A stretch of DNA of 31,569 nt from a virus: the IMG/VR virus record IMGVR_UViG_3300020411_001720, positions 1 to 31,569 of that record; one strand, written 5' to 3'. Below, in pieces: positions 1-31,569 of this stretch; position 1 is the first letter of the stretch; the number at the start of each line of letters is the position of its first letter. The notes beneath the pieces were generated by a model, which did no database searches, was not told the DNA's origin, and saw only the letters and a list, made by a program, of their open reading frames with translations. The position numbers were made by a program, and so were the translations under genes.

Positions 1-2
1 TA

Positions 3-1757
3 AAGCTCCCTCATACCATAGGGAGCGCAAACCAATTATTGAAAGTTGATGGAAATGGTCAACTTGGATGGGCTGATAATAGCTCAGGTGTTTCTCTTTC
101 TGGTAGTACAAACAATACAATTGCAACAGTTACTGGAGCAAATGCTTTAACTGGTGAAGCTAATCTTACTTTCGATGGAAATAATTTAGCGCAATCTATA
201 GATGCTTCTGGTGAAGGTATTAAGTTAACTGCAAGTGGTAATCATTGGATGATTATCGAAGGTGATGCAAATAGGAATAATACTACTGGAGGTATCTTTG
301 CTTTTAGTGGTAAATGGAATGGTACACAAGTAGCGTTGATGGAGATCCAAACGGGTCAAGATACAACCAATAAGGATGATGGACAAATAAATTTCTATAC
401 AACACCTTCTGGTGGAAGTATTACGTCACGTATGGTTATCAATCCTGATGGAAAAGTCTGTATTAATAACGATAATGCTCTTTCAGATTTACATATATGT
501 ACTGCTGGTAGTAGTGAACAAGACGGAACATTAAGAATAGGTGGAACTGCTGCATCATTAGGACTTGTTATTGATTACGACCAATCGGCTGCAACTGTTT
601 CAAGAATCACTGCAAATCCTACTTATACAAATGATGATTCTTTATTAAAAATTTGCGTAGATGGTGATGCTAATCCTAATCAATTAGTCTTAAGAGGTGA
701 TGGAAACATTGGTATAGGGATTAATGATACTTCAGCAGATTTACAAATAGTTGGGTCAAGTAGTGCTGGTCTTCTTAGAGTTGGTGGCAATCAGACTAAT
801 GGTGTTGGACTTGATATAAGTTACGACAACTCAAGTACAACAACAACAACTTTTAAACAGAATTACAGAGCGACTAATGCTGGAGCATTAATCAAGTTTG
901 ATTCTGGTTACTTTACCTTTCATACAGGAACGACAGGAGGAGAGAGTCTCCGCATAGATTCGAGTGGGAAAGTTGCTATAGGTACAATCACCCCTCATTG
1001 CGTTGCTAACGGAGTACATATAAAAACAAACGATTCAGGTGTTGCCTCTGCTTCTATAAATAGAGATGATGTCTTTATTGAGGGTAATGATCATACGGGT
1101 ATAACAATAGCAACACCAAATAATAAAGCTGGTGCTATTGGATTTGATGATCCTGATGGTGCAGGAAGAGGAAGGCTTCAATATTCTCATTCTTCTGAGA
1201 AGATGCAGCTATACACTTCAGGTACAAACTCATTTGAGTTTACGGATGATCTAAATATTCTCGACGGAAACCTAGTCGTAGCAAGTGGTCACGGTATTGA
1301 TTTTAGTGCTACTTCAGATGGTACAGGTGGTGGCACTACACCAGGTTCGGAACTTTTGGATGATTATGAAGAGGGTACATGGACGCCTACACTTAATACT
1401 GGAGATTTTGGTGTTACCAGTTATTCTACAAGGTACGCAAGGTACACAAAAATAGGTAGGGCAGTGCATATTGTGATGTATATCATGTTGAGCAATAAGG
1501 GAAGTAATAGTGGTAATTTAAAATTATGGGGATTACCATTTCTTAGTGCTGCAAGTCCTGCTTATAATTCTTTAGCTGTCTGGTCTACAAGTATGGAAGT
1601 TCCAGGAGCACGTTCAGTGATTGCTTTCGTAAATCCTGGCTCTATTTATTGTGCAATACAAAGATATAATGACTCCAGTGGAGATGCTAACTGGTGTACT
1701 GAAGCTCACCTAAATAATAATAGTGAGATACAGCTATCAGGAACTTATTTTGTTTAA
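3..1757 (+). CDS. Tail fibre protein, 5' end cut by window edge
   Basis: Virion tail fibre, likely receptor-binding. The reading frame is open to the left edge, so the true start lies outside the window; the first in-window start-like codon (TTG at 39) sits in the middle of a typical fibre sequence and is not the start. The protein is rich in G, S, T, N and D. It carries the fibre motif LRIDSSGKVAIG around nt 950-985 and the cyanophage motif LLDDYEEGTWTPT around nt 1350-1388. A C-terminal domain of about 110 residues follows, which in this type of fibre is the variable tip. It is first of three fibre-like genes in tandem on the same strand. Recognition rests on these sequence signatures, not on a search. 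Confidence 0.85.
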   Translation, partial: KLPHTIGSANQLLKVDGNGQLGWADNSSGVSLSGSTNNTIATVTGANALTGEANLTFDGNNLAQSIDASGEGIKLTASGNHWMIIEGDANRNNTTGGIFAFSGKWNGTQVALMEIQTGQDTTNKDDGQINFYTTPSGGSITSRMVINPDGKVCINNDNALSDLHICTAGSSEQDGTLRIGGTAASLGLVIDYDQSAATVSRITANPTYTNDDSLLKICVDGDANPNQLVLRGDGNIGIGINDTSADLQIVGSSSAGLLRVGGNQTNGVGLDISYDNSSTTTTTFKQNYRATNAGALIKFDSGYFTFHTGTTGGESLRIDSSGKVAIGTITPHCVANGVHIKTNDSGVASASINRDDVFIEGNDHTGITIATPNNKAGAIGFDDPDGAGRGRLQYSHSSEKMQLYTSGTNSFEFTDDLNILDGNLVVASGHGIDFSATSDGTGGGTTPGSELLDDYEEGTWTPTLNTGDFGVTSYSTRYARYTKIGRAVHIVMYIMLSNKGSNSGNLKLWGLPFLSAASPAYNSLAVWSTSMEVPGARSVIAFVNPGSIYCAIQRYNDSSGDANWCTEAHLNNNSEIQLSGTYFV

Positions 1758-1760
1758 TTT

Positions 1761-1790
1761 TTAGACCTTTGCTTATGTCTCTAAACTAAG
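1761..1790. repeat. 30-bp perfect repeat, copy 1, between tail-fibre genes
   Basis: An identical 30-bp sequence beginning TTAGACCTTTGC and ending TCTAAACTAAG occurs here and at 3324-3353. Both copies lie in the short gap before a tail-fibre start codon (18 and 25 nt upstream). It has weak internal symmetry (TTAGAC against GTCTCTAA). It could be a promoter or leader element, or a homology that lets fibre cassettes recombine. Confidence 0.85.
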
Positions 1791-1807
1791 AAACTCGCAA
1801 CCGAATT

Positions 1808-3301
1808 ATGAGCAGATTAAAAACCGATGCTATCAGGAATGTCAACGCTTCTGTTGATGGTATTACTTTAGATACTTCTGGTAATGTTGCGATTCCTAAT
1901 GAATTGCAATTAGCAGACAAAATTATTCATACAGGCGATACTGACACATCAATAAGATTCCCTTCGAGTAATACAATTACTTTTGATACAGGTGGTTCTA
2001 AGAGAATTGAATTAGATTCAAGTGGAAATTTACTTATAAATGCAACTACAACATTTTCTGGGGCAACTAAATTACAAGTTAGAGGTGCGAGTTCTACTAT
2101 AAGTGATGGTGGTCAGATTTTTGATGTTGCAACGACAGCAGTAGCAACAGGTGGAACTCGATTAGCTTTTGGAGTAAATGAAGATAGTTATTCTTGGATA
2201 AGAAGTTATGAATCTGCTGTTGGTGCTAGAGATTTGGTTTTTGCTGGTGCAGGAGAATTACTTCGCATTACATCTGATGGGAAAGTTGGGATAGGTTTAA
2301 CAACTCCACAAGCAACCCTTGATGTAAACAATATTGATAGTAGTAGTGCTGGAAATCATGGTTTCCAAATGGGTTCATATGGTATAAGAACAAATGATAT
2401 TAACAGTTATAATCATTGGTATATTGAAAGAAATTACGGTGGCTGGCAAGCAACACCACAAGTTGTATTAAAAGCAAGTGGTCATACTGGATTTAATATA
2501 TCAAATCCAACAAAAGTTATTCACGGAGAAGATTCTAGTGCAACTGAAACGAATGTTTTAGCATTAAGGAATTATAAGTCAGGTGTTAATACAAAACCTA
2601 CATTAGTGTTTGAAGCATCAACTAATGCTGGACAAGGTGCAATGTCCTCTATTCAAGGGCTTGCTGGTACAGATGCAGGTGGATCAAATAATTCAAATGA
2701 AAGTGGAATGAAATTCATTGTCAGACATGGTGGATCTGGAACAGAAAGAGAAGCGTTTAGCGTTAAAAAGGATGGAAACATATACTTTCCTAGTGGACAG
2801 GGTGTTAGCTTTGCTGCTACTTCTGATGCCGCTAATAATGCAAATGTGGCTGAACTACTTGATGATTATGAAGAAGGCCGACACATCGTTTCAATTACAG
2901 GATCATCTTCTAACCCTACAGTAAACCTAACTATGGCAAATTTATGGTATGTCAAAGTTGGAAGTTTAGTTACCTTATCAGGAGAACTTAGGTGGACAAC
3001 AAGTAGTCATGGTTCAGGGGCGTTGAGAATTTCTTTACCATTTGCTGCTAAGAATTTAGGTACAGGACATGCTTTTCAAGGTACGGCTCAAACATGGAAC
3101 ATAGACTGGAAACATGATCAAAGTAGTACTGATTATATTCTCAGTGAAGTCAGTGGAAATACCTCTTATATGTTTATAAGGTGTGCTGCAAATGATAATT
3201 TGAACGAAAACAGTTTAAAGTTAGGATCAAATGTTATTGGATCTGCAAATTCAGGTTATGGAGTAGAACTTTGCGTTTCACTATCCTATAGGGCTGAGTA
3301 A
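1808..3301 (+). CDS. Tail fibre protein
   Basis: A 497-residue fibre protein. The N-terminus MSRLKTDAIRNVNAS is a signature I recognise from marine cyanophage tail fibres and probably anchors the fibre to the virion. The middle is G/S/T/N-rich beta-type sequence with the repeated motif LLRITSDGKVGIG (about residues 150-162). LLDDYEEG lies near residue 350, followed by a distinct C-terminal domain of about 140 residues that is probably the exposed tip. There is no clear Shine-Dalgarno site; the 30-bp repeat lies just upstream. The C-terminal domain does not resemble that of either neighbouring fibre, which fits domain swapping. Confidence 0.88.
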   Translation: MSRLKTDAIRNVNASVDGITLDTSGNVAIPNELQLADKIIHTGDTDTSIRFPSSNTITFDTGGSKRIELDSSGNLLINATTTFSGATKLQVRGASSTISDGGQIFDVATTAVATGGTRLAFGVNEDSYSWIRSYESAVGARDLVFAGAGELLRITSDGKVGIGLTTPQATLDVNNIDSSSAGNHGFQMGSYGIRTNDINSYNHWYIERNYGGWQATPQVVLKASGHTGFNISNPTKVIHGEDSSATETNVLALRNYKSGVNTKPTLVFEASTNAGQGAMSSIQGLAGTDAGGSNNSNESGMKFIVRHGGSGTEREAFSVKKDGNIYFPSGQGVSFAATSDAANNANVAELLDDYEEGRHIVSITGSSSNPTVNLTMANLWYVKVGSLVTLSGELRWTTSSHGSGALRISLPFAAKNLGTGHAFQGTAQTWNIDWKHDQSSTDYILSEVSGNTSYMFIRCAANDNLNENSLKLGSNVIGSANSGYGVELCVSLSYRAE

Positions 3302-3323
3302 GTAATTATGGATAAGTTATTTC

Positions 3324-3353
3324 TTAGACCTTTGCTTATGTCTCTAAACTAAG
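3324..3353. repeat. 30-bp perfect repeat, copy 2, between tail-fibre genes
   Basis: Identical to 1761-1790 and placed 25 nt before the start codon of the third fibre gene. See copy 1 for possible roles. Confidence 0.85.
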
Positions 3354-3377
3354 CATTATTTTGTTCTTTCTCGTCTG

Positions 3378-5903
3378 ATGGCACTAACACAAGTCACATC
3401 TGCTGGTCTTAAAGACGGTGAGATCGTTAATGCCGATTTACATTCAGCAGCTTCGGTTGCATTATCGAAACTCGCAAGTACTGGAGCTTTAGGTTCTGCT
3501 GTTACAGCTACAACCCAGTCTGCATCTGACGACTCCACCAAATTAGCAACGACAGCTTTTGTTCAAGCTGCTGTTACCAGTTTGATTGATGGCGCACCTG
3601 GATCGTTAAATACATTAAATGAACTTGCAGCCGCAATAAATGATGATAGTTCTTATGCCACTACTTTAACGACTGCACTTGCTACGAAACTGCCGTTGGC
3701 TGGAGGCACTTTAACTGGGACGTTAAATGTCGATGGTGGTTCCAGTGGGATGATTGACTTTGGAGATACTGGAAGTGCTTTTGGTCGTTTATATGCAGAC
3801 TCAACAGGTACTTTTATTGGATCTAAAACACAACATTATTTATGGTTAAGAACTAATAATGTTCAACGAATAAAAGTATCAGATACCAGTGCTGCAACAT
3901 CAATTGGTGGAGCATTTGCTTTTAATGCAATGCTTACGACCCAAGGTGATATATCTGGTGGTTTGTTAATGCTTAAGGCATCGGAAAATACTAATAGGTT
4001 CTTTGTTTCAGGTAATGATACTTCTGGTTGTGAGGTTAATTTATATGATGATTCAGGTGGACAAAGAGGAATAGTAGGAGTTTCTAGTAATGAATTTTTT
4101 CTAAAAGCACCTAACAATAGTGCGCCACTAACATTTTACACTCATAACGGTAGCAGTATTGGTGAAAGGTTTCGCATCGCATCAGATGGAAAGGTATATT
4201 TTGGTGATTTTGCTAGTGTAGGATCTAAAGCATATATCTTAAAAGAAGTAAGCGGTGATTATAAATTTAATATTTTTGCATCTTCATCTACTACTACTAA
4301 TAGAATAATAACAATTAATAGTAGAAGTGATGTTGAAGCAATGCGTATTGACGCAGATGGTAGATTATTATATGGAACTACTTCTTCAACAAGAGAAACA
4401 TCTTTAGTTTTAGTAGGTAATAGTAATTCTCATACAACAAATCCAGGCGTAATTGATTTATTTGTGGGTAATACTCCTAGTAATCTAGGATCTATGGGAC
4501 AAATTTGCTTTGGTACTCAAAATGTAGTAGGAGCAAGAATTGATGGAAGAGCAGATCAAGATTGGACTCTTGGTTCTGCTAGAGGAACTCATATAAGATT
4601 TCTTACTGTTGAAAATGGTTCAACATCTCTTACAGAAAGACTTCGCATCCATTCTACAGGACAAGTTGAATTTAAGGTTCCAGATTCTGTTGCAACTTTA
4701 AAATTAACACCTAGTGGAACAAATGCTCCTGCCACAATTGATTTCAATACGCCTGGAGTAGGTTCTGCAGTATTTAAAGTTCAAGGTACAGAAAAACTTC
4801 GCATTACATCTGGTGGGCAGATTAAACATTCTCTAGGTCACTCTTCAGGTAGTTCAGCCAATGAGGATACGAGTTGGTACGGTGATGACGCAAATGAATA
4901 TACTCTTGAACATCGTGATTTTAACGAGATATATGCACTAAAAACGGTAAACGCTAATAACTACGCTTCCTATGTTTATAGAAGGGAGACAATGACAAGT
5001 TGGTGCGATATTGAATTTGAATTAATGGGTGGGACTCCTTCTGGTTATAGACATGTTGGTTTTGCAATTAATGGTGATGGTAGTGATACAAATGGTAATT
5101 TTGATCGTTTAGTTTTTAGAAGTCATGCTAGTAATTCTTCTCTTAATCAAGTCAGATTAGACACATCTTCTGGAGAAGGATTTGGGACTGTTGGTACAGG
5201 TGTTCCTCAGTGGTTTGACGGTACATGGAGGCATATTCTTCTTCAAATTAGAGGTGATGAATATGGAATTACTGTTGATGGTGTAAGGAAATTTTCTTTT
5301 AACTCTTCTTATGCCGCAGCTAGAGCTTCTGGATATTTTGGTTTTACAATTTACGAAGCAAGTAATGATAATAATCCTTGGTTAAAACTTAAAAATTTCA
5401 AAATAAGAAATTACAGTAAAGAATGGGCTTCACCACAACTTTCAAGTGCGGGTAACAATGATGCAATTCAAGTTATGCACGATACGAATAATAAATGGGG
5501 GAAAATGATTGGAAAGAGAATACATAATACGAGTAGTGCTAGCTCTAAAAATGTTGATATTTTAAATATTGACTCTTGGCAAAGTCCTAATTCTCGAATA
5601 ATTGTCAAAGTAAATGTAATGGCTATAAGTCCTGTTGCTGAAATTGGATTTTTTGCTTACGGATCAGCCTATTGTCGAAGAGGTGGTAGCAATACAACTG
5701 CTCAAAGTCATAGTGTCAATACTATGACCTTGGAGAATAGGTTTGGGAACAGTAGTGCCTATGGCAGTTTGGACTGGAACGGAATGGTTCTACGGTATCA
5801 AACCCCAGACGTTGCTTATTTAGATATGCACGTTGATGTTGAATATCATGGTTATGATGGTGTTAATGTTACTTTCCCGACTAAATATATTGTGGCTAGT
5901 TAA
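3378..5903 (+). CDS. Large tail fibre protein with LamG-like C-terminus
   Basis: An 841-residue fibre. Residues 1-110 form the classic fibre N-terminal block (MALTQVTSAGLKDGEI, then TKLATTAFVQAA, then LNTLNELAAAINDDSSYATTL and LPLAGGTLTGTL). The centre has at least four copies of an 'ERLRI-x-S-x-G-x-V' type motif (nt about 4160-4820). Around residues 500-680 the sequence (GTWRHILLQIRGDEYGITVDG) resembles a concanavalin/LamG-type beta-sandwich that could bind glycans. It lacks the LLDDYEEG motif of the other two fibres. The gap to the next gene is 62 nt and shows no convincing terminator. Confidence 0.88.
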   Translation: MALTQVTSAGLKDGEIVNADLHSAASVALSKLASTGALGSAVTATTQSASDDSTKLATTAFVQAAVTSLIDGAPGSLNTLNELAAAINDDSSYATTLTTALATKLPLAGGTLTGTLNVDGGSSGMIDFGDTGSAFGRLYADSTGTFIGSKTQHYLWLRTNNVQRIKVSDTSAATSIGGAFAFNAMLTTQGDISGGLLMLKASENTNRFFVSGNDTSGCEVNLYDDSGGQRGIVGVSSNEFFLKAPNNSAPLTFYTHNGSSIGERFRIASDGKVYFGDFASVGSKAYILKEVSGDYKFNIFASSSTTTNRIITINSRSDVEAMRIDADGRLLYGTTSSTRETSLVLVGNSNSHTTNPGVIDLFVGNTPSNLGSMGQICFGTQNVVGARIDGRADQDWTLGSARGTHIRFLTVENGSTSLTERLRIHSTGQVEFKVPDSVATLKLTPSGTNAPATIDFNTPGVGSAVFKVQGTEKLRITSGGQIKHSLGHSSGSSANEDTSWYGDDANEYTLEHRDFNEIYALKTVNANNYASYVYRRETMTSWCDIEFELMGGTPSGYRHVGFAINGDGSDTNGNFDRLVFRSHASNSSLNQVRLDTSSGEGFGTVGTGVPQWFDGTWRHILLQIRGDEYGITVDGVRKFSFNSSYAAARASGYFGFTIYEASNDNNPWLKLKNFKIRNYSKEWASPQLSSAGNNDAIQVMHDTNNKWGKMIGKRIHNTSSASSKNVDILNIDSWQSPNSRIIVKVNVMAISPVAEIGFFAYGSAYCRRGGSNTTAQSHSVNTMTLENRFGNSSAYGSLDWNGMVLRYQTPDVAYLDMHVDVEYHGYDGVNVTFPTKYIVAS

Positions 5904-5965
5904 GAAACCCGCCGTTTTACAAATGGCAATTTAGGGCTACAATTTCAAGGTAATTACTTATCCTT

Positions 5966-6184
5966 ATGCCTAGTACAGATGAGCTTCTAGCTTCCAAGCA
6001 ACAAGAAGCAAAAACTCTTGCCGATGAATATAACGCTGGTCAAGAAGAGATCAACGAGAAAACAAAGGCTCAACAAGAGAAACTTCAACAGATCCTTAAA
6101 ATCACAGGTGCTATAGAAGCACTTCAAGAATTGAAGAAGGATGCTGCTGCACCAGATCCTGCTTGTGAAGTAGTTTCAGAGTAA
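5966..6184 (+). CDS. Small coiled-coil structural-type protein
   Basis: A 72-residue, Q/E/K-rich protein; most of it (about residues 5-60) is predicted by eye to be one long helix or coiled coil, ending in a short tail with a single Cys. Similar short coiled-coil proteins sit after fibre genes in cyanophages, so a virion assembly role is plausible but not shown. The start follows CTTATCC, a variant of the pyrimidine-rich leader seen at many genes here. It is 22 nt upstream of the next gene and probably cotranscribed with it. Confidence 0.7.
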   Translation: MPSTDELLASKQQEAKTLADEYNAGQEEINEKTKAQQEKLQQILKITGAIEALQELKKDAAAPDPACEVVSE

Positions 6185-6206
6185 ACTTAATCAAAACATT
6201 GTTCTA

Positions 6207-6536
6207 ATGGCTGCAACTATTACTTGGTCTATTGACTCTCACAAGCATGAAACTGCTGGTAAGAAGTGCGTTCTTAGCGTTTCTTATCGTGTAACTGGTG
6301 TTGATGGTGATACCACCGACTCTATTTACAGTGAAGTTGCTTTGGATCGGCCTTCTGATTCAGATATGAAAGACTATGCTGATTTCTTAGGAACAGGCGA
6401 TGCTGCTTTAGTTGCAGCCGTTAAAGCAAAACTTGGTACTGACACCGTAACTGCCAATGAAGATGCAGTTAAAAATTCAGTTGCAGCGTTAAAAGCTCCT
6501 ACTGAAGTTTGGACTTCTGGCCCTGCTGCTGAATAA
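6207..6536 (+). CDS. Conserved cyanophage small structural-type protein (DUF7936-like)
   Basis: A 109-residue protein starting MAATITWSIDSHKHET, with an alternating beta-strand pattern through residues 3-50 and a helical second half. This layout (T-W-x-I-D, then V-x-G-V-D-G-D, then Y-x-E-V) matches a small cyanophage structural family from memory. It ends 4 nt before the 2OG oxygenase gene, and the first codons of that gene form an intrinsic terminator hairpin, so this gene probably ends the fibre transcript. Confidence 0.65.
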   Translation: MAATITWSIDSHKHETAGKKCVLSVSYRVTGVDGDTTDSIYSEVALDRPSDSDMKDYADFLGTGDAALVAAVKAKLGTDTVTANEDAVKNSVAALKAPTEVWTSGPAAE

Positions 6537-6540
6537 CTAA

Positions 6541-7074
6541 ATGGAACCTCTAAGAAAATTTGAGGTTCCTTTTTTTATTCATCAATTAGATCTAAATAAA
6601 CAGCTTCAAATATTAAATATTTTCACTTGTAATGAAAAAAAATTAGAGAAGAAAGATCCTGTTTCCGATGTTTATACGGATTTTTTTGCTTCTAAAAATT
6701 ATCTTCCTGATGTCGTTGAAATATTGCGAGAGGAATTAGAAGACCTATACCTTTCGGCTGGTTTTCGTAAACCTATAATTTCACAAGCATGGATGCAGCA
6801 ATACACTAAAGGTTGCTTTATGACTCCTCATAATCATGGTATGACTGGGTTTAGTGCGATTTATTATATTAAATTTGATCCTACTGAACATGAGTCAACC
6901 AGATTTATTGCACCTCTAAATAATTTTATTACTGGAGATAATCTTGAATACAAGCCAGAAGTAAATAAAGGGACATTAATATTTTTTCCTTCAATGTTGA
7001 TGCACTACGTCAGGCCAACCCAATCAGATAAGCCAAGGGCTATCCTATCGTTCAATATTGACGAACGTCTTTGA
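6541..7074 (+). CDS. 2OG-Fe(II) oxygenase (prolyl hydroxylase-like)
   Basis: A 177-residue member of the phage putative 2OG-Fe(II) oxygenase family, which hydroxylates protein side chains using 2-oxoglutarate, O2 and Fe(II). Visible hallmarks are HNH at 97-99, GTLIFFPSMLMHYVRPT around 144-160 with the distal iron-ligand His155, and Arg166 followed by ILSFNI (168-173), which would contact 2-oxoglutarate. The full domain is present. Such enzymes are common in cyanophages and often lie next to structural genes; the substrate is unknown, possibly a fibre or host protein. Oddly, codons 1-12 encode a perfect 8-bp hairpin followed by seven T residues, so most incoming transcripts may stop here. Confidence 0.85.
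   Translation: MEPLRKFEVPFFIHQLDLNKQLQILNIFTCNEKKLEKKDPVSDVYTDFFASKNYLPDVVEILREELEDLYLSAGFRKPIISQAWMQQYTKGCFMTPHNHGMTGFSAIYYIKFDPTEHESTRFIAPLNNFITGDNLEYKPEVNKGTLIFFPSMLMHYVRPTQSDKPRAILSFNIDERL
6543..6576 (+). terminator. Intrinsic terminator inside the oxygenase start region
   Basis: GGAACCTC (6543-6550) pairs perfectly with GAGGTTCC (6562-6569) across an 11-nt loop, and TTTTTTT follows at 6570-6576. It is rightward-facing and terminates the fibre/structural transcript. It is unusual because it begins at the second base after the ATG of the next gene. Confidence 0.8.
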
Positions 7075-7095
7075 AGGATTAGAGTCATACCAGTA

Positions 7096-7362
7096 ATGGC
7101 TTGCTTTATGCAAAAAGTTTTCAACATTATCTCAGCACTTTCGTTCGTACTTGTCTTGGGTATTACTGGTGGTGGAGTTTTTGGGTTTCTCTGGATTACC
7201 AACGAGGACAACCAAAAGATGCTTCAAGATAAAGCAATGGAAAAGGTAATGGGTGCTATGAAGTTACCTGGATTATCTGGTCCTGCTCTACCTACTGGCC
7301 CTTTAAGTCCTGCACAGCAAACGAACGAAAACAAAAGAGCAATTGGTTTACCTAAGTTTTGA
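7096..7362 (+). CDS. Small membrane protein
   Basis: An 88-residue protein with one strong membrane segment at about residues 8-33 (IISALSFVLVLGITGGGVFGFLWI), then a charged stretch and a Pro/Gly-rich tail containing LPGLSGPALPTGPLSP. I recall similar short proteins in T4-like cyanophages, where their role is unknown. An alternative start is the ATG at 7111 (MQKVF). It overlaps the next gene by 4 nt (TTGA), which suggests translational coupling. Confidence 0.65.
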   Translation: MACFMQKVFNIISALSFVLVLGITGGGVFGFLWITNEDNQKMLQDKAMEKVMGAMKLPGLSGPALPTGPLSPAQQTNENKRAIGLPKF

Positions 7363-8075
7363 TTCCTAAAATTGAGATCCCTTTTGTTGGGATAAAGCCT
7401 ATTAATCTATATATTGTTAAAGCTCCTACTGTTGTAGCTCCAAGCGTTCCTATCAATATTCCAATAGGATTTCCAGTAATTGAAATGCCTTGTGTTAAGG
7501 CAAGAAAGAGTTTTGAAAATGATGCACTAATAGATACTGATCCAGAACATAATCTGATCTTGTGTTCGGGTGCTGGTGCGCCTGCTTTTGATCCTATAAA
7601 TTATGAACCATTAAGGATTGTCCCGATAAAAGAAGAAGAACCTCAACGATACGAAGAACCAGAAACGCCTCCAGCAGCAGAAGTACCAGAAGCAGTCCCA
7701 GAAGCTTGCCCTCCCGATGGTGCGCCTGAGATTGGAACAAAGGTAGAAGAAGGAACTAAACAAATTATCAAGTATGAATTGGTCGGAAACCGTTGTGTAA
7801 CTAGATATAAAAAATTAAGTGTCCAGCAACAGATAATTGATGCGATACCTACAGTGCCTCAAGTAGTAAAAACGGGAGGAATTACTCTTGTGGCTACAAC
7901 GGCTGCATTGAGTACACCACTGCTTTTGAAGGCAGTCAAACCGATTATTAAACAGATAGTGAATAGAGTTAAAAAGATATTAGGTAAAAATGTAAAACGA
8001 CCAAATTTATCGCAAAAAAGAACTAATTCTTATCGGGAGAAGAGGGGTTTACCACCTCTAAAGGAGAAGAAATAA
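7359..8075 (+). CDS. Proline-rich structural-type protein with C-terminal membrane segment
   Basis: A 238-residue protein with a TTG start overlapping the previous stop codon. The N-terminal 60 residues are Pro/Val/Ile-rich (short PxxxPxxxP strands), residues 80-130 are a Pro/Glu linker, and there is a hydrophobic segment at about 172-195 (ITLVATTAALSTPLLL). The C-terminus is strongly basic (K/R). It probably belongs to the virion or cell-exit machinery; no enzymatic motif is visible. Its last 53 nt overlap, in antisense, the end of the leftward gene at 8023. Confidence 0.6.
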   Translation: MIPKIEIPFVGIKPINLYIVKAPTVVAPSVPINIPIGFPVIEMPCVKARKSFENDALIDTDPEHNLILCSGAGAPAFDPINYEPLRIVPIKEEEPQRYEEPETPPAAEVPEAVPEACPPDGAPEIGTKVEEGTKQIIKYELVGNRCVTRYKKLSVQQQIIDAIPTVPQVVKTGGITLVATTAALSTPLLLKAVKPIIKQIVNRVKKILGKNVKRPNLSQKRTNSYREKRGLPPLKEKK

Positions 8076-8811
8076 CATGTCGATGAGGTAAAACTTGACC
8101 CATCTTAGGCTTAACAACAATATCTTCGCATAAATGAAAGTAAGGAGAATCTGGTGCAAATTCTATTCCATCTTTTTTCAAGATTCCGCACTGTTTTAAT
8201 CTTGCGATGTGCCAATCTAGCTTCTTATTTTCTATTAATTGCTGTTGATGTTCGCCTTGTAGCTTTGCATTTTTCAAACAAGTACGTTGAAATCTGCGAT
8301 CAAGTGGCATTGAGAAAGTTAAACTTGCTCCAACATTAAGTGCATAATTATCTTTCTGACCTGTCCTCACATCTTGGTAATAAAGAATTGTACCATCATC
8401 GTTATAGACAGGGTTCTCATACCAGTATTCTCTTGGTTTAGAAAAAGAATGTGAATCAGTTACGAAGGGAGAAAATGTTAGCATTGGCCCCTGACAAACT
8501 ACTCCACCTCCGTATTGATTTTGTATAAGATTTCCCTGTAAAGTTTGTATTGCCATATTGGTCAGACTTGCTGACGTATTTGCAACAGGAGCCGCAGTTT
8601 GTGAAGTATTAGCTAACGCACTTTGACCACTAAATAATATTATTGCGAGAAGACTGAAGTAGTTTCTGTTGTACTTTCGAGTACAGTAGTACGATTGATT
8701 GTTGTCATGTTTGATAGACCAGGGCCAATGTAACTTTCTGCGTATTGAAAGGCTTCTCCTGGGTTTGCAATCGTGACGTTCGGTTTTTGTGTTAGATCTG
8801 CACCAGTCCAT
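8023..8811 (-). CDS. Secreted cyanophage protein, start uncertain
   Basis: The coordinates mark the longest frame (ATG at 8811), but the first ~48 residues probably are not protein: they overlap the previous gene by 172 nt and look unlike any family. The convincing part begins near nt 8660, where a signal-peptide-like stretch (YFSLLAIILFSGQSALA, ending near nt 8612) leads into NTSQTAAPVANTSAS, followed by GGGVVCQGPMLTFSPF and a C-terminal DWHIARLKQCGILKKDGI. I recall the same order of small secreted proteins in cyanophages. No ATG, GTG or TTG lies in this frame near 8660; only ATA codons occur (about 8643-8638). Either a non-standard start or a frameshift from the upstream gene is needed. Function unknown; envelope or virion-associated is likely. 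Confidence 0.6.
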   Translation of the reverse strand: MDWCRSNTKTERHDCKPRRSLSIRRKLHWPWSIKHDNNQSYYCTRKYNRNYFSLLAIILFSGQSALANTSQTAAPVANTSASLTNMAIQTLQGNLIQNQYGGGVVCQGPMLTFSPFVTDSHSFSKPREYWYENPVYNDDGTILYYQDVRTGQKDNYALNVGASLTFSMPLDRRFQRTCLKNAKLQGEHQQQLIENKKLDWHIARLKQCGILKKDGIEFAPDSPYFHLCEDIVVKPKMGQVLPHRHVISSPLEVVNPSSPDKN

Positions 8812-9068
8812 GTATAACTTACTCCGTTAATCGTTTGGGACGTTTGCTCTGGAGGCGGCGAAAGAGTTGTGCCATCAATAGACAAATTCGTTCCATTGAT
8901 CGTATAAGTATGCCCAGTGTTATAGTCAGTAGAGACAATAGATTCAGTAACATTTTGAGTAGTGCGAGTGACTGCCGACATGGTTCCACTTGAAAAGTTG
9001 GGAACCACTGGTACGGCTAAAGTCTGAGGTATATTTAATAATAATAATAATGGTAAATACCTCTTCAT
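8640..9068 (-). CDS. Secreted cyanophage protein
   Basis: A 142-residue protein with a clear Sec signal (MKRYLPLLLLLNIPQTLA, cleavage likely near residue 18). A Thr/Ser/Asn-rich mature part follows that reads as beta strands, ending TTSVFSQ. It sits 4 nt after the previous gene in a leftward group of small exported proteins. The ending and overall pattern match a family I associate with T4-like cyanophages, of unknown function. Its 3' end overlaps the apparent signal peptide of the next gene. Confidence 0.72.
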   Translation of the reverse strand: MKRYLPLLLLLNIPQTLAVPVVPNFSSGTMSAVTRTTQNVTESIVSTDYNTGHTYTINGTNLSIDGTTLSPPPEQTSQTINGVSYTWTGADLTQKPNVTIANPGEAFQYAESYIGPGLSNMTTINRTTVLESTTETTSVFSQ

Positions 9069-9072
9069 TTTT

Positions 9073-9558
9073 CTACTTTACGGTGACAGAACTTACAACA
9101 GATCCAGTAGCAACAGTACCTGCTCCACCAGCAGTGAGCGAAACAACGCCAGCCGAAGTTACAGAACCCGCAAGAGATCCTGCACTTCCAGCAGCATGAG
9201 AAGTAACGTCACTGAAGTTTGGTACTGCTCCTGTCGATGGCGCACTGGAAGGAACCGCATCTCCTGTTACCAGAGACTGGCTGAACGAAAATGATTCTCC
9301 AGAGGTCGCATTCTGGGTTGCAGCAATCGTGCCAGGTGAATAAACTCCACTTGTGATCGTGCCAGCACTGAGCGTTCCAGCAGTTGTTCCATCGGTCACA
9401 TCTACTCCAGTTCCAGAGATACTAAAAGAAGTACCAATCCTTTCAGCCTGACTTACTGCGGCATTTACTGTAAGCTGTGCGCTTGAAGTGATGCTATGCG
9501 TCAAATCTGCATTAGCAGCAGGAGCCGCTAAGAAAAGAATCAAAAATAGTTTTTTCAT
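9073..9558 (-). CDS. Secreted Ser/Thr/Gly-rich cyanophage protein
   Basis: A 161-residue protein with signal peptide MKKLFLILFLAAPAANA (cleavage near residue 17), then DLTHSITSSAQLTVNAAVSQAERIG and long low-complexity S/T/G/A beta-type sequence with no Cys. It recalls a conserved cyanophage exported or structural protein. It overlaps the preceding gene by 4 nt (ATGA), so coupled translation is likely. Confidence 0.72.
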   Translation of the reverse strand: MKKLFLILFLAAPAANADLTHSITSSAQLTVNAAVSQAERIGTSFSISGTGVDVTDGTTAGTLSAGTITSGVYSPGTIAATQNATSGESFSFSQSLVTGDAVPSSAPSTGAVPNFSDVTSHAAGSAGSLAGSVTSAGVVSLTAGGAGTVATGSVVSSVTVK

Positions 9559-10028
9559 TGAAGCTTACCGTCAGGGCCAATAGGTTTGTTTGTAATAGGA
9601 TCAACCCTTTGGACTTCAGCTTGTTTAGCAATAAGTTCCAATGGCTGTTTAACAATGATAGTTTGATAACCTCCTGCTGTTGGTATAGCACCAGACCCTT
9701 CTTCTTCTTTTTTCTTTTTCTTGTTGCCATTATTGGCTCCTACGCTGATGCCCCAGCCAGCCAAAATGTTTCCCAATAATCCCGCCGCAAAAGTACTGTC
9801 AATTCTGGGCTGGTCTGGAATATCCATTCCAAACATCCTTGTTGGAAGTTTGATGTATCCAAGGGATAATACGCAAATACACCAAAAAAGAATGGCTCCC
9901 TGTGCCGTTGTGGACACCAGAAACATTATCTTTTCTTGGTACTCAGGCTGGTCTTGATCGTTTTTGACTAATACTTTTTCTGGTTCTTCTTGCTTGGCTT
10001 GGTTTTTGACTTTTTCTTTGACATCCAT
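9555..10028 (-). CDS. Inner-membrane small protein
   Basis: A protein of about 157 residues. The ATG at 10028 (MDVKEKVKNQ) is preferred over the TTG at 10043 because the charged N-terminus follows it directly. After a charged, Glu/Lys-rich stretch there is a membrane segment (about residues 35-58, MFLVSTTAQGAILFWCICVLSLGYI) and a second weaker one (FAAGLLGNILAGWGISVGA), then a basic run KKKKKEEEG. It is first gene of the leftward group ending at 8023 and diverges from the + strand gene at 10079. Function unknown; membrane localisation is the only clear signal. Confidence 0.68.
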   Translation of the reverse strand: MDVKEKVKNQAKQEEPEKVLVKNDQDQPEYQEKIMFLVSTTAQGAILFWCICVLSLGYIKLPTRMFGMDIPDQPRIDSTFAAGLLGNILAGWGISVGANNGNKKKKKEEEGSGAIPTAGGYQTIIVKQPLELIAKQAEVQRVDPITNKPIGPDGKLQ

Positions 10029-10078
10029 GTAAAAAAGCAGCAAACATACCTACATTAGTCGTAAATCGTTCAAACGTA

Positions 10079-10270
10079 ATGAAGTTCCTTTCCCAAGAGC
10101 AGAAAGAAACAATCGCCAAGGCTCATGGCCTCACAGTGGCAGACATCAATAAACGTATTGAAATTTGGAGCTTAATCAATGATCCAGACATCTCTAAACC
10201 AGATTTAATAGCTGCCCAAAAGGAATGGATTAAGATCCAACAAGGTCATTGGGTTAATAGAAATGCCTGA
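10079..10270 (+). CDS. Small hypothetical protein
   Basis: A 63-residue protein, mostly helical and charged, with no Cys and no membrane segment. It is the first gene of a rightward pair diverging from the gene at 10028; the 50-bp gap must hold both promoters. Its stop overlaps the next start by 8 nt. Function unknown. Confidence 0.6.
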   Translation: MKFLSQEQKETIAKAHGLTVADINKRIEIWSLINDPDISKPDLIAAQKEWIKIQQGHWVNRNA

Positions 10271-10442
10271 AATTCATGCTGCTCTAGTTGGTGCTATGCT
10301 ATCTGCGTTGCTTATGGTTCTTGGTAATCGCTCCAATAAACGCCAAGGAGACATCAGAGAGATCTTTCACCGTCTGAACGCTATAGATAAAGAACTCGCA
10401 AGAATTGACGCAAAAAGACCTCGTAACTGGCGTGGACAATAA
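10263..10442 (+). CDS. 59-residue membrane protein, holin-like layout
   Basis: It reads MPEIHAALVGAMLSALLMVL, then basic NRSNKRQGDIREIFHRL. There is one hydrophobic segment at residues 5-21 (A/M/L/V) followed by an amphipathic, basic helix. That layout fits a small holin or lysis accessory protein, but no lysin is next to it and the assignment is only a possibility. It overlaps the preceding gene by 8 nt and its stop codon abuts a hairpin facing the other way. Confidence 0.6.
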   Translation: MPEIHAALVGAMLSALLMVLGNRSNKRQGDIREIFHRLNAIDKELARIDAKRPRNWRGQ

Positions 10443-10473
10443 AAAACCCTTAGCGTCCTCTACGAGCTAAGGG
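10439..10473 (-). terminator. Leftward intrinsic terminator
   Basis: CCCTTAGC (10447-10454) pairs with GCTAAGGG (10466-10473). On the - strand the hairpin is followed by TTTTTT (complement of 10441-10446). It would stop leftward transcription arriving from the right, including the small ORF at 10537-10647. Confidence 0.7.
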
Positions 10474-10536
10474 CTAGAACAATCCGCTTCCCACAGCGTT
10501 GTTTAACAATTAAACTTGCAGCCTCCTAATAAATTG

Positions 10537-10647
10537 CTATTTAATTTTAGCTAGTTCTCTTTTGTTGTTCAATAGGTAAGCCCTTTCAATTTGTTTTCTT
10601 TTCTCTAAGCAATGTGAACAAAAACATACAATCGTTTTTTGTTCCAT
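10537..10647 (-). CDS. Possible 36-residue Cys-rich miniprotein
   Basis: A short leftward ORF starting MEQKTIVCFCSHCLEKRK, with a CxCxxC cluster (C8, C10, C13) and a basic helical remainder. It is framed by two leftward terminators (10680-10715 upstream and 10439-10473 downstream), as expected for a separate small transcription unit. There is no good ribosome site and only three Cys, so it could be spurious. The rest of the 345-bp gap 10443-10787 holds those terminators and no other gene I can support. Confidence 0.35.
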   Translation of the reverse strand: MEQKTIVCFCSHCLEKRKQIERAYLLNNKRELAKIK

Positions 10648-10679
10648 AACCTTGCTAACTTAATTAGTGGTTGTAACAG

Positions 10680-10715
10680 AAAAACCTCCCTCTGCTTTGC
10701 AAGTTCAGGGAGGTT
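10680..10715 (-). terminator. Leftward intrinsic terminator
   Basis: AACCTCCCT (10683-10691) pairs perfectly with AGGGAGGTT (10707-10715). On the - strand five T residues follow (complement of 10680-10684). It probably ends the long leftward transcript of the 11.4-18.8 kb block after it has run antisense through the three small genes at 10788-11396. Confidence 0.72.
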
Positions 10716-10787
10716 TGACTGGGCGTATGGGGTTCGCCAAGCCAAATGTAGCGGTTATATATAAGATTGTGAAGAGTCAATCTAATT

Positions 10788-10973
10788 ATGCGAAAACTAG
10801 CTAAACCTTTCCTGCCTCTTCTTTACGCTTTTTTGCGTAGCGAAACAGGTAAAAAACTGTTACTTGACCTATTGAAATCAGCAGCAAAACAAACTACAAA
10901 TACACTTGATGACGAAGCTGTAAACTTCCTTCAATCAAGGTTATACCCAAAATCTAATACGAATTTACAATGA
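10788..10973 (+). CDS. Small basic hypothetical protein
   Basis: A 61-residue protein, MRKLAKPFLPLLYAFLRSETGKK, with an amphipathic or weakly hydrophobic N-terminus and a basic middle. It is first of three genes with overlapping ends (ATGA with the next). The AT-rich stretch TTATATATAAG at about 10755-10765 may supply a promoter -10 element. Function unknown. Confidence 0.6.
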   Translation: MRKLAKPFLPLLYAFLRSETGKKLLLDLLKSAAKQTTNTLDDEAVNFLQSRLYPKSNTNLQ

Positions 10974-11134
10974 CAAGTTACGATCCAAAATGGTTACAAG
11001 AAGACAGGCAAAGAATGTTAAATATGGAGCGTTGGTACGTCCTTGATGGTCGTCATTTACCTGACAGTCCTTTCCACGGTGTCTACACTGGGTTAGCAGC
11101 TAAAGGCAAAGAACTAGATGGAGAACTTGGATGA
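10970..11134 (+). CDS. 54-residue hypothetical protein
   Basis: Starts MTSYDPKWLQEDRQRMLNME and contains RWYVLDGRHLPDSPFHGVYTGLA. Composition and codon use look like a real, soluble protein. It is coupled at both ends: ATGA overlap with the gene before and 17-nt overlap with the gene after. It resembles short conserved cyanophage ORFs but I cannot name the family. Confidence 0.6.
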   Translation: MTSYDPKWLQEDRQRMLNMERWYVLDGRHLPDSPFHGVYTGLAAKGKELDGELG

Positions 11135-11396
11135 ACAGTTCATTTTGTTAGATGCTTTGATGGAGCCTCCAACAATGGAGCAAGAATTAGAATTAGAAAA
11201 AAAGATTAGATGGTTTAATGAAGGAGCAACAAGAGATCAACTTCTTAGGCATTGTGAAGCCTTAGAAAGACAAGGATTTCAACAGGCGCAATTCATTGCT
11301 AATTGTTTGACAGAAATTGCAAGATGTAAAGCTAAAATTGCTTGTTTACAAGATCCTCCAAAGAAAAATTTTCTAAAAAGATTATTGAATCTATGA
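11118..11396 (+). CDS. Small helical hypothetical protein
   Basis: A 92-residue, Glu/Leu/Gln-rich, nearly all-helical protein; the stretch LELEKKIRWFNEGATRDQLL could form a coiled coil. Three Cys (in HCEALERQG, ANCLTEIARC and ACLQDPP) are spread out and do not form a zinc site. It is last of the three-gene rightward set and its 3' end overlaps the convergent leftward gene at 11391 by 6 nt. Confidence 0.6.
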   Translation: MENLDEQFILLDALMEPPTMEQELELEKKIRWFNEGATRDQLLRHCEALERQGFQQAQFIANCLTEIARCKAKIACLQDPPKKNFLKRLLNL

Positions 11397-11609
11397 AGGC
11401 ACAAACTCTGCATTAGATCCTGTCTTTATCCATTTAACTTCACTGTCCTCGATTGCAACTTCTGGGTACTGTATTGAGTACCACCGATGATCGCAGTCAG
11501 GGCATCTTCTACGTCTAATAGTAACTCCATCTTCTGCACGTTTAGTGCATACAACTCTAGTCCTAACAAAAGAACACTTAGGACATGCAGCAATAATTTT
11601 ATTAACCAT
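11391..11609 (-). CDS. NrdR-like zinc-ribbon protein
   Basis: A 72-residue protein with a four-Cys zinc ribbon: C9-x2-C12 and C36-x2-C39, with TRVVCTKRAEDGVTIRRRRC between. This strongly resembles the DNA-binding zinc ribbon of the NrdR repressor of ribonucleotide reductase, but the ATP-cone domain (about 80 more residues in NrdR) is absent. It may be a free-standing DNA- or RNA-binding regulator. Its ATG directly follows the stop of the upstream gene (TAAATG), so translation is coupled. It is the last gene of the leftward block. Confidence 0.72.
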   Translation of the reverse strand: MVNKIIAACPKCSFVRTRVVCTKRAEDGVTIRRRRCPDCDHRWYSIQYPEVAIEDSEVKWIKTGSNAEFVPS

Positions 11610-11819
11610 TTATGGAGCTGGAACGAGTATGTGTTGTGCGTGTTCTGATCGTCTTCCGTCAGGCCATTTAACACCGTAGTAATAACAAATACGATCTCTT
11701 TTGTTGTATTTCTCTATGACCTTGATAATTGTTCCTCTAGCTGATTCTGTTTTAAGGAAGACTCCCGTATTCCTTTTCTTATTGACTTGATCGTTAATCT
11801 GAAATTTCGGTTGTGGCAT
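11610..11819 (-). CDS. Small SH3/chromo-like beta-barrel protein
   Basis: A 69-residue basic protein with the pattern GTIIKVIEKYNKRDRICYYYGVKWPDGRRSEH. The Y-G-V-x-W-x-D-G turn is common in small beta-barrel (SH3, KOW or chromo-like) nucleic-acid-binding domains; this is an inference from pattern only. The start follows the leader TTTATCTTTTAAAAAATAACT, one of the pyrimidine-rich leaders in this genome. It overlaps the preceding gene by 26 nt. Confidence 0.62.
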   Translation of the reverse strand: MPQPKFQINDQVNKKRNTGVFLKTESARGTIIKVIEKYNKRDRICYYYGVKWPDGRRSEHAQHILVPAP

Positions 11820-11997
11820 AGTTATTTTTTAAAAGATAAAGATCTACAAGCTTTTTCTTGCTGTAGTGGGCATTGGTTTCAGCTAATGATCTTAGCTGCT
11901 TACTTGGAAGGTCTAAAAGGAATCTTGCAAATCCTTCATAAGGTTGTGGACTTTTATAAACAAATCCTGATCCAATGAAATCCAATAGTTTTTTCAT
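11794..11997 (-). CDS. Small hypothetical protein
   Basis: A 67-residue protein, MKKLLDFIGSGFVYKSPQPYEGFARFLLDLPSK, then a Lys/Leu-rich helical end. No motif recognised. Its ATG overlaps the stop of the upstream gene (TAATG) and its end overlaps the next gene, so it belongs to one tightly coupled operon. Confidence 0.58.
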   Translation of the reverse strand: MKKLLDFIGSGFVYKSPQPYEGFARFLLDLPSKQLRSLAETNAHYSKKKLVDLYLLKNNYATTEISD

Positions 11998-12308
11998 TAA
12001 TCTTTAGGCCAAAAACAGGCACAATCTTTTGCCCATTCTCCTCCACTTGATCTGCCTTCGGGTAGTCCTAGACCACATTCTGCCTTAAGAATTAACCAAT
12101 GAATACAATTAATACATCTTGGCTTTCCTTGATTGATGGCTCTGGCATCTGCATAAAGGTACTCAGCCTCTAAAACAGCATTTTCTAAATCTTCTGAATC
12201 TAAAGGAAGATCTAATTTCCCATCTTTTGTTTTGATTTTCACTCGCCAAGACTCACAGGCATCCCTATAGAGAACCATTCTTCCTGTGTGATACCGCAAT
12301 GACGGCAT
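11997..12308 (-). CDS. Hypothetical protein with Cys clusters
   Basis: A 103-residue protein with a beta-rich N-terminal half (SWRVKIKTKDGKLDLPLDSEDLENAVLEA). The C-terminal half contains CINCIHW, C-G-L-G-L-P-E and WAKDCACFWP; five or six Cys in about 35 residues suggest a metal (Zn or Fe-S) site. The start directly follows the stop of the upstream 46-residue gene. The family resembles small cyanobacterial/cyanophage Cys-cluster proteins but is not identified. Confidence 0.65.
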   Translation of the reverse strand: MPSLRYHTGRMVLYRDACESWRVKIKTKDGKLDLPLDSEDLENAVLEAEYLYADARAINQGKPRCINCIHWLILKAECGLGLPEGRSSGGEWAKDCACFWPKD

Positions 12309-12449
12309 TTATTCTTTTTCTTTGTCCCTAATAATAGTCCCATCGGTTAGTTCATAACCATTAGGCGGTTGTACTAACCAATGCCTACGACCATCAATAA
12401 TACGAAAATAGTATTGACCATCGTAAACGATACGTGGTTCTTCTTCCAT
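12309..12449 (-). CDS. 46-residue hypothetical protein
   Basis: Reads MEEEPRIVYDGQYYFRIIDG, then RRHWLVQPPNGYELTDGTII: alternating beta strands, likely a tiny soluble beta domain. The leader TTATCTCTTTGATTTTT precedes the start. Stop and next start are adjacent (TAAATG). Function unknown. Confidence 0.6.
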   Translation of the reverse strand: MEEEPRIVYDGQYYFRIIDGRRHWLVQPPNGYELTDGTIIRDKEKE

Positions 12450-12454
12450 AAAAA

Positions 12455-12604
12455 TCAAAGAGATAAGGATTTGGCTTGTTTTAAAGCTTCGCTTTTTGTA
12501 TCAAAGAAATCACCCCATATAACAGAACCTTTTACTTGCTTCCAAGGTTTGAAATAACTATCCATTCCTATAGCAACAAGCTTGACACCATAAATTTCAT
12601 TCAT
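12455..12604 (-). CDS. 49-residue hypothetical protein
   Basis: Reads MNEIYGVKLVAIGMDSYFKP, then WKQVKGSVIWGDFFDTKSEALKQAKSLSL: a small alpha/beta protein. Its start overlaps the stop of the upstream gene by 8 nt. Function unknown. Confidence 0.6.
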   Translation of the reverse strand: MNEIYGVKLVAIGMDSYFKPWKQVKGSVIWGDFFDTKSEALKQAKSLSL

Positions 12605-12998
12605 GCTTTACAACCTCATCAAAAGCAAGATTTTTTGCTTTGCTCTTCAATTCTTCATACTGTTCTTTCCCCAATATCTCTTGTAATAACTTGTTTAAAT
12701 TCTGTTGGTATTTTTGTCTAACAAATTCACTTTTATTTAAAGCAATGTTTGTTTGAATCTTCTCTAAAAAAGTATTACATATTTGTTGTTTTCGTTTGAT
12801 TTTAACAAGCCAGTCAGGATTTACTTCCTGACCTTGCAAGTATTTTTCATGTGTTATAGAAGCTATACTCTCATTCATCGTCTTGATTGCTGTCGCAAGT
12901 TCTTCTTCCAAAAGATCTAATTCTGGATTACTCAGTTTTTCTAAGTCATCAATACTAACTACTTTCTTAATTGTTTTACTGTTAAAAGTTAATGCCAT
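12597..12998 (-). CDS. Coiled-coil hypothetical protein
   Basis: A 133-residue protein, almost entirely helical, with long E/L/K/Q heptad-like stretches (residues 20-55 and 85-125). The leader ATTATCCTTTACCA is a variant of the shared pyrimidine-rich leader. No enzymatic motif. It might be a scaffold or DNA-associated accessory protein in the recombination block. Confidence 0.62.
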   Translation of the reverse strand: MALTFNSKTIKKVVSIDDLEKLSNPELDLLEEELATAIKTMNESIASITHEKYLQGQEVNPDWLVKIKRKQQICNTFLEKIQTNIALNKSEFVRQKYQQNLNKLLQEILGKEQYEELKSKAKNLAFDEVVKHE

Positions 12999-13033
12999 TG
13001 GTAAAGGATAATTATTCCGATACTAACGAACAA

Positions 13034-13261
13034 TCATGGTAGGAGAACTTTGATAGCCCCTGGTTCCTTCCTGATTTCAGCAAGCCTGTTGCCTCGCATA
13101 AGACACCAAGCTCCAAGCTTACCAATCGGATTGACAGGAAGACTCGTAGATTTTCGTTTGTATGGTTTCATTGTCTGAGTCACCCAAGAGGGTGGCATCA
13201 TCACATCGACCTTGCGATGACTGCCCAGTTTTAAGAGTTTTAGTCCAAGGACTTGCAACAT
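13034..13261 (-). CDS. Small basic hypothetical protein
   Basis: A 75-residue protein with pI clearly basic; residues 18-75 (KVDVMMPPSWVTQTMKPYKR, then SLPVNPIGKLGAWCLMRGNR) read like real protein. The start may be the ATG at 13261 or a later in-frame ATG (VDVMMPP). Gaps of 35 nt and 23 nt separate it from its neighbours on the same strand. Not recognised. Confidence 0.5.
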   Translation of the reverse strand: MLQVLGLKLLKLGSHRKVDVMMPPSWVTQTMKPYKRKSTSLPVNPIGKLGAWCLMRGNRLAEIRKEPGAIKVLLP

Positions 13262-13284
13262 TTTCTTTTTTTATTTGATTGTAA

Positions 13285-13785
13285 TTAAGGCTTCTCTTGA
13301 GCTAAAAGTTCTTGGCCTTTCTTTACATGTTCTATGGTCTTTTGAACAGAAACATCTTTGCCATTGGCTAAACGATTTAATTCGTTGAGATGTTTTTCTG
13401 CTTCATGTAACCGCCTGATTGCTCCATCCTTAGCGGATTTCATTAATTCAGGTTCTTCGATGACCCTTTGTGCTGGAACATAAGCTTTAAGAACAGATAC
13501 ATGAACAAAAGCTGGTTGTTCTCCTTCTTCGGGATGAATAACCCTAACAGTCTTAATTAAAGAACGTGCTTGTGTTTTGCGATGTTCTTCTGCTGCGACC
13601 TCATCATCCCATTCAAAAGCTTCATGTAAAACAGCTTTTTTTGGCCTTGATTCATCTACAACATTTGATGCAGTAGTTTGCCCGTATTTTTTATTAATAC
13701 GTTCAAGCTCTTCACCTGCGTCTTGTGCTTCAACATTGTTTGTATAAAACGAATGTGGAGACTTGCGAAAACAATAATCAGTCAT
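13285..13785 (-). CDS. Conserved phage hypothetical protein
   Basis: A 166-residue protein from the ATG at 13785 (MTDYCFRKSPHSFY). The longer frame to 13872 adds residues encoded by the noncoding C-rich array and is rejected; TTTTTTATCTA just before 13785 is the usual leader. The middle (KKAVLHEAFEWDDEVAAEEHRKTQARSLI, then V-R-V-I-H-P-E-E) is a pattern seen in phage proteins of unknown function near recombination genes. The C-terminal half is helical (HEAEKHLNELNRL). It is placed just left of the array. Confidence 0.68.
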   Translation of the reverse strand: MTDYCFRKSPHSFYTNNVEAQDAGEELERINKKYGQTTASNVVDESRPKKAVLHEAFEWDDEVAAEEHRKTQARSLIKTVRVIHPEEGEQPAFVHVSVLKAYVPAQRVIEEPELMKSAKDGAIRRLHEAEKHLNELNRLANGKDVSVQKTIEHVKKGQELLAQEKP

Positions 13786-13832
13786 TAGATAAAAAACAAA
13801 AGTTAGTGAATTAATAATACCGAGTCTTATCT

Positions 13833-14731
13833 TGCCGAACCATCCCCTCCGCACCGCGCCGAAACCAACCACGCCTGCCTCAACTCTACAATCCCCGCCG
13901 TAACGCTACCCGCCATGCCAATAGCCGTGCCTGCTAAACCCCGCCTGACCCTGCAACTCCATCCACACCGCGCCCAACCATGCCTGCTAAACCCCGCCTG
14001 AACTCAACTCTCCGCGCCTAACCACACCTGCAAAACCTCGCCAGTCCTAGCCTTTGTTGCCCCGTTTCTCCATTGACTGCCACTCCTCCCTAGCCTGCCG
14101 CATCTGACCTCGACTCTCCCTTCCCTAACTTGCTCCTCGCTACCTTGACGCGCCTCGCCTGCCGACCCTTCCACTCCCTACCAAGCCTACCGCTTCGCTC
14201 CGTAACTCGCCCTAACGCTCCGTGCCTGCCCAACCTCGTCTTTCCATAGCGCACCAAAACGCACCCATCCTTGCCTGCCTTTCCAATCCTGACCAGAACC
14301 CGCCTTCCTCTCCGTGTCATTCCTTGCCTGCCGAACCGACCACAACCGACCACACCATCCCCTCCAAACCCCTCCCTTCCAAGCCTGCAAAACCGTGCCT
14401 TTGTGTTCCTTTTCGGGCCATGCCCTAACGCGCCTCGCCTGCTAAACCTCACCATTCCTGACCGCATCATTCCTGACCTCGCCTGCCTCAACTTTCCGCA
14501 ACATGCCTTTACCATCCCCTCCAAGACTCTCCCCTCCAGTTCGCATCATGCCTAGCCTGCCATCCATGCCGTCCTCGACTCTCCTGACCACTCGATTCCT
14601 CGCCTGCCTCACGCTCCTCAACACACCGCATCACACGATACCCCACCCCCCTGAACTCGCCATGCCTGCCATCCATACCAGATCGGTCCGACCAGTACCC
14701 GCCCAACCAGTCCAAACCTGCAAAACCGTGC
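13833..14731. repeat. ~900-bp noncoding C-rich array with 5-bp CC spacing
   Basis: This tract fills most of the gap 13786-14774. The + strand is C-rich and G-poor; one 60-base row (14341-14400) has 31 C and 5 G, against AT-rich surroundings. CC dinucleotides recur about every 5 bp: in the six 10-base blocks of 14221-14280, C occupies position 5 of every block and position 10 of five. Words such as GCCTGC, ACGCGCCTCGCCTGC and ACCATCCCCTCC recur several times but there is no fixed long unit. The - strand is therefore G-rich with frequent GG, able to form G-quadruplexes if transcribed. Open frames through it give only R/G-rich low-complexity sequence and are treated as noncoding. Confidence 0.85.
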
Positions 14732-14732
14732 C

Positions 14733-14767
14733 AAAAAAAAAGAAGGTCAAGGAAAATCCCTGACCTT
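14733..14767 (-). terminator. Leftward intrinsic terminator before the C-rich array
   Basis: AAGGTCA (14743-14749) pairs with TGACCTT (14761-14767), with two further inner G-C pairs. On the - strand nine T residues follow (complement of 14733-14741). It ends the transcript of the gene at 14775-15428, so the array is not simply read through from upstream. Confidence 0.82.
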
Positions 14768-14774
14768 GAAAAGA

Positions 14775-15428
14775 TTACTTATTCACTATTTTAAATAAGC
14801 CATAACCAAGACCTGCACTCATTTTTGAGTCTGGCCTCCCTTCACCAACTCCAACTTGTAAACCAACCCTTGCGATCAAGTTAGTAACATCCGCATCGCT
14901 TAACATGCCAGCGTCATATTGAATCCTCAAAGAAGCAGCCCATGTTTTATACATTGGCCTAGCACGTAAATCAATCACACCTGTAGCGTTCCTTGTCGGT
15001 GCGATCCATTCCTCGGCAACACCTTCTGTAAGTTTTACAAGTGGCGCGGAATCAACCTTGTCTAATCCGTCAGATAAAACCATAAAGGCAAGCTTGGCAT
15101 GAGTCATTTTAAATCCAACTGCACGGCAAGCACTGATAGCACCATTCCTAAATGCAGCAGCATGTATGCCTTCCCATCCTTCTGTGCTGACATGCTTTGC
15201 TCCTTCAAACAAAGCAGTAAAATCTTTTGCTTCGCGAATTTTTTTACTGCTAGATGTACTACCAGCTTCTTGCTTCGCTTTCATCTCTTCCTGTGCTTTA
15301 GCACTGAAGCGATTAATTACTAAAGGTGATGTACCTTCAATATCAATCTGTAAATACCTGAAGTCAGGTGGAGTGATAGCCATAACAGCTTTTGATGCTG
15401 CTTTCGTTTTGGTTGCCGTAGTAGGCAT
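14775..15428 (-). CDS. Conserved phage recombination-cluster protein
   Basis: A 217-residue protein. After a basic, disordered N-terminus it has IDIEGTSPLVINRFSAKAQEEM. A central K/S region follows, then WEGIHAAAFRNGAISACRAVG, and a conserved C-terminus with ARVGLQVGVGEGRPDSK followed by SAGLGYGLF. I recognise this as a widespread phage family often encoded near RecT or exonuclease genes, without an assigned function. The Gly-rich C-terminal loop and the 'TSPLVIN' start are loosely like RAMP/Cas7-type RNA-binding folds, but that is a guess. The leader includes TTTTATCCATTATC. It is isolated by a terminator on its 3' side. Confidence 0.72.
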   Translation of the reverse strand: MPTTATKTKAASKAVMAITPPDFRYLQIDIEGTSPLVINRFSAKAQEEMKAKQEAGSTSSSKKIREAKDFTALFEGAKHVSTEGWEGIHAAAFRNGAISACRAVGFKMTHAKLAFMVLSDGLDKVDSAPLVKLTEGVAEEWIAPTRNATGVIDLRARPMYKTWAASLRIQYDAGMLSDADVTNLIARVGLQVGVGEGRPDSKMSAGLGYGLFKIVNK

Positions 15429-15445
15429 AATGAATAATAGATAAT

Positions 15446-15477
15446 GGATAAAAGAGCCTTTTAGCGTCTTGCTAAGG
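15446..15477 (-). terminator. Possible leftward terminator
   Basis: On the - strand CCTTAGC can pair with GCTAAAAGG (two-base bulge) around an AAGAC loop, followed by CTCTTTTATCC. It would end the transcript of the gene at 15486. Weaker than the other terminators. Confidence 0.4.
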
Positions 15478-15485
15478 ACGAGAAA

Positions 15486-15860
15486 TTAAGGTTGATATTC
15501 TTCTTTGCTTGTAAAAGCGTGCCAACCTCTTGGTAATTGAGCCAAATATTTTAAGCAGTTTTCATGCGTCATGTAATGGTCTTCTCTGAACTGACCATCG
15601 TCGAACATATAGATCACATGAACTTTTTCTCTATAGCAATCGAAGAAGACTCGTTCTTTTTGGCTACCTTCTGTTTCCCAGATAATAGTGTGATCATTCG
15701 TCTCAAAACCAAAATGAGGTTCCTCGTTAGGGTCATAATCTCTAGCCTGTTTTTGTGGCCCTGCATGATGTCCAACCATGACATCTTCGTGAGGTAAATA
15801 TTGTTCCCAAACATCTCTTAATTCTGGAACAAATTCTGAATAATAAGATTCCATAGTCAT
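15486..15860 (-). CDS. Hypothetical protein
   Basis: A 124-residue acidic, His/Tyr/Phe-rich protein (EFVPELRDVWEQYLPHEDVM, later ERVFFDCYREKVHVIYMFDD). It looks like a compact alpha/beta protein with several surface His. No known motif identified. Its start (MTM) overlaps the stop of the upstream 57-residue gene by 4 nt, so the two are cotranslated. Confidence 0.62.
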   Translation of the reverse strand: MTMESYYSEFVPELRDVWEQYLPHEDVMVGHHAGPQKQARDYDPNEEPHFGFETNDHTIIWETEGSQKERVFFDCYREKVHVIYMFDDGQFREDHYMTHENCLKYLAQLPRGWHAFTSKEEYQP

Positions 15861-16030
15861 ACTTCTACCTCTTTATCAGCTTGTTCAAGAGCTACATCAA
15901 AAGCTTTTTGTATTTCGTCTGTTACATCCCATGATTGACTTGGAATCATTGGAGCAACATTGTGAATAGAAAGAGTCACTATTGCCCATTGAGCTTTAGT
16001 GAGAGAAAGTGTTGCCGTAATCTTTTCCAT
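15857..16030 (-). CDS. 57-residue hypothetical protein
   Basis: Reads MEKITATLSLTKAQWAIVTL, then IHNVAPMIPSQSWDVTDEIQKAFDVALEQ; likely helical and soluble. The start is preceded by CTATCTTTTATCTTTTAGGAATT, a good example of the shared leader. Upstream lies a 29-bp palindrome (16084-16112) and a CATAAT -10-like box on the - strand. It is first gene of a two-gene unit with 15486-15860. Confidence 0.65.
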   Translation of the reverse strand: MEKITATLSLTKAQWAIVTLSIHNVAPMIPSQSWDVTDEIQKAFDVALEQADKEVEV

Positions 16031-16083
16031 AATTCCTAAAAGATAAAAGATAGAGGCTTGATCGCCTATGTATTAATTATGCA

Positions 16084-16112
16084 ACAAGAGGTAGCACCGT
16101 GCAACCCCTTGT
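16084..16112. promoter_or_regulatory. 29-bp palindromic operator-like site
   Basis: The sequence from ACAAGAGGTAGCAC through a central C to GTGCAACCCCTTGT is a palindrome with 12 of 14 base pairs matching. It lies upstream of the leftward gene at 16030, with a CATAAT -10-like hexamer on the - strand at about 16078-16083. No T-run follows on either strand, so it suits a dimeric repressor site better than a terminator. The adjacent CTTGTCACA (16108-16116) recurs in the divergent promoter region at 18835-18843. Confidence 0.6.
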
Positions 16113-16128
16113 CACAAATTCTTAACAA

Positions 16129-16512
16129 TTAGAACCAGTTAGAGTTCTCTTTGCTTGTCTCAGGAACAGCATTAGCAACTTCCTTATTCGCGCTAACAGA
16201 TTTCCCTTCATCAACTTCCTTCTGTTTCTTCCAGTCGCTAGTAATTGTTAGTCCTAAATACTTTCCTCCTTTCTTGGAAGTATTCATATAGCCACTAGCT
16301 CTTAAAGGAACAACTTCTTCTTTGTTGTAGTCGTCATAATCTGGTGTTGCATGGGTTAAATATTTAATTAAATCAGGCAACTGATTAGCTGGAATATTTA
16401 CTACCCCGCTAAATTCTGGATACTTTTTACTTGGATCAAATTTGTCTCCTCTGATCCTTTTATGGTCTTCCTTTGATTGAGGGAAAACTGCAAGCTTGAA
16501 ATTAAATGACAT
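16129..16512 (-). CDS. Possible phage ssDNA-binding protein
   Basis: A 127-residue protein with a beta-rich core (MSFNFKLAVFPQSKEDHKRI; FSGVVNIPANQLPDLIKYL; SGYMNTSKKGGKYLGLTITSDW). A disordered, charged C-terminus ends in an aromatic tip, NSNWF. A compact beta domain plus a flexible tail ending in aromatic residues fits SSB-like proteins, and the gene is in the RecT/exonuclease cluster. The tail is less acidic than in typical SSBs, so the call is tentative. It is transcribed with the HTH and RecT genes just upstream (9-nt gap). Confidence 0.5.
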   Translation of the reverse strand: MSFNFKLAVFPQSKEDHKRIRGDKFDPSKKYPEFSGVVNIPANQLPDLIKYLTHATPDYDDYNKEEVVPLRASGYMNTSKKGGKYLGLTITSDWKKQKEVDEGKSVSANKEVANAVPETSKENSNWF

Positions 16513-16521
16513 GGTTAAAAA

Positions 16522-16713
16522 TTAAGAATTAGTAGTTTGAGTGTTGGCTTTTTCGTAATGCTCTACATCAGCCATCTTGTAGCGCACTTTGCCTCCAATT
16601 TTGATGAATGGTGGCCCCTGTCCTTGTCCTCTCCACCGTATTAAACTTTTACGGTGGAGTTTCCATCGTTCTGCAAGTTGAACATCAGTTAGAAATTCAG
16701 AATCCGAATCCAT
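16522..16713 (-). CDS. AlpA/excisionase-type HTH DNA-binding protein
   Basis: A 63-residue protein with LTDVQLAERWKLHRKSLIRW, then GQGPPFIKIGGKVRYKMADVEHY. This is the small winged-helix HTH_17 (MerR/AlpA/Xis-like) fold: one recognition helix followed by the G-G-K-V-R-Y wing. It could act as excisionase or transcriptional regulator; no integrase is in the window, so a regulatory role is as likely. It overlaps the recT gene by 17 nt. Confidence 0.82.
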   Translation of the reverse strand: MDSDSEFLTDVQLAERWKLHRKSLIRWRGQGQGPPFIKIGGKVRYKMADVEHYEKANTQTTNS

Positions 16714-17386
16714 CTTCAGCCTCCTTTTTAGTTGGTTTGTCCTCTTCGACTAGAGGCTCTTTTTCTCTAGGTTGTGCGATAGCAGCTTCATGTGGCGTGT
16801 TAGGCACGGTTACATTCACAGGTTGGATGTCCACAATTTCATCCTCAGTCTGTATCCCTAGCAGCAAATCTGCCACATATTGTCTCCCAAAGAAACTTGC
16901 TGCACGATAACGCAGCATCAAAGAAGGCATCGTCTTCCATTTGCTATTCCTTGTCCAGCCTTCCTTCTCTGCCATATCTAAAGATACCCAAGCACCGCAA
17001 ACTTCTTTCTTGTCTTTTGTTCTTATTGCCTTACAACGACAAGCAGTAATGAAAACTTCATCTCCTTTCTTTGTCCCCTTCTCCTCGTAATCTAAATCTT
17101 CAAACCTCCCTGAACCAATGATTGTTGCTGTAATAAACTGTGCTGACCAACTAGGCTTTCCATGAATAACATTCATGTTTTGCATTACCACCAATGGACT
17201 AATGTTCATTCGATTAGCCATCTCTAATGCAACCAAGCAATTAGCTAATCCTTCCTGTCCTTGATAATGAACTGGTACAAGATTGCTACCAGCTAAAGAT
17301 TTAGCCATGCGTTGATATAACTCAAATGAAACTTCGTTCTTGTAAACCGAAGACTCAGGAGTATTTGTTAAAGCAGATTCAGTCAT
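16697..17386 (-). CDS. recT: RecT family single-strand annealing protein
   Basis: A 229-residue RecT-family recombinase that anneals complementary single strands, working with a 5'-3' exonuclease to repair or recombine phage DNA. Family features are the N-terminal AKSLAGSNLVPVHYQGQEGL, the helix ALEMANRMNISPLVVMQNM, then HGKPSWSAQFITATI, and later GWTRNSKWKTMPSLMLRYRA. Its C-terminus is acidic and charged. The partner exonuclease (17971-18819) is three small genes upstream on the same strand. Start and stop overlap neighbours (ATGA and 17 nt), consistent with one recombination operon. Confidence 0.88.
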   Translation of the reverse strand: MTESALTNTPESSVYKNEVSFELYQRMAKSLAGSNLVPVHYQGQEGLANCLVALEMANRMNISPLVVMQNMNVIHGKPSWSAQFITATIIGSGRFEDLDYEEKGTKKGDEVFITACRCKAIRTKDKKEVCGAWVSLDMAEKEGWTRNSKWKTMPSLMLRYRAASFFGRQYVADLLLGIQTEDEIVDIQPVNVTVPNTPHEAAIAQPREKEPLVEEDKPTKKEAEDGFGF

Positions 17387-17637
17387 TAGTTTTCTTGTAA
17401 ATGATCGGAAATTCTTTCAAGTGCATCTTGAATACCTTGAAGAGACTCTATTAATTCGACTTTGAATAAAGAATTACCCTCTCCACTTCCATACCTGTCT
17501 CTTTCAACCTGAAATTTTTTGTATTCATCTGAATAAGGATAATGAGGATTTTGATAACTAAGTTCTAGTTTTTGAATCTCAGTCATACTTTCCCACCACT
17601 CTTCAGCTTTTTCTTTCGAGTTAAAATCTTCGGTCAC
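17386..17637 (-). CDS. Small hypothetical protein in recombination operon
   Basis: An 83-residue acidic protein with a GTG start; residues 1-20 (TEDFNSKEKAEEWWESMTEI) and the C-terminal LFKVELIESLQGIQDALERI are helical. It overlaps recT by 1 nt and the upstream gene by 4 nt. Not recognised; possibly an accessory factor for RecT or the exonuclease. Confidence 0.6.
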   Translation of the reverse strand: MTEDFNSKEKAEEWWESMTEIQKLELSYQNPHYPYSDEYKKFQVERDRYGSGEGNSLFKVELIESLQGIQDALERISDHLQEN

Positions 17638-17810
17638 GTAATTGTCCTCTTAAATAGAATGTTTGCTTCAGGAAATTTCCTGTCTAGTATTTTTCTTGCC
17701 TCTTCAGGCGTTGGTGCTGTGATCCTTATGTTCCTTCCCTTCATGTTTGGTTTTTCACAAACCCAAAAGAGATGAATTGAAGATCCTAAAGAAGTTGAGT
17801 GCCAATTCAT
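17634..17810 (-). CDS. 58-residue hypothetical protein
   Basis: Reads MNWHSTSLGSSIHLFWVCEK, then MKGRNIRITAPTPEEARKIL. The second part has an I-x-I-T-A-P-T-P-E-E-A strand-helix pattern found in small nucleic-acid-associated domains, though nothing definite. Start and stop overlap both neighbours (TAATG and GTGA). Confidence 0.58.
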   Translation of the reverse strand: MNWHSTSLGSSIHLFWVCEKPNMKGRNIRITAPTPEEARKILDRKFPEANILFKRTIT

Positions 17811-17971
17811 TAGCAGAAAAGTCTTTTAAATCGTTGAATAAGAGTCAGTTTTTTATGGACTCCTACTGGAACCCATTCGCCTCCTTTGCCAACAAACATG
17901 TTTCCTGTATCTCGTTCGATCCATACATGATTGTCAGCTAAAGGCTTCTCAGGTACAGGGGGATCGCTCAT
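17810..17971 (-). CDS. 53-residue hypothetical protein
   Basis: Reads MSDPPVPEKPLADNHVWIER, then DTGNMFVGKGGEWVPVGVHK; short beta strands around W and G, ending basic. Its ATG overlaps the exonuclease stop (TGATG), so its translation depends on the exonuclease message. Confidence 0.58.
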   Translation of the reverse strand: MSDPPVPEKPLADNHVWIERDTGNMFVGKGGEWVPVGVHKKLTLIQRFKRLFC

Positions 17972-18819
17972 CAGAACAAAACAATGTCATCCATAGAAGG
18001 TAGGACAGTATTACTTTTCTTAGGAGACATCCATGCAGGAAGACTTATTTGTTTAATTTCTTCCGTGTATCCCGTGTAGTTTTCTGTCCTTCTCCACTCC
18101 GCTATCTTCTGTAAATCAATCATTGCTTGTTCAAAACCATTTGCCACCATTGCAGAGTCAGCTTCATAAACACCAACCCCATAAGGTGCAGTCTTTTCAA
18201 TAGCAATAAAAATAAAACGATCTGGTCTTACACCAGTAGCTTGCTCTATCCCATGTAAATAAAAACCAGCTTGTACGTGATAGCGAAAATTACAAACACT
18301 CCTACCAAAACCTTTTAAAGAAGCATCAGTTGTAGTTTTTAAATCTACAATCGTTGATCCATCTTTAAATAAATAGTCAGGTCTACATTTGCAATTCAGT
18401 CCTGTCTGTTCATTTTTCCAGAAGAAACTTTGTTCTGCTAAACCATCAGCATCTAATAATTCATTAGCAGGCTTACAAGCAAGTAACGATTTTGTCATTG
18501 CTTGCAACTGTTCTTTGTCGTCTTCGTTAAGAACAGTTCTACCAGCTTCTTCTTGCCTTGCTTTCCATTCCTTACCGTCTTTACTTCTAGCGTTTAAAAT
18601 TTCAGGTTTGTAAATAAACTCAGTTTCAAAGACATCAGGCTCAAGCACTAAAGCATGAAAAGCAGAGCCAATTCGCATGGCTGGGGTCAGCTTTTGTTTT
18701 TTTCCTTCTTTTTTATATTGAAGATGAATACCACTTTTATTGGCAGCATCTAAGTCTGATTTGGAATATTCCTCTTTTGAGTGATATTCCTCGTTGCTTA
18801 ACTGAACAGCACCTTTCAT
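17971..18819 (-). CDS. PD-(D/E)XK exonuclease, RecE/DUF3799 type
   Basis: A 282-residue nuclease of the RecE C-terminal/DUF3799 family, which degrades 5' ends of double-stranded DNA to expose strands for RecT. Motifs seen: GSAFHALVLEP (51-61), Glu129 in AEQSFFW, RPDYL with catalytic Asp148, D159-L-K161 (the D/E-x-K motif) and QAGFY (183-187). All expected catalytic residues are present and the length is normal. It is first gene of the leftward recombination operon and diverges from the helicase gene across 56 bp. Confidence 0.88.
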   Translation of the reverse strand: MKGAVQLSNEEYHSKEEYSKSDLDAANKSGIHLQYKKEGKKQKLTPAMRIGSAFHALVLEPDVFETEFIYKPEILNARSKDGKEWKARQEEAGRTVLNEDDKEQLQAMTKSLLACKPANELLDADGLAEQSFFWKNEQTGLNCKCRPDYLFKDGSTIVDLKTTTDASLKGFGRSVCNFRYHVQAGFYLHGIEQATGVRPDRFIFIAIEKTAPYGVGVYEADSAMVANGFEQAMIDLQKIAEWRRTENYTGYTEEIKQISLPAWMSPKKSNTVLPSMDDIVLF

Positions 18820-18875
18820 AAAGGGTTGCGTAAACTTGTCACATCATATAGCATACTATCGTAAGATGCAACTCT
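18820..18875. promoter_or_regulatory. Divergent promoter region between exonuclease and helicase
   Basis: This 56-bp gap must drive both major early operons. It holds CTTGTCACA (18835-18843, same 9-mer as at 16108-16116), CATC...GATG flanking symmetry and AT-rich ATCATATAGCATACTATC that could supply -10 boxes. A shared regulator with the 16.1-kb palindrome is possible. Confidence 0.55.
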
Positions 18876-20294
18876 ATGGAACAAAGAATTTACCAGAAAG
18901 AGGCTATCCAAAACTGTCGAAATGCTTTTGGAATTAATAAAAAATCAGTCCTCTTAGTTATGCCTACAGGCGCAGGAAAAACTGTCGTCTTCTCTCAAAT
19001 TGCTAAAAATGCTGTAGAAAAAAACAACAACGTCCTTATACTTGTCCACCGAAGAGAGTTAATAACTCAAGCATCTAAAAAACTCGCAGCCATTAACGTA
19101 AAACATGGAATTATTGCTGCGAAATTCAAACCTACAGATGCACCTATCCAAATAGCTTCTGTTCAAACTTTAGTTAGAAGACTTGATACCACTAACTTCA
19201 TACCGTCTTTAATTATTATTGATGAGGCTCATCATGCAGTAGCAGGTTCTTGGAAAAAAATTCTCGACAATTATCCAAAAGCAATTCGTCTTGGAGTCAC
19301 CGCTACACCTTGTCGCCTTGATGGACGTGGCCTTAAAGAATTTTTTGACGATCTCATCCTCGGACCAACAATTCCAAAATTAGTTGAACTTGGCTATCTC
19401 TCTCCTCATCGAGTATTTGCCGCGCCAAAAACTGTAAAACTCGCAGGTATCAAAACTAGAGCAGGAGATTACGCAAAAGATCAACTTTCAGAACGAATGA
19501 GAGAATATGCAGTCATAGGAGATACCGTAGAAAACTGGCAAAAACATGCTTCTAATCTCCCAACTGTTGCCTTTTGTGTTGATATAGATCATGCCGAAGC
19601 TGTTACTACAAAATTCAATGATGCGGGTATTAAGGCAGACATAATTACTGGTGACATGAATACTACTGACAGGGATCAGGTAATTAATGACCTATCCACT
19701 GGTCGAATCCAAGTCCTTGTGTCAGTCGATGTCATTAGCGAGGGCTTCGATTTACCAAAAATTTCATGTGCAGTTTTACTTAGACCGACGCAATCTGAAG
19801 GATTATATTTGCAGCAAGTCGGACGCATACTTCGTCCTGAAAAAGATAAAGTTGCCATAGTTCTTGATCACGTTGGAAATACTCGTAAACACGGCTTCGT
19901 TGATGACATAAGAAAATGGTCACTTAATGCAAAAGCAAAGGCAAAACGTAATGATGAACCAGCACCTTCTGTTACGACTTGTGATGTTTGCTTCGCTACT
20001 TACAGACCTCAACGTGTGTGTCCCTCTTGTGGTGCAGTAAAAGAAAAACAAATTCGTAAACTTAATCACTTAGAAGGCGAACTTATCGAATTAAAAAGAG
20101 AAGAAGTTCGTCTTAAAGCTGAAGAAAAAACTGCTAGAAGAAATGAATACAGAAATGCCAATACACTTGAGGACTATTTCGCTATTGCTGAAAGACGTGG
20201 ATACAAAAGAGGTTGGGCTTATCACGCCTATAAAAACCGTAAGTTGAAAATCTCAACTACAAAAACTATAAACGATCAGTGGAATTGGGGGTAA
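18876..20294 (+). CDS. SF2 DEAH-box helicase
   Basis: A 472-residue SF2 helicase (RecG/SSL2/RAD25-like helicase core). Visible motifs: Q-motif-like start QRIYQKEAI, Walker A PTGAGKT (30-36), DEAH (116-119), TATP (142-145), the ISEGFDLP region (288-294) and motif VI QQVGRILRP (313-321). A zinc site follows (C369-x2-C372...C382-x2-C385) and a basic helical C-terminus. It probably unwinds DNA during replication or recombination. It is first gene of the rightward replication block; the nuclease gene starts 10 nt after it. Confidence 0.9.
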   Translation: MEQRIYQKEAIQNCRNAFGINKKSVLLVMPTGAGKTVVFSQIAKNAVEKNNNVLILVHRRELITQASKKLAAINVKHGIIAAKFKPTDAPIQIASVQTLVRRLDTTNFIPSLIIIDEAHHAVAGSWKKILDNYPKAIRLGVTATPCRLDGRGLKEFFDDLILGPTIPKLVELGYLSPHRVFAAPKTVKLAGIKTRAGDYAKDQLSERMREYAVIGDTVENWQKHASNLPTVAFCVDIDHAEAVTTKFNDAGIKADIITGDMNTTDRDQVINDLSTGRIQVLVSVDVISEGFDLPKISCAVLLRPTQSEGLYLQQVGRILRPEKDKVAIVLDHVGNTRKHGFVDDIRKWSLNAKAKAKRNDEPAPSVTTCDVCFATYRPQRVCPSCGAVKEKQIRKLNHLEGELIELKREEVRLKAEEKTARRNEYRNANTLEDYFAIAERRGYKRGWAYHAYKNRKLKISTTKTINDQWNWG

Positions 20295-20303
20295 GATTTA
20301 TGA

Positions 20304-20753
20304 ATGAGCAACTTAGAAACAAAACTCCAGCAAGAGATAAGACTCGCTCTGGGGCAAATGCCAGATCTCCGAATATTTCGTAACCAAGTTGGACAACTTC
20401 CAGATCTTAGAACAGGTAGACCCGTACAATTTGGCTTGGCAAAAGGTTCTTCTGACCTTATTGGTTTTAAAACTATTGAAATCACTGAAGAGCATCTAGG
20501 CAAAAAACTTGCAGTCTTCACAAGTATCGAAGTGAAAACTGCTAAGGGCAAACTCTCTCCTATGCAGCATAATTGGCTCTCCTGTGTAAAACAGGCTGGC
20601 GGTATCACAGGTGTTGCTCGTAGCGTTCAAGACGCTATCCAAATAATTTCTAAACCTATCTCTTATCTCAATGAGCGAATTAAAACTGGATCGAAATCAA
20701 TGGAGAACATTCACACAGCTACTAAACAAAACAAAAGATCAAGTTCGTCTTAG
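20304..20753 (+). CDS. VRR-NUC nuclease
   Basis: A 149-residue protein with a PD-(D/E)XK-type VRR-NUC domain, associated in phages with helicases and possibly acting on branched DNA. Seen: Glu6, RNQVG (26-30), GLAKGSSDLIG with Asp51 (44-54), IEVKTAKG with Glu76 and Lys78, and SPMQ with Gln88. The domain ends near residue 115; the remaining S/K/N-rich tail is encoded by DNA that also encodes the start of the primase in another frame (83-nt overlap), so the tail is probably not functional. Confidence 0.85.
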   Translation: MSNLETKLQQEIRLALGQMPDLRIFRNQVGQLPDLRTGRPVQFGLAKGSSDLIGFKTIEITEEHLGKKLAVFTSIEVKTAKGKLSPMQHNWLSCVKQAGGITGVARSVQDAIQIISKPISYLNERIKTGSKSMENIHTATKQNKRSSSS

Positions 20754-22950
20754 AGCTTTTTTCCCTAAAGGACATCCTCTTAAAGATCAAGATCGTGGTA
20801 AAAAATCTCATGCTGATCTCGCATGGATTACTAAATGCCAAGAAGATGGTCGTGGTGTTTATGTCGTCGTAAACAATGGTGGTGATACAGATGCTTCAAT
20901 TACCGATTGCAAAGCCTTTTTCTGTGAATGGGATGATCGTGAAAAATATTGGCAAATTAATGCTTGGCAAGAATTAGGTCTTCCAAAACCTTCTCTCCAG
21001 ATTGATACAGGGGGTAAATCTATACACAATTATTGGATACTTAAAAAATCTATAGACCCAAAAACTTGGAAGCCTATACAAGAAAGATTATTAGACCACG
21101 CAGATGCAGATAGAGCATTAAAAAATCCTTCCAGAGTAATGAGATTACCTGGTACTCATCACATGAATACCGATGGTTCACCAGGTGAATTAACAACAAT
21201 TATTGATAACTCAGGAACAACTTATACTCTCAAAGATATTGAATCTTGTTTACCTACTCCCAAAGTCGCAGAACAAATAAAACGTAGTTCTGAATACAAA
21301 GATTATAGAAAAGAAAGTATAGAAGTTGTTGAAGAAGCTTTACGTTGCATCCCTTCAAGAACGCCTGGTAGTAATACATATCACATGTATAGAAATATTC
21401 TCTGGGGATTAATAAAAGCTTGTGAAGATGCAGGTAGAGACAGTGATTATGCTGTTTCTTTAATGGAATCTCATTCCCCAAGTTGGAAAGGACTTGATCA
21501 AATTGCAAATTCTGGCGGTAAAGATATTACAGCAGGTACTTTTTGGTATTGGGCTATAAAAAATGGCTATGTCCCTCGCAGAAATGTAACAGTTTTACCA
21601 CCTAACTGGGACTTCTTTAATACACAAAATAATAACGATGATAATGATGATGATAACGATGATAATGGCAATAATAACAATGAAGAAGGGATACAAAGAG
21701 GTGGCGAACGATTACAAAGACTTGAAGCACATGATTTACTACGTGAACTAAGAAGTTATCCAAAAAAAGATAAAGAAGGGGGAGCTTTTCGATATAACAT
21801 TTTTACCCAACAAATTGAATTTGGAGGCCAAGTTTGTCAAGGTAAAGCATCACCTGAAAGATTTTATCTAGCACTCGCTCTTCAAGGTTTCAAAATTTCC
21901 AAAGACTTAGCCTTCGACTGCCTCGTTCAAACTGCAAGAGAAAATGAATACGATCCTGTTCGTGAATATTTAGAACGATGTCGAGACAAAGAACCACCAA
22001 TGTCAATCGACAGACTCGCAAGTACTTACCTAAGACCTGAAGACGCTGCTTTACCAGAAGCAACAATCTACGATCAGATGATTAAATGCACCATGATCGC
22101 TGCTGTCGCAAGAGTTTTTGAGCCAGGTTGTAAATTTGATAATGCTTGTATTCTAATGGGACCGCAGGGCGCGAGAAAGAGTTCATGGTGGAAAGCTATG
22201 GGAGGTGATTTCTTCTCCGATGCACTTAAAGATATTTCTACAAAGGACTCGCTAATGATTTTGCACCGTTCTTGGATTATGGAAATGTCCGAGATAGATC
22301 AAGTCCATAGTAAAAAACACAGTGGAGAAATAAAAGCTTTCCTATCTCAATCAACCGATATGTTTAGAGTCCCGTATGGAAAAGTTACCGAAGATTTTCC
22401 TCGTCGTGGAATCATTGTTGGATCAACTAACAGACATGATGGTTTCCTCTTAGATGAAACTGGATCTCGTAGATTCTGGGTTATAGAAACAACTTGTACG
22501 ATAGAAAATCAAATAAACGTAGAAGGTCTATTAAAGGAAATTGATTCGCTTTGGGCAGCCGCAGTTCATTGTTATGAGAATGATGAACCATATCAACTTC
22601 CAATAGAAACGGAATTAGAAATTAATGAAAATAATGAAAAATATTTAATAGATAATCCGTGGAAAAATATTATCTCCGAGTATGTAAATTCACCATCGAA
22701 TTTTGATCGGGAATTTACAACTAATGGAATATTAACTGACGTAATTGAAAAACCATTAGAACGACAGACTCGCTATGACCAAATGCAAGTTGCAACCATA
22801 TTAAAGGACTTGGGACTTACAAAAAAACGCAGAGGAGCAAAAAATAGTCGCAAATGGGTCTACATTCGAGAATCGCATGGTGTCCTAACCTCGGCGCAAG
22901 ACTCGCTTAGGTTGGACGAGGTTGCCACCCACTCATACGAAGAGATTTGA
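20671..22950 (+). CDS. Primase (RepB-type) fused to VapE-like helicase
   Basis: A 759-residue replication protein. The N-terminal ~230 residues resemble RepB-type primases: VRLRAFFPKG (25-34), FFCEWDD (83-89) with catalytic-type acids, DTGGKSIHNYW (112-122) and SRVMRLPGTHH (154-164). An N/D-rich linker (about 318-342) follows. The C-terminal part is a VapE/VirE-type helicase with Walker A GPQGARKS (497-504), WIMEMSEID (about 535-543) and the SRRFWVI arginine-finger region (about 600-606). Such fusions open and prime phage or plasmid origins and then need a polymerase from elsewhere. The 83-nt overlap with the nuclease gene is unusually long. Confidence 0.9.
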   Translation: MSELKLDRNQWRTFTQLLNKTKDQVRLRAFFPKGHPLKDQDRGKKSHADLAWITKCQEDGRGVYVVVNNGGDTDASITDCKAFFCEWDDREKYWQINAWQELGLPKPSLQIDTGGKSIHNYWILKKSIDPKTWKPIQERLLDHADADRALKNPSRVMRLPGTHHMNTDGSPGELTTIIDNSGTTYTLKDIESCLPTPKVAEQIKRSSEYKDYRKESIEVVEEALRCIPSRTPGSNTYHMYRNILWGLIKACEDAGRDSDYAVSLMESHSPSWKGLDQIANSGGKDITAGTFWYWAIKNGYVPRRNVTVLPPNWDFFNTQNNNDDNDDDNDDNGNNNNEEGIQRGGERLQRLEAHDLLRELRSYPKKDKEGGAFRYNIFTQQIEFGGQVCQGKASPERFYLALALQGFKISKDLAFDCLVQTARENEYDPVREYLERCRDKEPPMSIDRLASTYLRPEDAALPEATIYDQMIKCTMIAAVARVFEPGCKFDNACILMGPQGARKSSWWKAMGGDFFSDALKDISTKDSLMILHRSWIMEMSEIDQVHSKKHSGEIKAFLSQSTDMFRVPYGKVTEDFPRRGIIVGSTNRHDGFLLDETGSRRFWVIETTCTIENQINVEGLLKEIDSLWAAAVHCYENDEPYQLPIETELEINENNEKYLIDNPWKNIISEYVNSPSNFDREFTTNGILTDVIEKPLERQTRYDQMQVATILKDLGLTKKRRGAKNSRKWVYIRESHGVLTSAQDSLRLDEVATHSYEEI

Positions 22951-23103
22951 AGGAAGTGTCCTAGTCCTAACCTATTCCATTAACCACTTTATTTTTTATA
23001 AAAAAGAGGGGTATAGGGCGAAAAGGGGGCTATCTTGGATACTGGATTATAAAAACGGAAAAGTCTTGAAACAGGATGGGGGGTTAGGACAGGATAGGAC
23101 ACC
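22879..23103. repeat. Cluster of GTCCTAACC inverted repeats
   Basis: GTGTCCTAACC-type words occur in both orientations: GGTGTCCTAACC (22879-22890), a GGTTGGAC partner (about 22910-22917), GTGTCCTAGTCCTAACC (22956-22972) and GGTTAGGACAGGATAGGACA onward (23082-23102). The last two could form a long-range stem over about 110 nt in the gap after the primase gene. The gap 22951-23166 otherwise holds a CAGAGACTTGCTAA element (about 23121-23136) and no supported gene. Confidence 0.65.
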
Positions 23104-23166
23104 AGTTTTTCTAGTCTCACTTCAGAGACTTGCTAACATATACATAGACTCGATGAGTTCTTAACA

Positions 23167-23946
23167 ATGGGACAATACGTTAAGTTTGAAGCATCTAAGA
23201 TTTTTAAGTCTTTAAATATATTGGAAGAATCACAGCTTAAATATTCTTCAGGTAAGGCTTTAAGAAAACTTGGATACTCTCTAAAATCATCTGTCATCCC
23301 AACTCAGATGAAAAGAAATTTTATTATTGGAGAACAAGCCGCGCCTTATACATTAAATAGTATTCGTTATGGAATTATTGATAACGATACTCTCGAAATA
23401 AGTGTTAATGAAGCTGAAGGAAAAGGTAATGCACCCGCTAAATATCTTTTCCCGCCTATGGTCGCTGGAGGTGCTGCATATACAACAAGATTTACTAAAG
23501 CTTTAAGAGCGCAAAAATATTTACCTGAGTCTGGTTTTGCTATCCCAAATAAAAATGGCATTGGTGTAGGTAAAAGAAAAGTTCCAGGTTGGTTTTATGC
23601 TCAAACACTTGCTGGACTCGCAAGTTCAGATAGAAGAATGGGTAGTTCTTCTCCTAGAAATTTATCTAAACGTGCTAATAGGAAAAAAACTTCCCAAATG
23701 GGACGGGTTATTAGTGTGCCGCTTGATCAGAGAGATATAAAAGCAAAAGGTATTTATAAAAATGAACAGCAGGGTGGTATCTATAGGGTTAAAGGAGATA
23801 ATGTGACTAAGTTATTTAACTACACTTATAAAGAGCCACAAGTTCCTCAGACTTATGATTATTACAGGCTTGTCACTGAAACAGCTCAACAAATTTTCCC
23901 TGATATTTGGCTTAAAGAAATCAGGGCAGCTATTGACTCGAAGTAG
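23167..23946 (+). CDS. Phage minor tail protein (gpZ-like)
   Basis: A 259-residue protein. Its layout matches the phage minor-tail gpZ-like family from memory: an ALRKLGYSLKSSVIPTQMKR helix, then APYTLNSIRYGI, then the conserved NAPAKYLFPPMVAGGAAYTT with RFTKALRAQKYLP. A basic linker and a C-terminal QIFPDIWLKEIRAAI follow. Such proteins are tail or neck components, so its place between replication genes is unexpected. It ends 4 nt before the AATACT-type region upstream of the ligase gene. Confidence 0.5.
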   Translation: MGQYVKFEASKIFKSLNILEESQLKYSSGKALRKLGYSLKSSVIPTQMKRNFIIGEQAAPYTLNSIRYGIIDNDTLEISVNEAEGKGNAPAKYLFPPMVAGGAAYTTRFTKALRAQKYLPESGFAIPNKNGIGVGKRKVPGWFYAQTLAGLASSDRRMGSSSPRNLSKRANRKKTSQMGRVISVPLDQRDIKAKGIYKNEQQGGIYRVKGDNVTKLFNYTYKEPQVPQTYDYYRLVTETAQQIFPDIWLKEIRAAIDSK

Positions 23947-23950
23947 TATT

Positions 23951-23967
23951 GGTACTATATTGGTATT
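23951..23967. promoter_or_regulatory. Palindromic operator, site A (degenerate)
   Basis: GGTACT-N5-GGTATT, a weak member of the AATACT-N5-AGTATT set. It lies 33 nt upstream of the ligase start, followed by TTTATCTTTT. Confidence 0.4.
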
Positions 23968-24000
23968 GGCTTAAAGCCCTATCATTTATCTTTTGATGCT

Positions 24001-24789
24001 ATGGACAGGATTCAAGAACTTGCAGGTCAGTATTTATTAAACAGCGAACTATATCGTGCTGGACTTTCAAGAATTACAGATCAGGAATTTAATCAACTAG
24101 AACAAGAGTTAAAATCATTAGCACCAGATCATCCTGTTTTTCAAAAGGTTGATGAAGGTTGTGTTCTAAAAGGTATTGGAACTGGTTCTTTTGATAATTG
24201 GTATAACAGACTCCCTGAAAATGAATCTTTAATGATTCAACCAAAGATTGACGGGATTGCGATAATGCTTAGATATGTTGATGGTGCTTTAGTCGCTGCT
24301 TTTAATCGGGTTGGCAAAGATAAAACTTATCACATGAGATTTATTCATAATATTCCTCAATTTATTGCGATGGAAGGAACAGTTCATATCAGAGGAGAAT
24401 TGTATGCACCTCGCGAGTCTCCTTCTACATCACAAAGACTTGCTGCGGGTCACATACGCAAAAAATCACCAGAATCATCTTCTGACGATATTCGTTTTTG
24501 TGCTTTTGAAATGGTTAATTTATGTAGTTTTGAAACTGAACAGATAATGGAATTAGCATCACTTGGTTTTGAAATTCCTAGTTTTTCTGTCGCAGATAAA
24601 AAGAAAGAAAATAGAGACTATATAAAAGAGTGTCATGAGCTTTGGCTAGATAGTCGTTTGTTTGGCGACTATCCCACCGATGGAATTGTGGTTAAAACAA
24701 ACAACAAGTCTTTGCAAAAATTGTATGATTTCAACAGCAAGACTCAACAAGGCTTAATTGCTCTTAAAGACTACTGGATGGAGGATTAA
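24001..24789 (+). CDS. NAD-dependent DNA ligase, adenylation part only
   Basis: A 262-residue protein covering the N-terminal NMN-binding (Ia) and adenylation domains of bacterial LigA-type ligases. Seen: the Ia pattern ELYRAGLSRITDQEFNQLEQ, the adenylation site KIDG with Lys82, RGE (131-133), DGIVVK (227-232) and a motif V-like ALKDYW (254-259). Normal LigA is about 670 residues; the OB, zinc-finger, HhH and BRCT domains are all missing. It should become adenylated but would need a partner to seal nicks, as known for the split ligase of phage T5. No partner is evident here. The leader TTTATCTTTTGATGCT precedes the start. Confidence 0.82.
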   Translation: MDRIQELAGQYLLNSELYRAGLSRITDQEFNQLEQELKSLAPDHPVFQKVDEGCVLKGIGTGSFDNWYNRLPENESLMIQPKIDGIAIMLRYVDGALVAAFNRVGKDKTYHMRFIHNIPQFIAMEGTVHIRGELYAPRESPSTSQRLAAGHIRKKSPESSSDDIRFCAFEMVNLCSFETEQIMELASLGFEIPSFSVADKKKENRDYIKECHELWLDSRLFGDYPTDGIVVKTNNKSLQKLYDFNSKTQQGLIALKDYWMED

Positions 24790-24801
24790 GAAAAGTTACA
24801 A

Positions 24802-24818
24802 AATACTTCTTTAGTATT
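24802..24818. promoter_or_regulatory. Palindromic operator, site B
   Basis: AATACT-N5-AGTATT, a perfect 6-bp-arm palindrome in the context TTACAAAATACT. It lies 50 nt before the protease gene start. GATATATT about 8 nt downstream could act as a -10 box. Confidence 0.7.
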
Positions 24819-24867
24819 AATCTTTGATATATTAAAAGAGTCCCAAAAGACCTATCTTTTATCTTTT

Positions 24868-25323
24868 ATGAAAAGTTCTCATCCAACTGGATTACATTAT
24901 TTTCGTCGAAATCCACATCCAAAAAAAGAAAATCATGGCGATTGTGGAGTACGAGCAATTTGTTTGGCTCTTGATTTCAATTACAATCGTGTTTGGTCTG
25001 CTGCAACAGATAGTAAAAGAAGAGAACAAGGCTATTACTACTATGATCAGTATGGAAATATGAAAGATAGAAAAGTTACTGCAACGTGGAGTCTTTCAAG
25101 AAAAGAGCTTGAAGGAACCCTTAGGTCATTACGAGTTTGGAATTGGAGTTATACAAAACTTCCTAAAGACACCAAATTTGTAAAAGGTAATTTCCCTGAC
25201 TATTGCATTGCGCATCTTAATCGTCATTGGGTAGCAATTAAAGACGGTGCAATTTGGGATACATGGGATTCCAGAGGAAAACGTCTTAAAGAAATAAAAG
25301 GTTATTTTTCTCCAGTTTCTTAA
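24868..25323 (+). CDS. Papain-like cysteine protease (C39-like fold)
   Basis: A 151-residue protein with a plausible papain-fold triad: Cys26 in HGDCGVRAICLAL, His120 in HLNRHWVAIKDG and an Asp at 131 or 134 in WDTWDS. The 'DCGVRAI' start of a helix followed much later by 'HW' and 'D' strands is the usual order for C39/papain-like peptidases. It may cleave a host or phage protein. The start is preceded directly by TATCTTTTATCTTTT, the best example of the shared leader, and by palindrome site B. Confidence 0.7.
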   Translation: MKSSHPTGLHYFRRNPHPKKENHGDCGVRAICLALDFNYNRVWSAATDSKRREQGYYYYDQYGNMKDRKVTATWSLSRKELEGTLRSLRVWNWSYTKLPKDTKFVKGNFPDYCIAHLNRHWVAIKDGAIWDTWDSRGKRLKEIKGYFSPVS

Positions 25324-25381
25324 ATCCTTCACCTGAGCAAGTGGATAAACTGCTCAACTTATTCTTTATCTTTTATTCGTG

Positions 25382-25816
25382 ATGAAAAAAGCAATTAAAA
25401 AAGAACTAATCTATCAAGATGAAAATCAAACTAAGTGGCTGTTAGATAACGGTCTAACTCAAGTTACTTATTCTAAAACAAAAGATAGTGAGCCTATTAC
25501 GATGACCTATGCCTCTTATTGGCATCCTTACGAACTAAGACATTACATGCGCGATTACGCTGCGTATAGTCCAATTAGTTATGTAAGGTTAGGGCAAAAA
25601 ATTAAGTCATTAGGTTTATGTATTGAAGGTGATGACAGTACATGGGATTTAAGAAGGTTATTAACTGCAATAGCTAATAATATATCCTTACATGCTAAAC
25701 CTTTTCTGGGTGATAATGACAAGCGAACAGTAAAGCAAATCTACGGTTCAAGAGAAGATCTTTTAGAAAGGTTGCTTTTTCACTTTAGGCATCAATTAGT
25801 AGATGAGGTGGCGTGA
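25382..25816 (+). CDS. Hypothetical protein
   Basis: A 144-residue alpha/beta protein. The ATG at 25382 is chosen over the overlapping GTG at 25379 because the leader TTTATCTTTTATTCGTG runs up to it. The N-terminus is Lys-rich; the centre has ASYWHPYELRHYMRDYAAYS and a helical C-terminus. Not recognised. It ends in an overlap with the next start (TGATG). Confidence 0.62.
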   Translation: MKKAIKKELIYQDENQTKWLLDNGLTQVTYSKTKDSEPITMTYASYWHPYELRHYMRDYAAYSPISYVRLGQKIKSLGLCIEGDDSTWDLRRLLTAIANNISLHAKPFLGDNDKRTVKQIYGSREDLLERLLFHFRHQLVDEVA

Positions 25817-26097
25817 TGAACTACTTAGTAATTGGTCGTAAAGGTGGAACTTATTGCGGCGATGAATCTTGGGAGGATTCTATTTCAAAAGTTTTTTCAA
25901 CTGATGTTGAATTAACTAAAGAAGAATTAATTGAAAAGTTTCATAAACATGTTGTTTTAAGTTTTTTTGAAGATGGTGCTGATGAAACATGGACTGATGA
26001 TGATTTTGAACAGGCTTATGAAGAGGAGAATGGGTGGAATTGTGTTGACACTATTTTTAAGTCAGAAAAACCTTTTGATTTAGAGGAGGTGGCGTGA
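25816..26097 (+). CDS. Small acidic hypothetical protein
   Basis: A 93-residue, strongly acidic protein (E/D-rich, with FEDGADETWTDDDFEQAYEE). Such acidity is typical of DNA mimics or inhibitors but is not proof. The ATG overlaps the previous stop and is served by GAGGTGG about 6 nt upstream, a Shine-Dalgarno site unlike the pyrimidine-rich leaders. Confidence 0.6.
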   Translation: MNYLVIGRKGGTYCGDESWEDSISKVFSTDVELTKEELIEKFHKHVVLSFFEDGADETWTDDDFEQAYEEENGWNCVDTIFKSEKPFDLEEVA

Positions 26098-26189
26098 TGT
26101 TTTTACAAACTAAATCTTACATTATTACCAAAGAAGGGAAACTTGTTTGGTTAAAAACTAAATCAAAAAAGAAGGAGGTCGAAAGATGA
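26097..26189 (+). CDS. 30-residue small protein
   Basis: Reads MFLQTKSYIITKEGKLVWLK, then TKSKKKEVER: a short basic peptide. It has a strong Shine-Dalgarno GAGGAGGT 6 nt upstream of an ATG that overlaps the preceding stop (ATGA). Its end overlaps the next start. The good ribosome site makes translation likely despite its size. Confidence 0.5.
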   Translation: MFLQTKSYIITKEGKLVWLKTKSKKKEVER

Positions 26190-26482
26190 CTCAGCTTGAT
26201 TTTTTACAAGAAGTTTATAAAGACTATTGCAATAAGCATGGTCTAAAGCATGTTTCTACATGTGAACAATCATGCTCAACACCTAAACAATGGCAATGGA
26301 TTCAAAACTTTAATGAACTCTGGGATTATGCTCAGAGTCAATCAGATAATCAATTTAAAAGTTGGTTAAATACTTGTCCTTTTGAATATGACATTATCTA
26401 CGATGGATCTAATGCTATTGAAGATAAAGTTGACTGGACGGGACAAGTAGATCTTGCAATTTACACTCAGAAAAAACAATGA
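26186..26482 (+). CDS. Hypothetical protein with three Cys
   Basis: A 98-residue protein rich in W and Q (CNKHGLKHVSTCEQSCSTPK, then WQWIQNFNELWDYAQSQSDN). A GGAGGT site 7 nt upstream is the clearest ribosome binding site in the window. It overlaps both neighbours by 4 nt. Not recognised. Confidence 0.6.
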   Translation: MTQLDFLQEVYKDYCNKHGLKHVSTCEQSCSTPKQWQWIQNFNELWDYAQSQSDNQFKSWLNTCPFEYDIIYDGSNAIEDKVDWTGQVDLAIYTQKKQ

Positions 26483-26706
26483 AACTTCAAGTTAATGTCA
26501 AAATTCCTGATGAGGAATTAGCAATGTTGAAAGCACTTGCAAAAGGTGAATTAGCAAGTGATTGTCCGACGTGTGGCAAACCGTGGGATTTATCTAACTT
26601 GGCAACAAAAGATCCTATTCCTTTTTCAAGACTTGCCTCTAAATTTTTAATCGAAAAGATTAGGGATGAATTTCATAAAGCTCAATTTAAGGGGGTTGAA
26701 TTATAA
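26479..26706 (+). CDS. Small protein with CPTCG zinc knuckle
   Basis: A 75-residue protein with a helical N-terminus and one CxxC pair (DCPTCGKPW, Cys29/32); a second pair is missing, so metal binding would need dimerisation or a partner. It lies immediately before the methyltransferase; the run AAGGGGGTTG near its end probably serves as ribosome site for that gene. Confidence 0.58.
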   Translation: MKLQVNVKIPDEELAMLKALAKGELASDCPTCGKPWDLSNLATKDPIPFSRLASKFLIEKIRDEFHKAQFKGVEL

Positions 26707-27548
26707 ATAATCAAATTCTTTATGGAGATTGTTTACACCTTTTAAAAACAGTCACGCAAGAATGTAGAACTTGCGTGACCTCTCCACCTTATTATGGTTT
26801 ACGGGATTATGGAGGTAAAAAAGATCAAATAGGTTTAGAAGAAACACCAGAAGAATATATAAATAAATTAGTTCAAGTGTTTGATTTAGTAAAAAATTGT
26901 TTAACTGATGATGGAACCTTATGGGTCAATATTGGCGATAGTTATTACAACTATAGAAGTGGATTAGGTCAATCACTTCCAAAACAATCTGTATCTAATA
27001 GTAATCAAGACTTGCCAACTAGAAATCCCAGAAGGGCAAATAAGTTAAAAGGTTTAAAAGAAAAGGATTTGATTGGCATACCGTGGATGTTGGCTTTTGC
27101 TTTAAGGTCTAATGGGTGGCATTTAAGGCAAGATATTATTTGGAATAAACCTAACCCTATGCCTGAAAGCGTTAAAGATAGATGCACTAAATCCCATGAG
27201 TATATGTTTCTTTTAAGTAAGTCAAAGAATTATTTTTTTGATAATGAAAAGATAAAAGAAAAAGCAGTTGGTCTTGAGGAAAGAAATAAGCGATCAATTT
27301 GGACGGTAAAAACTAAGCCTTATAAAGAAGCTCATTTTGCTGTTTTTCCTGAGAAATTAATAGAGCCTTGTATTCTATCTAGTACAAGAGAGAAGGATTA
27401 TGTTTTAGATCCTTTTTTGGGAAGTGGAACTACAGCTTCAGTCGCTAAAAAACTTGGGAGGGGATATATAGGAATTGAATTAAACGAGGACTATCAAAAA
27501 ATTGTTGAGAAGAGAGGAGACTTGGATCAACTGGATTTGTTTAGCTAG
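26703..27548 (+). CDS. Beta-class DNA methyltransferase (N4-C or N6-A)
   Basis: A 281-residue DNA amino-methyltransferase. Motif order is beta class: catalytic TSPPYYG (26-32) first, SAM-binding DPFLGSGT (about 236-243) near the C-terminus. The canonical N-terminus (NNQILYGDCLHLLKTV...CVTSPPYYG) is encoded from 26706, but no ATG, GTG or TTG precedes it: an in-frame stop is at 26697, leaving only ATT (26700) or ATA (26703). GGGGG lies 7 nt upstream. The GTG at 26775 is the first normal start but would give a protein beginning at VTSPPYY and losing the first strand. The product could protect phage DNA or mark it; no restriction enzyme is nearby. Confidence 0.85.
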   Translation: MNNQILYGDCLHLLKTVTQECRTCVTSPPYYGLRDYGGKKDQIGLEETPEEYINKLVQVFDLVKNCLTDDGTLWVNIGDSYYNYRSGLGQSLPKQSVSNSNQDLPTRNPRRANKLKGLKEKDLIGIPWMLAFALRSNGWHLRQDIIWNKPNPMPESVKDRCTKSHEYMFLLSKSKNYFFDNEKIKEKAVGLEERNKRSIWTVKTKPYKEAHFAVFPEKLIEPCILSSTREKDYVLDPFLGSGTTASVAKKLGRGYIGIELNEDYQKIVEKRGDLDQLDLFS

Positions 27549-27590
27549 GACTCAGAGACTTGGAGACTTGCTAAGGCGTGTACGCATACA
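27549..27590. repeat. 42-bp dispersed repeat R1, copy 1
   Basis: Begins GACTCAGAGACTTGGAGACT and ends TACGCATACA. It matches 28415-28456 at 36 of 42 positions; both copies lie just after a gene end and before an AT-rich stretch with the AATACT palindrome. A shorter relative, CAGAGACTTGCTAACATATA, is near 23121. Confidence 0.75.
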
Positions 27591-27698
27591 GAAAAATAGA
27601 GAGATAGATAAACAAGCATAGGATTAATTATTCTCTTTATTAGTTTGAAATTTTTTTCTAAATAATTTCCAATTATTTCTTATTAAGAAATATTACAA

Positions 27699-27715
27699 AA
27701 TACTAGCTTAGTATC
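27699..27715. promoter_or_regulatory. Palindromic operator, site C
   Basis: AATACT-N5-AGTATC, in the longer context TTATTAAGAAATATTACAAA upstream and TGTATTGTTA downstream that is shared with site D. It lies 40 nt before the start at 27755. Confidence 0.7.
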
Positions 27716-27754
27716 ATTTGGATGTATTGTTAGTTCAGTTATCTTTTATCTCTT

Positions 27755-27970
27755 ATGACTGATTACTATGTGATTCAAAAAATAGCTAATAAAGCTTATC
27801 TTTTTGAAGTTGTTGAGCGACGTATGGGTGAACTATCTACCGAGATAGCTGATAGATGCCATGAAATTATTAGTCAAGCAAGAATATTCCATAGGGGAGA
27901 ATTCTTCTTTATGGATAGAACTTCTTTATTAGCATCTAATATCTCTTATCTATTGGAGGAAGTTGAATGA
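27755..27970 (+). CDS. Small hypothetical protein
   Basis: A 71-residue soluble alpha/beta protein (MTDYYVIQKIANKAYLFEVV). The start is preceded by TTATCTTTTATCTCTT with no spacer, and by palindrome site C. It overlaps the next gene by 4 nt. Not recognised. Confidence 0.62.
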   Translation: MTDYYVIQKIANKAYLFEVVERRMGELSTEIADRCHEIISQARIFHRGEFFFMDRTSLLASNISYLLEEVE

Positions 27971-28329
27971 CTGTTTTTAATCTTACTGCTGATCTTGTTA
28001 CCGAGGATTCTTGTCGTAATGGCGACTGGGAAAAAGCAGGTTTTCTTGATGAGTCAGGCCAATTGACTAGCAAAAAAGATAACTACACTTTTTCCTTGAC
28101 AGAATTAAGGGATCTTTTAGGTCTTTATTGGGAGCGATCAAGCGATACGTGGATCACTGCTACTAAAGAAATGTGTAATGAATTCAATACTCCTAGTGGT
28201 CTATGGTCTTTTTTAGATGATGATTCTGTTGATTCTGATGTTTTATCTGGGCAAATATCAATACATAGACCTGAAAATATTACTGATGCAAGTTGGGATC
28301 GTGTTTTAAAGCTTTTCAAGGTTGCTTGA
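27967..28329 (+). CDS. Acidic hypothetical protein
   Basis: A 120-residue, strongly acidic protein with several W (WSFLDDDSVDSDVLSGQISI, ITDASWDRVLKLFK). It is coupled to the preceding gene by an ATGA overlap. A DNA-mimic or inhibitor role is possible but unproven. Confidence 0.62.
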   Translation: MTVFNLTADLVTEDSCRNGDWEKAGFLDESGQLTSKKDNYTFSLTELRDLLGLYWERSSDTWITATKEMCNEFNTPSGLWSFLDDDSVDSDVLSGQISIHRPENITDASWDRVLKLFKVA

Positions 28330-28330
28330 A

Positions 28331-28456
28331 GACTCGCTCATGCGTTTAGAGACTCGCTATCACGAAAAGACCCGCTAAGACCCGCTAAGACCCGCTATCA
28401 CTCAGAGACTCAGAGACTCAGAGACTCGGAGACTCGCTAGTGCGCGTACACATACA
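28331..28456. repeat. Tandem GAGACTC / AGACCCGCTA repeats plus R1 copy 2
   Basis: Directly after the stop at 28329, AAGACCCGCTA-type units occur three times in a row (about 28367-28398). AGAGACTC/GGAGACTC 8-bp units follow four times (about 28404-28434). The right part (28415-28456) is the second copy of R1. The sequence is noncoding and forms the left edge of the 498-bp gene-free region 28330-28827. Confidence 0.75.
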
Positions 28457-28465
28457 AGGACTATG

Positions 28466-28540
28466 TGACGCGCATTTTTTGTGATTTTATTTTTTCTTCT
28501 GAGAAAAATTTTTTTCGTTTTTAAATTTTTTAATTTCCGA
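28466..28540. other. AT-rich tract next to iterons (unwinding-element-like)
   Basis: About 75 bp of near-continuous A/T with runs of 6-7 T and A, between repeat R1 and the 26-bp repeats. An AT-rich tract beside direct repeats is the usual plan of iteron-type replication origins. Confidence 0.5.
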
Positions 28541-28748
28541 TGTCGAATGGGGGTAGACGTATTGAATGTCAATGTCGAGTAGGAGTTGTCGTTTTTATTG
28601 TCGAGTAGTAGTTGACGTATTGATCGACGAGTAGGCGTTGTCGTATTTGTTATCGAGTAGGGGTTGACGTATTGATTATCGAGTAGGGGTTGTCGTATTG
28701 ATTAACGAGTAGACGTTGACGTTTTTAAAAGTAGTTGACGTATTTGAT
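28541..28748. repeat. 26-bp iteron-like direct repeats, alternating A/T variants
   Basis: Copies of TCGAGTAGGNGTTG(A/T)CGTATTGA-like sequence recur; CGAG cores at 28602, 28628, 28654, 28680 and 28706 are exactly 26 bp apart, with earlier copies at about 28543 and 28575 and a shortened last copy at 28731-28744. The base in GTTG-N-CG alternates: A, T, A, T, A, T, A, then A in the shortened copy. There are no unique spacers, so it is not a CRISPR array. An origin with iterons or a multi-site operator for the gene at 28828 is likely. Confidence 0.85.
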
Positions 28749-28769
28749 GATTATTAAGTAATATAACAA

Positions 28770-28786
28770 AATACTGTTTTAGTATT
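28770..28786. promoter_or_regulatory. Palindromic operator, site D
   Basis: AATACT-N5-AGTATT, in the same extended context as site C (TTATTAAGTAATATAACAAA before, TGTATTGTTT after). It lies 41 nt before the start at 28828. Confidence 0.7.
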
Positions 28787-28827
28787 TTTTCCTGTATTGT
28801 TTTATATGTAGTTTTTACTTTTTTATC

Positions 28828-29397
28828 ATGTCGGCTTATTTAACATCGAAAAAAGATCTTTCAACTATTGCTTATATATGGGCGCGTATTTTCGCGGATT
28901 CAAAAAAAGCAAGTTTTGAAACAGTTGTTTCAAATAAAGATCACGCCGCGCGCTATTTAGAGTTCAATCTTGATATTGAGAGTATTTTATTTGAATTCTT
29001 AATAGACGCTAATCTCGACAGTTTGCGCGCTAGATATTCAGACTGTCGCGAATTATCACGCGGCAAGCTTATTGATTCATGGACAAGTGAGACTATGGAA
29101 TATCAAGACCCTAAGCTCGAAAAAATAAGTAATAAAGATATTGAAAATATTATTGGATCTTATACATATCAATCATGCGAGCATGAAGGCTTTAAAACTT
29201 CTTATGGCTTTAGAATTTGCAAAATGATAATTGATAAGATTAATGAGATATTGCCTAAAGAGTTTCAAGATGAAAAAGAAGGTTATGCGCTGACTGCTGC
29301 GCGCGTATATAAAGACGACACACAGGACGACACACAGGACGACGCGCAGGACGACGACGACGACGCGCAGGAAGTAGATACTAGTGTCTTTATGTAA
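28828..29397 (+). CDS. Hypothetical protein with acidic repeat tail
   Basis: A 189-residue protein: a mostly helical body (residues 1-155) and a D/Q-rich C-terminal tail built from tandem DDTQ/DDAQ units (29314-29370) encoded by 12-bp repeats. It follows the iteron region and palindrome D, so it could be a replication or copy-control protein, but no Rep motif is recognised. Its DNA has many GCGC/CGCG words, unlike the genes to its left. The start follows TTTTTTATC. Confidence 0.6.
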   Translation: MSAYLTSKKDLSTIAYIWARIFADSKKASFETVVSNKDHAARYLEFNLDIESILFEFLIDANLDSLRARYSDCRELSRGKLIDSWTSETMEYQDPKLEKISNKDIENIIGSYTYQSCEHEGFKTSYGFRICKMIIDKINEILPKEFQDEKEGYALTAARVYKDDTQDDTQDDAQDDDDDAQEVDTSVFM

Positions 29398-29405
29398 AGT
29401 ATTGT

Positions 29406-29432
29406 TACAGAGTACTTATCTAGTACTCTGTA
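29406..29432. promoter_or_regulatory. Palindromic operator, site E (11-bp arms)
   Basis: TACAGAGTACT-N5-AGTACTCTGTA is a perfect inverted repeat with 11-bp arms, a longer version of the AATACT palindromes with the same 5-bp spacer. TATATTAAAT downstream may be a -10 region. No T-run follows, so it is an operator rather than a terminator. Confidence 0.65.
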
Positions 29433-29490
29433 CATGTATATTAAATACATGAAATTCATTTTTCATTTTGTTCTTTATCTTTTATCTCGA

Positions 29491-29622
29491 ATGACTAAGA
29501 AAACAACTTTTCAAAAGTGGTTACAGGATAACCCCTTAGTGTTGGAAGTTTACGGGGATCTACCTCTTAGCTATCTTCAATATTTATTCATTCAGAGTAA
29601 CCCTAAAGGCATTATTGATTAA
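29491..29622 (+). CDS. 43-residue hypothetical protein
   Basis: Reads MTKKTTFQKWLQDNPLVLEV, then YGDLPLSYLQYLFIQSN. The ATG at 29491 is chosen because TTTATCTTTTATCTCGA ends right before it; a longer frame from 29434 would translate that leader. Small helical protein, function unknown. Confidence 0.58.
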   Translation: MTKKTTFQKWLQDNPLVLEVYGDLPLSYLQYLFIQSNPKGIID

Positions 29623-29664
29623 TTTATTTCCTTTTATTCCATCAACCTTTATCTTTTATTTAAA

Positions 29665-30708
29665 ATGACTTCTTTTTATCAAACACCACGCCTTGACGGT
29701 CAGTACGCAAGACAAGGCACACGCGCGCCTTATACTCGCGCCTATGAATCGGACACCCTACGCGCTAGAAAATCAGTTGAATCTGTTCTTGGTACTGATA
29801 TTGCACCTGATCAAAAAAATGTAAGGGATATTTTAACTAGCGCGGGCGCGTGGTTCGATACTGCAAAAACAGACATACACTTTGATACTAAAATCAATGG
29901 TCTGCAGCGCACGGCATCACATAAGGGAATTATTAGAACTGATACAGGCGACCTTTTAGGACTACACGGGACAGGATACCAAGACGTAAAAATACAGGAC
30001 ATCGAATATATCCTTGAAACATTAAGCGATAAAATGACCATTTCAAACGTGCTTTTAATGAATAATGGCGCGCGCTTGTATGTAACTGCGACAGTTGACG
30101 AAAATGAAGTGACGACAGGCGACACTATACGCCGTCAACTTCACTTGTATAACTCACATGACGGTTCAACCGCGCTAGGGTGCTTTTTTTCTGACCGTCG
30201 CATGGTATGTATGAACGAGTTGGGGATCTTTACAGGATCAACGGCAAGCGCGGCAGTTAGTCAAGGTCGTGGCTTGAAAATGAGACATACACGCAATGTG
30301 CGCAACTTTGCACATAGCCTAGTTAAAAGGATAGACATAGAGAATGAGCGTTTTGAGCAGTCAATACAGGACTATAAGTTAATGGCTAATACAGTATTCA
30401 AAAAAGGCGATGCTGAAAAAATATTGCTTAAGGTTTACGGCGATAAAATCAAGCAAGGACAGGACTATACAGACCTTAAAGAGTACGCGCCTATACAAAG
30501 GTTAGTAAATACAGGGACAGGTGTTGAACTATGCAAAGGCGCGACAATGTGGCGTTTTTTCCAGGGATTGACAGAATATGAGACACACTTCTCAGGAACT
30601 GCCAAAAAGAATAGACAGGAAATAAAATTTAACTCAAAATATCATGGCGTGACTAAGACGCGTATTAATAAGGCTAGAGAATCAATTCTTGAGTTATGCG
30701 CAGCATGA
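29665..30708 (+). CDS. DUF932 phage/plasmid-like protein
   Basis: A 347-residue DUF932 protein (also called phage/plasmid-like protein TIGR03299), found on phages and plasmids; function not established. Family features: GLHGTGYQDVKIQDIEYIL near residues 93-111, ARLYVTATVDENEV, the conserved GDTIRRQLHLYNSHDGSTAL, RRMVCMNELG, and a helical C-terminus. Length is normal. GCG and CGC codons are common, in contrast to the left part of the window. Leader TTTATCTTTTATTTAAA before the start. Confidence 0.82.
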   Translation: MTSFYQTPRLDGQYARQGTRAPYTRAYESDTLRARKSVESVLGTDIAPDQKNVRDILTSAGAWFDTAKTDIHFDTKINGLQRTASHKGIIRTDTGDLLGLHGTGYQDVKIQDIEYILETLSDKMTISNVLLMNNGARLYVTATVDENEVTTGDTIRRQLHLYNSHDGSTALGCFFSDRRMVCMNELGIFTGSTASAAVSQGRGLKMRHTRNVRNFAHSLVKRIDIENERFEQSIQDYKLMANTVFKKGDAEKILLKVYGDKIKQGQDYTDLKEYAPIQRLVNTGTGVELCKGATMWRFFQGLTEYETHFSGTAKKNRQEIKFNSKYHGVTKTRINKARESILELCAA

Positions 30709-30839
30709 AATACTTTATTATTTATCTAGCGTTCTGTCTTGCCTTGCTTGTCAGTCTTAACCAGTCATTGACTAAAGCAACCCAAAACGACTGCCAATAT
30801 TTCAAGATCGCGGCAGCATGTAGGCAGCTAAACAAGTAA
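30705..30839 (+). CDS. 44-residue secreted small protein
   Basis: Reads MKYFIIYLAFCLALLVSLNQ, then SLTKATQNDCQYFKIAAACR. The N-terminus is a signal peptide or membrane anchor; two Cys remain after it. It resembles short cyanophage/cyanobacterial exported proteins with D-C-x-x-x-K-I-A-x-x-C. It is coupled to the DUF932 gene by an ATGA overlap and followed at once by a terminator. Confidence 0.6.
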   Translation: MKYFIIYLAFCLALLVSLNQSLTKATQNDCQYFKIAAACRQLNK

Positions 30840-30843
30840 ACAC

Positions 30844-30870
30844 AAGACCCTACAAGCTAGGGTCTTTTTT
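30844..30870 (+). terminator. Intrinsic terminator T1
   Basis: AAGACCCTA (30844-30852), loop CAAGC, TAGGGTCTT (30858-30866), then further T. Perfect 9-bp stem; ends the DUF932 transcript. Confidence 0.88.
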
Positions 30871-30892
30871 CCTTTATCCTTTATTTAATCCC

Positions 30893-31093
30893 ATGAACTA
30901 CACAACACAACAAGAACAAGCACTAGACAAGCTAAGGACTAAGTGGGCAATAGTTGGCAAGCCTTACCCTTTTTTGGGTGGTAATGGTTGCTTAATGGTA
31001 GAAGTAGAAGGCGCGATAGGTGAGAGTGTGGGCAGTGCTTACACTACGTGCTATACGCTAGGCATTGAGCGCGACGGGTACGTGCATAGTTAG
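30893..31093 (+). CDS. 66-residue hypothetical protein between twin terminators
   Basis: Reads MNYTTQQEQALDKLRTKWAI, then GGNGCLMVEVEGAIGESVGS; a helix followed by beta strands. The leader CTTTATCCTTTATTTAATCC precedes the start. It stands alone between two nearly identical terminators, like a moron gene with its own expression. I recall similar short cyanophage ORFs but no function. Confidence 0.65.
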   Translation: MNYTTQQEQALDKLRTKWAIVGKPYPFLGGNGCLMVEVEGAIGESVGSAYTTCYTLGIERDGYVHS

Positions 31094-31109
31094 GACAATA
31101 TAGAAAAAT

Positions 31110-31136
31110 AAGACCCTACAAACTAGGGTCTTTTTT
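31110..31136 (+). terminator. Intrinsic terminator T2
   Basis: AAGACCCTA, loop CAAAC, TAGGGTCTT, then TTTT (31124-31136). It differs from T1 at one loop base, 266 bp away. Confidence 0.88.
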
Positions 31137-31230
31137 AATGCTCTTTTTTAATTCTCCAGGAGAAACAAGACAGAAAAAATAAAAATATATGGCCTTTATA
31201 TGGCCCTCAGACAGGCCAAACTAAAACGTG

Positions 31231-31460
31231 CTATGTAGTACAGTGCGGTAAATTGCGGCTCTCTGAGGCGATTTGCGACGTTAGGTATTAATACGTAGCA
31301 ATTTGAGGTAGCTAATATTAAATTATCGACTCGTTCGCTGCGCTGTATTGCGTGACAATGAGCGACAGAACGCGGCAGCGCGTGGCAATACGTCACAGCC
31401 TGCGAGCTATTGGAGTAAATCGCGAAAATTAGCACGATTTGGTAGGCATGTGACAGTTGA
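31231..31460. repeat. Helically phased 10-bp degenerate array
   Basis: Two blocks of noncoding DNA with 10-bp periodicity. In 31231-31310, all eight consecutive 10-bp units have G at position 5, six have T at position 4 and six have G at position 8 (for example CAGTGCGGTA, AATTGCGGCT, ATTTGAGGTA). In 31341-31460, all twelve consecutive units have G at position 2 (for example CGTGACAATG, AGCGACAGAA, CGCGGCAGCG). The phase slips between blocks. The gap 31137-31569 holds this array, the paired site at 31475-31517 and no supported gene. Confidence 0.75.
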
Positions 31461-31474
31461 GAGATTGGCACAAT

Positions 31475-31517
31475 AGGTATAAATACTTAGAAAAAATGAC
31501 TAGGTATTTATACTTAG
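31475..31517. promoter_or_regulatory. Paired GTAT/ATAC operator-like site
   Basis: AGGTATAAATACTTAG (31475-31490) and AGGTATTTATACTTAG (31502-31517) are direct repeats 27 bp apart, with cores that are each other's reverse complement. They also form an imperfect 12-bp inverted repeat around a 9-nt spacer. The TACT/GTAT halves recall the AATACT palindromes further left. Confidence 0.55.
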
Positions 31518-31569
31518 TTGAAAAAAATTTAGGTTCTTTTTCGCGAAAACTCAGAGGGTTATTTCGTGC

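Follow-up and report, generated by a model that had tools for sequence, protein, structure and literature searches.

Gene content of the locus

The window, as the whole 31,569-nt stretch of viral DNA analysed is called here, contains a vipr gene (14775..15428, minus strand) that lies directly upstream, in the direction of transcription, of a long noncoding array of pentamers (13836..14732, minus strand), with a smaller gene, gene B (13285..13785, minus strand), on the other side. The vipr product is a single-RRM RAMP protein of 217 aa belonging to phrog_4652, a family of unknown function. The family HMM matches PDB entry 36pp_D, "SUSP1 Vipr protein" (E = 1.7e-38), which is the sole solved protein matched by the profile, and comparison of the family with the SUSP1 phage ORF by hhalign gives 99.8%. 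As a single sequence the window protein does not match SUSP1 Vipr significantly (E = 0.34), so it is the family profile, together with the fold, that carries the link to Vipr. An AlphaFold model built from 65 aligned homologues reaches a pLDDT of 91.4; at E ≤ 0.001, Foldseek pairs it only with subunits of CRISPR effectors in the PDB, for the most part Csm3/Cas7, and VIA Z values rise to 11.6 against Csm3/Cas7 RAMPs. The C-terminal motif GxG[DE]xRP...G.F, with invariant G189, G193, R198, and G210, corresponds in sequence pattern and position to a putative glycine-rich loop (G-loop). By profile and model, the product of 14775-15428 is a Vipr homologue with a RAMP (RRM) fold, and by analogy it is expected to coat guide RNA.

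VIPR is a phage-borne relative of CRISPR reported in a bioRxiv preprint of April 2026 (PMC13142463). According to that preprint, it comprises Vipr and vrRNAs of alternating GGY and NN, in which the NN recognise DNA with one base skipped, and it is used between competing phages (PMC13142463). Vipr proteins are characterised by a glycine-rich loop and a thumb domain, and the flanking RNA consists of 9-16 YNNGG repeats. Seven types are distinguished, which differ in their arrays and accessory genes; a structured vrRNA 3′ tail is described for the SUSP1 clade, with array architecture differing by type (PMC13142463). VIPR, with its noncontiguous guide code, is the proposed viral ancestor of class 1 CRISPR.

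Gene B, a candidate vap, encodes a mostly helical protein of 166 aa (phrog_15946; AlphaFold pLDDT 91) whose relatives adjoin vipr or the array in most retrieved loci. Profile comparison with SUSP1 vap1 revealed no similarity, and a fold search against the PDB gave no confident match. Among the flanking genes, Pfam returned nothing above its cut-off except an HTH and an exonuclease-like DUF3799. Further along, at 16697-18819, lie genes for a RecT-like annealing protein and an exonuclease VIII-like protein, which together make up an ordinary recombination pair of a phage not far from the VIPR locus; the recombination-type neighbours named in the original prediction are indeed present. The window DNA showed no similarity to named phages, and the relatives of the phrog_4652 protein occur in Cyanophage Cy-LDV1 and in Mycobacterium and Gordonia phages. 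Cy-LDV1 (BK059895) has a Vipr 54% identical to that of the window, a related gene B, and two GG tracts, but these tracts are short, stand one after each gene, and carry no RNA annotation. From this relative, the host is probably a cyanobacterium and the window virus a cyanophage, presumably of marine origin, to go by IMG dataset numbers.

Between vipr and the array stands a hairpin followed by T9 (14743..14767, minus strand; 11-bp stem, RNA fold -15.6 kcal/mol), the strong terminator-like element noticed beside the tract from the outset. It may be an intrinsic terminator, or a leader or processing hairpin of the array. No clear array promoter was found after it, and transcription may pass it by read-through or may include it as a leader. 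Relatives such as L027 have another leader hairpin at this position, and across the clade L022-L042 a conserved leader hairpin, CGGATTCCGTGGAATCCG, precedes the array (e.g., L027:8606-8680), with a conserved end, AGCACAAACCGCAGCGATAGAGCGGGGTATAAGTGG. At the other edge of the window array, a weakly folded segment (13790..13835, minus strand) that is near-identical in the window, L044, L045, and L046 is a possible single 3′ tail of the whole array.

Architecture and turnover of the array

The tract at 13833-14731 is noncoding, about 0.9 kb long, and composed of 46% C and 14% G on the strand presented, with abrupt edges and a recount of exactly 31 C and 5 G in 14341-14400, as originally described. 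Autocorrelation of CC within it peaks at lags 5, 10, 15, 19, 24, and 34, with troughs between (z = +7.4, +5.9, +4.8, +6.2, +6.8, and +6.7, respectively, against 500 dinucleotide-preserving shuffles). The claim that CC recurs about every 5 bp with occasional slips thus holds, and the peaks at lags 5 and 10 that had been proposed as its check exceed the shuffled sequence. The best spectral period is 4.85 rather than exactly 5, since steps of 4 nt occur among the others, and no region in the rest of the window reaches half of the tract's spectral score. The recurrent modules are also real (GCCTGC 14 times, ACGCGCCTCGCCTGC twice, ACCATCCCCTCC three times), and GCCTGC is the junction between array units, reading GCAGGC on the minus strand. 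Since all neighbouring genes lie on the minus strand, the transcript would be G-rich, of the form GGNNN; a G-rich RNA from this strand, one of the roles first put forward, agrees both with these neighbours and with the identification as VIPR. Short open frames are present, and none spans the whole tract, as its earlier description as noncoding implies. Rfam scanning of the whole window gave no family at gathering score, and thus no hammerhead ribozymes of the kind that stand between vrRNAs in one form of VIPR array; a tRNA search found none, and the tract contains no constant repeat unit with spacers of the kind that makes up a CRISPR array.

On the minus strand the array consists of about 170 G-G-H-NN pentamers in about 17 units, mostly of 33-74 nt, each of which starts after GCA at a GCAGG junction. 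Unit lengths are irregular, with phase slips, and some units hold fewer than 9 repeats. The structured 3′ tail that ends each vrRNA in the SUSP1 clade was not found between the window units. In the window family, the first position of the pentamer is G in 97% and the second in 71%, and the third is A, C, or T in 34, 33, and 30% and G in 3%, which gives a relaxed G-D-H-NN consensus. Most relatives have GG at 93-97% and C as the third base at 84-87%. When near-identical segments are compared in all families, mismatches fall on 17% of NN positions as against 0.2% of G1, 0.7% of G2, and 2.0% of third bases. Hypervariable NN beside fixed GGY fits a guide code, and a structural repeat would not give it.

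Comparison of the window with its close relatives L044 and L046, in which gene B is 98% and 94% identical to that of the window, reveals that the arrays hold whole units in common, exactly or nearly so, while other units are replaced and some are reordered. Gain, loss, and reordering of units among the three occur at the GCAGG junctions. For example, unit 8 (14227..14275, minus strand), a 9-NN guide, is common to the window and L044, and unit 5 (14386..14439, minus strand), a 10-NN guide, is also found in the rearranged L046 array, where its junction differs and it precedes units 2-3.

Linkage of the tract to vipr in other phages

A tract with GG at a period of 4.9 lies near vipr and on the same strand in 40/40 IMG/VR relatives, and same-strand tracts also accompany vipr in the Mycobacterium and Gordonia phages Quico, ODay, and Pipp, in which the tract may come before or after the gene. 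The expectation that other phages would show the same 5-bp spectrum without sequence identity therefore holds across many phages. The GG-chain detector used gave 0 matches in 265 kb of shuffled sequence and, as a positive control, recovered the vrRNAs of SUSP1, which flank its vipr gene on either side. A blind IMG/VR scan for (GGCNN)x7, which made no use of vipr, yielded at least 71 loci with strong tracts; 59 of the 71 listed adjoin vipr, and tract and gene agree in strand for 70 of 71 tracts among the listed loci. Neither vipr nor a tract was present in any of 57 control viral loci. Given the linkage in all 40 relatives, the blind scan, and the empty controls, the pairing of vipr and tract is specific. 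Proximity to recT is incidental because the constant partner of the tract is the vipr gene.

In the genome collection, most GGCNN matches either were short or came from GC-rich genomes, and they lacked vipr. The exceptions are L194 (Aureimonas ureilytica), L207 (a Fibrobacteres MAG), and L220 (a Patescibacteria MAG), bacterial contigs in which vipr homologues stand beside the matches. L150:468-954 is the only strong tract, among the matches listed, on the strand opposite its neighbouring vipr fragment, and L020 has an opposite-strand tract upstream of vipr (6807-7307), possibly a divergent array, plus two tracts downstream. Strong GG-period-5 tracts without a recognisable vipr in the retrieved stretch occur at L125:3096-4310 and in L050, L054, L078, L085, and L109; these are possibly orphan arrays, companions of distant Vipr types, or loci with missing flanks. 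The two arrays of L125 both end in a common tail, TCCCCGTAAGTCCC / TCTCCGTAAGTCCC.

A probable VIPR guide array and its alternatives

Taken together, these observations make it highly probable (roughly 0.93) that the tract is an array of vrRNAs, the guide RNAs of a VIPR system composed of vipr, the array, and the candidate vap. With the publication of VIPR in 2026, the locus joins a known kind, and the preprint (PMC13142463) supersedes the statement that no named class suits the tract. Of the protein and DNA roles suggested earlier, protein association is supported by the adjoining Vipr homologue, and curved DNA, a packaging site, and a recombination site are not. Like the VIPR of Escherichia phage SUSP1 (type II, PDB 36pp), the window locus combines a RAMP of about 20-24 kDa, an adjacent predicted pentamer RNA of GGY/NN type on the strand of the gene, and a small candidate accessory gene. 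SUSP1 has four separate vrRNAs of about 100 nt, each with a structured 3′ tail, whereas the window has one continuous array of about 0.9 kb with tail-less units, GCAGG junctions and a GGH/NN consensus that is less strict. Its candidate accessory protein is unrelated to that of SUSP1 when profiles are compared. The pentamer tract adjoins vipr as the flanking YNNGG repeats do, with H rather than Y as the third base. A continuous repeat tract with several guides is also a feature of the "staggered arrays with overlapping vrRNAs" named in the preprint (PMC13142463, fig. S18). The class 1 CRISPR RAMPs Csm3/Cas7 share the RRM-type fold, the glycine-rich C-terminal motif, and periodic RNA binding, the last of these predicted for the window; unlike class 1 CRISPR, the window lacks CRISPR repeats, no other cas gene was recognised in the annotated parts, and its guide information would be interrupted every 2 nt. 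The locus extends VIPR to an array of some 17 units in an apparent marine cyanophage.

How the system may work is inferred by analogy from the preprint (PMC13142463). The array would be transcribed from the minus strand as a G-rich RNA, perhaps cut at or near the GCAGG junctions. One copy of Vipr would bind each pentamer and hold its constant GG, while the two variable bases would stay available for pairing. A DNA target would then be read in the pattern NNxNNxNN, each step passing over one base. Pairing of the NN with DNA by the Vipr-guide complex would block transcription of competing mobile elements.

Against this reading count the looser consensus, the lack of a tail per unit, the hairpin-T9 before the array with no clear promoter, and searches from which no established natural target emerged. 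Decoded guides from all loci, searched against 2.5 Mb of DNA, gave no excess for a 1-nt skip over skips of 0, 2, or 3, and a 1-nt-skip excess was likewise not seen against 14 related phage loci or T4-like phages. Exact 9-NN scans of IMG/VR with units 5 and 8 and one L040 guide returned 0 matches each. Unit 4 (14440..14483, minus strand; NN = GA CA AT GC CA AT GA TT) alone among the in-phase guides of the window matches T4-like phages exactly over 8 NN with a 1-nt skip, in a set that includes loci fetched using unit 4, and no other guide pointed to these phages. Its exact IMG/VR scan gave 43 stretches, or about 15 independent sites, and 22 of the 43 are one in-frame site in the T4-like gp43 DNA polymerase gene (ESYRLDHIAHIEL), where the base passed over falls on the wobble position of the codon. 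Although this resembles the published 1-nt-skip behaviour, a rough estimate puts the chance expectation for the 16-base pattern at about 20 sites, and marine data are rich in gp43; the site is therefore not claimed as a target of unit 4, and the unproven candidate is kept as a lead only.

Alternatively, the tract could be a VIPR array that shares its descent with Vipr but has since decayed or taken on another role, with its GG loosened and most units no longer guides. A second G at 71%, a third base without pyrimidine bias, irregular unit lengths with phase slips, and exact scans without targets all suit this unlikely alternative. In the segments common to the window, L044, and L046, however, GG changes number 0/192, NN changes 1/191, and third-base changes 4/97, so that four of the five substitutions fall on the third base; with no change in GG and one in NN, the common units look maintained. 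The first position has also stayed G in 97% of pentamers despite the relaxed second, and vipr is an intact gene whose product gives a confident model.

Far less probable is an element acting as DNA, whether an R-loop or G-quadruplex, a Chi-like recombination hot spot, or a protein-coated centromere or packaging site near recT. The strong GC skew, a G-rich strand that is always the strand of the transcript, and the nearby recombination genes would suit it, but such an element does not predict the substitution contrast between NN and GGY, the constant neighbour across varied phage gene contexts is a RAMP gene, and the SUSP1 vrRNAs are, in the preprint, expressed and Vipr-bound RNAs (PMC13142463). 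The least credible reading is an Arg/Gly-rich coding region. Besides the short open frames, it has in its favour the homologous, vrRNA-like tract of Gordonia phage Pipp (L049:6614-6883), annotated as protein gp43, but in the window no frame spans the tract, and the period, 4.85 with slips, does not correspond to whole codons. The Pipp annotation is itself probably a misannotation, as had been suspected of R/G-rich "ORFs" in other phages, and actinobacteriophage tracts annotated as such proteins are probably guide RNAs.

Within the VIPR reading, the kind is already known, and its description in the accessible portion of the preprint does not include a tail-less GCAGG array of about 17 units, a G-D-H-NN scaffold, or unit turnover (PMC13142463). 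We tentatively suggest that the locus represents a variant of VIPR in which the array is long and without tails and the scaffold relaxed, and whose GCAGG-bounded guide modules might be exchanged and reordered between phages like CRISPR spacers. If so, an array-editing process, by recombination at the junctions, would give phages evolvable guide repertoires. Because the arrays of the three close relatives differ by whole units, the acquisition or exchange of VIPR guides is directly testable.

Follow-up and report, generated by a model that had tools for sequence, protein, structure and literature searches.

Phased 10-bp sites beside the cos end of a marine phage genome are a probable docking region for a control protein

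The right end of the viral record IMGVR_UViG_3300020411_001720 (the window; all 31,569 nucleotides were analysed) carries genuine, degenerate 10-bp sites in tandem, arranged in two blocks around an AT-rich core and bounded by inverted 12-mers. This array lies upstream of cosQ, between the terminator of the early operon and the terminase genes, the latter located from the related contig L120. In this marine phage, a control protein probably docks on the array. We tentatively favor an iteron array for a putative phage DNA-binding protein that would control the cos/late-operon junction, a reading to which we give somewhat less than an even chance.

The period of 10 bp was measured in several ways. 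A sequence-only reading of this DNA had pointed to a G in every one of eight, and then twelve, consecutive ten-base steps, and direct counts and shuffles bear this out: G is found at 31235+10k in 8/8 units and at 31342+10k in 12/12 units. Across all steps of 2-40, none of 200 dinucleotide shuffles of the whole window reached a run of 12 Gs; in local shuffles, a step-10 run of 12 occurred in 0 of 5000 and a run of 8 in 22 of 5000. The same reading had proposed a Fourier or autocorrelation analysis, and in it period 10 is indeed stronger than in shuffled sequence. G power at period 10 was above that of 1000 of 1000 shuffles for each of the two arrays alone, and a phase-tolerant statistic (lags 10, 20 and 30) gave z = 8.0 for the right-end array, a value reached in 0 of 2000 shuffles. 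The joined region (31231-31460) is unremarkable at exactly period 10.0, where its G power was matched by 122 of 1000 shuffles, because the two halves are out of phase with each other (37 bp separate 31305 from 31342). In a coarser scan of the whole window with the phase-tolerant statistic, the array windows were at the top of 784 windows of 240 bp. One-turn spacing under selection, suggested earlier as selection on the DNA helix, is supported, while the copying mechanism with a 5/10-bp register proposed beside it is not.

The features of the right end, and of a second array in the same genome, are collected in Table 1. The unit of the right-end array is a degenerate 10-mer, G-N-R-R-Y-A-N4. The spacing had been described as free of sequence conservation, with all other positions varying freely; we find instead a consensus, in which positions 3 and 4 favor R, position 5 favors Y and position 6 favors A. 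Imperfect copies of the unit continue outside the limits first drawn for the two arrays (31231-31310 and 31341-31460). The inverted 12-mer flanks the array in all three phages compared (the window's, L003 and L138). That nothing here is coding also held up: the one ORF that covers the array (31196-31471, minus strand, 91 aa) has no counterpart of at least 50 aa in L003 and no match in Pfam or PHROGs, and a coding role was ruled out since this ORF is not kept in L003.

Table 1. Features of the right end and of the C-rich locus, in window coordinates
Feature	Coordinates	Strand	Basis
VIPR vrRNA array (the C-rich array), GG every ~5 nt on the minus strand	13840..14735	-	periodicity, neighbour gene, homologous loci
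vipr gene, RAMP (Cas7-like) protein, 217 aa	14775..15428	-	profile vs PDB 36pp; Foldseek 6xn3
Intrinsic terminator for the early (rightward) operon, to the left of array 1	31110..31132	+	terminator scan: 9-pair stem, then T run
Left boundary arm CTAAAACGTGCT	31221..31232	+	identical in 3/3 phages (alignment)
Array 1, eight 10-bp units, each G-first	31235..31314	+	position count, periodicity, unit list
AT-rich core TTTGAGGTAGCTAATATTAAA, among the best-conserved blocks	31302..31322	.	three-way alignment
Array 2, twelve 10-bp units, each G-first	31342..31461	+	position count, periodicity, unit list
Right boundary arm AGCACGATTTGG, matching the left arm imperfectly in reverse complement	31431..31442	+	unit list
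AT-rich inverted repeat, 17-nt arms	31474..31516	.	window's phage only; absent from relatives in alignment
cosQ-like AGGTTCT	31531..31537	+	GGGTCCT in L003, L150, L169 and lambda
Cohesive-end sequence GGTTATTTCGTGC at the genome's physical right end	31557..31569	+	identity with first 13 bases of L142

The window ends at a physical genome end of the lambda type. Its last bases, GGTTATTTCGTGC, are the first 13 bases of the left-end contig L142 (13/13), which continues CGC, and the L003 contig ends at the same point as the window. With the small terminase subunit (TerS) of L120 as query we obtained 23 contigs, 16 of which begin at one homologous point, 154-172 bases ahead of the TerS start codon. 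Thus, ~100-320 bp separate the array from the right end at a cos of the lambda type. Among the other TerS contigs, a 17th (L144) begins ~10 bp further in, L141, L146 and L160 begin further in, L138 and L150 read through, and L153 starts with what we take to be adapter sequence. The 13 bases common to both ends would fit filled-in 5' cohesive ends. A GGGTCCT-type cosQ stands ~20 bp before the cohesive end, exact in L003, L150 and L169, as in lambda, and with one or two changes in the window and in L138 (AGGTACT). The genes that adjoin such a cos, TerS and a gpA-type TerL, are seen in L120, and cosQ precedes cosN. The excerpted account in PMC4669245 describes cosQ as a conserved 7-bp signal for termination and places three TerS sites in cosB. 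TGTAAC/GTTACA repeats are found between cosN and TerS (TGTAAG/CTTACA in a group with a changed TerS HTH), so that cosN separates the array from the likely TerS sites.

Comparison with homologous phage ends, another check put forward from the sequence, yielded two relatives with a 10-bp array. L003 was found via a DUF932 neighbor gene (29665-30708), and its aligned nucleotide pieces are 70-91% identical. L120, found by a pattern scan for four GYGRCA-type units, is the start of a 51-kb contig, G001, and L138 is the same contig. Period 10 is evident in the window (z 8.0), L003 (z 7.4) and L138 (z 5.3), three phages that amount effectively to two lineages. In an alignment made without a unit model, the phase-G columns of the window are G in 19/20 cases in L003 and 18/20 in L138, and its other G columns are G in 25/39 and 26/38. 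A unit conservation of 15/15 was also counted, but with units picked by a G-rewarding score; 19/20 and 18/20 are the unbiased figures. L003 and L138 have ~64 bp of extra mid-array units compared to the window; the unit is kept while unit number varies among the three.

G001 has most of the replication and lysis-side genes of the window in common and is without Vipr, DUF932 and two genes close to the right end (66 aa and 189 aa), and the array is present. The window contig stops before the terminase genes; in the sister contig L120 the array is directly upstream of TerS (phrog_57, E=1.3e-21), HNH and a gpA-type TerL (GpA_ATPase, E=9.6e-87). A tie between the array and the DUF932 gene was ruled out, as G001 carries the one without the other. 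L150, with a near-identical TerS, has no 10-bp period at this site (z 1.9, 79 of 2000 shuffles). The matches listed in an array scan with CTGAGGCGATTTGCGAC were only L003's contig, L120 and L161, the last of which we take for chance. In the sister phage, L168 has a period-10 peak within a long ORF (5030-5260). In the same place before the terminase genes, other repeats are found in L150 (2600-2810, 33-bp), L169 (85-290, 34-bp) and S-LBS1 (34237-34641, CCTAACC motifs).

Further repeats were noted in these genomes. The window has 5.7 copies of a 26-bp iteron (TCGAGTAGGAGTTGACGTATTGATTA) at 28575-28726, also seen in L003 and with two scattered matches in G001, as a possible origin or operator, and short arrays of AAGACCCGCT (x3) and ACTCAGAG (x4.5) at 28367-28435; L003 has a short array of GAGACTCGCT units at 8850-8990. 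The window also encodes a VapE-type primase (20671-22950) related to those of cyanophages S-LBS1 (56%) and S-2L (31%), and a helix-turn-helix protein of 63 aa (HTH_17, 16522-16713) whose gene is also present in G001.

The right-end array had been thought to be possibly one kind of element with the C-rich array, which does not agree with our results. By sequence and structural model, the C-rich array is a VIPR guide-RNA array beside a Vipr RAMP protein; VIPR systems of this type are described in the excerpt of PMC13142463. The 217-aa protein matched SUSP1 Vipr weakly as a single sequence (E=0.34), and as an 18-member profile it matched SUSP1 Vipr (PDB 36pp) with E=1.8e-6. The best Foldseek match of its model (pLDDT 78.8) is a Csm chain, 6xn3 (E=9.6e-5, TM ~0.4), consistent with a Csm/Cas7-like fold. 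The VIPR array is 3' of the vipr gene in 40/40 loci in viral contigs, many of them near-identical, and homologous loci have period-5/10 arrays, with near-perfect GGC-NN units in the relatives inspected. Along the array in the window (~900 nt), GCAGG marks recur at intervals of 20-74 nt (44-67 nt in most cases), which may reflect staggered vrRNAs. Five guides matched against ~1.49 Mb of loci did no better than shuffled guides in a search for VIPR targets.

The right-end array resembles VIPR vrRNA arrays, as they are presented in the excerpt of PMC13142463, in its phased short units with a conserved G and variable bases, in a genome that has a VIPR locus, and the RGY motifs every 10 nt in array 1 would suit a guide RNA of this type. 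It differs in its 10-bp rather than 5-nt step, lies on the other strand far from vipr, adjoins cos, and shows no GGY/NN period of 5 nt (z at lag 5 of -0.1 and -0.3). This missing signal and the presence of the array in the Vipr-less G001 show that the two arrays are different elements. They largely refute a VIPR-guide role for the right-end array, which we regard as exceedingly improbable and counted as ruled out.

A search for 10-bp-phased tracts elsewhere, likewise suggested at the outset, was productive. Many unrelated viral contigs (L050-L137) have perfect or near-perfect 10-bp GYGRCA-N4 arrays of up to 11 units. The pattern gave 88 loci, from which 13 near-duplicates, judged by eye, were dropped to leave 75 records; the examination of array units took in 87 loci, with L137 outside. 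A TerL match was found in 35 records, 29 of them at least 10 kb (L120 excluded), and in 14 of these 29 the array was at most 3.5 kb from TerL, compared to 7.6 expected under uniform placement (Monte Carlo P=0.0056, a value that is optimistic because the related loci L061/L073/L136 were not collapsed). In L109 and L089 the arrays adjoin late-activator-like genes (phrog_36), and at other loci they adjoin TerS or TerL (for example, L094 with a Sf6-type TerS and L126 with Terminase_2). These arrays were also considered as transposon ends, presumably like those of CAST/Tn402, an idea set aside once the terminase neighbors appeared. A literature search on 10-bp direct repeats found no paper.

Its position, with the early terminator on one side and the late operon on the other, together with a free number of units and an association with cos that persists when neighboring genes change, fits a protein-binding iteron array. 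The G-first sites would be the major contacts for a phage-encoded DNA-binding protein, which might load one protomer per helical turn and cover the array in a nucleoprotein complex. Most likely, this protein would serve to control the junction of the early genes and the cos/terminase end, and first of all, by analogy with Alt/Ltr activators, to switch on late (terminase and structural) transcription across the joined cos. In support, the array remains with cos as its neighbors change (before TerS in G001, without DUF932 and Vipr), and its direct repeats, about one turn apart, stand upstream of the terminase genes, as in late-activator operators. The 10-bp period and G columns kept across the three phages, and the GYGRCA arrays of unrelated viruses that cluster near TerL and in L109 and L089 adjoin phrog_36 genes, also speak for this reading. 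Against this reading, cos lies between the array and TerS, a scan of both strands of 30700-31569 gave no sigma-70-like promoter, the arrays known for such activators consist of about four repeats compared to 20 or more here, and a phrog_36-type activator gene was found in 0/4 records searched, which may be fragments. The lack of a 10-bp period in L150, whose TerS HTH is near-identical, also counts against it, as does a direct comparison limited to three phages.

Other roles have to be weighed against this. The array might be an accessory site for packaging, at which terminase or a helper binds (or the DNA wraps around a TerS ring) to aid cos cutting or the end of packaging. Its distance of 100-320 bp from cosN, and the enrichment of GYGRCA arrays near TerL, some beside TerS genes such as those of L094 and L126, argue for this. 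However, L150 and L149 have the same TerS HTH and the same TGTAAC/GTTACA sites between cosN and TerS, L150 without any array, and cosN lies between the array and these lambda-like TerS sites. The array is therefore not an obligate terminase site, and an obligate cosB-type site for the TerS HTH was ruled out; a packaging role overall seems unlikely, although it retains an appreciable share of the probability. A related thought is that phages with this type of cos keep lineage-specific phased repeats before cosQ, 10-bp in the window, L003 and L138 and with periods of 33 bp in L150 and 34 bp in L169, and that these repeats, coated by protein, act to brake or hold the packaging motor on its approach to the terminal cos, such that function is kept and sequence is free; we consider this a long shot.

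Direct repeats around a conserved AT-rich core with inverted boundary arms also have the suggestive anatomy of a replication origin or partition site, with iterons onto which an initiator or a ParR-like protein would load, and SPP1 origins are similarly built of direct repeats and an AT-rich element, in the excerpt of PMC6316719. The second iteron set of the window (26 bp x 5.7) competes for the origin role, and a ParA-type ATPase was found in 0/4 records searched; we consider an origin or partition site rather improbable. An integrase attP was ruled out, with Phage_integrase in 0/4 records searched. Finally, the array could be transcribed (+ strand) into a structured phage RNA, a long rod with short hairpins. 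The consensus fold has 73 pairs with 96.3% of cells paired and five double changes compared to 1.7 in shuffles (3/500), and the + strand of the window folds with z -3.8. On the other side, shuffles of 10-column blocks keep most of the stability (4/100 as low or lower, z -1.7) and those of 20-column blocks keep more (21/100), the L003 + strand reaches just z -1.3, and there is no Rfam match at gathering score; we think such an RNA quite improbable.

The results place this phased array at a defined location, next to cos at the right physical end of a phage genome, and set it apart from the VIPR guide array of the same genome. The GYGRCA 10-bp arrays near terminase genes of unrelated viruses suggest a wider, searchable class. 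If the array controls late transcription or the termination of packaging, it would be a cis element not seen in lambda, at least in the last 120 bases of its right end.

This cos is like that of lambda in the GGGTCCT cosQ ~20 bp before the cohesive end, the 5'-type cohesive ends on both contig ends, the repeat sites between cosN and TerS and the gpA-type TerL, but its cohesive end is 13 nt compared to 12, and those last 120 bases of lambda have none of this array. SPP1 oriL and oriR, as the excerpt of PMC6316719 presents them, are alike in their direct repeats and AT-rich element, whereas here there is no known initiator and the array sits beside cos. With respect to the TP901-1 (Alt) and phi13 (Ltr) operators, we rely on the excerpt of PMC13123087: Alt recognizes a set of four imperfect direct repeats that spans -76 to -32, four repeats in ~44 bp and thus near one per helical turn, and phi13 has four repeats before the terS/terL promoter. 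These differ from the array in having only four repeats, and here no Alt/RinA/Ltr-like gene was found and cos intervenes before TerS; they share with it imperfect direct repeats ahead of a terminase/structural operon. We conclude that this is a genuine iteron array, conserved and adjacent to cos, and a probable variant on a known kind of control element.
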